From positions 1-52,911 of the forward strand of contig CAINXS010000073.1 in assembly GCA_903854995.1 (NCBI GenBank): a DNA stretch of 52,911 nt, given 5' to 3'. This stretch comes from Candidatus Moraniibacteriota bacterium. Its GTDB lineage: Bacteria > Patescibacteriota > Minisyncoccia > Moranbacterales > UBA1568. The position numbers were made by a program, and so were the translations under genes. This document shows positions 1-52,911 of the stretch, in pieces. The notes under the pieces are model-generated. The model was given only the letters and a program-made list of their open reading frames with translations, did not search any database and was not told where the DNA came from. Positions within the stretch are counted from its first letter, which is position 1, and every line of letters begins with the position of its first letter.

Positions 1-1
1 C

Positions 2-280
2 TTTCCTAAAAGCGAGATTTTCGGGCTCACGAGTCAGATTCGAAGAGCCGCGGTGTCGGTGCCTTCGAATATTGCCGAAGGCTTCAATAGACAATCTGCC
101 AAAGAAAAATCGAACTTTTATGCTATTTCTCAGGGTTCCGTGGGAGAGCTGGAGAGCCAGCTTCTCATAGCGAGAGATATAGGATTCTTGAAAACGACTG
201 ATTTCAAGGCACTCGCCGATCAGGCAATCAAAGTCCATAAGCTCCTCGTCGGTCTCATTCGCTCGACGAAAAGTCGTTGA
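2..280 (+). CDS. four-helix bundle protein (23S rRNA IVP family), 5' truncated by window edge
   Basis: Open frame runs from base 2: FPKSEIFGLTSQIRRAAVSVPSNIAEGFNRQSAKEKSNFY, the typical family signature; listed ORF begins at an internal GTG. Confidence 0.85.
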   Translation, partial: FPKSEIFGLTSQIRRAAVSVPSNIAEGFNRQSAKEKSNFYAISQGSVGELESQLLIARDIGFLKTTDFKALADQAIKVHKLLVGLIRSTKSR

Positions 281-484
281 CTTTTCATCCTCCCCTCCGA
301 GAAAGGAGGCCCTCATCCGCCTACCTTCGCCAAAGCGTCGGCGAGGTGAGGCCTTTCAGACACCTTCTCCCAGAAGGAGAAGAGGAATGCGGTTCTCTGC
401 CACTTCAGTTCCCTTCTCACTTCTTACTCCGCACTTCACACTTCAATTCCTCTCTTCGCTTCTCATTCCTCAATTTCCACTCCT

Positions 485-1390
485 ATGTCTTACCAGGAAT
501 CCCTCTCCAAATCGGTCCTGACCCCCGCGCAGGCGGAGGTATACGAAGCGCTTTTGTCACATGGGACGCAGACGGCCGGTGCGCTTGCGAGGAAAACGAG
601 CCTCAAGCGCGGGCTCACATACAAGGTGCTCGATGATCTTATCGAGATGGGACTCGTCGGGAAGGAAGAAGAAGAGGGGAAGGTCGCCGTCTTCTCCCCG
701 AAGCATCCTTCTGTCCTACGTGAACTCGTCGAATCCAGACGCAGGGCGCTCAAGGATGCCGAACTCTCGCTCGATGCGGCACTCCCTTCGCTCATCTCGA
801 ATTTCAACCTCGTCTCCGGTGCTCCTGGTGTGGAGATCTACGAGGGTCCGGAAGGAATAGAGAAAGTCCTGAATGATTCGCTGACGAGTAAGACGGTCAT
901 CTATACCTATGTTGATGTGGAATCGCTCGTGAAGCACATCGACGCGATCAATCGCCGATATGCGAACCGGCGGGACAAACTCGGCATAGAAAAACGGGCC
1001 ATACTTCCGGATACGGCGTACGCCCGTGAATATCTGAAGGACTATCATCGACAGGTGACCGACGTGAAACTGATATCCGCCGCGAAAGCGGCCCCGTTCC
1101 AGAGCGCGCTCGAAATCTATGACGGAAAAGTCGCGTATATCACGTTTACGGAGTCGAAGATGATCGGCGTGATCATTCATGACCCGTCGCTCTATCTGCT
1201 GCACAAATACGTGTTCGAGGCGTTATGGGGGATGACTCCCGCTTATGGCGTCCCCGCGGCGGCGACGGAATCAGCCCGAATATCGGATGCGGTGGAGAGG
1301 GAAGGCGAAGAGTCCGCCGAATCGGCATCGGCACCGAAACCGTTCGAGGAGGGAAAGTACGATGATGACGAGTATTTCGTAAGACTGTAA
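485..1390 (+). CDS. TrmB-family transcriptional regulator-like protein
   Basis: N-terminal wHTH (LTPAQAEVYEALLSHGTQTAGALARKTSLKRGLTYKVLDDLIEMGLV) and C-terminal sugar-sensor-like region. Confidence 0.75.
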   Translation: MSYQESLSKSVLTPAQAEVYEALLSHGTQTAGALARKTSLKRGLTYKVLDDLIEMGLVGKEEEEGKVAVFSPKHPSVLRELVESRRRALKDAELSLDAALPSLISNFNLVSGAPGVEIYEGPEGIEKVLNDSLTSKTVIYTYVDVESLVKHIDAINRRYANRRDKLGIEKRAILPDTAYAREYLKDYHRQVTDVKLISAAKAAPFQSALEIYDGKVAYITFTESKMIGVIIHDPSLYLLHKYVFEALWGMTPAYGVPAAATESARISDAVEREGEESAESASAPKPFEEGKYDDDEYFVRL

Positions 1391-1409
1391 TGTATCGCCA
1401 CTATCGGAG

Positions 1410-4400
1410 CTATGATGCGGCAATAGCGTGATCATTCATCGGTCGATCTTTTTGCGGACGCGGATGTTCGAAAACGGCGGTTACGTCGCCGGGATTTCCG
1501 GGTACGGGGAGTGTATGTGTCAGCACCCAGTTATTTTTCAGCCGATCCTGAGAAACTGCCCCCATATCGTTCCGTGTATGCCGTTCGCTTTTGATGTATC
1601 CACGCGGAGATCCCTTGGATCGCAATTGCTCGGCGATGGCTCCGTCCACGCGGAGTCGTTTGGTGATGAGCGTATCATTCATCTTCGGATCGAGACGGAT
1701 GTTGAAATAGAGCCGGTCGACGACCTGTTCCACGCCGGTCGCGACGAAGCCACGTCTTTCGAGGTAGTAGGCGCTTATCGGAAGTGACGTATCCGCGACG
1801 GCTTCGAGCACGGCATCTGTGCCCTCTTTCTCGAAACACTTGTCGAACAAGGCGTTGCCAAGTTTCAGATGTTGAAGTTCCGTCTTCGTGTTGAATGAAC
1901 CGAAATATTTGCGAATGCGTCCGTCTTCCGTTTTTCCGATATCTTCGAAGCGGATATATCCGTCAATATGCCCATTTCGTTTCAAGAGATAGAAGCGGAC
2001 CCCTTTTTTTTCGAAGGCATCATCAAGGCTCTCGAGAATATGTCGTCGGAATTTCTCGGAGTATCCCTTCGAAGCAGGATAGTTCTGATCATAGAGGTCG
2101 CGCATTTCACTCTTTTCCGTTTGCGTCAGATCTTCGGCGGCGATCGAAACGAGTTCCATCGAAGCTATTTCTGAGAGATCCGGCATTTCTCCATTGTGCG
2201 AAAGCGTGGAGAGCGCTTCCTTGAACAGTTCCGTCCCGACCTGAACGCGTTCGAGTCTGCGTAGGAGCCCGTTTTGATTGCCACCGGCGGTAGTTGAGAA
2301 CTCCACCAGCAGGGCTCGTCCATCGCGAAGAAGATTCGCGGCGATGTCACCCGATACCTTGTACAGTGTTTCTTGCGGAACGTGCGGAAACTCGGTTCGC
2401 ATATAGTCCGTCACCGAATCCGTGTCCTTCGTAATCTCGGCGTACTTTTGGAGAATCGGTCCGAGAGTCTCCGTATCGAGACGCTCGGCGAGCGAGAGAA
2501 TCGTCTCGCCGTATTCGGGACTCTCCGCGGTTGCGAGGAAGGAATACGCGAGGTCGTCGGAGATATCCTCGTGTTTCCCGAGCGCGAGCCGGAATCGCTC
2601 GGCATCGGATGTCTTCTCCTTGCCTCGGAAGGAGAGGAAGTGTATCTGGGCTCGCAGCGGAAGCTTCGAGAAATCCATGCCGAGGAGGTCTTTCGCGTTC
2701 GGTGAATGGAGTGCCTGAATGAGGCGGAGCGATTCCGGGTCGATGACGCCAAACGGATCCAGAGTCGGATCTTTTTGTATTTTCTCGTAACTGTTTAAGT
2801 GGGTTTTTATGAACGCCTCGGCTTCTTCCGCGGATTCGAGCTTTCTGTCTAGGTAGGTGAGGAGGTCTCTTCTGAAGGTCTCACCGCGCGTGAGAATTAT
2901 GTCGAGCAGAGCGTCGATATGCTTCTCCGTCTCCTCGAGCTCTTTATTTTGTGCGCGTGATTGAAATGTTTGACTGAGGTGTTCGTTGAGGTCTGTTGTA
3001 TCCTGCTTGAGAAGGGAATGAATTGTTTCGGGAAGAGTCTCGGCGAGTCCACTTCCATCGGACTGTCCTTCCTTATGCTTTCTAGCAATTTCTTCGATTT
3101 GAGCCTTCAGTACGTCCTGTTTGGCTTCAAAATTTCTTTCAAGAGTCTGTGTCTGTTCCCAATCTTCTTCGAGAAGGTGATCGAGTTCTTTTTTCAGTTC
3201 GAAATACGCTTTCCAGAACGGTTCGTCCAGAGCGTTTGATATTTTTGAAAATTCTCGTGCGAGCGAGTCGGAGTCAGGCCGCATCTCTTCTTCGAAAAGC
3301 GCCTTTTCTACCTCAGAAAGAACATAATGAATCTCAGTAATCGAGTTAAAAGGCATTTTCCGTAGTTCTCGGCGCAGGTCGGTAATCGCGGACCAATCCG
3401 TCGATGGAGCCATACTCTCGAATCGGTCCAATCGTTCCGATGGTGCATGAGCGATGTATCTTGGAAAGCCTGGTCCGTCAAAAAACGCGATCGCATCCGT
3501 AGCGACGCGCCCGGCGAAATAATGGTAGGGAAGCTGCTTATCCGGAATGACGCTTTTTTTCAGGAATTCAGCAGAAGATTCCTCTTCATTAAAGAGAGAT
3601 TCTCCATATTCGAGAAAAGCCTCCCCGCCGGCTTCATCACATTTGTACCAGTACGCTTCCTGGTCGGCGAGCCGGTTCAGGGCAGAGAGGCGTATCGCGG
3701 CGATGTCGGTATCGGCGAGACGCTCGAGTACGAAACGGAATCGCTTCCGATATTCTTCGCGAACGTTTTTTGGCGGTTCGAAATCGTCTTCATCCAGAGA
3801 TATCGGGACAGGAAGGAAACGGATGATGTCTATCCGTTCTCCAGGAGAACGTTCCGAGAGATCGTCCGCAAAGTTTCGGAGATCAGATTCGTTCATGGAC
3901 GCGAACCGGTCGGCAAAATAGGTTCTCATGAGCGGGAACGGCGTTTCTATTGCCGGTTCCGAAATCCCGGCGCTTCGCTCGTAATCGGTATAGACGGAAA
4001 TGAAACCGGTATCGTCGAGATTCTCGAGTGCCCAGTAATCGAGTCGAGAATTTTCCGATAGGGATTCCTGGAAGCGAGCCATCACTTCCCGGTCATCCGA
4101 GTGTTCCCGCATGGTGTTGATGACCTCATGCAGAAATGTCTCGGTCGCGATCGAGCCTATGCCGATATTCCTGCTGTCCGCTTCGGACGTGGCATTCCCC
4201 GGCCGATTCGCTGAGAGGGCTTCCTCAAATCCGGACTGCCTGCAATGCTCGATGAAGTCCGATTCGGTATCCGGGCCGTATTCCGGGAAGCGATTCTCCA
4301 GATACTGCTGTATCCATTCCCGGAGCGCCTCAATCCGTTCCCGATGTTCGGCTTCCGTATGCGATATATTGTCGTTTCGTTCATCGGAAAAATCCCGATT

Positions 4401-4463
4401 CGGCGCGGTCGGAACGGGTGCGATTCTTTCGATGCTCTGAGAGGGAACAGGAACTTCTTTCAT
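1410..4463 (-). CDS. large hypothetical protein with C-terminal GNAT-like acetyltransferase region
   Basis: 1017-aa ORF; C-terminal VRFYLLKRNGHIDGYIRFEDIG...LKLGNALFDKCFEKEGTDAVLEAV...YYLERRGFVATG resembles a GNAT fold; remainder charged/helical. Confidence 0.6.
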   Translation of the reverse strand: MKEVPVPSQSIERIAPVPTAPNRDFSDERNDNISHTEAEHRERIEALREWIQQYLENRFPEYGPDTESDFIEHCRQSGFEEALSANRPGNATSEADSRNIGIGSIATETFLHEVINTMREHSDDREVMARFQESLSENSRLDYWALENLDDTGFISVYTDYERSAGISEPAIETPFPLMRTYFADRFASMNESDLRNFADDLSERSPGERIDIIRFLPVPISLDEDDFEPPKNVREEYRKRFRFVLERLADTDIAAIRLSALNRLADQEAYWYKCDEAGGEAFLEYGESLFNEEESSAEFLKKSVIPDKQLPYHYFAGRVATDAIAFFDGPGFPRYIAHAPSERLDRFESMAPSTDWSAITDLRRELRKMPFNSITEIHYVLSEVEKALFEEEMRPDSDSLAREFSKISNALDEPFWKAYFELKKELDHLLEEDWEQTQTLERNFEAKQDVLKAQIEEIARKHKEGQSDGSGLAETLPETIHSLLKQDTTDLNEHLSQTFQSRAQNKELEETEKHIDALLDIILTRGETFRRDLLTYLDRKLESAEEAEAFIKTHLNSYEKIQKDPTLDPFGVIDPESLRLIQALHSPNAKDLLGMDFSKLPLRAQIHFLSFRGKEKTSDAERFRLALGKHEDISDDLAYSFLATAESPEYGETILSLAERLDTETLGPILQKYAEITKDTDSVTDYMRTEFPHVPQETLYKVSGDIAANLLRDGRALLVEFSTTAGGNQNGLLRRLERVQVGTELFKEALSTLSHNGEMPDLSEIASMELVSIAAEDLTQTEKSEMRDLYDQNYPASKGYSEKFRRHILESLDDAFEKKGVRFYLLKRNGHIDGYIRFEDIGKTEDGRIRKYFGSFNTKTELQHLKLGNALFDKCFEKEGTDAVLEAVADTSLPISAYYLERRGFVATGVEQVVDRLYFNIRLDPKMNDTLITKRLRVDGAIAEQLRSKGSPRGYIKSERHTRNDMGAVSQDRLKNNWVLTHTLPVPGNPGDVTAVFEHPRPQKDRPMNDHAIAAS

Positions 4464-4748
4464 ACCGACATTTTATCATCCAGAGGGATGAGGGGGAAGG
4501 ATGGCGATCTGAGTAGAAAGTGGTAGGTAGAAGGAAGTGGGTAGTAAAAAAAAAGGGGGGGTAGCGCGTAGTGTGGAAATACAGAAGCCCCCCTCTCCCT
4601 CTGGGAGAGGGTCGGGTGAGGGTTCCCTTGGTTCACCCACCTTCGCCAAGAATTCGGCGTGGCGAGGGAAGTGAAGGGGTGTTGTGTCAAAAGAAAAGCC
4701 GGCGCGGTCTTTGGGACGCGTCGGCTTGGTTGGTTGCAGTTTGGTCGG

Positions 4749-5486
4749 TTATCGGATACCGAACAGGAATCTCAACCCGCTGCCTAAAAATCTGATAGAC
4801 AGTTCCAGGCATGCGATGTGCAATTTTCCGATATTTAGCACCATGTCGGAGAATGATTCTCCGAGTGTCTGATACGCGCCCTTGGCAGATGGCGATACCT
4901 CTTTGGGCGTGTCCGCTTCCTTTGGTTCGATCGGGATTTTAGTTTCCTCTCGCACTTCATATATGGCGTTGTGGATGCTATTCCTACCATATAAGGTTGC
5001 TTCCGGCTGCGAGGGGCCGCTTATGATCTTGATCGTCCTGATCTCGCGGAAGACATAGTAATCCTCGAGAATCTCCTGGATATATTCCCGTACGCCTGCC
5101 CACTCGGGAGAAATCTCCATGTCTTCTCGTTCTCCGGGGCTGATACGGCGGAACTCGTCCCGGTACTTGCCGGTTAGTAAGAGGACCACGCTGGTATCAA
5201 TGGTAGGATATGATTCCAGAGACAGTTCGGCCCACAGGTTGCATTTGTTGATAACTCGGGCACTGACCAGCAGGAATAACCTTTGATCAGGATAGCTTTC
5301 CTTGAACGTCCGTATTCCTTCCCCATTCGGATCGACTCCGTACCAGTTGAGACATTCACGGAACGGTTTCTGCATGATGATGCATCCGGCTATGCCGTAG
5401 GCGATGATCATACCAGTTTTTGCCTCGTTTTGTTCTTCGTGAGTCATGATGCTTGTGATTTGATTTGTAAGATGCTGTTTTCCCAT
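4749..5486 (-). CDS. hypothetical protein
   Basis: 245-aa ORF with plausible composition; no family recognised. Confidence 0.5.
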   Translation of the reverse strand: MGKQHLTNQITSIMTHEEQNEAKTGMIIAYGIAGCIIMQKPFRECLNWYGVDPNGEGIRTFKESYPDQRLFLLVSARVINKCNLWAELSLESYPTIDTSVVLLLTGKYRDEFRRISPGEREDMEISPEWAGVREYIQEILEDYYVFREIRTIKIISGPSQPEATLYGRNSIHNAIYEVREETKIPIEPKEADTPKEVSPSAKGAYQTLGESFSDMVLNIGKLHIACLELSIRFLGSGLRFLFGIR

Positions 5487-5923
5487 TTCAACCCGCCACG
5501 TGTTGCCGGACTGGAATGGGAAAGGGATCGAAGGAGGGAGTGAAAGAAATTCGTTGATTCCGTTCTCCGTGCGATCCCTTGTAAACCGATGGTATGACTG
5601 CCTTGTGGCGATCCTCCGTGCCTACTTGATTCGGCGAAGGATTCGAAGTCTTTCCATCCTTCCCTCCCTAATCGATTGGAAGGGGCGAACCCGTTTCCGA
5701 AAGAACCACTCCGGAACGATTCAGTATAGCATGTTTCCTTAGAAAAGTCAATCATGGCTTCATAATGCCGAAAATCTGAGTGCGTTCGTCGTGACGGCGT
5801 CGTTTTCGGAATTTCGCGTTTTGCGGTTTACTTTTTCCATTAAAAGGGATGTAATGGATACGGCTGACAACGAACAACTCACAACTGACGACGACAGAGG
5901 GCCTTTCTGGAAACAATACGAGT

Positions 5924-8635
5924 ATGGCGAAGAAATCCGACGAAAAAATACTGGTGCTCCTGGACGGAAACGCGCTTATTCATCGCGCGTATCATGCGTT
6001 GCCGCCTTTGACGAATAAGGCCGGGCAGGCGGTCGGGGCGGTGTATGGCGTGGCGATGACCCTTTTGTCCGTTTTGGAGAAGTTTCATCCCGAATATATC
6101 GCGGCGTCTTTTGACTTGGCTGCGCCGACGTTTCGTCACGAGGCGTACGCGGAGTATAAGGCGACACGGCAGAAGGCCCCAGATGACCTCTACGAGCAGA
6201 TCCCGCTCGTGAAGGACCTGGTGCGCGCGTTCAATATCCCGATCTATGAGAAGGAAGGCTACGAGGCGGACGACTGCGTGGGGACGATCGCGAAGCAGGC
6301 GGCCGCGCGGGGGATCCCGACGGTCATCGTGACCGGCGACAACGATGCCTTGCAGCTCGTGACTCCCCTGGTGAAGGTCTTCGCGCTTCGCAAGGGAGTG
6401 AAGGATATCGTGCTCTATGATGAAGCGGCCGTGCGGGAGAAGTACGGATTCCCCCCGTCCGCGATTCCCGACTATAAAGGGCTTGCGGGAGACAGTTCGG
6501 ACAATATCCCCGGGGTTGCCGGAATCGGCGCGAAGACCGCGACGGATTTGCTCCGGGAATTCGGGTCTCTCAAAAAAGTTTACGACTCCCTGGACGAGGT
6601 GAAGGAATCGGTTCGGAAAAAGCTGTCCGCGGACAAGGAGATGGCATTCTTTTCGAAGGAACTCGGAACGATCGACACGGCGGCGCCGGTCACATTCGAC
6701 CCGCAGGCATGCGTGGCCCGGGATTTCGACTTGGCGGCCGTTTCCGAATTCTTCAAGTCGATGGGATTTTACAGTCTGTTGAAGAGGATACCGGAGAACA
6801 AACTCACAACTCACAACTCACAACTCACAACCGGGAACGACGGTCAGATAACAGGGGTATCGGGAGAAGGGAGAAGTGAGAAGTCGGAAGCGAGGAGGGG
6901 GGGAGTCGAAAAAAGAAGGACTGGAAAGAATGTCCGAGTACGCCTATTGAAGACGGCGGCGGAGGTGGAGGCGTTCTTCAAGGGGGCGAAGGATAAGCCG
7001 GTCGCGGTGCGTATCGTCGTAGGCGAAGCGTCGCTTTTCGGGGGTGCCGGTATCGCGACGGTCGAGCTTGCGCATGAGACCGGGGCGGTCATTGTGGAAT
7101 GGAGCGAGGAAACGAAGCCCTCTATGAAGGCGTTTTTTTCCGATGCGACCGCCCCAAAGATATTCCACGACGCGAAGGTTGCATGGCACGAGCTTCGACG
7201 CGAGGGTATCGTCCTTGCGGGTATCGCTTCGGATACGATGATTGCGGGGTATCTGTTACAGGCCGGCGCGCGGATCGAGCTCGAGCACCTGTTGCATGAG
7301 GAATTCGGAGACAGGTCGTTCGGGACCGTCGCCGAAGGGATTTATCGGCTTGCGGCGCGGCTTCGTGAAAAGATGGAGACGGTATCGGGGGAGCAGGTCG
7401 GACCATGGACACTCGGGCGTCTGTTCACGGATGTCGAGATGCCGCTCATTCCGATCCTTGCGGAAATGGAGGCGACGGGCATACGGCTCAACACGGGGAA
7501 ATTCCGTGAGCTCTCGGACGAGCTTGGCGGGGAGATACGGCGGATCGAAAAAAAAATTTACGATCTTGCCGGAAAAGAATTCAATGTCAATTCGACGAAG
7601 CAGCTTGCCGAGGTGCTCTTTACCGATCTGCATATCCCGACGGCCGGACTGAAGCGGACGAAGACCGGCATTTCCACGGCATCTCCCGAGCTGGCAAAAC
7701 TCAAGGAATACCCTATCGTCGGCCTCGTAGAGGAGGAGCGTGAGCTGTTCAAGCTGAAAACGACGTATCTCGATGCGTTTCCCTCGCTTGTGGACGCGCA
7801 GTCCCGGATCCACACGACGTATCAGCAGGCGGTGACGGCCACGGGACGGCTTTCTTCGACAGATCCGAACCTGCAGAATATTCCCGCCCGGGAGAAGTGG
7901 AGCCGGGGCATTCGCGGGGCATTCGAAGCGGAGCCCGGCCGAGTGCTTGTCGGCGCCGATTATTCGCAAATCGAGCTCCGGGTCATGGCACATGTGAGCG
8001 GGGACGAAGCGCTCGTGTCCGCGTTCGCGATCGGTGAGGATATCCACAGCACCACGGCGTCCGCCGTGTACGGGGTCCCGGTCGCCGATGTGACCAGCGA
8101 CATGCGTCGGCAGGCGAAGGTATTCAACTTCGGACTCATGTACGGGATGAGTGCGTACGGACTCTCGCAAAGTCTTGGTATCACGCCGGCTGAAGCCGCG
8201 GAATTCATCGACACCTATTTCAAGAAGTTTCCGGGCGTGACGTGCTACATGGAAGGAATGAAGGAGAGCGCCCGAGAGAAAGGGTTCGTCGAGACGGAAC
8301 TCGGTCGCAGGAGATACGTGCCGGAAATATTGAGCCAGAACCGCAACCTTTCACAGGCGGGCGAGCGTATGGCGATCAATATGCCGATACAGGGCCTTGC
8401 CGCGGATATCATGAAGCTCGCCATGATCCGTATAGCCGGGGTGCTTCCGAAATACGGGGACTCCGTCCGGATGCTCCTTCAGGTTCACGACGAGCTGATT
8501 TTCGAAGTGGAGGAAAGCATCGCGCCCGAATTCGCGATGCTCATCAAGCGGAGCATGGAGTCCGCGTACGCGCTTCGCGTACCGCTCATCGCCGAGACGG
8601 CGGTCGGAAAGGACTGGGGGGAACTGAAAGGGTAG
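5924..8635 (+). CDS. polA: DNA polymerase I
   Basis: FEN domain (LLDGNALIHRAYHALPPL), pol motifs A (GADYSQIELRVMAHVSGD), B (RRQAKVFNFGLMYGMSAYGLS) and C (QVHDELIFEV). Confidence 0.97.
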   Translation: MAKKSDEKILVLLDGNALIHRAYHALPPLTNKAGQAVGAVYGVAMTLLSVLEKFHPEYIAASFDLAAPTFRHEAYAEYKATRQKAPDDLYEQIPLVKDLVRAFNIPIYEKEGYEADDCVGTIAKQAAARGIPTVIVTGDNDALQLVTPLVKVFALRKGVKDIVLYDEAAVREKYGFPPSAIPDYKGLAGDSSDNIPGVAGIGAKTATDLLREFGSLKKVYDSLDEVKESVRKKLSADKEMAFFSKELGTIDTAAPVTFDPQACVARDFDLAAVSEFFKSMGFYSLLKRIPENKLTTHNSQLTTGNDGQITGVSGEGRSEKSEARRGGVEKRRTGKNVRVRLLKTAAEVEAFFKGAKDKPVAVRIVVGEASLFGGAGIATVELAHETGAVIVEWSEETKPSMKAFFSDATAPKIFHDAKVAWHELRREGIVLAGIASDTMIAGYLLQAGARIELEHLLHEEFGDRSFGTVAEGIYRLAARLREKMETVSGEQVGPWTLGRLFTDVEMPLIPILAEMEATGIRLNTGKFRELSDELGGEIRRIEKKIYDLAGKEFNVNSTKQLAEVLFTDLHIPTAGLKRTKTGISTASPELAKLKEYPIVGLVEEERELFKLKTTYLDAFPSLVDAQSRIHTTYQQAVTATGRLSSTDPNLQNIPAREKWSRGIRGAFEAEPGRVLVGADYSQIELRVMAHVSGDEALVSAFAIGEDIHSTTASAVYGVPVADVTSDMRRQAKVFNFGLMYGMSAYGLSQSLGITPAEAAEFIDTYFKKFPGVTCYMEGMKESAREKGFVETELGRRRYVPEILSQNRNLSQAGERMAINMPIQGLAADIMKLAMIRIAGVLPKYGDSVRMLLQVHDELIFEVEESIAPEFAMLIKRSMESAYALRVPLIAETAVGKDWGELKG

Positions 8636-8725
8636 GACGGAAGTGACGGATGGCGCGGATCGGAGTCCGCGCCTCCGTTTTCGAGTCATGGTATACTGAT
8701 GGCGTCGTAATACGTAGAATATCGT

Positions 8726-9919
8726 ATGGATAAAAAACAGAAGGTCATCGTCGCCATCGTCGCGATTGTCGCCGCGCTCGTGGTGCTGTATTTCACGGTC
8801 GGCCGGGACGCGTTTCGGAAATCGCGGGTGGATCGGATAAAGATGGAGAACGAGGCGGCGCAGGTTTCGTCGGGCCCTATCAACGAGGGGAATGTGAGTC
8901 CGATTTCCGGACTCGCATGCGATAACTGGAACCGTCGGCCGTTTGCATTCATGCAGCCGGTGGACAAGCAGGCGCGCCCGGTGGCCGGCTTCTCGCAGGC
9001 CGACATGGTCTTCGAGATGCCTAATCCCGCGGCCGGAATTTTCGTAACGCGGCTCATGGGCGTGTATCTGTGCAACATACCGAATGAGATCGGTGCCCTG
9101 CGGAGCGCGCGACACGACTACATCAATATCGCGAAGGGGCTGGATGCGGTCTTCGTCGGGTGGGGCGGATCGGCATTTGCGGTGAAGAAACTCAACGACG
9201 GAGTCATCGATAATATCGACTGCAACGGCGAAGGCGGGAAGAAGGCTCCGCAGTGCTGCTTCCGCAAGGAGCGGTCCGGGCTCATGAGGGTGGAAGACAC
9301 CGGATTCGCTAAGGGCGAGTCGATACTGTCCTGCGCGAAGGAGTTCGGCTATCGGTCCGAGAACAAATTCGTCGGGTATCCGCACCAGGCCGAGGCGGCC
9401 GATGCCGATCGCCCGGCAGGAGGGCATCTCCGCGTCGGATATCCGGGCATGATGGAGGCAGAGTATGATTATGACAAGGCGACGAACTCGTATCCTCGCA
9501 CCTGGGGAAACGAACCTGATACGGACCGGAACAACGGACAGCGCATCGCGCCGAAGAACATCGTCGTCGTGACGGCCGAGAACGAACAGATCATGGCAAA
9601 CGTCGATTATGCCGCCAGAGGCGTACAGGATCCCTGGGCGGGTCTTCCGGAAGCGGAAAAGACGGGCCCGACGAATATTTCCGGCCGATATAACAATCTT
9701 CAGCTCGGCGATCCGTGGTTCGATACGAAGGAGGGCGGTTCCGCGCGGTTCTTCATGAACGGCCAGGAAATCAAGGGCACGTGGAAGAAATCGAAGATGA
9801 GCGCCGATTCCAAACTGTTTTTCTACGACGCGAACGGCCAGGAGATCAAATTCGTTCCGGGGCAGATCTGGGTCGAGGTGGTCATTCCGGAACAGGAGGT
9901 CGAATGGAAGCAGCTCTAG
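8726..9919 (+). CDS. DUF3048 (YerB-like) domain membrane-anchored protein
   Basis: N-terminal TM; SGLACDNWNRRPFAFMQPVDKQARPVAGFSQADMVFE...GALRSARHDYINIAKGLDAVFVGWGG. Confidence 0.8.
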   Translation: MDKKQKVIVAIVAIVAALVVLYFTVGRDAFRKSRVDRIKMENEAAQVSSGPINEGNVSPISGLACDNWNRRPFAFMQPVDKQARPVAGFSQADMVFEMPNPAAGIFVTRLMGVYLCNIPNEIGALRSARHDYINIAKGLDAVFVGWGGSAFAVKKLNDGVIDNIDCNGEGGKKAPQCCFRKERSGLMRVEDTGFAKGESILSCAKEFGYRSENKFVGYPHQAEAADADRPAGGHLRVGYPGMMEAEYDYDKATNSYPRTWGNEPDTDRNNGQRIAPKNIVVVTAENEQIMANVDYAARGVQDPWAGLPEAEKTGPTNISGRYNNLQLGDPWFDTKEGGSARFFMNGQEIKGTWKKSKMSADSKLFFYDANGQEIKFVPGQIWVEVVIPEQEVEWKQL

Positions 9920-10083
9920 CTTCATTCCGGCACGTTTTCCGAGTCTGATATACTGGGAGGGTCATCCGACTCTCCCTTTCCGTATCTACCGCCCAAGCGC
10001 GGCAAAATCGAATTTTGAAGGAAATCAGAAATTTGAATGGTGAAAATCCGAAACGAAGTCGAATATCAGAATCTGAATACTCT

Positions 10084-11037
10084 ATGATCGTTCTCCTCAC
10101 CGGCAAGGACCGGTTCCGGCTCGTGAGACGACGCACGGAATTGAAGAAGGGATTTCTCGCGAAATATCCGTCGGGAAGCATCATCATCATCGACGCTTCC
10201 ACGGATCCCGCTTCGGTTTCACGGAAAATGCTCGAAGCCGGTTCGGCGGACCTGTTTTCTTCGGAGTGCCTGCTCGATGTGCGCGAGGCCCTGTCACTTC
10301 CGGACGACGATGCGAGAGCGATCAGTGATGCGATCAAGCGGCTCGGGAAAAATGCCTCCATGGTGTTTTCACAGACCGATGCGCCGAAGGCGAAGGACAA
10401 ACTGTTCGGATATCTCAAAAAACATGCGGGCAAGGTCGAGCTCTTCGAGCCGCTCTCCTCCCGCGAGGCGGAGTCGTTCGTGATCGCCGAAGCGAAGGCG
10501 GTCGTTCCCGGTGTTACGTTTTCGCGGTCCGCCCTGGCGAAAATCATATCCGTATGTGGAACCGATTCCGCCAGGCTCTCGTCGGAAGCCGTGAAGATCG
10601 CTCAGTTCAGGGGCGAGGGAGAAGTGTCGGTGCAAGACGTGGACCTGTTCCTTCGGGAGGACTCGCACGAGAAGGTGTTCGTCGCGCTCGACGCGCTCGT
10701 ATCCGGCAATCGGGGACGCGCGCTCGAACTGTTGCTGCATGAGGCGCGGTCGGATTCGGGAGGCATTCACAAACTGTTCGGGCTGCTCGCGTGGCAGATC
10801 CGCGAACTGTTCAAGGTCCGGGGCGAATATGACCGCGGAAACATGCGGGCCGACGATATCGCGCGCGCGACCGGCATGAAACCGTTCGTCGTGGGAAAAC
10901 TGCTTTCGAGAATGGGTGTCTTTTCGCTTTCCCGTCTCAAGTCGGGACTGTCTCTTCTCGCCGACCTCGACGCTGATATGAAAATCGGAAAGATCGAACC
11001 CGAGCTCGCGCTGACGCTGTTCGTAGAGAAACTGTGA
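10084..11037 (+). CDS. holA: DNA polymerase III delta subunit
   Basis: MIVLLTGKDRFRLVRRRTELKKGF...GIHKLFGLLAWQIRELFKV; ATG at 10084 preferred over the listed start at 10015. Confidence 0.85.
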   Translation: MIVLLTGKDRFRLVRRRTELKKGFLAKYPSGSIIIIDASTDPASVSRKMLEAGSADLFSSECLLDVREALSLPDDDARAISDAIKRLGKNASMVFSQTDAPKAKDKLFGYLKKHAGKVELFEPLSSREAESFVIAEAKAVVPGVTFSRSALAKIISVCGTDSARLSSEAVKIAQFRGEGEVSVQDVDLFLREDSHEKVFVALDALVSGNRGRALELLLHEARSDSGGIHKLFGLLAWQIRELFKVRGEYDRGNMRADDIARATGMKPFVVGKLLSRMGVFSLSRLKSGLSLLADLDADMKIGKIEPELALTLFVEKL

Positions 11038-11106
11038 GAGCATACCTCCTCCCCTCGGAAAGGGGAGCGAGGGATTCGGTAATCCGCGGCGTAATCTAAG
11101 AAAAAC

Positions 11107-11140
11107 GAAAACCCCGCCGGTATGACGGGGTTTTCTTTTT
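11107..11140. terminator. bidirectional intrinsic terminator between convergent holA and rpsT
   Basis: AAAACCCCGCCGGTATGACGGGGTTTTCTTTTT. Confidence 0.85.
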
Positions 11141-11162
11141 GCTCGAAAGCGTGAGGTGAGGC

Positions 11163-11432
11163 CTACTTCGTCGCGGCTTTCTTGATGGCGGCGTTGAGTC
11201 GGGACTTCTTGCGGGCGGCGGTGTTTTTCTTGAGTATGCCCTTCGCGACGGCCTTGTCAATGGCCTTCTGAGCCTTCTTGAACGCTTCTTTGGCGGCATC
11301 CAGCTTCTCGGTAGCGACCGCCTCGCGGGTGGCCTTGATGGCGCTCTTGAACACGCCTTTCACGACCTTGTTTTGGGCCGTCTTGTGGTCGGTCACGCGC
11401 ATGTACTTCTTGGCGTTCTTCTTGATCGGCAT
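11163..11432 (-). CDS. rpsT: 30S ribosomal protein S20
   Basis: MPIKKNAKKYMRVTDHKTAQNKVVKGVFKSAIKATREAV...KKNTAARKKSRLNAAIKKA. Confidence 0.93.
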   Translation of the reverse strand: MPIKKNAKKYMRVTDHKTAQNKVVKGVFKSAIKATREAVATEKLDAAKEAFKKAQKAIDKAVAKGILKKNTAARKKSRLNAAIKKAATK

Positions 11433-11794
11433 AGCGGTTGTCTTGATGATGAAAAAACGACCCGATTAAGGTCTCCTCTTTTGTATCATGTTGGGTGGAT
11501 TCTGGCAAGTCTCGTCGCTCGCGACCGACGTGACTTGCCTATATTATTTTCGCGAAGGGCGGGGCGAGTCTGACTGCTCGCGATCGATGCGCTGGGACCC
11601 GGATTCTTTCAAATGTCAGTATTCATTGCTGGAAAGAATATCAAAAGGAGTCAAAATCCCTCCCCTCGAAGACTCGGTACTCCCTTTTTGAAAAGGGAGA
11701 AACGACAATTGATTATGGTTGAAAATATAGTTTTGTGGCGGGTTTTAGGGAATTCCGGTATTATATAGGGGATTTCACCGGTTATGGCAACGAT

Positions 11795-12370
11795 ATGATC
11801 GCATGGATTACGGGAAAAAATCTGGGTATCCGTGGCGGAGCCGTCATCGTGGACGTGGCCGGAATCGGATACAGGGTACAGACGTCGGCATATGTTCTCG
11901 GAAAGGTCGCCGGTTACGAAACCGTATCGTTTCATGTCCATACGCATGTCCGCGAGGACGCGCTCGCGCTCTACGGATTTCTTTCCGAAGAAGAGTTGTC
12001 CATGTTCGAATCGCTGATTTCCGTGTCCGGCATCGGTCCGAAGGCGGCGCTCGGAATACTTTCCATCGCGGATACGGACACGATCCGAACCGCCATCGTA
12101 CAGAAAGACCCGTCGCTTCTCACCCAGGTTTCGGGTGTCGGGAAGAAGACTGCGGAACGAGTCATCGTGGAGCTGCAGAACAAGGTGACCGCGCCGACCG
12201 GCAAGGGTGCCGGCGTGGCGACGGCCGACGGCGAGGCGATCGAAGCGCTCCTTTCGCTCGGCTACAAGGTTTCCGAAGCGCGCGATGCGTTGAAAGCGGT
12301 TCCCGCCGATACGAAGGATGTCGGCGAGAAAGTACGCGCGGCATTGCGGCTGTTGGGGAAGAAGAAATAA
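11795..12370 (+). CDS. ruvA: Holliday junction branch migration protein RuvA
   Basis: MIAWITGKNLGIRGGAVIVDVAGIGYRVQTS...ISVSGIGPKAALGILS...VSGVGKKTAERVIVELQNK. Confidence 0.95.
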   Translation: MIAWITGKNLGIRGGAVIVDVAGIGYRVQTSAYVLGKVAGYETVSFHVHTHVREDALALYGFLSEEELSMFESLISVSGIGPKAALGILSIADTDTIRTAIVQKDPSLLTQVSGVGKKTAERVIVELQNKVTAPTGKGAGVATADGEAIEALLSLGYKVSEARDALKAVPADTKDVGEKVRAALRLLGKKK

Positions 12371-12561
12371 AAAAAAAGTCACAAGTCGAAAGTCTAGAGT
12401 GCCAACAACTTACAACTGACAACGGAGATGCGCAGTGATGATGCGGAGTATGTGAAAGGTGGTATCGTTGACAGTAATAAAGTCTATAAGGTCGAAACGG
12501 AGCCAATTTCGAATCAATATCGAATGAATTCAATTCTGCAATCTGAAAATCGGAAAAACGC

Positions 12562-13563
12562 ATGAATATGACGGACGAGTTGCTCCAGTCGGAGGAGTGG
12601 ATGCGGTTTCAGGAGGCGGCCGGAAGGCACGTCGTGCGTCTTTGCGGTAAGGATTGGAGCGCGAACGGAGTCGTGCATTCTTTGCCGGTCGTGGGGGAAT
12701 ACCTGTATGTTCCACGCGGACCACGCGTGGAAAGCACAAAGCCCAAAATACAAATACCAAACGAAACACAAAACCCGGAACACAAAACCCGGATAGGACC
12801 TGTAATGGAAGCGTTGCGAGCGAAAGCGAAGGAGCTGAATGTCGGATGGATACGGATCGAACCGGAGACGGAGGACGTGCTTTCGGAGATTCGCGAAGCG
12901 GTGAAAGGAGTGAGGATTACGAAGGCTCCGCATGACATGCAGCCGCGCGAGACGTTCGTGGTTGACCTTGCTCTTACCGAAGAAGAACTGCTTGCGGCGA
13001 TGAAACCCAAAGCAAGGTACAATATCGGCGTCGCGAAAAAACGTGGCGTGAACGTGATGATGTCGTCCGATGCGAAATATGTGGAGGCGTTTATCCGGTT
13101 GGTGATGGGAACCGCGGACCGCAAAGGGATCGTTCCGCATCCGAAGGGCTATTATAAAGCGATGTGTGCGTCGCTTCTCGGTGAGAACGGAAAAATCTTT
13201 GCAGCGGAAAAAGATGGTGAGATCATCGCCGCGAACGTGGTCGTTTTCCATGGGGACACGGCGACGTATCTGCACGGCGGATCTGATGAGGCATTCCGGG
13301 CGGATATGGCGCCGTTTCTTCTGCAGTGGGAGGCGATGCGCGAAGCGAAGCGGCACGGATGTTCGCGGTATGATTTCGGTGGAGTTTCCATGGCGGAGCT
13401 TGAGGCGGGTACGGGAAAGTGGCTCGGCATCACCCGGTTCAAGACCGGTTTTTCTCCCACGACTTCCGCGACCGTATTTCCGGGCGCGTATGATATCGTC
13501 CTGTCTCCTGTGCGGTACGGGGCGTACAGGATGATGCAGAGAGTGAAGAGGATTGTCAGGTGA
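12562..13563 (+). CDS. FemAB-like peptidoglycan bridge aminoacyltransferase (GNAT fold)
   Basis: MKPKARYNIGVAKKRGV...YLHGGSDEAFRADMAPFLLQWEAMREAKRHGCSRYDFGGV...FKTGFSP. Confidence 0.85.
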   Translation: MNMTDELLQSEEWMRFQEAAGRHVVRLCGKDWSANGVVHSLPVVGEYLYVPRGPRVESTKPKIQIPNETQNPEHKTRIGPVMEALRAKAKELNVGWIRIEPETEDVLSEIREAVKGVRITKAPHDMQPRETFVVDLALTEEELLAAMKPKARYNIGVAKKRGVNVMMSSDAKYVEAFIRLVMGTADRKGIVPHPKGYYKAMCASLLGENGKIFAAEKDGEIIAANVVVFHGDTATYLHGGSDEAFRADMAPFLLQWEAMREAKRHGCSRYDFGGVSMAELEAGTGKWLGITRFKTGFSPTTSATVFPGAYDIVLSPVRYGAYRMMQRVKRIVR

Positions 13564-13583
13564 TTCAAAATATAAATCTTCTC

Positions 13584-13680
13584 CGTTGTCATTCCGACCG
13601 AGTCCGCAAGTGGAGGAATCTGCCCTACAACACGATTCACCTCCGTTTATTGCAAATTCCTCGACTTCGCTCGAGATGAC
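13584..13680. repeat. dispersed palindromic repeat, copy 1
   Basis: GTTGTCATTCCGACCGAGTCCGCAAGTGGAGGAATCT ... CCTCGACTTCGCTCGAGATGAC; arms inverted. Confidence 0.85.
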
Positions 13681-13703
13681 AAACAAAAAGAATTGAGTAT
13701 AAA

Positions 13704-13831
13704 CGTTGTCATTCCGACCGACGAGTCTGCAAGGAGTGGAGGAATCTGCTTGAAGCGAGAACCTGCTTGATTCGTTGCAGATCCCTCGACTTCTCCGGCA
13801 TGCGCCGGACTTCGGCTCGGGATGACAAACT
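13704..13831. repeat. dispersed palindromic repeat, copy 2, with nested core TCCGGCATGCGCCGGA (13794-13809)
   Basis: GTTGTCATTCCGACCGA...GGAGGAATCT...AGATCCCTCGACTTC[TCCGGCATGCGCCGGACTTC]GGCTCGGGATGAC. Confidence 0.85.
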
Positions 13832-13844
13832 ATGTTGTGAATGT

Positions 13845-14126
13845 ATGAAAGCATACTGCGTTTACATTCTCGCGAGTATCAATAAAACGCTCTATATCGG
13901 GGTGACAAGTGATTTGAAGTGGCGTATTTGGGAACATAAAAACAAGGTTGTGCCGGGCTTCACGGAACGGTACAATGTCGACAGGCTGGTGTATTATGAA
14001 CAGACGGAGAATGTCTATTCGGCACTGGAACGCGAGAAACAGCTAAAGAAGTGGCGAAGGGACAAGAAAATATCCCTGATCGAGAAAGAGAATCCGCTGT
14101 GGGAGGATTTGTATCCGACATTGTGA
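13845..14126 (+). CDS. GIY-YIG nuclease superfamily protein, single-domain
   Basis: MKAYCVYILASINKTLYIGVTSDLKWRIWEHKNKVVPGFTERYNVDRLVYYEQTENVYSALEREKQLKKWRRDKKISLIEKENPLWEDL; ATG at 13845 inside the listed ORF. Confidence 0.93.
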   Translation: MKAYCVYILASINKTLYIGVTSDLKWRIWEHKNKVVPGFTERYNVDRLVYYEQTENVYSALEREKQLKKWRRDKKISLIEKENPLWEDLYPTL

Positions 14127-14147
14127 GCGACGGCGTGTCAATTGCTG

Positions 14148-14195
14148 GTCCCTCGACTCCTCCGGCATGCGCCGGATTTCGGCTCGGGATGACAA
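14148..14195. repeat. right half of dispersed palindromic repeat (copy 3), with nested core
   Basis: GGTCCCTCGACTCC[TCCGGCATGCGCCGGATTTC]GGCTCGGGATGACAAAC. Confidence 0.85.
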
Positions 14196-14217
14196 ACAAA
14201 AAGAATTGAGTATAGTC

Positions 14218-14371
14218 GTTGTCATTCCGACCGAGTCCGCAAGTGGAGGAATCTGAATGGAACGAGGAAATTGATCTTGTTTGTAGCAGATCCCTCGACT
14301 ACGCTAGGGATGACAACATTAGGTCCCTCGACTATTCCAGCATGAGTCAGATTTCGGCTCGGGATGACAAT
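14218..14371. repeat. dispersed palindromic repeat, copy 4, plus a second degenerate right half
   Basis: GTTGTCATTCCGACCGAGTCCGCAAGTGGAGGAATCT...AGATCCCTCGACTACGCTAGGGATGACAACATTAGGTCCCTCGACTAT[TCCAGCATGAGTCAGATTTC]GGCTCGGGATGAC. Confidence 0.8.
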
Positions 14372-14388
14372 ATTAGAAAGTATTTCCT

Positions 14389-15654
14389 ATGAAATCCTTC
14401 AAACGACTCGTCTCGAAAATCGTGCCACAACGATCCAAGAACGTCGCGCATGGCGCGGAGGCATGGCTGTCCGCCGCACTGTTCGGATTCCCGGCGAAGG
14501 GGATGACGATTGCGGGGGTCACGGGAACGGATGGTAAGACGACGACGGCGAATTTCCTGGCGAACATGCTCGAGGCCGGCGGGAAGCGCGTCGCGCTCGC
14601 GTCGACGGTATCGTTTAAGGTCGCTGGCAGCGTACGGGTGAACGCGTCGAAATACACCACGCTTGGCGGATACCATCTTCAGAAGTTCCTGCACGATGCG
14701 AAAAAAGCGGGGTGCACGCATGTCGTGCTCGAAGCGTCCTCTCACGCACTCGATCAGGGGCGACTGTCGGGCGTCCGTTTCGCGGTCGCCGTTATTACGA
14801 ACGTGACCCGCGAACACCTCGATTATCACAAGACGATGGAAGAATACCGTCGGGCGAAGCGTCGTCTGTTCAATCACGCGGATGCGGCGGTCGTGAATCT
14901 CGACATGTGGGAGCCGGAGTTTTTCTTGCGTCGGGCGAAGCGGAAGTCGACCTATTCCACGATCGAATCCTCGGCGGACCTCCTTGCCGAAAACCTGACA
15001 CTTTCACTCGACGGATCGAAATTCTCGATCGGTGAGACCGACTTCGAACTTCGCCTCCCAGGCAAATTCAATGTCGAGAACGTGCTTGCCGCGGCGGGGG
15101 CCGCGTCGCTACTCGGCATTCCGATGGACGTGATCGCGCGGGCTGCATCGGAACTCGTGCTGGTGCCGGGGCGCATGGAATCCGTGAAAAACGGACTCGG
15201 CGCGACGATCATCATCGACTATGCGGTGACACCGGACGCACTCGGCAAGCTCTACGAACTCGTTTCGTCGATGCGGACCGTCGGGACGAAGATCGTTTCC
15301 GTGTTTGGGGCCTGCGGGGACCGCGATCGGGGCAAACGACCGATCATGGGAGAGATCGTCTCATCGAATGCGGACATCGTAATCCTGACCGATGAAGACC
15401 CGTATTACGAAAATCCGGAGCGCATCCTTGACGAAATCCAGGAAGGTATCCGCAACAAGGAAATCGGAGAATCGTATTTCCGCATACGTGACCGACGAAC
15501 GGCGATACGAAAAGGACTTTCACTGCTCTCTCCGGGCGACATCATGCTCGTGACCGGCAAGGGCGCCGAGGAGATGATGCAGGTCGACGAGAAGAAGATT
15601 CCCTGGAACGATCGGAAGGTGGTCCTGGAGGAGTTGTCCGGCATGGGGCGGTAG
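14389..15654 (+). CDS. Mur ligase, MurE-like (UDP-N-acetylmuramyl-tripeptide synthetase), lacks N-terminal domain
   Basis: GVTGTDGKTTTANFLANML, LEASSHALDQGRL, HLDYHKTMEEYRRAKRRLF, FGACGDRDRGKRPIMGEI. Confidence 0.88.
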   Translation: MKSFKRLVSKIVPQRSKNVAHGAEAWLSAALFGFPAKGMTIAGVTGTDGKTTTANFLANMLEAGGKRVALASTVSFKVAGSVRVNASKYTTLGGYHLQKFLHDAKKAGCTHVVLEASSHALDQGRLSGVRFAVAVITNVTREHLDYHKTMEEYRRAKRRLFNHADAAVVNLDMWEPEFFLRRAKRKSTYSTIESSADLLAENLTLSLDGSKFSIGETDFELRLPGKFNVENVLAAAGAASLLGIPMDVIARAASELVLVPGRMESVKNGLGATIIIDYAVTPDALGKLYELVSSMRTVGTKIVSVFGACGDRDRGKRPIMGEIVSSNADIVILTDEDPYYENPERILDEIQEGIRNKEIGESYFRIRDRRTAIRKGLSLLSPGDIMLVTGKGAEEMMQVDEKKIPWNDRKVVLEELSGMGR

Positions 15655-15717
15655 CTCTCCGTATCCCATGCGTTCCGCGTGGTATACTGGATATGATAAA
15701 TATTTTCAAACGCGGAT

Positions 15718-16407
15718 ATGACGGATGAGAGAATGATCGACCCCTCGGAAGTGGGCGGACCTGGCGGGCTGAAACTCGGATCCGTCGAGGAAGAGCGGGC
15801 CCGCATACACCTCGGCATTCCCGTGTATGCGACCGAGTCGGACAAGAAGGCTGGTTGGAAGCGTCCCTTTACCAAGGAGGAACAATGGAGGATTGAAGCG
15901 TATCTCGGACGCCCCCATGCCCATGTTGAGCGCAATGGAATAACCCCGACATCGTCCGAAGACGAGCATTTCAAGGCGAAGACGTACGAGGAATTGTCTG
16001 ATGCGATTGTCGAACACGGCCAAAGGATGCAGGAAGTGTATGAAGATATGCGCGGCCGTATCGGTATCGGCGAAGATAGCCTCGTTCCAGAGCCGGGAAG
16101 CGAAGCGGAACGCACGGTTCTCGACCAGGCCATGGAGCAGGTGAAGGGTGAAATCATCCGGTTGAACCGAGAAGGGCGAACTTCAGAGAGCGATCCCGCA
16201 TACGTCGACATATCACGGGCGTATGAATCGTTCAAGGAATACGTGAGGCATCGCAAGGCGTATCTCGGCCTGTCGGCATACCGGAAGAAGCATTTCGCGT
16301 CGCGGGAAGCGGATCAGGAGAAGCAAGGCCAGGAAAGGGCGAATGCGATACGGGCCGCAGAAGCACATGAAAGCATCCTGCAAAGGTTTGCCGGAAAGAT
16401 GCGCTAG
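15718..16407 (+). CDS. hypothetical protein
   Basis: 229-aa ORF, upstream -10-like TATACT (about 15681), followed by an intrinsic terminator. Confidence 0.6.
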   Translation: MTDERMIDPSEVGGPGGLKLGSVEEERARIHLGIPVYATESDKKAGWKRPFTKEEQWRIEAYLGRPHAHVERNGITPTSSEDEHFKAKTYEELSDAIVEHGQRMQEVYEDMRGRIGIGEDSLVPEPGSEAERTVLDQAMEQVKGEIIRLNREGRTSESDPAYVDISRAYESFKEYVRHRKAYLGLSAYRKKHFASREADQEKQGQERANAIRAAEAHESILQRFAGKMR

Positions 16408-16420
16408 GTCGGTTATGGTC

Positions 16421-16446
16421 AAACCTCCCGAAGGCGGGAGGTTTTT
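16421..16446 (+). terminator. intrinsic terminator
   Basis: AACCTCCCGAAGGCGGGAGGTTTTT. Confidence 0.85.
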
Positions 16447-16452
16447 CAACCC

Positions 16453-16480
16453 TTGACAATATGTACATTCCGTGTAAGAT
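16453..16480 (+). promoter_or_regulatory. sigma70-like promoter
   Basis: TTGACA-16 bp-TAAGAT. Confidence 0.55.
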
Positions 16481-16586
16481 ATGTGGTCTGCCGAAAAGTC
16501 GGTCGGACGGTTCTTTGACTGAAAATTTGACTGAAAACCAGAAGGAGAGGCATTCCCTCTTTTGTCCACAACCACAGGAGGCGAAA

Positions 16587-17135
16587 ATGGCACGAAAAAG
16601 CCGTTCCCGCCTTCAGCGGGATCTGAGAAATGGGACTACCAAAAAAATGATCGTCGAGGCCGTGCGGGATTTTCCGCGAAAGTCGGGGTATGCGCATCCG
16701 ATGACCGTCTGGAAATATATCGCGGGTCTCTGCGTGTTTCATGGTACGTACCTGAAAATCGCATTCGTCACGGAAATCAGCGGTGCGGTGAAAAAGTATG
16801 TCGACAAGGAATTCTTCCCGGATGAGCGCGCGATGGGTGTTATCATGTTTCCAGAGGGCACATTCGGTCGGAAGGAGCACCATTACGAAATCAGCGCGCT
16901 ATGCCCCGACGTGATGGCATATCTCGAAGTCCGCGACCCGATCCGTGTGGCGGTTTATGAACACCTGTTCTATCGGTGTCATGAACGTTGGTTCGATGCC
17001 ATCGAAGCGGCATCCCGCGCGCTGATCGAACAGGAACGGACGAGACGGACGGACGAGACGCAAATCGTCGACATCGTCAGAAAGATCGAAACGGACGCAC
17101 TTAAGCGGGCATTTATCGCGAAAGCGAATGTATGA
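16587..17135 (+). CDS. hypothetical protein
   Basis: ATG at 16587 preceded by CACAGGAGGCGAAA (RBS); upstream part of listed ORF (16461) overlaps the promoter. Confidence 0.65.
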   Translation: MARKSRSRLQRDLRNGTTKKMIVEAVRDFPRKSGYAHPMTVWKYIAGLCVFHGTYLKIAFVTEISGAVKKYVDKEFFPDERAMGVIMFPEGTFGRKEHHYEISALCPDVMAYLEVRDPIRVAVYEHLFYRCHERWFDAIEAASRALIEQERTRRTDETQIVDIVRKIETDALKRAFIAKANV

Positions 17136-17228
17136 CGGGAGCATCTTTATGATACTCCCGTTCGTTTTATGAACTCGGTCCGTTTTCCAATCAGTCGCCG
17201 AGGCGTTTTCGAGGAGTGAGCTGAGAAA

Positions 17229-17266
17229 CAAAAAAGCCAGTCCCGTGAACTGAAATGGGACTGGCA
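17229..17266 (-). terminator. intrinsic terminator for the 17297-17608 gene
   Basis: minus strand GCCAGTCCCATTTCAGTTCACGGGACTGGCTTTTTT. Confidence 0.8.
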
Positions 17267-17296
17267 AAAGGTTTCGAGGCGTCGCGTATCGCGGAT

Positions 17297-17608
17297 TTAT
17301 TCTTTTGCGTTCGGCATAACGAACGATACGACCAGTAAAAAGCCACTTACGTTGGTTACCAATGTGGCCTCGCCGACCAGGATGATCTGGTCTTCTGGTA
17401 ACGTGGAAAACTTCTCCGATAGCTCCTTGGCAATGAGGGGGCGCAGGAAGGCATCCCTCTCAAGATCGAGCCTCTTAGGGCCTTCCGCATTATCCCCGAA
17501 GCTGGTCAGACGCTTCGCTTGTTCGGGGTTCAGGTGGACGGTAACGATTGAAGCGGACCCCTTGTTATTACGGGGATCGGTCAAAATTTTCGAAGAATTG
17601 ATTGGCAT
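17297..17608 (-). CDS. hypothetical protein
   Basis: 103 aa, RBS-like AATGGAGGCCAC before ATG, terminator downstream. Confidence 0.6.
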   Translation of the reverse strand: MPINSSKILTDPRNNKGSASIVTVHLNPEQAKRLTSFGDNAEGPKRLDLERDAFLRPLIAKELSEKFSTLPEDQIILVGEATLVTNVSGFLLVVSFVMPNAKE

Positions 17609-17717
17609 GTGGCCTCCATTGGTTATGATGGTTGTTAAATTAATCGGACTGCAGGGACTTCGGTCTCTAGGCTGTATATCGTTTCACGTCGGTTTTGTCA
17701 ACCCCCTGTACCCCACC

Positions 17718-18814
17718 TTCAACAATTAATTGCAACGCTTCCGTCTGATACGATAAAACGTACTAACGAAGCGTCATATGAAGCGAAAAGGACGGGAAGG
17801 CTGGAAACGGCTCTCCCTCGACGAACGGATACGGATCGAGATCCGATACCGGGACGGGTGGAGTCTCGGAAAGATCGCCGAAGAACTTGGAAACGGAAGG
17901 ACGAAGGGTACGGTATTCCGGGAGATACGGGGAAGACCGAGAAAGGGTCGTGGCCGATACGACGCGAGACGGTCCCATGCGGAAGCCATGGAACGAAGGA
18001 AGGGAAAGCGGGGTGAACGACTCAAAAACGATATCGTCCGTACATACGTGACGGAGAAGCTCAAGGAAGGGTGGTCTCCGGAGCAGATTCATCTCCGTCT
18101 TCCCATCGATCATCCCGGAGAATCCGTCTCGCATGAGGCAATCTATCAGTATGTCTATGCGCAGATACACCGGGGCGGGAACGGGTCCGTGAAGCCGGGG
18201 TGCGAGGACCTCCGTCCCTTCCTCGCCAGACGGCACAAGCGAAGAGCGAAAAAGGGCTTCCGAAAGGAAAGAAAGGCGGAGAAGGCCACTTCCATGCCCT
18301 CAATCGAGGCTCGGCCGGAAACCGTCTCGCTCCGAAAGGAGATCGGGCACTGGGAGGACGACTGCATCGTCTCACGGCAGAGCAGGGACCGGCTGAAGAC
18401 GGTCAACGAGCGGGTCTCGGGAATCGTCCTTATCGGGAAAATGGGAGACGGAAGCATCGGATCGTCGAATGGTTCGGTCATCGGTCGGCTCAGAGAGGTT
18501 CCGAAGCGGTATCGAAAAACACTCACCCGTGACCGTGGCAGCGAGAATCTCGGCTGGAAGGAACTGGAAAAGGCGCTCGGTATCTCCTGCTATTTCGCCC
18601 ATCCATACAGCTCGTATGAGCGCGGAAGCAATGAGAATCTCAACGGACTCATCCGGAGATACTACCCGAAGAAGACCGACTTCTCGAAGGTCTCCGACGA
18701 GGATATACGAAGGGTCGAGTCTCTGCTCAACTCCCGTCCGAGGAAACGACATGGCGGGAAGACCCCGTACGAGGTATTCTATGAACGGACAGGGGGTTGC
18801 ATTAGATTGTTGAA
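17718..18814 (+). mobile_element. IS30-family insertion sequence
   Basis: Imperfect terminal inverted repeats TTCAACAATTAATTGCAAC (17718-17736) and reverse complement TTCAACAATCTAATGCAAC (18796-18814) flank an IS30-like transposase. Confidence 0.75.
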
Positions 18815-18899
18815 TGTACCCATCATCACAACGAGCTGGATCAACCATCGTTGTTCGAAAAACTCATCTAATCCGACTACTGACGCCCTGCCGGCGTAG
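17778..18899 (+). CDS. IS30-family transposase
   Basis: [43 protein letters not shown]...[10 protein letters not shown]...[30 protein letters not shown]...[16 protein letters not shown]. Confidence 0.93.
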   Translation: [373 protein letters not shown]

Positions 18900-19015
18900 C
18901 CGGCAAGTACAAAGCCACCGGACCTCAGTCCGGTGGTCGGTTACTGCGCAACTGAAGATCGTAGACGAGAAGATCGAATGGGCGAATGGAAAGATCGAGC
19001 GAGGGGAGTGGAAAC

Positions 19016-19279
19016 ATGGCGGGGAGCTTCCTCCGGAGGATACGGAATCGCTTATGGGTGAGTTCGGCGATATTCCTGATTTTTTCGGAAGCGGTGCCCG
19101 AGTTTAGCCGCGGATTCGGGCACGTGGAAGGCGGCATCCGAAGACCGATTTTGCGGCGTGAGAGCCGCGGAGACGGCCAGGTGATGCCAGTTCCGGATCT
19201 TGCGGAAAGCGATCAGAAAGTCGGATTCGGACACCCGAGAGCGGGCAAGGTCGATTCGGATTTCATGCCGCAAGACTGA
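19016..19279 (+). CDS. possible small exported protein
   Basis: MAGSFLRRIRNRLWVSSAIFLIFSEAVPEF..., signal-peptide-like start, purine-rich RBS, followed by a terminator. Confidence 0.3.
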   Translation: MAGSFLRRIRNRLWVSSAIFLIFSEAVPEFSRGFGHVEGGIRRPILRRESRGDGQVMPVPDLAESDQKVGFGHPRAGKVDSDFMPQD

Positions 19280-19295
19280 CGGTGTGTTGTTGAAT

Positions 19296-19320
19296 AAACG
19301 GACCCGTACGGGTCCGTTTT
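19296..19320 (+). terminator. intrinsic terminator
   Basis: AAACGGACCCGTACGGGTCCGTTTT. Confidence 0.8.
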
Positions 19321-19402
19321 CGTATCCGCCGACTCGTGGCGTGAGGACGGCGGTAGAGACGGGGCATACCCCGTCTCTGCGTGTCGAGAAGATGGTAATG
19401 CG

Positions 19403-19840
19403 TCACAGGGTCGCAGCCAGCAGGAGGGTCGCGATGAGACCGATGAGACCTCCGACAATGACTTCGCTGACACGGTGGCCGACGCGTTCCTTGAGGCGGG
19501 GAAACTTGCTCTCGTCTATGTCGAGCTGTTGGACGAGCATGTTGAGGTATCGGCCCTGATCGCCGAGGTACATACGGATACGCGCCGCATCGTCGACGAG
19601 GACGAACGCGAGCGCCGCGGCGACGGCGAAAGATCCGGAGGTCACTCCCTCGTACCACCCGACGCTGACCGCAAGCGAGACCGCGAATGCGGTGTGTGCC
19701 GACGGCATGTGGCCGTGTGTGAACATGTACTCCGGCTTCCATCCGTGTTTCATGGTGAATATGGCGAATTTGACGAGTTGGGTTCCGAGGCCGACGGTGA
19801 TTGGTACGAGGAAGACGAGGTACGGGCGGATTGCGTCCAT
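19403..19840 (-). CDS. divergent PAP2 family membrane protein (DUF212/YuiD-like)
   Basis: MPSAHTAFAVSLAVSVGWYEGVTSGSFAVAAALAFVLVDDAARIRMYLGDQGRYLN...RVGHRVSEVIVGGLIG. Confidence 0.88.
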   Translation of the reverse strand: MDAIRPYLVFLVPITVGLGTQLVKFAIFTMKHGWKPEYMFTHGHMPSAHTAFAVSLAVSVGWYEGVTSGSFAVAAALAFVLVDDAARIRMYLGDQGRYLNMLVQQLDIDESKFPRLKERVGHRVSEVIVGGLIGLIATLLLAATL

Positions 19841-19953
19841 AGGAACAGACGTTATGTTGGTACGGAATTATTATAGCATGAAGGACGCTTTCTCCGTCTT
19901 GGGCGGCGTGGTACACTGGAGGAGTTATCCTGCAAATAAAGCGATTTTACGGT

Positions 19954-22245
19954 ATGGAATTCTGGGAGAAGGGACTGAATCCGGAACAGAAGAAAGCCGT
20001 CCTTCAAACTGAGGGGCCGGTACTTATCCTGGCCGGGGCGGGATCGGGAAAAACGAAGACGCTCACGCACCGTATCGCCTATCTGATCGCGGAAAAGCGG
20101 GTCGCGCCGGGGAATATCCTGGCGGTCACGTTTACGAACAAGGCCGCCGGGGAGATGCAGGACCGTATCGAGAGCCTGCTGGCCAGCGCCGCCGATGAAA
20201 GTCGGACGCCGATCGCGTTTCGCGGGTTTCCGCATATCGGGACATTTCATGCCATTTCGGCCAAGATACTTCGGAACGACATAGGAACGCTCGGAATCGA
20301 TCCGCGCTTCAACATACTCGATGCGGACGATCAGATCGGTATCGTGCGGACGGCGATGAAAGAGCTTGAGATCGATGCGGATCAGGTGAAGCCGCGTTCC
20401 GTCCTCGAGGCGATATCGCGCGCCAAGAGCGATTCGCTCGACGACGAGAGTTATGCGTCCCGTGCGACGGGTTATTACGAGGAGCTGGTCGCCAAGGTAT
20501 TCCGACGATATCAGGAGGAATTACGCAAGACGCAGAGTCTTGATTTCGATGACCTTCTTCGACTGGTCGTGAAGTTGTTCCGGACGTCGCCCGAAACGCT
20601 TGAGCGGTATCAGAACCTGTTCCGATATATCCTTGTCGACGAGTATCAGGATACGAACCCTCTGCAGTACGAGTTGATCCGACTGCTCGCGATGAAGCGG
20701 CGGAACCTGTTCGTCATCGGTGACGACTATCAGTCCATCTATCGGTGGCGGCAGGCGGATATCCGCAATATCCTCGAGTTCGAACGGGACTATCCGGAGG
20801 CCGAGGTCATCATGCTGGAGCGGAACTACCGTTCGACACAGATCATTCTCGATGCGGCCGGAAGCGTTATTGCGAAGAATCGAAGTCAGCGAGAAAAGAA
20901 GCTGTGGACCGAATCGAAAGAAGGGGAGCTTATCACCGCGCGGACACTTCGGGACGAGGCGGAAGAGGCGGAGTTCGTCGCGCGGAACGTGACTTCGAAG
21001 GTGAAAGACGGGCGTCGATTCGGCGATTTCGCCGTTCTTTATCGCACGAACGCGCAATCCCGGGTGCTCGAGGAGGCGTTTCTCCGTTATTCGATACGGT
21101 ATCGGATCGTGGGCGGCCTCAAATTCTATCAGCGCAAGGAAGTGAAGGACGTCATCGCGTATGCGAGACTTCTGATGAATCCCCATGATCGGCTTGCACT
21201 CGAACGGGTCATCAATGAGCCGAAGCGGACCATCGGAGACGTGACGCTCGGTAAATGGTCGGCGTTTGCGGAGTCGCGCGGAGAGGATCCGCTGAAAGCC
21301 GCGGAATCGCTTACGGCGGCGGAAAGCGGCATACCCGAGAAGAAAATCCTGATTATCAAAAAATTCGCGTCTTTTCTGTCGAAACTCGGTCGGGATGCTG
21401 AAAAGGTGGACGCCGATATGAAGTTTTCGACTCTTCTTGTGAGTCTGGCAACGGATTCGGGGTATCTCGCCTCACTGAATGACGGAACGGCCGAAGGAGA
21501 GGATCGTGAACAGAACGTTCGGGAACTGTTCGGGGTCGCCAAGAAATTCGACGACCGTCCTGTGCGGGAGGCACTCCTTTCGTTTCTCGAGGACGTCGCG
21601 CTTTCTTCCGATACCGATTCGATCGATGGCACGGCCGATTCGGTTCATCTTATGACGTTGCATAGCTCAAAGGGGCTTGAGTTTCCGATTGTCTTTCTGG
21701 TCGGACTCGAGGAGGGCGTCTTCCCTCATTCGCGGAGCGCGTTTTCCGAAGAGGACCTCGAGGAAGAACGACGGCTCATGTATGTCGGTCTTACCCGAGC
21801 CAAGGAAAAACTCTATCTGCTTTCGGCGGAGACACGTATGCTGTTCGGGTCCACGAGCGTCAATCCGCCGTCGCGGTTCGTGTCCGAGATCCCGACGCAT
21901 CTGGTCGAGGAGGCGATCGTCGAGGAAGGCTCGTCGTTTCTGTCCGCGATGTCGCGGCCGAAGCGTTCCCGATACGGTAATTCCGCGCTGTTCGCGAAGC
22001 GCTCCGGTGCGAAGAAACATTCATTCGATATTCCGAAAAATACGGACCTACCGGCACCCAAGCATTCGTCGAGCAAAACGAAACAGGCCAAAGAAACCGA
22101 TCTCCGGCCGGGAGACAGCGTCGAACATCCCGATTTCGGCGGGGGTGTCGTCGTGGCGATCGCGGGAACGATCGCAACCGTGGCGTTCCGCAAGGCCGGC
22201 GTAAAAAAACTCATGCTCGGTACGGCCCCGTTACGGAAAGTGTAG
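19954..22245 (+). CDS. UvrD/PcrA-like superfamily 1 DNA helicase
   Basis: LAGAGSGKTKTLTHRIAYLI, VDEYQDTNPLQYELIRLLA, GDDYQSIYRWRQADIRNIL, TLHSSKGLEFPIVFLVGLEEGVFPH. Confidence 0.95.
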   Translation: MEFWEKGLNPEQKKAVLQTEGPVLILAGAGSGKTKTLTHRIAYLIAEKRVAPGNILAVTFTNKAAGEMQDRIESLLASAADESRTPIAFRGFPHIGTFHAISAKILRNDIGTLGIDPRFNILDADDQIGIVRTAMKELEIDADQVKPRSVLEAISRAKSDSLDDESYASRATGYYEELVAKVFRRYQEELRKTQSLDFDDLLRLVVKLFRTSPETLERYQNLFRYILVDEYQDTNPLQYELIRLLAMKRRNLFVIGDDYQSIYRWRQADIRNILEFERDYPEAEVIMLERNYRSTQIILDAAGSVIAKNRSQREKKLWTESKEGELITARTLRDEAEEAEFVARNVTSKVKDGRRFGDFAVLYRTNAQSRVLEEAFLRYSIRYRIVGGLKFYQRKEVKDVIAYARLLMNPHDRLALERVINEPKRTIGDVTLGKWSAFAESRGEDPLKAAESLTAAESGIPEKKILIIKKFASFLSKLGRDAEKVDADMKFSTLLVSLATDSGYLASLNDGTAEGEDREQNVRELFGVAKKFDDRPVREALLSFLEDVALSSDTDSIDGTADSVHLMTLHSSKGLEFPIVFLVGLEEGVFPHSRSAFSEEDLEEERRLMYVGLTRAKEKLYLLSAETRMLFGSTSVNPPSRFVSEIPTHLVEEAIVEEGSSFLSAMSRPKRSRYGNSALFAKRSGAKKHSFDIPKNTDLPAPKHSSSKTKQAKETDLRPGDSVEHPDFGGGVVVAIAGTIATVAFRKAGVKKLMLGTAPLRKV

Positions 22246-22251
22246 GCCGTA

Positions 22252-23148
22252 TCAGTCGGTGGTCTCCTCTAAAAAGGAAACGAGGCTTTTTGACAGTGGA
22301 AGATGACCGGGGAGAATGACCGATAGGATCGTCTCGACCGGTATCCAGCGGACTTCGTCGAGATCGTCTCCGGCCGCTTCTTTTCCGCTTACGAATTCGG
22401 CCGCGAAGAAGGCGGTCATGACTTTGTCGTCCTCGAATCGATACCGTTCGTCCGGAATGCGGAAGGAACCCAGATACCGAGTACTTTCACATCGGATTTC
22501 ACCCGCTTCTTCGCGAAGTTCGCGAAGGGCGGCCGATTCGAGCGACTCGTCTGCCGCGTCGACGAAGCCGCCGATGAACCGGTACCGGTCGCCGTCGCTT
22601 CGTTTTCGCCCGAGGAGGACATGTTTATCGGAGTAACGTATTGGGGCGATGTCGATCGCCTGATAGGAGAGGGCGGGGCGGAGTGATTGCGCGTGGATGA
22701 GGCCGGCGCGGAATCGGTGATTTTCGGTGTCGGATTCCGAGAGGTGCGCCCTGATATCCGTACCGGAAGGTGCCGGAATGGCGGGAACGAACTTAGTCGG
22801 AAACGACCCTTCGTAAAACGGGATGAAACTGTCGCGCGAACCGTACAGGACTGCGGAATGGTTCGGGAAGAGACTCGTAACAACCTGATCGATATCTTCC
22901 GACCAGCCGCGGTTCGACGGCTGATCCCGCGTTTCGAGAATGACCGCCTCGGGGTACGTTTCGCGGATCATCCGTTCACGCACGGAAAACGGAAGAGGGT
23001 TGCGTGCCGATGGCAGGGCTTTGGTGGTGCCGATCAGAATAAGGATGGCGTCGTTTTCGGACAGTGCGGTATCGATGAGATGACGGTGTCCGTCGTGCAG
23101 TTCGGGAACTTGGAATCGGCCGATGACGACGGCAAGTCGCTTGTTCAT
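22252..23148 (-). CDS. bifunctional nicotinamide-nucleotide adenylyltransferase/Nudix hydrolase
   Basis: MNKRLAVVIGRFQVPELHDGHRHLIDTAL plus Nudix box GGFVDAADESLESAALRELREEAGE; start at 23148. Confidence 0.88.
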   Translation of the reverse strand: MNKRLAVVIGRFQVPELHDGHRHLIDTALSENDAILILIGTTKALPSARNPLPFSVRERMIRETYPEAVILETRDQPSNRGWSEDIDQVVTSLFPNHSAVLYGSRDSFIPFYEGSFPTKFVPAIPAPSGTDIRAHLSESDTENHRFRAGLIHAQSLRPALSYQAIDIAPIRYSDKHVLLGRKRSDGDRYRFIGGFVDAADESLESAALRELREEAGEIRCESTRYLGSFRIPDERYRFEDDKVMTAFFAAEFVSGKEAAGDDLDEVRWIPVETILSVILPGHLPLSKSLVSFLEETTD

Positions 23149-23182
23149 AGGTGTCGTGAAACAATTTCTCCTGATATAGGGA

Positions 23183-24169
23183 CTACCGTCCGCCCTTCTT
23201 TTTCTTCGCGTGGAAGGCCTCGTGGATTTCTCGGAGGTGCTCGTTGGTGACGTGGGTGTATATCTGGGTCGTCGTGATGGACGCGTGCCCGAGCATGGCC
23301 TGTACCGACCGGATATCCGCGCCGTTTTGGAGGAGGTCGGTCGCGAACGAGTGACGAAGGGTGTGTGGGTGCACGTCTTTGACGATACCTGCCTTGGCGG
23401 CATAGCGCTTTACGAGCCGTTGCACGCTCCGCTCGGTGAGCCGGATATCGGTCGATCCCCGTTCGCGGACGAAGCCTTTCTTTGATACGGGTATGGCGAT
23501 GAAGAGTGCCGGATCCATATCACTCCGTTTCTCAAGGTACCGATATAGGGCATCCCGCGCGTCAGAGGACAGGAAGACGACCCGGAGCTTGGAACCCTTG
23601 CCGCGTACGCTGAATTCGCCTTTCTTCAGATTGACCGAGTCACGATCGAGCGAAGTGAGCTCGGAAACGCGAAGGCCTGCCGAAAAAAGCAATTCGAGAA
23701 TGGCGCGATCGCGGAGGACTCGGAGCGATGTGCCGGAAGCCGCCGCGATGAGGCGCTCGACCTCGTCGAGCTCCAGGAAATCCACCTGACGTGTCGGGGT
23801 CTTGCCGACCTCGATCTTTTCCGAAGGCACGGTCGCGACGTCCTCTTTGGACAGGTATTTCAGGAATGAACGCAAAACGACGACGTGATAGGTCTGAGTC
23901 GATTTTCGAAGCGGCTCACCGCTTTGTGACGTTTCCCGGTTGAGACGAATGCGGTATTCCCGGACACGCTGAATCGTTATGTCTTCCGGCTCTCGTATGC
24001 CGGCCATGGTAAAAAACTTCTCCAACGAGCGCTCGTAGCTGTCGATAGTGCGCGGGGAGCGGTCAAGCTCGATCTCGAGGTGTTCCAGGAACCTCCGCAT
24101 CAGTAAATGTATCGAATCCGTTATCCCGGCCTTTTTCGTTGGGTTCGTATTCATAATCTCATTATACAT
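23183..24169 (-). CDS. XerC/D-like tyrosine recombinase
   Basis: LLFSAGLRVSELTSL, HPHTLRHSFATDLLQNGADIRSVQAMLGHASITTTQIYTHV. Confidence 0.93.
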   Translation of the reverse strand: MYNEIMNTNPTKKAGITDSIHLLMRRFLEHLEIELDRSPRTIDSYERSLEKFFTMAGIREPEDITIQRVREYRIRLNRETSQSGEPLRKSTQTYHVVVLRSFLKYLSKEDVATVPSEKIEVGKTPTRQVDFLELDEVERLIAAASGTSLRVLRDRAILELLFSAGLRVSELTSLDRDSVNLKKGEFSVRGKGSKLRVVFLSSDARDALYRYLEKRSDMDPALFIAIPVSKKGFVRERGSTDIRLTERSVQRLVKRYAAKAGIVKDVHPHTLRHSFATDLLQNGADIRSVQAMLGHASITTTQIYTHVTNEHLREIHEAFHAKKKKGGR

Positions 24170-24282
24170 GCTTCATCCGGATACCGTTCATCCCTTGTTC
24201 AGGCGTTTTGTGTTTTCGAGAATCACCAGTGCAATTTTGGCTTATATAAGGTATGAAATGCAGTATTATAGCAGGAAAATCG

Positions 24283-24311
24283 TTGACACGGCGGGTCATT
24301 CCGGATATACT
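24283..24311 (+). promoter_or_regulatory. sigma70-like promoter
   Basis: TTGACA-17 bp-TATACT. Confidence 0.75.
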
Positions 24312-24335
24312 GCCCCCTGTAAGTATTCAAGGCGG

Positions 24336-24363
24336 AAGCCGATGGCACTGACGGCTTTTTTTG
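24336..24363 (+). terminator. leader intrinsic terminator (possible attenuator)
   Basis: AAGCCG-ATGGCACTGA-CGGCTTTTTTTTT between promoter and LysM-CHAP gene. Confidence 0.6.
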
Positions 24364-25632
24364 TTCAAAAAGCACCAGGCCTACCGTTTTCTCCTGAAGA
24401 AAGGGAGTATCCCTATCATCACTCTCTCACGTCTTAAAGAGTGCCTTTCCCGCGGATGGGAACGAATCACGGTAGGATTCGCCTCATTCGAGACGGAGGT
24501 ACATCATATCCAGCGTGAAGCGCTCGACTTTCTGAAGAGCGGCTTTGGTGAACGTCTATTGGGGGCATTCCGAACCTACGGATCGTTTTCGCTGGTCATG
24601 TCGAGTGCGCTTCTTGTCACCGCGACGAACGTCGCCCATGAACGGGGCACGAGCGCCGTTTTCGGGTATCTCGGCAATAACGATGTCGCAGCCCTGTCCT
24701 CGGCCTCGAAGAGACGATTCGCGGCAGAAACCTCCTCCAAGTCCAGCCTGTCGCTCGTTCCGCTTTCGGCGTCGACGGTGGCGGTGGATCTTTCAAAACG
24801 TACGTCGGAGGACGAGGGCGCCGCTTTTCAGGGAGGCGCGCTGCTTTCCGCTCAGGCGGACAATGCTATTATGAGGGATCCGGAGGAGGAAGGGGGCGTG
24901 AGTATCTATACTGTGGCCGAGGGAGATACGGTGTCCGGTATCGCTGCGAAGTATGGGATTACGGTCAATACGATCTTGTGGGCGAACGACCTTGATAACG
25001 TGGATTCGATCAAGCCCGGGGACCAGATATTCATCCTGCCGGTCGCCGGCCTTACCCATGTGGTCGCTTCCGGTGACACGATCGATTCTATTGCCGCGAA
25101 ATATAAGGCGGACCGGGAGAAAATCATCGCGTACAACGGGTTGCCGGCGAACGGAGAACTGTCGTCGGGCGAATCTATCGTCATACCGGGCGGGTACAAG
25201 GAACTGCCGAAGCCCGAGGTGGACACGTCCGGACTGGCGCGCAGGCAGTATGCTTCCTCGTCTTCTGCGGGCGTGGTTACCGATGTCTCGGGCGGCTATA
25301 AGCAGTTGGATGGGAAGGCCGGCTCAGGACACCGATTTCCGTATGGGTACTGTACATGGTATGTGGCGCAAAAGAGGTATGTGCCATGGGGTGGAAACGC
25401 CGGAACCTGGTTGTTCAACGCACGTTCGATGGGATACCGTACCGGCAAGAGCCCGGCGAAGGGTGCTATCGTCGTTACGACCGAGAACCGGTACTACGGT
25501 CATGTCGCCGTCGTCGAAAGTGTTTCCGCCGGTTCGATAACGGTCTCGGAGATGAACTATAGGGGATGGGGAAAGACGGACCGCCGCGTCATACCGACGT
25601 CGAGCCGTGTCATCAAGGGGTATATCTATTGA
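24361..25632 (+). CDS. LysM and CHAP domain peptidoglycan hydrolase
   Basis: Two LysM repeats (YTVAEGDTVSGIAAKYGITVNTILWAN; HVVASGDTIDSIAAKYKADREKIIAYNG) and CHAP (YGYCTWYVAQKRYVPWGGNAGTW...GHVAVVESV); start codon uncertain (TTG). Confidence 0.9.
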   Translation: MFKKHQAYRFLLKKGSIPIITLSRLKECLSRGWERITVGFASFETEVHHIQREALDFLKSGFGERLLGAFRTYGSFSLVMSSALLVTATNVAHERGTSAVFGYLGNNDVAALSSASKRRFAAETSSKSSLSLVPLSASTVAVDLSKRTSEDEGAAFQGGALLSAQADNAIMRDPEEEGGVSIYTVAEGDTVSGIAAKYGITVNTILWANDLDNVDSIKPGDQIFILPVAGLTHVVASGDTIDSIAAKYKADREKIIAYNGLPANGELSSGESIVIPGGYKELPKPEVDTSGLARRQYASSSSAGVVTDVSGGYKQLDGKAGSGHRFPYGYCTWYVAQKRYVPWGGNAGTWLFNARSMGYRTGKSPAKGAIVVTTENRYYGHVAVVESVSAGSITVSEMNYRGWGKTDRRVIPTSSRVIKGYIY

Positions 25633-25822
25633 TGGGAGTCCGTCGGTCACGATTATGCGGCGCTTTGCAACCAGTGGAAGTGTCTTCGTGTGTGAGGCGA
25701 TGTACAATGCCTTCATCGATTCCTCGTTCTGATTTCGCAGGCGTTCATTTTTATGAAAGCGGACTCCCCCTTTTTTAATTTTTGTTGTATGATTAGATAC
25801 GTCGAGGAGAATCTGTCCAGCT

Positions 25823-28144
25823 ATGCCTTTGAGCTTCAGAGGGAAAAACAAAAAACAGATCCGGAACGTACTCCTGGTCTCATTTTTCATATTCTCGGCG
25901 GCGTTCATGCTGCATGTCGGAGCCGATGCGACGGACCTATCCGGTTCTGGAATCGGAGTGATGAGCGCGCATGCCGATGAAATCAGCTCAGTGGATCGGA
26001 TTGGAGCATGGCTGTGGGACAAAACGATCGGTGCGGCCGTAAACGGGCCGCTCTTGGTCGTGAACGTGCTTTTGTACATGTTCCTGCAGCTCCTGTCGCT
26101 CGTATTGGTACTGGCGACGACCGTTTTCGGGTGGGCGGTCAATCCTGCCGCGACGCACAACATGCTGAACATGGCGAGCGTATACACGTTGTGGCGGATG
26201 ATTCGTGATTTTTTCAACCTCTTCTTCATTCTCACTATCTTATTCATCGCGTTCTCGACAATTTTTCAGGTTTCGGCCTACAATTACAAGAAACTGTTGT
26301 GGCACCTCGTGCTTATGGCACTTCTGGTCAACTTCAGCTTTCCCGTAACGCGATTCATCATCGATGCCACCAATGTCCCGATGTACTTCTTCATGGAAAA
26401 CATCTTCAGGGACAAATCGCAGGCGGACGCGACGCAGCTCTTTGGAACTGTCTTCTCCTCGACGAATCTCAGAGATATACTCATACCGGACTTTAGGACG
26501 GTGGCGACTTTTTCGAATGCGAAAAGCATGACGTTGCAGCTGCTGACGTCCATCATTTTCATGTTCCTTTTCAGCATGTCTCTGCTCGTGCTCGCACTCC
26601 TGTTCCTGTTCAGGCTTGTCATACTTACGGTGCTCATCATTTTTTCCCCGGTTGGGTACGCAGGAACGGCGATTCCCGGATTCGAAAAATACGCCAAGCA
26701 GTGGTGGGAGTCGCTCATGAAGCATGCGATATTCGGTCCGACCGCCATGCTCATGCTCCTGGTCGCCATAACGTTCCTGCGGGAATTCAAGGTGAACCAG
26801 TCCGTACCTACGAACAGCTTCTCGTCGTTCAGCAAAGAGCTTACTTCTGATCAGAGCCAGGCGGACATCATTTCGGCGATGGCGACGAGCATCGTCCCGA
26901 TTTTTCTCATCTGGACCGCGATTTCCGTCGGACAGATGGTCGGTGTCCAAGGGGCATCCGGAGTCACATCCTGGGCGCAGAAGACGTCGAAAGGTCTTGG
27001 ACGGAAGTTCTCCGGAGCCGATAGCATCCAGAGGAACTGGAAGGAGTATAAGAAAGAGCGTGAAGGGCGATCGAGTGCCAAGTTTGCGGCGAATAACTGG
27101 GGGGCGAAACTCGGCAAAAACCTCAATTCGAAACTCGATGAGGTAAGCGCTTCCCGTACGAAGAGCTTTGACTGGAAGGATCCATCCACGTATAGGAATG
27201 TCACGAGTCTGGAGACGGCAAGGGCAAGGCAGGCGCGCTTGCGTTATCTGAATCATGATCTTGAGGCCGTGAACAAGGCAGCAAAGGATAACCTCCTTGA
27301 ACAAAAGAGTGACGATCAGATTCAGGAAGATCATAAAAATGCTGTAGACAAGAAGGACTACAAGATGATAGCGGCGACAGCCGGAGTCATGGGTGCGAGA
27401 AATATGAAGGTCGAGCAGAAGGCCCTTGATATGGTCAGGGAGAAGTATGGAAAGGTCGGCGGTATCGACAGCCTAGTTACGAAAGACGTGGAGAAAAAGC
27501 TTATAACTTCGGATCCCGGTCGGGTACTTACGACGAGGGATGCGGCCGGTAACGAGGTCTTCAACGAAACGAAGTTCAAGGAGATGCTCAGCAAGGGGCA
27601 GATTGATCGTGACAAGATTGCCGCCCATGGTTGGACGGAGAACGTAACCCGGCTCATGAACGAGGAGAAGAAATTGGATGCGAAATTCCTGAACGATCTT
27701 TCGAAAAAGAACCCAGCTGCCGTGGCTCAGATTGCGAGGAGTATCGATGCGGAAATCACGAGGATGAGCACGTTTACCGGCCGTATGACTCCGACGCAGC
27801 AGGCCGCGCACGATAAGGCTTTGACAAGCCTCCATGTGGCACACGTAAATCGTACTGGAGACTTCCATGCTTCCGCAACGGACAGTCAAAGGGCGGCAGT
27901 CTTTAAAAAGGCGGATGCGGATGTCTTGAAGAACATGGGTTCGGCGGTGCTCGCCGTGAATGCTGCGGTAATCGCTGAAAACATGAATGCCCAGCAATTC
28001 GGGACGACGATAAGTAAGCTTGCTCAGGATGGAACAGACGTTACGAATCTATTAAACAATATAAACGGGCTGCGTCCTCCTACAAGAAATGCGATGAAGA
28101 TTCAGAATGCGTTAGTCAATGATAATCGTCTGAACACGCTCTAG
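25823..28144 (+). CDS. VirB6/TrbL-like polytopic membrane protein of T4SS-like locus
   Basis: Signal-like N-terminus, multiple TM segments and a long hydrophilic C-terminus, upstream of PrgI/VirB4 genes. Confidence 0.7.
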   Translation: MPLSFRGKNKKQIRNVLLVSFFIFSAAFMLHVGADATDLSGSGIGVMSAHADEISSVDRIGAWLWDKTIGAAVNGPLLVVNVLLYMFLQLLSLVLVLATTVFGWAVNPAATHNMLNMASVYTLWRMIRDFFNLFFILTILFIAFSTIFQVSAYNYKKLLWHLVLMALLVNFSFPVTRFIIDATNVPMYFFMENIFRDKSQADATQLFGTVFSSTNLRDILIPDFRTVATFSNAKSMTLQLLTSIIFMFLFSMSLLVLALLFLFRLVILTVLIIFSPVGYAGTAIPGFEKYAKQWWESLMKHAIFGPTAMLMLLVAITFLREFKVNQSVPTNSFSSFSKELTSDQSQADIISAMATSIVPIFLIWTAISVGQMVGVQGASGVTSWAQKTSKGLGRKFSGADSIQRNWKEYKKEREGRSSAKFAANNWGAKLGKNLNSKLDEVSASRTKSFDWKDPSTYRNVTSLETARARQARLRYLNHDLEAVNKAAKDNLLEQKSDDQIQEDHKNAVDKKDYKMIAATAGVMGARNMKVEQKALDMVREKYGKVGGIDSLVTKDVEKKLITSDPGRVLTTRDAAGNEVFNETKFKEMLSKGQIDRDKIAAHGWTENVTRLMNEEKKLDAKFLNDLSKKNPAAVAQIARSIDAEITRMSTFTGRMTPTQQAAHDKALTSLHVAHVNRTGDFHASATDSQRAAVFKKADADVLKNMGSAVLAVNAAVIAENMNAQQFGTTISKLAQDGTDVTNLLNNINGLRPPTRNAMKIQNALVNDNRLNTL

Positions 28145-28161
28145 ATACACTGTCGATCCAT

Positions 28162-29544
28162 ATGCATCCTTTTTTTCTGAAATTAAACGCGATACCGCAA
28201 CCGATTCAAGATTTCTTCATGTCCAACGATCCAAGATTGTTGTGTGAGGAGGTATGTCAGTTATACGGCTTGCCGGAGGCGGTGATTCCGGCGGTAACAA
28301 AGCCGCTCGGCGCCATCTTTGTCAAGGATGCCGCACTTTCGGAGTATCCGAAAAGGATTTCCGATGCCTCGGGAATAGCCGCACAAGTCGCATTTGGGGT
28401 ATCGTTCGAGGTGAATAAGCGAATTTTCCTTCGTTTTCCGGAATACTTTACCGACGCCGTGAAATGCGGAAAAGAATGGGAGACAAAAAAAAGCGCTCCG
28501 GTAATCGGTCTTGAGGAAGCGAAGAAAAAAGTGCTTGAAATGGAGCCCTGGATCTTGGAGCATGAAGACGAAGATCAATCCGTAAGCGCACGATCTGGCG
28601 CGGTATTTGAAAAGATTTCGCTCTTACCCGCGCTCGGGAAATACCCGAAGCTCGGGGAGCAGATCGTGACGAGGGAGCGTCTCCAGCTCAAGAGTCAGCC
28701 CGAGCCCGTCCGACCGAATCTGACGAACTGGCTTCGAGTCTATCGCGACGAGCTCGGTGTCGGATACCACGATCCGATGACCCGCGGGAAATTCATCTTC
28801 GATTCGGTGAATTGCAAGAAGCTTTCTTCGGAGGAGCGAGAGCGACTCAACCTTGTGCTTCGGTCCATCGAGGAGAACATGCCGATAGATATCGATCCGA
28901 CGAAGATGGAAATAGTTTTCCCGGAGTTCCGCGCTTCAGAAAAGAGCCATCCCGTTTCACGTTCTACTGCTCCTGCTACGCCGCTGCCAGCAGTGGTTCT
29001 GCCGAAGGTGGTGTCCCAAGTGGCCTGGCCTATTCAGCGGCCATCAGCGCCAAATCCGGTCACCGGACCGGTGAGATCGCCTGGTCCTTCCGCGGTTTCA
29101 AACGATGCGGATGTCAGAAGCGAGCGGCCGCAACCGAGGCCTTTCGTCCCGACTCCTCCCGTCTTGCAATCGCCTCCGCCTGCGCCGGCGCGTCGCCCGG
29201 TCTCGTTCGTTCCGTCTCCGCCGCCGGATCTTCCGGTCGGCGGGTCGTTCTCATTCTCTTCCTCACATGCTTTGCCGGTAGAATCGGAAGAGGATGGCGG
29301 GCTTTCTATTCGCAGGCCGGATGTCGCCCCGCTTCCCTCTGGGCAGGCGGCGTTCGATCAACGGGTTGCCGATAAAGTCGAAGCCGTTCCGTCGGAACTG
29401 TCGCGTGATGGGAAGAATAATGCCATTCAACCGACTGCACCGGATATGAACCCGTTTCATATCCATCCGGTCGGTACCCGTGGCGAGTCGACGGATTTTG
29501 GTTTCGGTACCGGGAGAACGGTCAATTTGAGGGGGGATAAGTGA
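28162..29544 (+). CDS. T4SS-locus hypothetical protein with Pro-rich C-terminus
   Basis: 460-aa ORF between VirB6-like and PrgI genes; Pro/Ser-rich region after about residue 255. Confidence 0.65.
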   Translation: MHPFFLKLNAIPQPIQDFFMSNDPRLLCEEVCQLYGLPEAVIPAVTKPLGAIFVKDAALSEYPKRISDASGIAAQVAFGVSFEVNKRIFLRFPEYFTDAVKCGKEWETKKSAPVIGLEEAKKKVLEMEPWILEHEDEDQSVSARSGAVFEKISLLPALGKYPKLGEQIVTRERLQLKSQPEPVRPNLTNWLRVYRDELGVGYHDPMTRGKFIFDSVNCKKLSSEERERLNLVLRSIEENMPIDIDPTKMEIVFPEFRASEKSHPVSRSTAPATPLPAVVLPKVVSQVAWPIQRPSAPNPVTGPVRSPGPSAVSNDADVRSERPQPRPFVPTPPVLQSPPPAPARRPVSFVPSPPPDLPVGGSFSFSSSHALPVESEEDGGLSIRRPDVAPLPSGQAAFDQRVADKVEAVPSELSRDGKNNAIQPTAPDMNPFHIHPVGTRGESTDFGFGTGRTVNLRGDK

Positions 29545-29695
29545 CAGATTTCTCCGCCCAGTCGTTCGACAGGCAGTGGGTCCGAAACAGGCAATCCGGG
29601 ATGAGCCGACATTCAGGACGTAATTCGTACCGTGGTTCGGCGGTCACCGATGTAGCGTCCTCGGGAATACCGTGTTCCGCATTCAGTTTCATGTT

Positions 29696-30088
29696 ATGAT
29701 GTTCAATGTACCGCAGTTCATAGATGTCGAGGACAAGATTGCGGGTCCGTTGACCGCAAAGCAGCTGTTTTGGATGATCGGCATGTTCGCGGCCATCATG
29801 GTCGTGGCGTTTTTTTTCCCGGGACCGGTCACGTACGTCATCGCCGTGCCGATCGTCATAGTGTTCGCGCTCCTCGCGTTCTATCGACCCGGCGGTCAGC
29901 CGCTCATATCGTATGTGGTTCACGGATTCTTTTTTCTGTTCCGTCCGAAGCTGCTTATATGGAATCGTCCGAAAGCCGCGCCTGTTCGGACCGTCGAGAA
30001 AAGGCAGGAACAGAAGGACACTGCTAGGACGAGAGCCGTGAGCGGCGAGGAAATACGGCGAATGGCGGAGATGATGGACAGACGATGA
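29696..30088 (+). CDS. PrgI family protein (VirB3-like)
   Basis: MMFNVPQFIDVEDKIAGPLTAKQLFWMIGMFAAIMVVAFFFPG...AFYRPGGQPLISYVVHGFFFLFRPKLLIW; ATG within listed ORF. Confidence 0.85.
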   Translation: MMFNVPQFIDVEDKIAGPLTAKQLFWMIGMFAAIMVVAFFFPGPVTYVIAVPIVIVFALLAFYRPGGQPLISYVVHGFFFLFRPKLLIWNRPKAAPVRTVEKRQEQKDTARTRAVSGEEIRRMAEMMDRR

Positions 30089-30178
30089 TCGGAAATCCGG
30101 CCCCGGACGCGATTTCTTGGGAGTACGGAAGCGGTTGCTTCCGGCATAATCAGAGGAAGCCACGAGAAAATAAACGGT

Positions 30179-30865
30179 ATGGAGTTTCTCACCCCGAAAA
30201 ACAGGCCGTCCGAAGCGGCGAGTACGCAGAAATATGTCGATGTGGCCGATGTCCGTGACGGCGTGATCGTGCTACGGAACGGTTCGATCCGATGCATCCT
30301 TTTGGCGTCGTCGATCAACTTCGATCTCAAGTCGAGCGAAGAGCAGGACGCGATCATCGGTCAGTATCAAGGCTTCCTGAATTCCCTCGACTTCCCGCTT
30401 CAGATCGTGGTCCATTCAAGACGGTTCCGAATCGAGCCATATCTCGAAAAGCTTGCCGAAGAGGAGAAACATCAGGAAAACGAACTGCTTCGATTCCAGA
30501 TTTCCGAATACAGGAACTTCGTACAGAGTCTTACGGAAGTCTCGAATATCATGTCGAAGTTCTTCTATATCGTCGTCCCGTTCGCGCCGTCGGAAACGGA
30601 ACAAGGTGGCCTGTTCGGGAAGCTTGGCGGCATGTTCAGTCCGAAATCGGGGACAACAGTCCGGGGCGAGGTTCTCGAGACATATCGGAACCAGCTGTTC
30701 CAGCGCGCGGACCAGGTTTCGGCGGCTCTGATGGGAACCGGGGTGCGCACCGGAATGCTGAGTACGGAAGAGGTCATCGAACTTCTTTACAACACGTATA
30801 ATCCGTCCGTGTTCACCACGACCATCGTCCGGAACGTCGATCAGATGGAACTTTCCAACCGCTGA
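30179..30865 (+). CDS. TraC/VirB4 N-terminal-like protein
   Basis: STQKYVDVADVRDGVIVLRNGSIRCILLASSINFDLKSSEEQDAIIGQYQGFLNSLDFPLQIVVHSR; directly followed by VirB4 ATPase. Confidence 0.8.
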   Translation: MEFLTPKNRPSEAASTQKYVDVADVRDGVIVLRNGSIRCILLASSINFDLKSSEEQDAIIGQYQGFLNSLDFPLQIVVHSRRFRIEPYLEKLAEEEKHQENELLRFQISEYRNFVQSLTEVSNIMSKFFYIVVPFAPSETEQGGLFGKLGGMFSPKSGTTVRGEVLETYRNQLFQRADQVSAALMGTGVRTGMLSTEEVIELLYNTYNPSVFTTTIVRNVDQMELSNR

Positions 30866-30869
30866 CCCT

Positions 30870-33278
30870 ATGAAACAACGTATCATTTTCAGAGACAAGG
30901 GGGGTGCCGATGCCGATCGCGATGTGGCGGTCGGCCAGACATATCCGCAACAAAGCGCGGCGGTTTCGTACCCTATTCAGGAGGCGTCGCATGCCTCGGG
31001 ACTTTCCGGCTTTCCGGGTCCCGGCGGAACTCCGATTTCTGCCGCACCGGATCCTTTTTTCCGACCGGAATCACCGAATACGACCGGAAAACCATCGTAT
31101 CAAGCACCTGCCGAAGCCGCTTTCGGAGATTCTCATTCCGTGAGACTGACGGGATACGATGCTCCGGAGCTCGCTTCGCCGGCTTCCGAACAGCCGGTAT
31201 CCGCTCCGACCACGGCAGAACGTCCGATGTCTGTTCCGGATGTGCCCCATCAAGCCGCCATACCTGCCGACGGTGTTCCGGTATATGGGGCGTGGTCGGC
31301 TTCTCATGAGACGGCGGTTCCGCAGACACTGCAGGATTTCGGTTCCGTTCAGAATCCTGTGGCAGGCCCATCATCGGATTCCTTCGTGAATCCGACTCCG
31401 GCGACGTTCACCGCTCCGCAAGCGACCGGTGTTCGCGGGAAAAAGGGTATCCCGGGCGGATTCACGATCCCGAAATTCTCTCTTCCGGGCGTGCCTTCGG
31501 CATCGGAGGATCAGGACCTGTATAGCCGCGGGGTCGCGACTCTTCGCGATCTCATCGCTCCTCCGGCGATCCGCCTTTCTCCTGCCTCTATTCAGGTCGG
31601 CGACGTCGTCGCTCGGACCCTTTTCATCATGGCATATCCGAAGTATCTTGGAACGAACTGGTTTTCGCCGATCATCAACATGGACGCCCCGATGGACATC
31701 TCCTTCTTCGTCCATCCGATCGACACGCGGGAAATAATGAAGGATCTTCGGAAGTCGGCAACGCAGGTGCAATCCCAGATATCCATCGAGGCGCAGGACG
31801 GGAAAATCCGCGACCCCGTCCTCGAGTCCGCGTTGCAGAATATCGAGGAACTTCGTGACAGTCTTCAGCAGGGGACGGAGAAATTCTTTCGTTTCGGAAT
31901 ATACGTGACCGTGTACGCGTCCGACGAGAAAGCGCTCACGGAACTCTCGCAGGGCATCGAGTCGATTCTCGAGGCGCAGCTGGTCTTCTCGAAGCCGGCC
32001 GTCCTTCGGATGGATCAGGGATTCGTGGCAACCCGCCCTCTCGGGATGGACGTTCTTGACATAGCGAACAATCTCAATACGTCGCCTCTCTCGACGACGT
32101 TCCCGTTCGTATCATCCGATCTTTCCTCGAACGAAGGGATCCTGTACGGTATAAACAGGCACAACAATTCCCTGATACTGTTCGACCGGTTCAAGATGGA
32201 GAACGCCAACATGGTCGTGTTCGCGAAGTCCGGTGCCGGAAAAAGCTATGCGATAAAGCTCGAAGTGCTTCGATCCATGATGTTCGGGACGAACGTGATC
32301 ATCATTGACCCGGAGAACGAGTACCAGCATCTGTGCGAGACCGTCGGCGGGACGTTTCTCGGGATCTCCCTGTCCTCCGATTCCCATCTCAACCCGTTCG
32401 ACCTTCCGAAAATCGGAAAACAGGACGATGACGAGGGGGTATTCCGGAGTCATGTCGCGAACCTGATCGGTCTCCTGCATCTTATGCTCGGCGCCGTTTC
32501 GCCGGACGAGGATTCGCTGCTTGACCGCGCGATCCGCGAGACCTACGCGATACGGGATATTACCGAACTTTCGGATTTCCGATCGTTGACCTCGGCGTCA
32601 TTCCCGACCATGTCCGATCTGCATGCGGTGCTTGGGAACATCGAGGGCGGGGAATCGCTTGCGGCTAGGCTTGAGCGGTATACTGACGGCGTATTCGGAG
32701 GTTTTCTCAATCACCAGACGAACGTCACCATGAACAAGCAGATGGTGGTCTTCAATATCCGGGACCTCGAAAGCGAATTGCGGCCTATCGCGATGTACGT
32801 CATCCTTCAGTCCATCTGGAACGAAATCCGTGCTGAGATGAAGCAGCGCATGATCGTCGTCGACGAGGCGTGGATCATGATGCAGAACGAGGATGCGGCG
32901 GCGTTCATGTTCGGCATCGCCAAGCGCTGTCGGAAATACTATGCCGGGCTTACGACCATAACGCAGGACATCGGCGATTTCATGGCGTCGCGATACGGAA
33001 AGCCGATCGTTACCAACTCGTCGATACAATTATTGCTGCGGCAGTCTCCGGCATCGGTAGATCTGATTGCCGAGGCGTTTTATCTGACGGATCACGAGAA
33101 GTTCCTGCTGCTCGAATCGAATGTCGGTGAGGGGATATTTTTTGCCGGCACCAAGCATGTCGCCATCAAGGTCATCGCCTCGTACAGCGAGGACCAGGTG
33201 ATCACGACCGATCCGCGGCAGCTGATCGAGATCGAGGAGGCGAAGCGGGAATTCGATGACGGAAACGGCACATATTGA
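30870..33278 (+). CDS. VirB4/TraC-like T4SS ATPase with long Pro/Ser-rich N-terminal extension
   Basis: Walker A MVVFAKSGAGKSYAIKLEVL, IIDPENEYQHLCE, Walker B RMIVVDEAWIMMQNE, ITQDIGDFM. Confidence 0.92.
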   Translation: MKQRIIFRDKGGADADRDVAVGQTYPQQSAAVSYPIQEASHASGLSGFPGPGGTPISAAPDPFFRPESPNTTGKPSYQAPAEAAFGDSHSVRLTGYDAPELASPASEQPVSAPTTAERPMSVPDVPHQAAIPADGVPVYGAWSASHETAVPQTLQDFGSVQNPVAGPSSDSFVNPTPATFTAPQATGVRGKKGIPGGFTIPKFSLPGVPSASEDQDLYSRGVATLRDLIAPPAIRLSPASIQVGDVVARTLFIMAYPKYLGTNWFSPIINMDAPMDISFFVHPIDTREIMKDLRKSATQVQSQISIEAQDGKIRDPVLESALQNIEELRDSLQQGTEKFFRFGIYVTVYASDEKALTELSQGIESILEAQLVFSKPAVLRMDQGFVATRPLGMDVLDIANNLNTSPLSTTFPFVSSDLSSNEGILYGINRHNNSLILFDRFKMENANMVVFAKSGAGKSYAIKLEVLRSMMFGTNVIIIDPENEYQHLCETVGGTFLGISLSSDSHLNPFDLPKIGKQDDDEGVFRSHVANLIGLLHLMLGAVSPDEDSLLDRAIRETYAIRDITELSDFRSLTSASFPTMSDLHAVLGNIEGGESLAARLERYTDGVFGGFLNHQTNVTMNKQMVVFNIRDLESELRPIAMYVILQSIWNEIRAEMKQRMIVVDEAWIMMQNEDAAAFMFGIAKRCRKYYAGLTTITQDIGDFMASRYGKPIVTNSSIQLLLRQSPASVDLIAEAFYLTDHEKFLLLESNVGEGIFFAGTKHVAIKVIASYSEDQVITTDPRQLIEIEEAKREFDDGNGTY

Positions 33279-33849
33279 GAATATGGAATCATACCCCGTG
33301 TTCATACAGGAAACGACCCCCGGCGATTCGGAGGAGATTTCGGCGTATGAGCAGATGCAGGAAAGCATCGATTCCGGACGTCGGGCATTCGCCGGTATGC
33401 GTGCCGATTATCATCAGCACCTGGAGCAGATCCGTTCCCGGCATCCCACCCTCATCATGTATATGCCTGCCTTGATGGCCGCTGGCCTGAAAGATATGCT
33501 CGATGCTCCCGTCAATCTGACTATGATAGGAAGCGGGATCCTTTCGGCCTTTTTCGGAACGATCATTTTTGCCCTGCTGATGCGGATCAAGACGAACTCA
33601 TCTGTCATGGAATCGAGATTCCTTGTTAAAAAAGCGATTCAAAGGTTCGTCGTCGTCGCGGGATTCTCGATGGCCGATGCGCTTCCGGGTGTCGGTTTTT
33701 TCCCGCTCGAATTGGCGTCCGTTTTCTTCATGTTCGTCCTGGACAGGCTGGCTTCCACGAAATTCATAAGCCAGTTCATCGCCGCGTATGAAATCGCTGA
33801 AAAGAAAATGAGACGGCATTCCGAGATGGAGGGAGCTTCCTTGGAGTGA
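33256..33849 (+). CDS. hypothetical membrane protein
   Basis: 197 aa, hydrophobic segments, start overlaps the virB4 end. Confidence 0.65.
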   Translation: MTETAHIENMESYPVFIQETTPGDSEEISAYEQMQESIDSGRRAFAGMRADYHQHLEQIRSRHPTLIMYMPALMAAGLKDMLDAPVNLTMIGSGILSAFFGTIIFALLMRIKTNSSVMESRFLVKKAIQRFVVVAGFSMADALPGVGFFPLELASVFFMFVLDRLASTKFISQFIAAYEIAEKKMRRHSEMEGASLE

Positions 33850-33878
33850 CGGATATGCTATACTGAGAAAAAAAGAAT

Positions 33879-34541
33879 ATGAATCTAGTCCCGCTCCTCT
33901 CGCGGTGGAAACGATTTCTCATGACAGGGATATTCGTCATCGCATCCCTGCTCCTGTACGGTCTGTTTCCTGCGGAAAGCCGACTGAATGGAACGGTCCA
34001 ATCCCTTGTACTCGGCGCGGCTGTCTTTTTCGTTCTACCGATTCTGTTCGTCAGGATGGTGCTCTGCGAGCCATTCTCCACTCTCGGATTCCGTGGCAGC
34101 AACAGGCGTTTCGGGGTGGTATCCATCCCGCTCGTTGTCGTTCCGATCCTATCGATCTGGTACGTGCTGCTCCGGACCTATCCGGTCGCCTCTTCCTACG
34201 ATTTGCCGTCGACGGTCCGAAGCTCTTTCCCGCTCTTCCTTTTTTACGAGGTCGTACTGGTCGGCGCCATTGCGTTCCTTTACGAGACCTTTTTTCGCGG
34301 ATTGGTCCAGATTTTATGGCTACGCTCTTTCGGCCTTTGGGCCGTTTTCATGCAGCTAGCCCTCTTTCTCGCATTCGTCGTTTCCGTCGGAGGAGGTCTT
34401 TCCTGGCAGAACGCACCGATTTTTCTTGCCGGGCTCGCATCCGGATTCGTTGCGTCGTACACCGGCTCAATACCGTATGCTTGGGTTTCGGCATGGCTCG
34501 TGTTGTTTCTGTCGGATGTCCTCATCCTTGTTTCCCGATAA
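33879..34541 (+). CDS. CPBP-like integral membrane protein, possibly degenerate active site
   Basis: YETFFRGLVQILWLRSFG resembles the EExxxR motif of CPBP proteases; preceded by TATACT -10-like element. Confidence 0.5.
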   Translation: MNLVPLLSRWKRFLMTGIFVIASLLLYGLFPAESRLNGTVQSLVLGAAVFFVLPILFVRMVLCEPFSTLGFRGSNRRFGVVSIPLVVVPILSIWYVLLRTYPVASSYDLPSTVRSSFPLFLFYEVVLVGAIAFLYETFFRGLVQILWLRSFGLWAVFMQLALFLAFVVSVGGGLSWQNAPIFLAGLASGFVASYTGSIPYAWVSAWLVLFLSDVLILVSR

Positions 34542-34553
34542 ATTCGAAACGCT

Positions 34554-37337
34554 ATGAAAACGGACTCTACTATGCGGAAACTGCTTTCGATATCGCTGAT
34601 GCTCGCCATGGTAGCCGGGCAGGTCTCGTTTTCCGGAATCGCGACGGCGCTTTCCATACCGTCGGCGTCGAGCGTCATGAACGACGTTCAGAAGCGGTAT
34701 CATATCAATACGGGTTCCGTCCAGAACTTCGGGGAATCGTTCAATGTCGCGTCGACGAAGAAATACGCGCCCGAGCTTTCCATTTCTTTCAGCCCGACCG
34801 ACCCGAAGGAGGGCCAGAAAGTGACGGCGAAAGCATTTCCGATGTTTTTTTCGAATCCACCGGATCAGCTGTACTATACCTGGTATCTCAAACGCGAAAA
34901 CGGGTCAAACGACGTCGAGGATTGGAAGACGGAGGCCATGCGGATCATAGCGAATGATGGAGCGGATACGAACAGGTTTCTGCCCGGGTCGAGCGATGAC
35001 GACGGGTACAAGGCCGAACACGGAGGCGGGGATAGGACATACGTGGATAACGATTGGTGCTATATCCGTGATCCTTCGGATGGTAACTTTTATGAACTCG
35101 GGCCATCGAATTCGTCTTCAGCGGATTTCACGTGTGGGACGGCGGGTTATCAGGCGTCATGTATTTCACAGACTCAGAGCGTCGCATCGGATAATTCCTC
35201 GACATATCCCTACAAGGTTGACGGATCGCCGGTATGTCAAGGAAGCGCTCCGATCTGCCCGGACGGGTCTCTTGTGCGATGCGTGAATCCGACGGTCGTG
35301 GCCGGTACGTTTTCCTTGACTGACACTATTCAGCGGCGCGTTTACCCGGATACGGTTGATCCTGATACCGGCATGTCTACGCCGAACTACGTCTATGATC
35401 CGGCGGTGGAGAACAACATGACTTGTCGGGAGAATGGTACTTCGTCCGATGATCGATGCATACATCTTTTTCCGAACGCGACCGGACATACGACCGGAGA
35501 CGGCAGTTTCGGGGCGGACGAGGAGCGATACTGGATGACGAATCCTGCGGATGCGGACACCGCCGATAACGGGAACAAGGACGAGGCAAACATCGTCGGT
35601 CTCGGCCGCGATACGTTTACATGGAATTATCAGAACGGAGACATGCTCGGGCTCGTCGTCGAAGGCGTCTCGATGGTGCCGACGAAACACGACGATTCGA
35701 CGATGATGATCATGTGGGCGTTTTCTGGAGACGGCTGCCGCGTATCGAATACAGGGAGCTACAACACGACGATCAAAGGATATTCCGTGAACATACCCAC
35801 CACCGGCATGGGGCGGGACGAGTTCGACGAATGCCTGAAAGACAACCTTGTCGATCCGTTGCAAGCCGGTCAGCAGAATTCGAAAAAAATAGAACTCGAT
35901 GTCACTGCGACCCCGGATAATCCGACGAACGATCAGACCGGTGAGAAATCCGGCGACACGGTCACGGCGGTCGCATCCATAATGAACTCGACCAGGTCCG
36001 ATGCCGAAGTCACCTACGAGTGGACAGTCGAGGTGAGCGACAATGCCAATATGGGTAATCCGTTGGACATTACGGACGGACTCAAAGAGAACGGATTGCT
36101 CCCGGTCAGCAGAGGGAACGGGTTGAAGACGATTTCCATGCCGCTCAATATGGAAGCTGATATGCTCGGTGGATATGCGACAAACGATCCTCTCTATATG
36201 CGGCTGACCGCAATCGCGACTGAAAATTTCAACGCGAGTGGCGATCGGAGCGGGCATAGCGATGTCATCGTGCGTATCAACAATACCGATAAGAAGATTC
36301 TCGCCTATGTCTCGAAAGCGGTTCCGTACGGATCGACGTATAAGATGGCGCTTGCCGACGGCGATTCGTCGGACACCGATTCCCTGACGCCGATCTGCAG
36401 GGACTATCATGCGAACGCCTCGACGGCGGAGGATGCTACGGACAATCTTGACAGGATCGCCTGCCGTATCATAAAGAATGAGATTATCGGCGTGCGAGTA
36501 GACAATTCGAAAGGGGAGTACAAGGACTTCAAGTGGACGATCGACGGGAAAACACTCACGTGTAACGCATCGGTCTCCGATGATATGGACTGTGTGACGA
36601 ACGGGAACGAGGCTTTCTTCGCGGTTGTCGGGGCGCCTGGAACCGTCATCAACGTAAAACTTGATGCGCTCAATGTCGAAACCGGAAAATCCGTCTCGCT
36701 CACCCGCGCCTTCAACGTCGTCGAGCCGGAAATCGTTTTGGAATCGGCGGACAAAACCGCCGTATGGCCGCGCTTCGTTGGCCAGTTCTCGGATATCAGT
36801 GGAGCGATGTTCGATGAGTATAGTTCGAATTTCTTCGAGAAGTATGGGGCTTCGACTATCAGGATGCAGGCCAGGTTCGTGCCATCGTTCACACAGGGAC
36901 TTTCGACGAGGACATGGACCATTGACGGCGTGCCATATCCGGGCGAGACCGTGTGGAATTCCACGGACGGGGATTTCTTCGGGGTGGAGCATGCTACGGC
37001 GGAACTTCCGGTCGGGACCGTCTTCAATGTGGGAATGACAGCGACGATCGTGCAGCCGGTCGAAAAACGGATGGCTTTACGGGATATCTGGGGAATAGAT
37101 GAATCCCAGTCCGCTGAGGTGACTATCGGAAAAACGGTGCAGGTTCAGAACGTCGCGGATCAGAACACCGCGTCTTCCGGGGTGAAAAAGTTTTACGCCG
37201 CATTGTCCGGCTATGTCCCTCCGATGCTTGCGTTCGCGTTTCGGATAATCCTTTCAGGAGGTCTGCTACTCTTCGCGGTCGGGTTCCTGTTCTCGTTCGT
37301 TCCTGAGCGAGTATCAGAAGACATGCGCCGGAAGTAA
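34554..37337 (+). CDS. large secreted/surface protein with C-terminal TM anchor, T4SS-locus associated
   Basis: Signal peptide MRKLLSISLMLAMVAGQVSFSGIATA, long extracellular-type region with cysteines, C-terminal TM then RVSEDMRRK. Confidence 0.75.
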   Translation: MKTDSTMRKLLSISLMLAMVAGQVSFSGIATALSIPSASSVMNDVQKRYHINTGSVQNFGESFNVASTKKYAPELSISFSPTDPKEGQKVTAKAFPMFFSNPPDQLYYTWYLKRENGSNDVEDWKTEAMRIIANDGADTNRFLPGSSDDDGYKAEHGGGDRTYVDNDWCYIRDPSDGNFYELGPSNSSSADFTCGTAGYQASCISQTQSVASDNSSTYPYKVDGSPVCQGSAPICPDGSLVRCVNPTVVAGTFSLTDTIQRRVYPDTVDPDTGMSTPNYVYDPAVENNMTCRENGTSSDDRCIHLFPNATGHTTGDGSFGADEERYWMTNPADADTADNGNKDEANIVGLGRDTFTWNYQNGDMLGLVVEGVSMVPTKHDDSTMMIMWAFSGDGCRVSNTGSYNTTIKGYSVNIPTTGMGRDEFDECLKDNLVDPLQAGQQNSKKIELDVTATPDNPTNDQTGEKSGDTVTAVASIMNSTRSDAEVTYEWTVEVSDNANMGNPLDITDGLKENGLLPVSRGNGLKTISMPLNMEADMLGGYATNDPLYMRLTAIATENFNASGDRSGHSDVIVRINNTDKKILAYVSKAVPYGSTYKMALADGDSSDTDSLTPICRDYHANASTAEDATDNLDRIACRIIKNEIIGVRVDNSKGEYKDFKWTIDGKTLTCNASVSDDMDCVTNGNEAFFAVVGAPGTVINVKLDALNVETGKSVSLTRAFNVVEPEIVLESADKTAVWPRFVGQFSDISGAMFDEYSSNFFEKYGASTIRMQARFVPSFTQGLSTRTWTIDGVPYPGETVWNSTDGDFFGVEHATAELPVGTVFNVGMTATIVQPVEKRMALRDIWGIDESQSAEVTIGKTVQVQNVADQNTASSGVKKFYAALSGYVPPMLAFAFRIILSGGLLLFAVGFLFSFVPERVSEDMRRK

Positions 37338-37350
37338 CATCGATGCGAGA

Positions 37351-37379
37351 AAAACAGTCCCATATGGGACTGTTTTTTT
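37351..37379 (+). terminator. intrinsic terminator
   Basis: AAAACAGTCCCATATGGGACTGTTTTTTT. Confidence 0.9.
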
Positions 37380-37382
37380 GAG

Positions 37383-37466
37383 TGCCGAAGGGGAGACTCG
37401 AACTCCCAAGGGATTGCTCCCGCCAGGACCTAAACCTGGTGCGTCTGCCAATTCCGCCACTTCGGC
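37383..37466 (-). tRNA. tRNA-Leu (anticodon TAG)
   Basis: GCCGAAGTGGCGGAATTGGCAGACGCACCAGGTTTAGGTCCTGGCGGGAGCAATCCCTTGGGAGTTCGAGTCTCCCCTTCGGCA; 7-bp acceptor, long variable arm. Confidence 0.93.
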
Positions 37467-37482
37467 AATACTGATGTCTCAA

Positions 37483-37660
37483 GAGACTCGTCCGGCATGC
37501 GCTACGCTGCTCGCTAAAATCGCAATGTACCCTTTGAATACCGGGGCGAACTCCCAGGGGGTTGCTCCTGCCAGAGCCTAAACCTGGTGCGTCTGCCAAA
37601 TCCCCGCCCGCATCGCTATGCTTTCGCTTGCGTAGCGTTGCGGGTGGGAGCCACTTCGGC
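37483..37660 (-). pseudogene. interrupted, degraded tRNA-Leu copy
   Basis: Minus strand GCCGAAGTGG-[46-nt hairpin]-GGATTTGGCAGACGCACCAGGTTTAGGCTCTGGCAGGAGCAACCCCCTGGGAGTTCG-[insert]-AGTCTC. Confidence 0.8.
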
Positions 37661-37678
37661 AAATCGATACGGTTACGG

Positions 37679-37990
37679 TCAGACAATCCGCGCATCGGGC
37701 CCAAGTTGTTCGATCATCCTTCGTGCCTCCTCTTTCAACGGACCCTCGTCATCATACTCGCCGTGATGGCGGGTTCCTTCACCGTACGTTTCACGTTTCT
37801 GGTCGAGATGAAAATTCATGTGTAACGATACCCCTTCCAATTTCGCATAGCAGTGAAAACGCGGATATCCCGATCGGGACAACGGCCTGATGAAGCTCAT
37901 TTCTGCGCCTTCCTTGCATTGAAAGACATAGCCAAGGCGGCGGAGCATGGTGACGGGATCGGCTGGCAGTGTTTTGACTTCGAGTTTCAT
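37679..37990 (-). CDS. conserved-looking hypothetical protein
   Basis: MKLEVKTLPADPVTMLRRLGYVFQCKEGAEMSFIRPLSRSGYPRFHCYAKLEGVSLHMNFHLDQKRETYGEGTRHHGEYDDEGPLKEEARRM, codon-like composition. Confidence 0.7.
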   Translation of the reverse strand: MKLEVKTLPADPVTMLRRLGYVFQCKEGAEMSFIRPLSRSGYPRFHCYAKLEGVSLHMNFHLDQKRETYGEGTRHHGEYDDEGPLKEEARRMIEQLGPDARIV

Positions 37991-38017
37991 GGGGTTTCAT
38001 CTCAACGGGCGAAGGCG

Positions 38018-38033
38018 TCCGGCGTGTGCCGGA
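38018..38033. repeat. palindromic core variant TCCGGCGTGTGCCGGA
   Basis: GGCGTCCGGCGTGTGCCGGACGCC extended palindrome. Confidence 0.75.
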
Positions 38034-38078
38034 CGCCTTGTGACCACGGAAGCGCTACGGAAGCCTCGTACCGACAGA

Positions 38079-38140
38079 GTCGGAGTGTCGGGAATGGTCC
38101 GGCATGCGCCGGACGCCCCGCGAATGCCGGGGCGAACCCG
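38079..38140 (-). pseudogene. tRNA-Pro 3' fragment interrupted in the T-loop by a palindromic insert
   Basis: GTCGGAGTGTCGGGAAT [GGTCCGGCATGCGCCGGACGCCCCGCGAATGCCGGGG] CGAACCCG versus intact GTCGGAGTGCCGGGAAT-CGAACCCG. Confidence 0.75.
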
Positions 38141-38171
38141 TAACCAAGCCGTCTTTTTCAGTGCCTTCTTG

Positions 38172-38242
38172 TCGGAGTGCCGGGAATCGAACCCGGATTA
38201 CACGAACCCGAATCGTGCGTAATACCACTATACCACACTCCG
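38172..38242 (-). tRNA. tRNA-Pro (anticodon CGG)
   Basis: CGGAGTGTGGTATAGTGGTATTACGCACGATTCGGGTTCGTGTAATCCGGGTTCGATTCCCGGCACTCCGA. Confidence 0.9.
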
Positions 38243-38474
38243 ATTTTCCTTATGTAAGGGAAAAAAGTCCTTTTCGATAACAGGACCCATTCTAGCAGGT
38301 TTTTCGAAAAAGGGAAGAGGGGGGACGGATAACAGGGATACGGAAAGGTGCGAAGTTGATGCGGAGGTGATTATATGATGATGTTCATCGTTTCGAATAT
38401 TGCCTGAAGTCGCTTCCGCCCCAATCTCTGTCGGGTTGATATTTGTTTCCTGTTATCTGACAACTGACCCGTTC

Positions 38475-39983
38475 CTATCCCACCTTGTGCCTGCTCCTAA
38501 TACCTTCGTCATCATACTCCCGTTTTTCCTCGATGACCTCTTTCGCTTTTTCGCGAAGTGCCGGGAGGTCGTCGTGGGAAAGGGATTCGGCTCGAGCGAG
38601 GAGTGCCTCGCGGTTATTCCTCGAGGGATTTTCTATCACGTCGGAAAGCAGCACTTCCAGCACTGCTCCGATTTTCGGCCCGGGTTCCATATGAAGCTCC
38701 TTCATCAGGTCCGTTCCGTTGATGGCGAGCATCTTGACCGAGACCGGATCCCTTGATACCTTCTCGACCATGTATTCGAGATGGCGTAGTTTATACGGCT
38801 TCGCCTTCGGGACTTCGGACCCGAGCCGGTCGGAGATGCGGACGTCGATGAGATCTTTCATGTTTTCAAGTCCGACGCGACGGATCAGACGTCGAACGGA
38901 GGTTTCCGTCACTTCGCCGACGTTGTAGTAGAAAAGATGATTGTCTACAAGCAGAACGGTCTTCTCTATTATCGCGACGGGGAATCGGAGTCGGAGGAGC
39001 AGATTTCTTGTCATTCGCGCCCCGACGTGATCGTGATTGTAAAACGTCGAGCGGTACCCGTCTCCACGTTTCGTCTTCGGTTTTCCGATATCGTGAAAGA
39101 GCGCCGCCAGTCGAACCTCGAGCTTCCGTGAGGGGCAAGTTCGGAGTGCGAGCAGGTTGTGCTCATAGACGCTCAATTTGTGGTGCAGGTTCTGACCAAC
39201 ACCCACCCCTTCTTCGAGTTCGGGGATGATATCTCGCAGGAGCCCGACCGCTCGAAGCAACTCCACCCCGTCGGCCGGGCTATTGGAAAGGATGATTCGG
39301 GAAAATTCGTCGCGTATCCGTTCTCGGGAGACATGTGAAAGAAGTCCTGCGTGCTTCCGGATCGCATCGAGGACGGAATCGTCAATTTTCCAGCCGTTTT
39401 CCGTCTCGCCGCCGTGAAGCTCCGCGAAGAACCTGATGGCGCGTATCATCCGAAGCGCGTCTTCACCGAACCGCTGTTCCGGATTTCCGACCGTGCGGAT
39501 AATTTTTTCCTGAATGTCCGTCCGACCATGGAACGGATCGATGACGATCACGTCCCGTCGTCCTTCGCTTCCCTCCGATCCAACTTCGAGCGCGATCGCG
39601 TTCATCGTAAAGTCGCGTCGCGAGAGGTCTTCGGAGAGAGTCGAAACGAAAGCGACCTGATCCGGCCTTCTCCGGTCCGAGTACGCCGACTCCGTCCTGT
39701 ACGTGGTGACCTCGATGATGTCGTGTTCCCGGTCCGGACGTCCTTCCTTCTGGAACGGCAACACTTTCACTCCGACGGTGCCGAAATCATTCTCATAAAA
39801 ACTATCCGGAAATATCGCCAGCACTTCCTCCGGTTTCGCGTCCGTGGTGATGTCCCAGTCTTTCGGTTCGCGACCAAGTATCAGGTCTCGGACGCACCCT
39901 CCGACTATGTGCCCCTCGCGGCCGTGCTCGCGCAGGGAGTCGAGAACCGAAAGGACTGGCTCGGGAATGGAAGAGTAATCCAT
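38475..39983 (-). CDS. cca: CCA tRNA nucleotidyltransferase
   Basis: GHIVGGCVRDLILGREPKDWDITTDAKPEEV...RRDFTMNAIAL...LFHDIGKPKTK. Confidence 0.92.
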   Translation of the reverse strand: MDYSSIPEPVLSVLDSLREHGREGHIVGGCVRDLILGREPKDWDITTDAKPEEVLAIFPDSFYENDFGTVGVKVLPFQKEGRPDREHDIIEVTTYRTESAYSDRRRPDQVAFVSTLSEDLSRRDFTMNAIALEVGSEGSEGRRDVIVIDPFHGRTDIQEKIIRTVGNPEQRFGEDALRMIRAIRFFAELHGGETENGWKIDDSVLDAIRKHAGLLSHVSRERIRDEFSRIILSNSPADGVELLRAVGLLRDIIPELEEGVGVGQNLHHKLSVYEHNLLALRTCPSRKLEVRLAALFHDIGKPKTKRGDGYRSTFYNHDHVGARMTRNLLLRLRFPVAIIEKTVLLVDNHLFYYNVGEVTETSVRRLIRRVGLENMKDLIDVRISDRLGSEVPKAKPYKLRHLEYMVEKVSRDPVSVKMLAINGTDLMKELHMEPGPKIGAVLEVLLSDVIENPSRNNREALLARAESLSHDDLPALREKAKEVIEEKREYDDEGIRSRHKVG

Positions 39984-40023
39984 AGGAAAGAAGACGATGA
40001 CGTTCTATATTCCGATCGCGGGA

Positions 40024-41793
40024 TTAGAGGGTCCTTCGGCGGGTCTCTTCCTTGTAACAGGCGAGCGTATCGCCGACCTGGACCTTCTCACCGCCCTCGA
40101 AGACGAGGCCGCATTCGTTTCCTTGGCCGACTTCGTCCACGTTCTGCTTGTTTTGTTGGAGGTTGAGAAGCTTCCCTTGGCCGATGGTCTCGCCGCCACG
40201 GCGGATCTCGATGAGGGAGTTTCGGAGAATCTTACCTTCGCTGACACGGCCGCCGATGATCTGATCGCGCTTGCCGGTCTTGAAGACGGCGAGGACGGAT
40301 AGGAGTCCGTGGTCGGTCCGGACGGTTTCCGGCGGCAACAGGTCAGCGAGACGTTCCTTCGCGCGGTCGACCAGCTTGTAGATGATGTTGAACGTCTCGA
40401 TTGAAACGCCATTTTTCTCGGCGAGCCGTTTGGCGACCGGGGTGGGTTCCACATTGAAGGCGAAGATTACCGCGCCTGCGCCGGCAGCCATCTTTACGTC
40501 GGATTCGGTTACGGCGCCGACATCGGACGAAATCTCCTCGAGCGCGACCTCATCGGATACGATGGTTCCCAGAATCTGACCGATGGCCTCGAGTGATCCC
40601 TGCACGTCCGCCTTGAGAATATACGAGAGCTTCTTACGCGCATCTTCGCCTTCGGTCTTTGATTTGAATCCCTTGGCGGTGACGATCGCCTGGGAGCGCG
40701 AGCGGGCCGCAGACTTGCCGCTTGCGACCTGTACGACGTCGTTCGTCTGCGGTGCGTCATGAAAACCGTAGATGACGGCGGGGACGGACGGCGTCGCTAT
40801 CTCGATGCTCTTCCCCGTATAATCTTCCATCCGGCGGATACGGCCGAAAGCCGATCCGGCGATGACATCTTGCCCGACCTTGAGTGTTCCGGTCCGGACG
40901 AGGACCGTCGCGACCGGTCCCTTCTGCTTGTCGAGATGAGCTTCGAGGACCACGGCAAGTCCGTCGCGTTTGGGATCGGCAACGAATTCCTCCACATCGG
41001 TCAGGAGGACGATGTTTTCGAGCAGTGAATCGATGCCGATGTTCTGTTTCGCGCTGATCTCGGAGCTGAGAATCTTGCCCCCGTATTCCTCGATGAGTAT
41101 GTCGTTTTCCGCCAATTCCTGTTTTACTCGGGGTATGTTGGCGTCCGGCTTGTCGATCTTGTTGATTGCGACGATGACCGGAAGTCCCCGTTCCTTGAGA
41201 TAGGTGATGACTTCCTTCGTCTGTTTCTGAATGCCGTCATCGGCGGCGACGACGAGAATCGCGATGTCGGCGATCGAAACACCCCGTTTTCGCATCGCGG
41301 AAAACGCCTCGTGTCCCGGGGTGTCGATGAACGTGATGAGCTTGCCCCGTTTCTTTACCTGGTAGGTCCCGAGATGCTGCGTTATTCCACCAGCCTCGCC
41401 GGAGGCGACGCTCGCCTTGCGCAGGGTATCGAGCAAAGTCGTTTTTCCGTGATCCACGTGGCCGAGAATGGTAACGATAGGCGCGCGTGCGGGAAGCTTG
41501 CGATCCGATTCTTTTTCCGCGGCGCACAATGCGAGGAGCCCTTCGAGGTCGAGAGGTTTGTCTCCCGAGCCCGCTTCTTCGGCGGGAACCGCCTCGAAAC
41601 CGAGATCGGAGGCGATGACGCTCGCGGTTTCGAAGTCGATTTCCTCGTTAATCGTCGCGAGGATGCCGTTTTTCATAAGCTCGGTGATGACCCGTCCCAC
41701 CGGAAGCTCCAGCCGATCGGAAAAATCCTTCACGGTAATCGTTGTCGGGATGGCGACCGGTTTCGGTGCTTCACCCTGTGTCGTCTCATTCAT
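40024..41793 (-). CDS. infB: translation initiation factor IF-2 (short N-terminus)
   Basis: PIVTILGHVDHGKTTLLDTLRKASVASGEAGGITQHLGTYQV...FIDTPGHEAFSAMRKRG...INKIDKPDAN. Confidence 0.96.
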   Translation of the reverse strand: MNETTQGEAPKPVAIPTTITVKDFSDRLELPVGRVITELMKNGILATINEEIDFETASVIASDLGFEAVPAEEAGSGDKPLDLEGLLALCAAEKESDRKLPARAPIVTILGHVDHGKTTLLDTLRKASVASGEAGGITQHLGTYQVKKRGKLITFIDTPGHEAFSAMRKRGVSIADIAILVVAADDGIQKQTKEVITYLKERGLPVIVAINKIDKPDANIPRVKQELAENDILIEEYGGKILSSEISAKQNIGIDSLLENIVLLTDVEEFVADPKRDGLAVVLEAHLDKQKGPVATVLVRTGTLKVGQDVIAGSAFGRIRRMEDYTGKSIEIATPSVPAVIYGFHDAPQTNDVVQVASGKSAARSRSQAIVTAKGFKSKTEGEDARKKLSYILKADVQGSLEAIGQILGTIVSDEVALEEISSDVGAVTESDVKMAAGAGAVIFAFNVEPTPVAKRLAEKNGVSIETFNIIYKLVDRAKERLADLLPPETVRTDHGLLSVLAVFKTGKRDQIIGGRVSEGKILRNSLIEIRRGGETIGQGKLLNLQQNKQNVDEVGQGNECGLVFEGGEKVQVGDTLACYKEETRRRTL

Positions 41794-41811
41794 GATCGTT
41801 TTCTTATATCG

Positions 41812-42342
41812 TTACTCCGTCTCTTTCCGCGTGAATGCGGCAGATCGTTTGCTTACGGCGAGTCCGACGGTTCGCTTCTCCTCGTCCGAGAGGGGATATT
41901 CCTTCGATTCCGACCCGCTCTCGATCGGCTTCGCGTATACGCGTGTTCCCTCCCGGGTATGGATCGACGAAATCACGAATCCCGTGTTCTTGCCGTTGAG
42001 TAGCGCGAGCGCGAAGCTCTGATTGCCGCCGACTTCCTTGAACGGGTTGAATCGGAGTAGCTCCGCCTTGTGTATGCTCTCGTTCCCGAGTCGATACAGC
42101 TGTTCAGCGATGCCGTAGAGCTTGCGAATCTCCTCATCGAGCGCGTCGAGCCCTTCCTTTTGACGTATGACGACTTCCTCGAGATCGGCTCCGGTCTTTC
42201 CCGCAAAGAGTGTCCCGAGGTCCTTTCTGAGTTTTCGAAGGCGGAAGAGCAGGATTGTCGCCATGACGAACCCGGACAGTCCGAGACTAGCCGCTCCGAT
42301 CGCGAACGGCATGGCGAGAGATGACGAAAAAAATCCTTCCAT
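41812..42342 (-). CDS. DUF4446 family membrane protein
   Basis: MEGFFSSSLAMPFAIGAASLGLSGFVMATILLFRLRKLRKDL...RFNPFKEVGGNQSFALALLNGKNTGFVISSIHTREGTRVYAKPI; start at 42342. Confidence 0.85.
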   Translation of the reverse strand: MEGFFSSSLAMPFAIGAASLGLSGFVMATILLFRLRKLRKDLGTLFAGKTGADLEEVVIRQKEGLDALDEEIRKLYGIAEQLYRLGNESIHKAELLRFNPFKEVGGNQSFALALLNGKNTGFVISSIHTREGTRVYAKPIESGSESKEYPLSDEEKRTVGLAVSKRSAAFTRKETE

Positions 42343-42511
42343 ATCAAAAAATAGGCATTCCAAGCCTAGCACGTGAAACGGGCCGTGTAAAGGAAAATCA
42401 GGTCCGACGGGCCCTTGTATTTCATCCCGCTCGGATCTCGGTTCGACGGGCTCTTCGGCGAATCGGAAACGGGGCATCTTTACCGGATTTTCGCCGTATG
42501 CTATTCTGTGA

Positions 42512-42685
42512 CTCGTCGTGCTTTCCGACCCGGATGGGTCGCGGAGGGCCGGGTTATTTGAAGGGCGTCGAACACAGACCGTCCAGGACCGGTGCATCTT
42601 CTTGAAAAGAGCCGGTATCGGGGGTCTTTTTATTTTGTCTCCCATCATATCCGCTGGCGCCGGATTCGCGCCGATAACTAAGCGT
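42512..42685 (+). ncRNA. structured leader upstream of SulP gene with terminator-like hairpin (candidate cis-regulatory RNA)
   Basis: Hairpin CCGACCCGGATGGGTCGCGG then AGACCGTCCAGGACCGGTGCATC...GAGCCGGTATCGGGGGTCTTTTTATTTT before ATG 42686. Confidence 0.35.
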
Positions 42686-44314
42686 ATGCTGACAGAAAAC
42701 ATCAGGAAGAACCTCAAATCGGGTTTGACGGTTTCACTCATCTCCATCCCGTTGTCCGTCTCTCTTGCGGTCGCATCGGGTGTGACACCGGTCATCGGCG
42801 TCATGACCGCGATCTGGGCCGGGCTCATAGCGGCGGCCTTCGGCGGCAGTCATTTCAATATCGTCGGTCCGACCGGGGCGCTGTCCGGAATCATCGCGAC
42901 GTTCGTCTTCACGCAGGGGATCGACAACGTTCCGATGCTTGCCATTGTCGCGGGAATCGTCGTCTTGGCCGCGTATTTTCTCCGTCTTGAGCGGTATCTC
43001 ATCCTGGTCCCGTCGAGCGTGATTCACGGTTTCACTCTCGGAGTCGCATTCATCATCGGCCTGAACCAGCTGAATTTCGCACTCGGTCTGAAGGGTCTTC
43101 CGACACATGAGAAGTTTTCCGGGAATTTGCTTGAGTCCTTGAAACATATTCCGGACGCCTCTCTTCCTGCCGTCGCGATCTTCGTCCTTTTCTTCGTGTC
43201 ATTGCTCGCGTTCAAGAAATACGTACCCAAGCTACCCGGTGCCATTTTCCTGGCGCCGGTCGGTATCCTGCTCGGCTATCTCGGTCAGACCCATGCCATC
43301 CCGCTTCAGCTCGAGACTCTCGGTATGAAATATGGGAACATCGACTTCCATCTGTTCGCGGCCCCGCATTTCTTCTATTCGGCGAAGCTGATGAAATCGG
43401 CCTTGGTAATCGCGCTCATCGCGATCCTCGAGACCATGCTTTCCGCGAAAATCGCCGACGGCATGACGAAGACGAAGCACAACGAACGCAAGGAAATGCT
43501 CGGGCTTGGCCTGGCGAACGTCGTTTCCGGTCTCTTTGGCGGGATGCCGGCGACCGCGGCGCTGGCGCGGACGTCGCTAAACGTGAAGACCGGTGCGGAC
43601 CACAAGACGTCCGCGATCATCAACTCGATCGCTGTCGCGATCATATCGCTCTTCCTTCTCCGATTTTTCCAGTTCATCCCGATGGCGGTCATTGCGGCCA
43701 TATTGGTGTTCGTCGCGGTCCAGATGGTGGAGACGGAACACTTTTTCCGATTCTTTCGTTTCGACAAGACGATCTTCGGCATCTCCATGGCGGTCGCCGT
43801 CGTGACAGTGGTGGAAGATCCGATCGTCGGCATCCTGCTCGGTGTCGTGCTGTCCCTGTTGGTTTCCGTGGACAAGATGACGCACGGTCACTACGATATG
43901 CGTCCCAATCGGTCCGATATGGAGGATACGGACGGATCCAAGGATGGGAAGGGGAAGGAAATCGAGGAGAGCCACGATGTCTTGCTGTACTCGTTCCGCG
44001 GCCGGCTCGTATATTTCAACAGTCGGGCGCATGTCAGCCGGTTCGAGACGGGTCTTGCCCAGTACAAGTACATCATTCTTCGGCTTCGCGAGGTATACTA
44101 TGTCGACCTCGACGGCATGGAGGCGCTCAATGAGATCATTTCCATCATCGAATCCCGCGGGCAGAAGGTGATCCTCTCGAGCATCGATTCGAACGTAGTC
44201 GACGCGCTCAGGTCGGGCATCGAGGGATTCGGCCGTCTCGAAAAGGAGGGTATGATTTTTCCGAAGACCGAAGACGCGCTCAAGCATCTCGGCATCGAAC
44301 CGAGAGGGGCATAA
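42686..44314 (+). CDS. SulP family anion transporter with STAS domain
   Basis: FGGSHFNIVGPTGALSGIIATFV...GGMPATAALARTSLNVKTGADHKTSAIIN; C-terminal STAS (YVDLDGMEALNEIISIIESRGQKVILSSI). Confidence 0.92.
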   Translation: MLTENIRKNLKSGLTVSLISIPLSVSLAVASGVTPVIGVMTAIWAGLIAAAFGGSHFNIVGPTGALSGIIATFVFTQGIDNVPMLAIVAGIVVLAAYFLRLERYLILVPSSVIHGFTLGVAFIIGLNQLNFALGLKGLPTHEKFSGNLLESLKHIPDASLPAVAIFVLFFVSLLAFKKYVPKLPGAIFLAPVGILLGYLGQTHAIPLQLETLGMKYGNIDFHLFAAPHFFYSAKLMKSALVIALIAILETMLSAKIADGMTKTKHNERKEMLGLGLANVVSGLFGGMPATAALARTSLNVKTGADHKTSAIINSIAVAIISLFLLRFFQFIPMAVIAAILVFVAVQMVETEHFFRFFRFDKTIFGISMAVAVVTVVEDPIVGILLGVVLSLLVSVDKMTHGHYDMRPNRSDMEDTDGSKDGKGKEIEESHDVLLYSFRGRLVYFNSRAHVSRFETGLAQYKYIILRLREVYYVDLDGMEALNEIISIIESRGQKVILSSIDSNVVDALRSGIEGFGRLEKEGMIFPKTEDALKHLGIEPRGA

Positions 44315-44348
44315 TACTGGACAGCGTACGACTGTGCGGAAAATAAAA

Positions 44349-44380
44349 AACTCCCGAGGCAGCGTCTGCCTCCGGGAGTT
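44349..44380. terminator. terminator hairpin between convergent genes
   Basis: AACTCCCGAGGCAGCGTCTGCCTCCGGGAGTT. Confidence 0.75.
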
Positions 44381-44391
44381 GTTAAATGGTA

Positions 44392-45405
44392 TCAAATTCG
44401 TGTGAGAGGTGGTCTGTAGAGACAATGTCCATCAAACGAGGCCGGATCATGGGCGGGAAACCGTCTCAGAATGCTATCAAGTATCTCCCGAATCGAATGA
44501 GTCTTGATGTTCCCTATCACGGTTTCGTTTCCCGGACAAGGACTTACGCTCCCGTCCCCGAAGATCTGTACGAGTTCCATGCAGGGCATCGTTCCGAAAT
44601 TGTTGCATATCGGATGAATGAATCCGAATTCTCGGTCGATACGATCGATGGCGGAGCGGATCTCTTGTTTTTCCAGTTCCGTAACCGGAAGAGTCCGGTC
44701 AAAGTCTTCTCCCGCGCTCCGACCAGCTGGTAGGTAGAAGGCAAAAACGATCCAAAGGTTTTTTTTGCGGCAATAGCGGAGCGTTTTCTCGACCTCATCC
44801 ATGTTCAGTCTCGACACGACCATGTCGAATCCGAGACGAGTCGTTCCTTCCTGGTCGACAGCGTTGAATCCTTCCCGGATGAGCAACTCGACAGCCTCGT
44901 TTCTTGCCTGGAAATAGCGGTCTTTTAGGTCTCCTACGACCCAGTTCTGATAGCCTGGATTAAACAGGCTATCACACTTTACGACGACGCTCGCTCCGGA
45001 GTCGAAGGTTCTCCGTACGAAGTCGTGGTCTCGCATTTTTGTAGCCGCGTCGGTAAAGATGACCGGTTGGATGCCTTTTTTTGTCGTATATTCGATTATC
45101 GGGAAGAAATCGGGGTCGATTGTCGTCTCTCCTTCTCCGAGGTAGTCGATGGTACAGGCTCCCAATTCAGCAACCTGGTCTATGACTCTGAAGATTTCTT
45201 CGCGAGCCAGTGTCTTTTTCTGTTTGTCGGTGAAACAATGGAAACAGTTGTGGGGGCATTCCCCCGTCATCGCTCTGAAGTCAACGATGTGCAGGCGGTT
45301 CCGATCGCGGAATACCGTTTCCGTGATGTTCCAGTCTTTCAGTGCGGCCCCGATTCCTACGGGAACGCGTCCGATCTTGAAATAGCTGATGTTCGAGCAT
45401 TGCAT
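44392..45405 (-). CDS. radical SAM protein with SPASM-like C-terminus
   Basis: GECPHNCFHCFTDKQ (CxxxCxxC), C-terminal MPCMELVQIFGDGSVSPCPGNETVIGNIKTHSIREIL; RBS AAGGAGGCAACT before ATG 45405. Confidence 0.9.
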   Translation of the reverse strand: MQCSNISYFKIGRVPVGIGAALKDWNITETVFRDRNRLHIVDFRAMTGECPHNCFHCFTDKQKKTLAREEIFRVIDQVAELGACTIDYLGEGETTIDPDFFPIIEYTTKKGIQPVIFTDAATKMRDHDFVRRTFDSGASVVVKCDSLFNPGYQNWVVGDLKDRYFQARNEAVELLIREGFNAVDQEGTTRLGFDMVVSRLNMDEVEKTLRYCRKKNLWIVFAFYLPAGRSAGEDFDRTLPVTELEKQEIRSAIDRIDREFGFIHPICNNFGTMPCMELVQIFGDGSVSPCPGNETVIGNIKTHSIREILDSILRRFPAHDPASFDGHCLYRPPLTRI

Positions 45406-45563
45406 GAGTTGCCTCCTTCGATGTTGTGATTGTAAAGAACTGCCAGCCACGACATTTCGGTATCCGTGACAACTGATTATAATGCTGATATTGCATTATG
45501 TCAATTATATATGTCTAAATAGTTCCTTTTTCAAGCCAGTTATCAAAAAAAAGTGGAATATAG

Positions 45564-45592
45564 TTGACACATTAACGTGCGGATGCTATCAT
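45564..45592 (+). promoter_or_regulatory. sigma70-like promoter for the TrmB-like gene
   Basis: TTGACA-17 bp-TATCAT, with ATG 6 nt after the -10. Confidence 0.75.
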
Positions 45593-45598
45593 GTTCTT

Positions 45599-46369
45599 AT
45601 GAAAGACAGTAGATCTATTCGGAAGCAGTTATGCTCCGCCGGACTTTCGGAGAACGAAGCCTCGGTCTATTTGGCTTTGCTTGAACTCGGAAAGGGGTCC
45701 GTGGCGCAGATTTCCAGACGGGCCGGCTTGAATAGGACGACAGGGTACGACATTTTAGATCGCCTGGTCGCTCGACGGTTGGCAAGTATATCGGGCAAGG
45801 AACCGAAACAAGAATATTTGGCTGAGTCTCCCGGGAGGCTAGAGTACATCCTTTTAGAGGAACTCGAATTGAAACAGCGGGAATTGGAGGGAGTCAGAGC
45901 CTTTATTCCCGTACTGAAATCGTTACACAATGTCGCCGGAAGGCCCCGTATCAGATTTTATGAGGGCGTGGAAGGAATGAAGCAGGTGTATGAGGATACG
46001 CTGACTGCGACCGAGCCCATTGTCGCCTATGCGACATACGAGGACATGCATAAGGCACTCCCGGGATATTTTCCGGCATATTATAGACGACGGGCGGAGA
46101 AGGGCATATTCGCTCGCGGAATTGTTCCGGAGACGCCGCTTGCTCGTGAACGAGTGCGCGAGAATAAGAATGAGGCGCGTGAATTAGCACTCGTTCCGGC
46201 GGATAAATACACGTTTTCTCCCGATATTGAAATTTATGACAATAAGGTCGTAATCGCGTCGTGGCGGGAGAAGCTTGGTATCATCATTGAATCCGGGGAA
46301 ATCGCCGACGCGATGAAGAAGATCTTTGAACTCGCATGGATCGCGGCGAAGGGGATGGAAAAGGAATAA
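45599..46369 (+). CDS. TrmB-family transcriptional regulator-like protein
   Basis: IRKQLCSAGLSENEASVYLALLELGKGSVAQISRRAGLNRTTGYDILDRLVARRL. Confidence 0.85.
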   Translation: MKDSRSIRKQLCSAGLSENEASVYLALLELGKGSVAQISRRAGLNRTTGYDILDRLVARRLASISGKEPKQEYLAESPGRLEYILLEELELKQRELEGVRAFIPVLKSLHNVAGRPRIRFYEGVEGMKQVYEDTLTATEPIVAYATYEDMHKALPGYFPAYYRRRAEKGIFARGIVPETPLARERVRENKNEARELALVPADKYTFSPDIEIYDNKVVIASWREKLGIIIESGEIADAMKKIFELAWIAAKGMEKE

Positions 46370-46521
46370 GGAAGTATGCGGGCAGCCCATCCTCGAAGAG
46401 AGAATCAAATCCCTCCCTTCGAAGACTCAGGACTCCCTTTCCAAAAGTGCGAAAAAACGTTGGCAACGTTTATATGAAATATTGTACAGGTTAAGACTTT
46501 GAGGGTTCGAATGGAAATCGC

Positions 46522-46557
46522 AAACCACCCCGTACCATACGGCGCGGGGTGGTTTTG
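46522..46557 (-). terminator. intrinsic terminator
   Basis: AAACCACCCCGTACCATACGGCGCGGGGTGGTTTT. Confidence 0.8.
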
Positions 46558-46575
46558 TATACCGATGCTCTGACC

Positions 46576-47373
46576 TTACGCGATGAGCGAACCGCCGTCG
46601 GCGACGATTATCGATCCGGTCAGGTAGCTGGCCGCATCGCTCGCGAGGAAGAGGGCGACGGTCGCCATCTCGTCCGGCTCGGCATAGCGTCCCATCGGGA
46701 TAGCGTTGAGGAATGCCTTCATCTGTTCGTCCGTCATGGTCGGCGCTCCGGAACTCATGGCCGCCACACCTTCGGTCGCCACGCCCCCGGGAGCGATCGC
46801 GTTCACGCGGATCTTGTGCGGGGCAAGTTCGAGCGCGAGGTTCTTGGTGAAGCCCCAGACACCGTGCTTGGAATGGTCATAAGCCGCGAGACCGACCATG
46901 CTCGGATGCAGGGCATCGATTGAGGCGATATTGATGATCGTTCCGCTTTTCTGCTCAACCATCGCCTTGGCCGCCTCGCGACAGCCGAGGAATACGCCGC
47001 GACCGTTCACCGCCTGGACCTTGTCCCAGAAGCCGACTTCCATATCGAGGACCGGCGAGGTCGGGAAGATACCGGCATTGTTCACCATCACGTCGATGCT
47101 TCCGAAGACTTCCTTCGTCTTCGCGACGAGCGCGGTCACGTCCGCTTCCGATGAGACGTCTGTCTTCACAAAGAGGGCCTGACCTCCGAATTCAGCGCCG
47201 AGCGACTCGGCTTTTCCAACGCCGACTTCCTCGTTGATATCCGAGATGACCACGTTGGCTCCGGCTTCCGCGAACCGCCGCGCGATACCGTATCCGATAC
47301 CGTTCGCGCCACCGGTCACCACTGCCGTCTTACCGGTGAAATCGAACAGTTCTGAAATCCTTTTCTGTGACAT
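46576..47373 (-). CDS. SDR family oxidoreductase
   Basis: GKTAVVTGGANGIGYGIARRFAEAGANVVISD...VNNAGIFP...YDHSKHGVWGFTKNLALELAPHKIRVNAIAPG. Confidence 0.93.
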   Translation of the reverse strand: MSQKRISELFDFTGKTAVVTGGANGIGYGIARRFAEAGANVVISDINEEVGVGKAESLGAEFGGQALFVKTDVSSEADVTALVAKTKEVFGSIDVMVNNAGIFPTSPVLDMEVGFWDKVQAVNGRGVFLGCREAAKAMVEQKSGTIINIASIDALHPSMVGLAAYDHSKHGVWGFTKNLALELAPHKIRVNAIAPGGVATEGVAAMSSGAPTMTDEQMKAFLNAIPMGRYAEPDEMATVALFLASDAASYLTGSIIVADGGSLIA

Positions 47374-47510
47374 ATGGTCTGTTTTATGGCTTCTTTCGGC
47401 TTTATATAGCCAAATACAGGTCTATTATAGCATGAAAAGGAGGAGAGGGGAATCCGACTTTACATACAAGAATCAAAAAACCCCGTTTTGGGGTCTTGTG
47501 ATTTCCGTTG

Positions 47511-47597
47511 AGGAAAGGGAGGGATTCGAACCCTCGAGGCCCTTGCGGGCCTGCCGCTTTTCGAGAGCGGTACCTTCAACCACTCGGTCACCTTTCC
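47511..47597 (-). tRNA. tRNA-Ser (anticodon CGA)
   Basis: GGAAAGGTGACCGAGTGGTTGAAGGTACCGCTCTCGAAAAGCGGCAGGCCCGCAAGGGCCTCGAGGGTTCGAATCCCTCCCTTTCC; long variable arm. Confidence 0.9.
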
Positions 47598-47729
47598 AAA
47601 TTAACTGACAACAAACAACTGACAACTTTTCAAGATATTCCTTTCCGCGACTGCTCCGCTTTGCGGAGTGCGCGCCCGCCCGCAATGATAGCATTTCTGG
47701 CAGGGACCCGCCCGCTATGACGGGAAGAC

Positions 47730-47749
47730 GACCACTCGGTCACCTTTCC
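47730..47749 (-). pseudogene. 5' fragment of tRNA-Ser
   Basis: GACCACTCGGTCACCTTTCC (plus strand); 19 nt identical to 47579-47597 of the intact gene, then diverges into GC-rich palindromic sequence. Confidence 0.75.
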
Positions 47750-47836
47750 TTTCCCTCGCTTTTCTTCCGCCTCCAACTGTTGTACTATATTTACAGGTTT
47801 CGGGCAAATCCTTCCGGATACTCACAAAAAAATCCT

Positions 47837-48379
47837 ATGATTCAATCCACGGCATTTGTCGATCCGAAAGCGGTCATACGATCCCTGCCGGTGCAGCCGA
47901 AAGGTGTCGTCGCGGATTTCGGATGCGGAGCGGGATATTTCGCGGTGGAATTCGCCAAAGCGGTCGGGGATGACGGGAACGTGATCGCAATCGATGTCCT
48001 TCCGTCGGCACTCGAAGCCATGCAGAGTCGGATCAAGACCGAGGGGCTTCGCAATATCGCTGTCAAACGGGCGAACCTCGAACGCGCGAACGGATCGGGC
48101 CTCGAATCGGCAAGTGTCGATTGGATAATCGCGAAGGACGTGCTGTTTCAGAACGCGAAAAAGGATATCCTGATAAACGAAATCGCGAGAGTGCTTCGTC
48201 CGGGCGGTCAGGCGATCGTCATGGAGTGGAGTCCGGTTGCCGGCGGTGCTATCGGTCCCGATTCTGGACTGCGCGTCCCGCAGGATGAACTCAAGGGCCT
48301 GCTCCAGTCGGCGGGTTTCTCGGCTATCAACGATCTTCCGGTCGGGGCGTTCCATTATGCCTTTCTCGTCACCAAGTAA
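47837..48379 (+). CDS. class I SAM-dependent methyltransferase
   Basis: VVADFGCGAGYFAVEFAKAVGDDGNVIAIDVLPSAL...IARVLRPGGQAIVMEW; ATG at 47837. Confidence 0.88.
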   Translation: MIQSTAFVDPKAVIRSLPVQPKGVVADFGCGAGYFAVEFAKAVGDDGNVIAIDVLPSALEAMQSRIKTEGLRNIAVKRANLERANGSGLESASVDWIIAKDVLFQNAKKDILINEIARVLRPGGQAIVMEWSPVAGGAIGPDSGLRVPQDELKGLLQSAGFSAINDLPVGAFHYAFLVTK

Positions 48380-48383
48380 CCGT

Positions 48384-49799
48384 ATGAAGAGATTCCGACA
48401 CGTACTTCGGACGCTTTCCGTTCTGCCGTTCCTTGCGGCCGCCCTTCTTCTTTCCGGTTGTGGGAAGGTCTTGCCGCCGGCATATCGGGTCGACCTGGAA
48501 ATCTGGGGGACCATAGACGATTCGGACGCCTATCAGGCCGCGATGGGCGAGTATCAGAATACGGCGAAGGCACATATCGGATCGGTGTCGTATCGGAAGA
48601 AAGCCCCGGAAACGTATCGTGAAGACCTTCTGAACGCGTTCGCGGAAGGAAACGGTCCGGACATGTTTTTCATCCGGAGTTCGTGGCTTCCGCTTTTCAA
48701 GAATCTTATCGTGCCGGCGCCGGAATATCAGACTTCGGAGAAGGAGTTCCGCGACGCGTTCGTCGATGTGGCCGCCGACGATCTTGTCGTGAACGGAAAG
48801 ACGTATGGCGTTCCGATGTCGGTCGACTCGCTCTCGCTCTACTACAACAAGGATCTGTTCAACGCTGCCGGGATAACGACGCCGCCGACAACATGGGGAG
48901 AACTCGTCGCCGACACCCGCCTGCTCAACTCGATAGATTATTACGGGAATATCCGACAGTCGGCGATCTCGCTCGGTACGGCGAAGAACATCAACCGTTC
49001 TACGGACATACTGCTAGCCATGGCGAACCAGTACGGATTGAGGGCGCGCGCGAACGGGTTTTCCGACGAGATGAACGTTTCGAGTGATCCCATGCGGAAC
49101 GCGCTTTCCTTCTATTCCGGTTTCTCGAGCATCGGGTCGGACCGATATTCTTGGAACGCGGACCAACATTATTCCGTCGACGCGTTTTACGAGGGAAACC
49201 TGGCCATGATGATAAACTATTCCTGGCAGATGGATGCCATTCGAAAGAAGAATGCGAAATTGAATTTCGGCGTGGCATCGCTTCCCCAACTGAATACGGC
49301 TGCCCCTTCGAACTATGCGAACTATTGGGTGCTGGTCGTGGCGAAGGACAAGAAGGCTCCTTCGCCTTCCTCCGGAAAGGTGACGTTTCCTGTCGCGAAA
49401 TACAACGATATCCGTATCCACGAATCGTGGCAATTCCTGCATTATCTTGCGTATCCGCATCCCGGTATGACGGAAATCCTCCGGAACGCGCTCGCTCCGG
49501 ATTCCGCGGTCGAGGTCGCGCTAAAAACGGACCCCGCCAAGGAGTATGTCGCGAAGACAGGACAGCCGGCCGCCCGAAGGGACCTTATCGAGGAACAGAA
49601 GAAAGATCCGTGGCTGGCGCCGTTCGCGGTCGGGAACCTTATCGCGAGGGACTGGCGGATAGGGGAAGTGGAGGCGGCGGAAGGGGTGCTTGCCGACGCC
49701 ATAGGATCCGTGAATCGTGGCGAAGTCGTCGTGCAGCAGGCGCTCTCGATCGCATCCACACAGATCGATAAACTTCAGCGAAAGGCTTCGTCGGAGTGA
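48384..49799 (+). CDS. extracellular solute-binding lipoprotein
   Basis: Lipobox LLLSGCGK; VDLEIWGTIDDSDAYQAAMGEYQNTAKA...GNGPDMFFIRSSWLPLF...YGVPMSVDSLSLYYNKDLFNAAGITTPPTTWGEL; ATG at 48384. Confidence 0.88.
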   Translation: MKRFRHVLRTLSVLPFLAAALLLSGCGKVLPPAYRVDLEIWGTIDDSDAYQAAMGEYQNTAKAHIGSVSYRKKAPETYREDLLNAFAEGNGPDMFFIRSSWLPLFKNLIVPAPEYQTSEKEFRDAFVDVAADDLVVNGKTYGVPMSVDSLSLYYNKDLFNAAGITTPPTTWGELVADTRLLNSIDYYGNIRQSAISLGTAKNINRSTDILLAMANQYGLRARANGFSDEMNVSSDPMRNALSFYSGFSSIGSDRYSWNADQHYSVDAFYEGNLAMMINYSWQMDAIRKKNAKLNFGVASLPQLNTAAPSNYANYWVLVVAKDKKAPSPSSGKVTFPVAKYNDIRIHESWQFLHYLAYPHPGMTEILRNALAPDSAVEVALKTDPAKEYVAKTGQPAARRDLIEEQKKDPWLAPFAVGNLIARDWRIGEVEAAEGVLADAIGSVNRGEVVVQQALSIASTQIDKLQRKASSE

Positions 49800-49835
49800 T
49801 CCGACCACGTCGTAACGTTTGAGAGGAACAGTGAT

Positions 49836-50126
49836 ATGGACCATGCATTCGTCGTCCTTGGAATCGGTATCGCTCATGCCGCAGGGGTGATCGAGGACGC
49901 GACGCCGATCGCGAAAGTCATTTCGAACGCGCTCACGCTCATCCTTTCATTGTCCGGAGCGCTTGCCATGTTGTCGTTCGGAGTTTCCGGCGTGATCTAT
50001 ATCACCGCCGCCGGCGACGAGGGACGGATGAAGCAGGCGAAGGCGGGGATGATGTTCTCGGTGGTCGGCGTACTGGTCTGCATCTGTTCGCTTATCATTG
50101 TTCGTACGGTTGCGGGCGTGGTATAA
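49836..50126 (+). CDS. VirB2/TrbC-like small membrane protein (pilin-like)
   Basis: Two TM helices around YITAAGDEGRMKQAKAGMMFSVVGVLVCICSLIIVRTVAGVV. Confidence 0.7.
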   Translation: MDHAFVVLGIGIAHAAGVIEDATPIAKVISNALTLILSLSGALAMLSFGVSGVIYITAAGDEGRMKQAKAGMMFSVVGVLVCICSLIIVRTVAGVV

Positions 50127-50168
50127 TAGCGTGGTCGAATCATCACTGAGGAGAAAGGAGGTGAACGC

Positions 50169-50558
50169 ATGAAATCGATGAAACAAATCGGATACGGCGT
50201 TCTTGCTGCGGCACTTCTCGCCCCGTTTTCCGTGTCGGCCCAGTTCGGGCAGGTTCCGAGCGGATCGACGTACAGTTCTGTCGCCTCTACGGGTAAGCTG
50301 ACGTCGGACTCCATCGGAACGATTCTGGTCCGTATCATGAACTGGGTCTTGGGTATCCTTGGCATCGGGGCGATCATCTCCTTCGTCATAGCGGGTATCC
50401 TGTATCTGACGGCGGCCGGTGACGAATCGAAGACCGAGAAGGCAAAGGGAATGATGACCTATGCCATCGTCGCGGTCGTGGTCGCGCTCGTCGGGTATGT
50501 CGTGATCAATACGGTCGTCGGACTGCTCGGAAGCGGCGCATCGTCCGGAACGTTCTAG
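50169..50558 (+). CDS. VirB2/TrbC-like small membrane protein (pilin-like)
   Basis: Signal peptide; two TMs with YLTAAGDESKTEKAKGMMTYAIVAVVVALVGYVVINTVVGLL; AGGAGGTGA RBS. Confidence 0.75.
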   Translation: MKSMKQIGYGVLAAALLAPFSVSAQFGQVPSGSTYSSVASTGKLTSDSIGTILVRIMNWVLGILGIGAIISFVIAGILYLTAAGDESKTEKAKGMMTYAIVAVVVALVGYVVINTVVGLLGSGASSGTF

Positions 50559-50588
50559 CTTTTACGGTCGGTTCGGAAAAGACGGACG

Positions 50589-50617
50589 GCCCCGCATTCG
50601 CGGGGTTGTCTTTTTTT
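50589..50617 (+). terminator. intrinsic terminator between pilin-like genes
   Basis: GCCCCGCATTCGCGGGGTTGTCTTTTTTT. Confidence 0.75.
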
Positions 50618-50652
50618 ATCCGCGAGGATATGATGAAGGAAAGAAAAACACT

Positions 50653-51072
50653 ATGTGCTCGAATCATTTTCGGACTTTCGGTGTCCATCTCGCGGCAGCT
50701 CTCGTTTTCTCAGCATCGGTCCTTCTTCCGTTCGGGGTTGGGGCGGTGGCTACGTGCACGAACGGCACCCTGATGAACGGCGTCTGCGTGCCGTCGGGTT
50801 CGTCGACGGGTCTACCTGAGACGGAAATCGGTCAGGTTGTCATCAACATCATGTATTGGTTGCTCGGGATGCTCGGACTCCTGGCGATCGTCATGTTCGT
50901 CGTTTCCGGAATCATGTATCTGACGGCGGGAGGGGACGAGAAGAACACCGAGCATGCCAAGAACAACATGAAATATGCCGTCATCGGCGTGGCGGTGGCG
51001 CTCCTCGGCTATACCATCGTGTACACCATCCAGCAGGTCGTGGCGGGAGGTGCCACAGGGACGTATTATTGA
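50653..51072 (+). CDS. VirB2/TrbC-like small membrane protein with Cys-containing ectodomain
   Basis: CTNGTLMNGVCVPSG; YLTAGGDEKNTEHAKNNMKYAVIGVAVALLGYTIVYTIQQVV. Confidence 0.75.
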   Translation: MCSNHFRTFGVHLAAALVFSASVLLPFGVGAVATCTNGTLMNGVCVPSGSSTGLPETEIGQVVINIMYWLLGMLGLLAIVMFVVSGIMYLTAGGDEKNTEHAKNNMKYAVIGVAVALLGYTIVYTIQQVVAGGATGTYY

Positions 51073-51129
51073 TACCAGCCCCGCCCATGCCCTTATCGGG
51101 ACGGGGATAATTGTTCAAGTCATCCACAT

Positions 51130-52317
51130 ATGGTAAGAAGGTTCATGCCGATAGTCGTTCTTTCTCTGCTCCTGTCGGCGTTTTTTATCGTTAAGCCGGT
51201 TTTTGCCGCGACCTTGTGGAGGTTTACCGGGACGAGGACGACGACGGTCACTCAGTCGGGTTTTGCGAATGCGAATGCGTGCGCCACCTACATGAGTTCA
51301 AACAGTCTGACCGGTCAGTGTGCGTATGATTCGTCATCCTCATCGTACCGTTTTACGGGAACCAGGACGACAAGCGCGTCGCAGGACGGGTTCGCTTCTA
51401 TGGCGGCCTGTACGACCTATATGTCGGCGAATTCGCTTAGTGGTACGTGCGCCTCGTATTCGACGACCGGATCGACTGGAACCTGTACCGGAAACACGTC
51501 GAAGGTGGTCGGATCGTGTCGGTCGACATGTATCGCTTCCGCTGAAAAGGCCGACGGGACGTGTACTGCCGCAAGCGGTGCGTCGTACAACGGACTGAGC
51601 TGCTGTGTCGCATCGTCGGCAGGTCAGACTTCCGGAACGTGTACCGGCACAAGTGGACGGTCAGGAACCTGCTATTCCGTCGGTAACTGTCCGAACTCGA
51701 CGGCAGCTGACGGATCTTGCGATAGTGGTGACTCATGCTGCACCGCTTCAACGACGGATACGACGGATACTGCTGGGACTGCGGGCGGTGCTGTCACTCC
51801 GGTCTCGTTTACGAATCCGCTCAAATTCGAAACGGTCCAGGGAGCGACGGCCGTATTTTTGAACGCATTTCAGGGGATTATCGTCATGTTGGCACTCATC
51901 TTCCTGGTGCTTGGCGGTATCTTCTATATAACTTCCGGCGGTGACAGCAAGAAGATCGAGACGGCAAAATCCATGATAACCGCGGCGATGATCGGGCTTG
52001 CCATCGGCGTCGCGGCGCCATCGTTCCTCAAGGAGATCGGCAATATCCTCGGGTGGGGCGGTGCTCAGGTGCCGACCGAGGTCAGCGGTGCGCGTTCCGC
52101 GATCGAGGTCGCGCAGGCGGTGCTTGATTTCCTCCTTTCCATCGTCGGATTACTTGCCATGGTCATGATGGTCGTCGGCGGGCTCATGTTCTTCGCCGCG
52201 GCAGGCGACGAGAAGCGCGCCGAAACGGCGAAGGGTATCGTGAAATACTCGGTCATCGGCGTCGCGGTCGCCATCGTGTCGCTTATCATCGTCCGTACGA
52301 TAGCGGGGCTGTTCTGA
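51130..52317 (+). CDS. secreted Cys-rich repeat protein with two tandem VirB2/TrbC-like modules
   Basis: Repeats RFTGTRTTtvtQsGFAnanACaTYMSsNSLtGqC / RFTGTRTTsasQdGFAsmaACtTYMSaNSLsGtC; then YITSGGDSKKIETAKSMI and FFAAAGDEKRAETAKGIV modules. Confidence 0.8.
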   Translation: MVRRFMPIVVLSLLLSAFFIVKPVFAATLWRFTGTRTTTVTQSGFANANACATYMSSNSLTGQCAYDSSSSSYRFTGTRTTSASQDGFASMAACTTYMSANSLSGTCASYSTTGSTGTCTGNTSKVVGSCRSTCIASAEKADGTCTAASGASYNGLSCCVASSAGQTSGTCTGTSGRSGTCYSVGNCPNSTAADGSCDSGDSCCTASTTDTTDTAGTAGGAVTPVSFTNPLKFETVQGATAVFLNAFQGIIVMLALIFLVLGGIFYITSGGDSKKIETAKSMITAAMIGLAIGVAAPSFLKEIGNILGWGGAQVPTEVSGARSAIEVAQAVLDFLLSIVGLLAMVMMVVGGLMFFAAAGDEKRAETAKGIVKYSVIGVAVAIVSLIIVRTIAGLF

Positions 52318-52334
52318 CGCGTCGTCTCGTTAAA

Positions 52335-52372
52335 AAAACGTGGCCGAGGGATTTCCCAAGGCCACGTTTCCG
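52335..52372 (-). terminator. intrinsic terminator
   Basis: AAACGTGGCC-GAGGGATTTCCCAA-GGCCACGTTT; T run on minus strand. Confidence 0.8.
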
Positions 52373-52379
52373 TTTCTGT

Positions 52380-52911
52380 CTACCAGGAAAAAAACTTTTT
52401 CCGAAGCCGGAGTTTGATGACGGTCTTCCGGACTGTCTTTTCGCTGGTTTGGAATTGCATCCGGGTCGTGGGATGCAGGTTGAAGGAAATCCTTGCCGAC
52501 TCCCCTTCGGAAATCGTGAATGCTCCGCCGTTCGCCTCCGACGAGCCGTTGATCTCGATAACGTACGGTGGACTTGTCGGATCATCAAATGATGCCAGGC
52601 TGTCTTTCGGGGCGGGGGCTTTCCTTTTCTGGTCAAAATACTCGACCCGTCCGTCCGAGCGGTTCACCTGGAGCTTCACATCTCCTACGACAACGAACGA
52701 CCATTCTCCTTCGGGAAGCGATACATCATACGCTTTCGAAAGATCCGAGGGCACCTCGTACTGTATCGTTCTGCCGATCGTCCGGTCAAGAACTTCCCGC
52801 GTACCCCCGTAAAGTCCGAGCAGCCCGATGATTCCAAGCGGAATCGCGATGCGTTTGGTCCACTTCGCTACCGATTTGTTGTCGATGATTGCCGAGAGTG
52901 CCGGCAGTATC
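52380..52911 (-). CDS. hypothetical membrane protein, 5' truncated by window edge
   Basis: Open frame continues from 52754 to window end: ILPALSAIIDNKSVAKWTKRIAIPLGIIGLLGLYGGTREVLDRTIGRTIQYEVPSDLSKAYDV. Confidence 0.65.
   Translation of the reverse strand, partial: ILPALSAIIDNKSVAKWTKRIAIPLGIIGLLGLYGGTREVLDRTIGRTIQYEVPSDLSKAYDVSLPEGEWSFVVVGDVKLQVNRSDGRVEYFDQKRKAPAPKDSLASFDDPTSPPYVIEINGSSEANGGAFTISEGESARISFNLHPTTRMQFQTSEKTVRKTVIKLRLRKKFFSW

Follow-up and report, generated by a model that had tools for sequence, protein, structure and literature searches.

A double-hairpin element at tRNA T-loops and its linkage to small GIY-YIG nuclease genes suggest a homing cassette that spares its tRNA targets

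The window, meaning the whole 52,911-nt stretch of Candidatus Moraniibacteriota DNA analysed here, is a contig of a 1.11-Mb draft genome in 90 contigs; this genome was read around matches and tRNAs. Its tRNA genes and their broken copies all lie on the minus strand. The intact tRNA-Pro(cgg) gene (38171..38242; ARAGORN) stands upstream, in the tRNA sense, of its own broken 3'-type copy, which consists of the kept T-stem 5' strand ACGGGTTC (38134..38140, about nt 50-56), a double hairpin of 19 + 18 nt at TTC^57 (38097..38133; 61.8 bits with our covariance model R1) and the 3' fragment from nt 57 to the 3' end (38079..38096). In the tRNA sense this copy reads CGGGTTC, the insert GCCCCGGCATTCGCGGGGC GTCCGGCGCATGCCGGAC and then CATTCCCGACACTCCGAC, a clean 37-nt insertion at C56^57; we refer to the double hairpin as element A. 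A palindrome, AAGGCGTCCGGCGTGTGCCGGACGCCTT (38012-38039), adjoins this scar and has the same GTCCGGC arms; it could represent a terminator or else a relative with one hairpin only. The intact tRNA-Leu(tag) gene (37382-37466; ARAGORN, and RF00005 at 52.9 bits) likewise neighbours a broken copy, made up of a fragment of nt 1-56 (37548..37661; a 53-nt BLAST match at 90.6%), a 58-nt long variant of element A at TTC^GAG (37490..37547) and the kept T-stem 3' strand GAGTCTC (37483..37489), so that the tRNA sense reads GGGAGTTC, 58 nt and GAGTCTC. The 58-nt insert retains the outer arms GCCCCGG.../...CCGGAC and is enlarged in the middle by another hairpin, and a second hairpin insert occupies the D-arm of the fragment (about 37604-37649). 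Between the Pro and Leu loci lies a 103-aa ORF (37679..37990, minus strand) with no match in Pfam or NCBIfam; the order Pro(cgg)-ORF-Leu(tag) is common to six genomes, and we therefore rejected the ORF as mobile cargo between the two copies, since it is ancestral and syntenic in all six. The third tRNA of the window, tRNA-Ser(cga) (47510..47597; ARAGORN), repeats the pattern at another loop: its broken copy keeps nt 1-19 (47731..47749) and runs at the D-loop into GC-rich hairpins unlike element A.

A sequence-only reading had located and transcribed both inserts between 37483 and 38140 correctly, and the clean 37-nt insert that it saw in a second Pro copy and the insert in a degraded Leu copy are both real. 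The copies themselves are smaller than it implied: that of Pro comprises only the T-arm and 3' end (about nt 50-76); that of Leu runs only from the 5' end to the T-arm and carries the additional D-arm insert. The T-loop break that it proposed stands, on flanks that fit a T-loop better than it had stated; in the sister genome G004 the site reads CGGGTTC[A]GATTCCCGGCACTCCGAC, with zero mismatch.

Element A is built of two inverted hairpins of 18-19 nt each, about 36 nt in total. Among the collected copies the consensus is, for the 5' half, [T-stem 5' strand]GGTTC ^ HP1 (GYCC-n-GC-ATNC-GC-n-GGRC) and, for the 3' half, HP2 (GCCC-n-GC-GNAT-GC-n-GGGC) ^ GA[A/T/G]TCC. Because the HP2 loop is the reverse complement of the HP1 loop, the element is dyad-symmetric, and model R1 matches most copies on both strands. 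The stems show compensatory changes, with a covariation of 0.226 versus 0.110 in shuffled alignments (0/500). A second type, with 20-nt hairpins and TCATNCGA replacing GCATNCGC, is found in certain other hosts within the order and phylum. Insertion is at TTC^GA nearly without exception among the collected copies, which came from a screen that demanded TTCG at the left side. Two loci place element A in the anticodon loop of tRNA-Ser-CGA (CTC^GAAAT and TTC^GAAAAC; L119 and L261), and a MITE of about 125 bp in G003 (AATACCGAAATAACTTGA...TTGGTATTA, L158-L172) carries one element-A-type hairpin at GGAGTTC^GAACTCC, such MITE copies making up 14 of the 15 loci read. The T-loop, the Ser-CGA anticodon loop and the MITE together therefore define the address as YTC^GA in the middle of an inverted repeat, with the T-loop as the universal case; the T-loop proposed as target from the sequence alone is thus the main site within a broader address, YTC^GA(A) at a stem-loop centre. 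The tRNA-Leu locus of G003 also holds MITE-like sequence. A search of the inserts against Rfam for a ribozyme or intron returned tRNA families and chance matches only, and across 13 tRNA loci no group I intron core was matched at E up to 1.

The broken copies follow a simple rule, seen directly in the sequences. A 5'-type copy consists of tRNA nt 1-56 and element A, with the intact gene downstream, and a 3'-type copy of element A and nt 57-76, with the intact gene upstream; broken and intact copies lie nearly always on the same strand. The shortened side of the broken copy usually retains 5-8 nt of T-stem, and homology to the intact copy usually stops within a few nucleotides of the mature tRNA ends, longer stretches being mostly tandem arrays. 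Such arrays comprise four 95-bp units in G056 and two units each in G002 and G037. In the genome of the window, broken copies lie within 1.2 kb of 21 of the 45 intact tRNAs, versus 0 in a reversed-query control. Model R1, which includes T-arm flanks and thereby favours T-arm sites, places element A in at least 20 of 131 genomes of the order and at least 23 of 380 of the phylum, lower bounds from a first look that scored part of the candidates; most genomes surveyed, that of the window included, are fragmented drafts. Of the 40 order loci fetched, 38 contain an intact tRNA; of 25 phylum loci, 22 have one no more than about 330 nt away. A pattern scan also found element A with tRNA-Ser fragments on Smithella and Syntrophaceae contigs, and exact-pattern scans of viral_contigs for phage carriage gave no match, which excludes exact forms only. 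A palindromic element addressed to the T-loop that leaves tRNA fragments beside intact genes, as the sequence-only reading had suggested, is thus borne out at dozens of loci: nearly all copies in the genome are tRNA-derived, and the 12-mer GTCCGGCATGCG occurs three times in the whole genome, each time within a tRNA copy, which speaks against chance matching of the Leu and Pro flanks.

Occupied and empty alleles of the window's own hairpin scars are found among its relatives, as the comparison with sister genomes proposed earlier anticipated. The Pro scar is present in its own genome and G004, degenerate and doubled in G002, and its site is empty in G001, G003 and G005; the Leu scar is present in its own genome and G004, partial in G003, and its site is empty in G001, G002 and G005. 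At tRNA-Tyr, the broken and intact copies are identical over 60 nt within each of four genus genomes, and up to 16 of these 60 positions differ between genomes (none between G000 and G004). Identity within and divergence between genomes indicate that repeated insertion or gene conversion is ongoing, both of which are expected from recurrent breaks.

A small GIY-YIG ORF often fills the gap between the broken and intact copies, giving the order tRNA(1-56)-A-ORF-intact tRNA, so that element A, read earlier as an element alone, is linked to a nuclease gene. The ORF starts shortly past the T-stem, and its stop lies mostly -15 to +24 nt from nt 1 of the intact same-strand tRNA; in several cases the stop codon is a TAG within the intact tRNA. 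Of the 24 small GIY-YIG loci fetched in the genus, with a few further matches left out, 13 adjoin a tRNA in this manner; if such abutment occurred at a 2% rate, P would be about 1e-16. In Smithella (L108, L119, L122) the ORF also abuts a tRNA, ending 1-2 nt ahead of tRNA-Ser. The proteins are 80-100 aa long, that of the G000 tRNA-Tyr cassette having 87 aa, and match the catalytic domain (PF01541, 54.3-62.7 bits) and that domain alone, without a separate DNA-binding domain; their nearest solved relatives are UPF0213 proteins. In a tree of the GIY-YIG proteins, those linked to element A required 4 label changes versus 12.2 after shuffling (0/500), and they cluster despite coming from hosts of different families and phyla. 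Outside this cluster fall GIY-YIG proteins of the same genomes at tRNA-Trp, Lys and Ala, where the hairpins are unlike element A, and those of the MITE type. A few relatives that lack element A directly upstream (at Glu, Gln and Ser and at two Smithella loci) also belong to the clade; most of them have it elsewhere at the locus. Protein type matches hairpin type: one subclade (L250/L243/L244/L265/L261, support 100/99) is exactly the TCATNCGA-type set and the remaining proteins go with GCATNCGC, so that the 20-nt type is found at 5 of 5 loci in the subclade and the other type at 10 of 10 outside it, a sixth 20-nt locus (L271) being omitted from the tree for its frameshifted ORF. In these tree comparisons phylogenetic non-independence is controlled only in part, and family f11, which holds both hairpin types, argues against simple host inheritance. 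D-loops and anticodon loops carry hairpins of other sequence, which we catalogued and which occur with other GIY-YIG clades.

Several further features were noted as well. Another clade is represented in the window by a GIY-YIG gene (13767-14126) that lies between MITE-like repeats (region 13640-14330; GTCATTCCGACCGAGTC.../CCTCGACT...CTCGGGATGACA) with a CTCCGGCATGCGCCGGA hairpin, and similar units occur in G004 and G005. A GIY-YIG ORF in G004 (L298, G004:C29:11833-12045) appears by eye to lie within a 23S rRNA gene. An element of about 100-120 nt, element B (TCGAACGGGCAGRA...), sits beside tRNA-Gln, Glu and Gly (L062, L064, L074), flanked by the tRNA 3' end on one side and by a complement of that end on the other, with three tandem inverted copies after tRNA-Gln. 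Element C (ACGCCGGARCG..CGTGAGGCGGTGCCTAACCCGAGTCGTRCGACGG..GAGAGGTGAAGGAG) lies beside tRNA-Lys(ctt) (L065, about 1190-1310) and tRNA-Arg(gcg) (L081, about 2776-2870); it is conserved between two unlike tRNAs and might be a structured RNA. Neither B nor C had an Rfam match. At L071 (about 1150-1780) an AT-rich gene, alpha/beta-hydrolase-like by eye, stands between an intact tRNA-Lys(ttt) and a hairpin joined to the 3' half of that tRNA, so that cargo other than GIY-YIG may be carried.

Hairpin and nuclease in combination suggest a selfish element able to home into tRNA genes and yet spare them. From these sequence patterns we infer, with a probability of roughly 0.6, a small mobile cassette of which element A forms the hairpin end or scar, and whose single-domain GIY-YIG endonuclease acts by T-loop cutting followed by repair. 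The enzyme's cut in a tRNA gene would fall at YTC^GA, either of the T-loop or of the similar anticodon loop of tRNA-Ser-CGA. After repair, one copy of the tRNA would be left interrupted at this point by the double hairpin and an adjacent copy would be intact, through which the host would survive. Element A at the junction would serve as a recognition or protection element; since each half presents an ATNC loop, the two lying on opposite strands, it could be read by a dimer. In the putative full form (tRNA nt 1-56, element A, GIY-YIG ORF, intact tRNA) the ORF would lie behind the tRNA promoter and end on the intact tRNA, and hairpin-only copies, both in the window included, would be remnants whose ORF was lost or never present. 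Against this proposal stand the many element A copies, both in the window among them, with no adjoining GIY-YIG gene, the small size of proteins in which the catalytic domain alone is matched, the apparently cuttable T-loop of the intact neighbour tRNA, and the other hairpin kinds at D-loops and anticodon loops, which make element A not the sole solution.

Two inverted hairpins with dyad symmetry resemble a BIME, and the fixed short sequence that adjoins the hairpin, together with Y1 transposases in 4 of the 6 genus genomes, would suit a non-autonomous element of REP/BIME kind that an HUH (Y1) transposase mobilises via single-stranded hairpins, with GIY-YIG genes as passengers. We consider this unlikely, because G002 and G005, both rich in copies, gave no Y1 match, the hairpin base has only YTC/GA flanks and no GTAG-type tetranucleotide, the GIY-YIG clade fits the hairpin type and the copies remain beside tRNAs. 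Site-specific recombination at the T-loop by a tyrosine recombinase or an integron-like system, in which element A would be the folded site of recombination, would explain the restored intact tRNA, and the hairpin sites and tandem units are reminiscent of cassette arrays; T-loops are, moreover, known integrase targets. Phage_integrase, however, has one strong match per genome in five genomes, with a second, weaker one in G002 and none in G003, and among the matches listed none lies at a tRNA cassette; the spacers are mostly 10-60 nt, without an integrase, and this origin is improbable. As the motor of the element, Y1 and tyrosine recombinases were rejected, as neither is obligatory. A reverse transcriptase was also rejected: such genes (L302-L306) occur in all six genus genomes, with no link to the elements seen. 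Their LPLGNLTSQL-like motif, read by eye, looks to be of a diversity-generating retroelement or group II-like kind, and they are probably diversity-generating retroelements.

A different possibility is that the interrupted copies are not insertion remains but selected RNA or DNA features, such as tRNA-derived decoys, regulators of GIY-YIG translation or sponges. The compensatory stem changes would be expected of such features, as would fragments that stop at the mature tRNA ends and often match the intact copy at 100% identity, and T4 hairpins upstream of endonuclease genes are described as repressing them (PMC2988022). Presence or absence nevertheless differs among sister species, 5' halves and 3' halves are both found, tandem arrays differ in unit number and the dyad symmetry suits DNA better than RNA, so that we regard selection of this kind as distinctly unlikely. 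Most improbable is that tRNA genes simply duplicated in tandem and decayed, with hairpins made by slippage and GIY-YIG genes arriving by chance: tRNA clusters do duplicate readily and the fragments look like pseudogenes, but an element of about 36 nt sits at an identical nucleotide across different tRNAs, species and phyla, the reversed-query control had no matches and the GIY-YIG abutment is far beyond the 2% rate.

Returning to the GIY-YIG cassette, we propose more tentatively, at somewhat less than even odds, a wider form of it: a selfish nuclease with its own strand-symmetric double-hairpin recognition element would home into YTC^GA stem-loop DNA, above all the T-loop, rebuild an intact tRNA at each insertion, thereby treat essential genes as safe and renewable landing sites, and cross phyla. 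Since tRNA genes are indispensable and can scarcely change, almost any tRNA gene of any bacterium would in principle be open to an element addressed to the universal T-loop. Such an element would account for odd tRNA fragments in reduced genomes, and its protein of about 85 residues would allow a clean bench test. It would also join the cutting of tRNA genes by phage GIY-YIG enzymes to mobile mitochondrial double hairpins, a pairing absent from the literature searched; that literature, with subscription papers largely outside it, held no account of tRNA-loop hairpin inserts with GIY-YIG genes.

Each known system shares part of this arrangement. Mitochondrial double-hairpin elements (DHE) of Allomyces and others, like yeast mitochondrial GC clusters, are short pairs of adjacent GC-rich hairpins, mobile as judged by presence and absence and tolerant of compensatory change. 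Element A likewise consists of two adjacent short GC-rich hairpins with conserved loops, but it lies on bacterial rather than organellar contigs, has a fixed target in tRNA loops and is linked to a nuclease gene. REP/BIME units are inverted pairs of short palindromes served by RAYT (Y1) transposases, whereas element A lacks the GTAG mark and an obligatory Y1 gene and is lodged in tRNA copies. Rickettsia palindromic elements are palindromic insertions, some of them within RNA genes; unlike element A they are much longer and have no fixed target nucleotide or paired intact copy, and we know of no nuclease linked to them. Genomic islands of tyrosine recombinases target the T-loop or anticodon loop, keep the tRNA intact and leave a fragment; element A differs in its lack of an integrase, its tiny cargo, its 5'- and 3'-type duplications and its junction hairpin. 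GIY-YIG homing enzymes usually carry an extra DNA-binding region; the ORF described here resembles a free-standing GIY-YIG homing endonuclease gene in sitting beside its target, between the broken and intact tRNA.

The closest experimental precedent is SegB, a GIY-YIG enzyme of phage T6. SegB is described as cleaving inside tRNA genes at the motif RAWTSGAAC and as driving tandem amplification of tRNA-Tyr with a truncated segB (PMC13096335), with recombination between the segB 3' end and the tRNA 5' end (PMC13096335; PMC2988022). By our reading, the reverse complement of this motif, GTTCSAWTY, corresponds to the T-loop sequence at the insertion point of element A; the T-loop is unmentioned in the text of the SegB paper that was searched (PMC13096335). 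GTTCSAWTY fits 42 of 53 element A sites, read in the tRNA sense with flanks joined, and 29 of 46 intact tRNA T-loops of the genome, an agreement that follows from the T-loop location and is therefore no independent evidence of site choice. The elements described here differ from SegB in being chromosomal, in Patescibacteria and Smithella, in encoding single-domain proteins of 80-100 aa, and in having both a broken tRNA copy and, where the cut would fall, a cognate double hairpin; in the passages on SegB that were consulted (PMC13096335; PMC2988022) neither was found. As far as those sources describe SegB, the two have in common a GIY-YIG gene that adjoins tRNA genes, the tandem amplification of tRNA-Tyr and, on the other strand, the T-loop motif.
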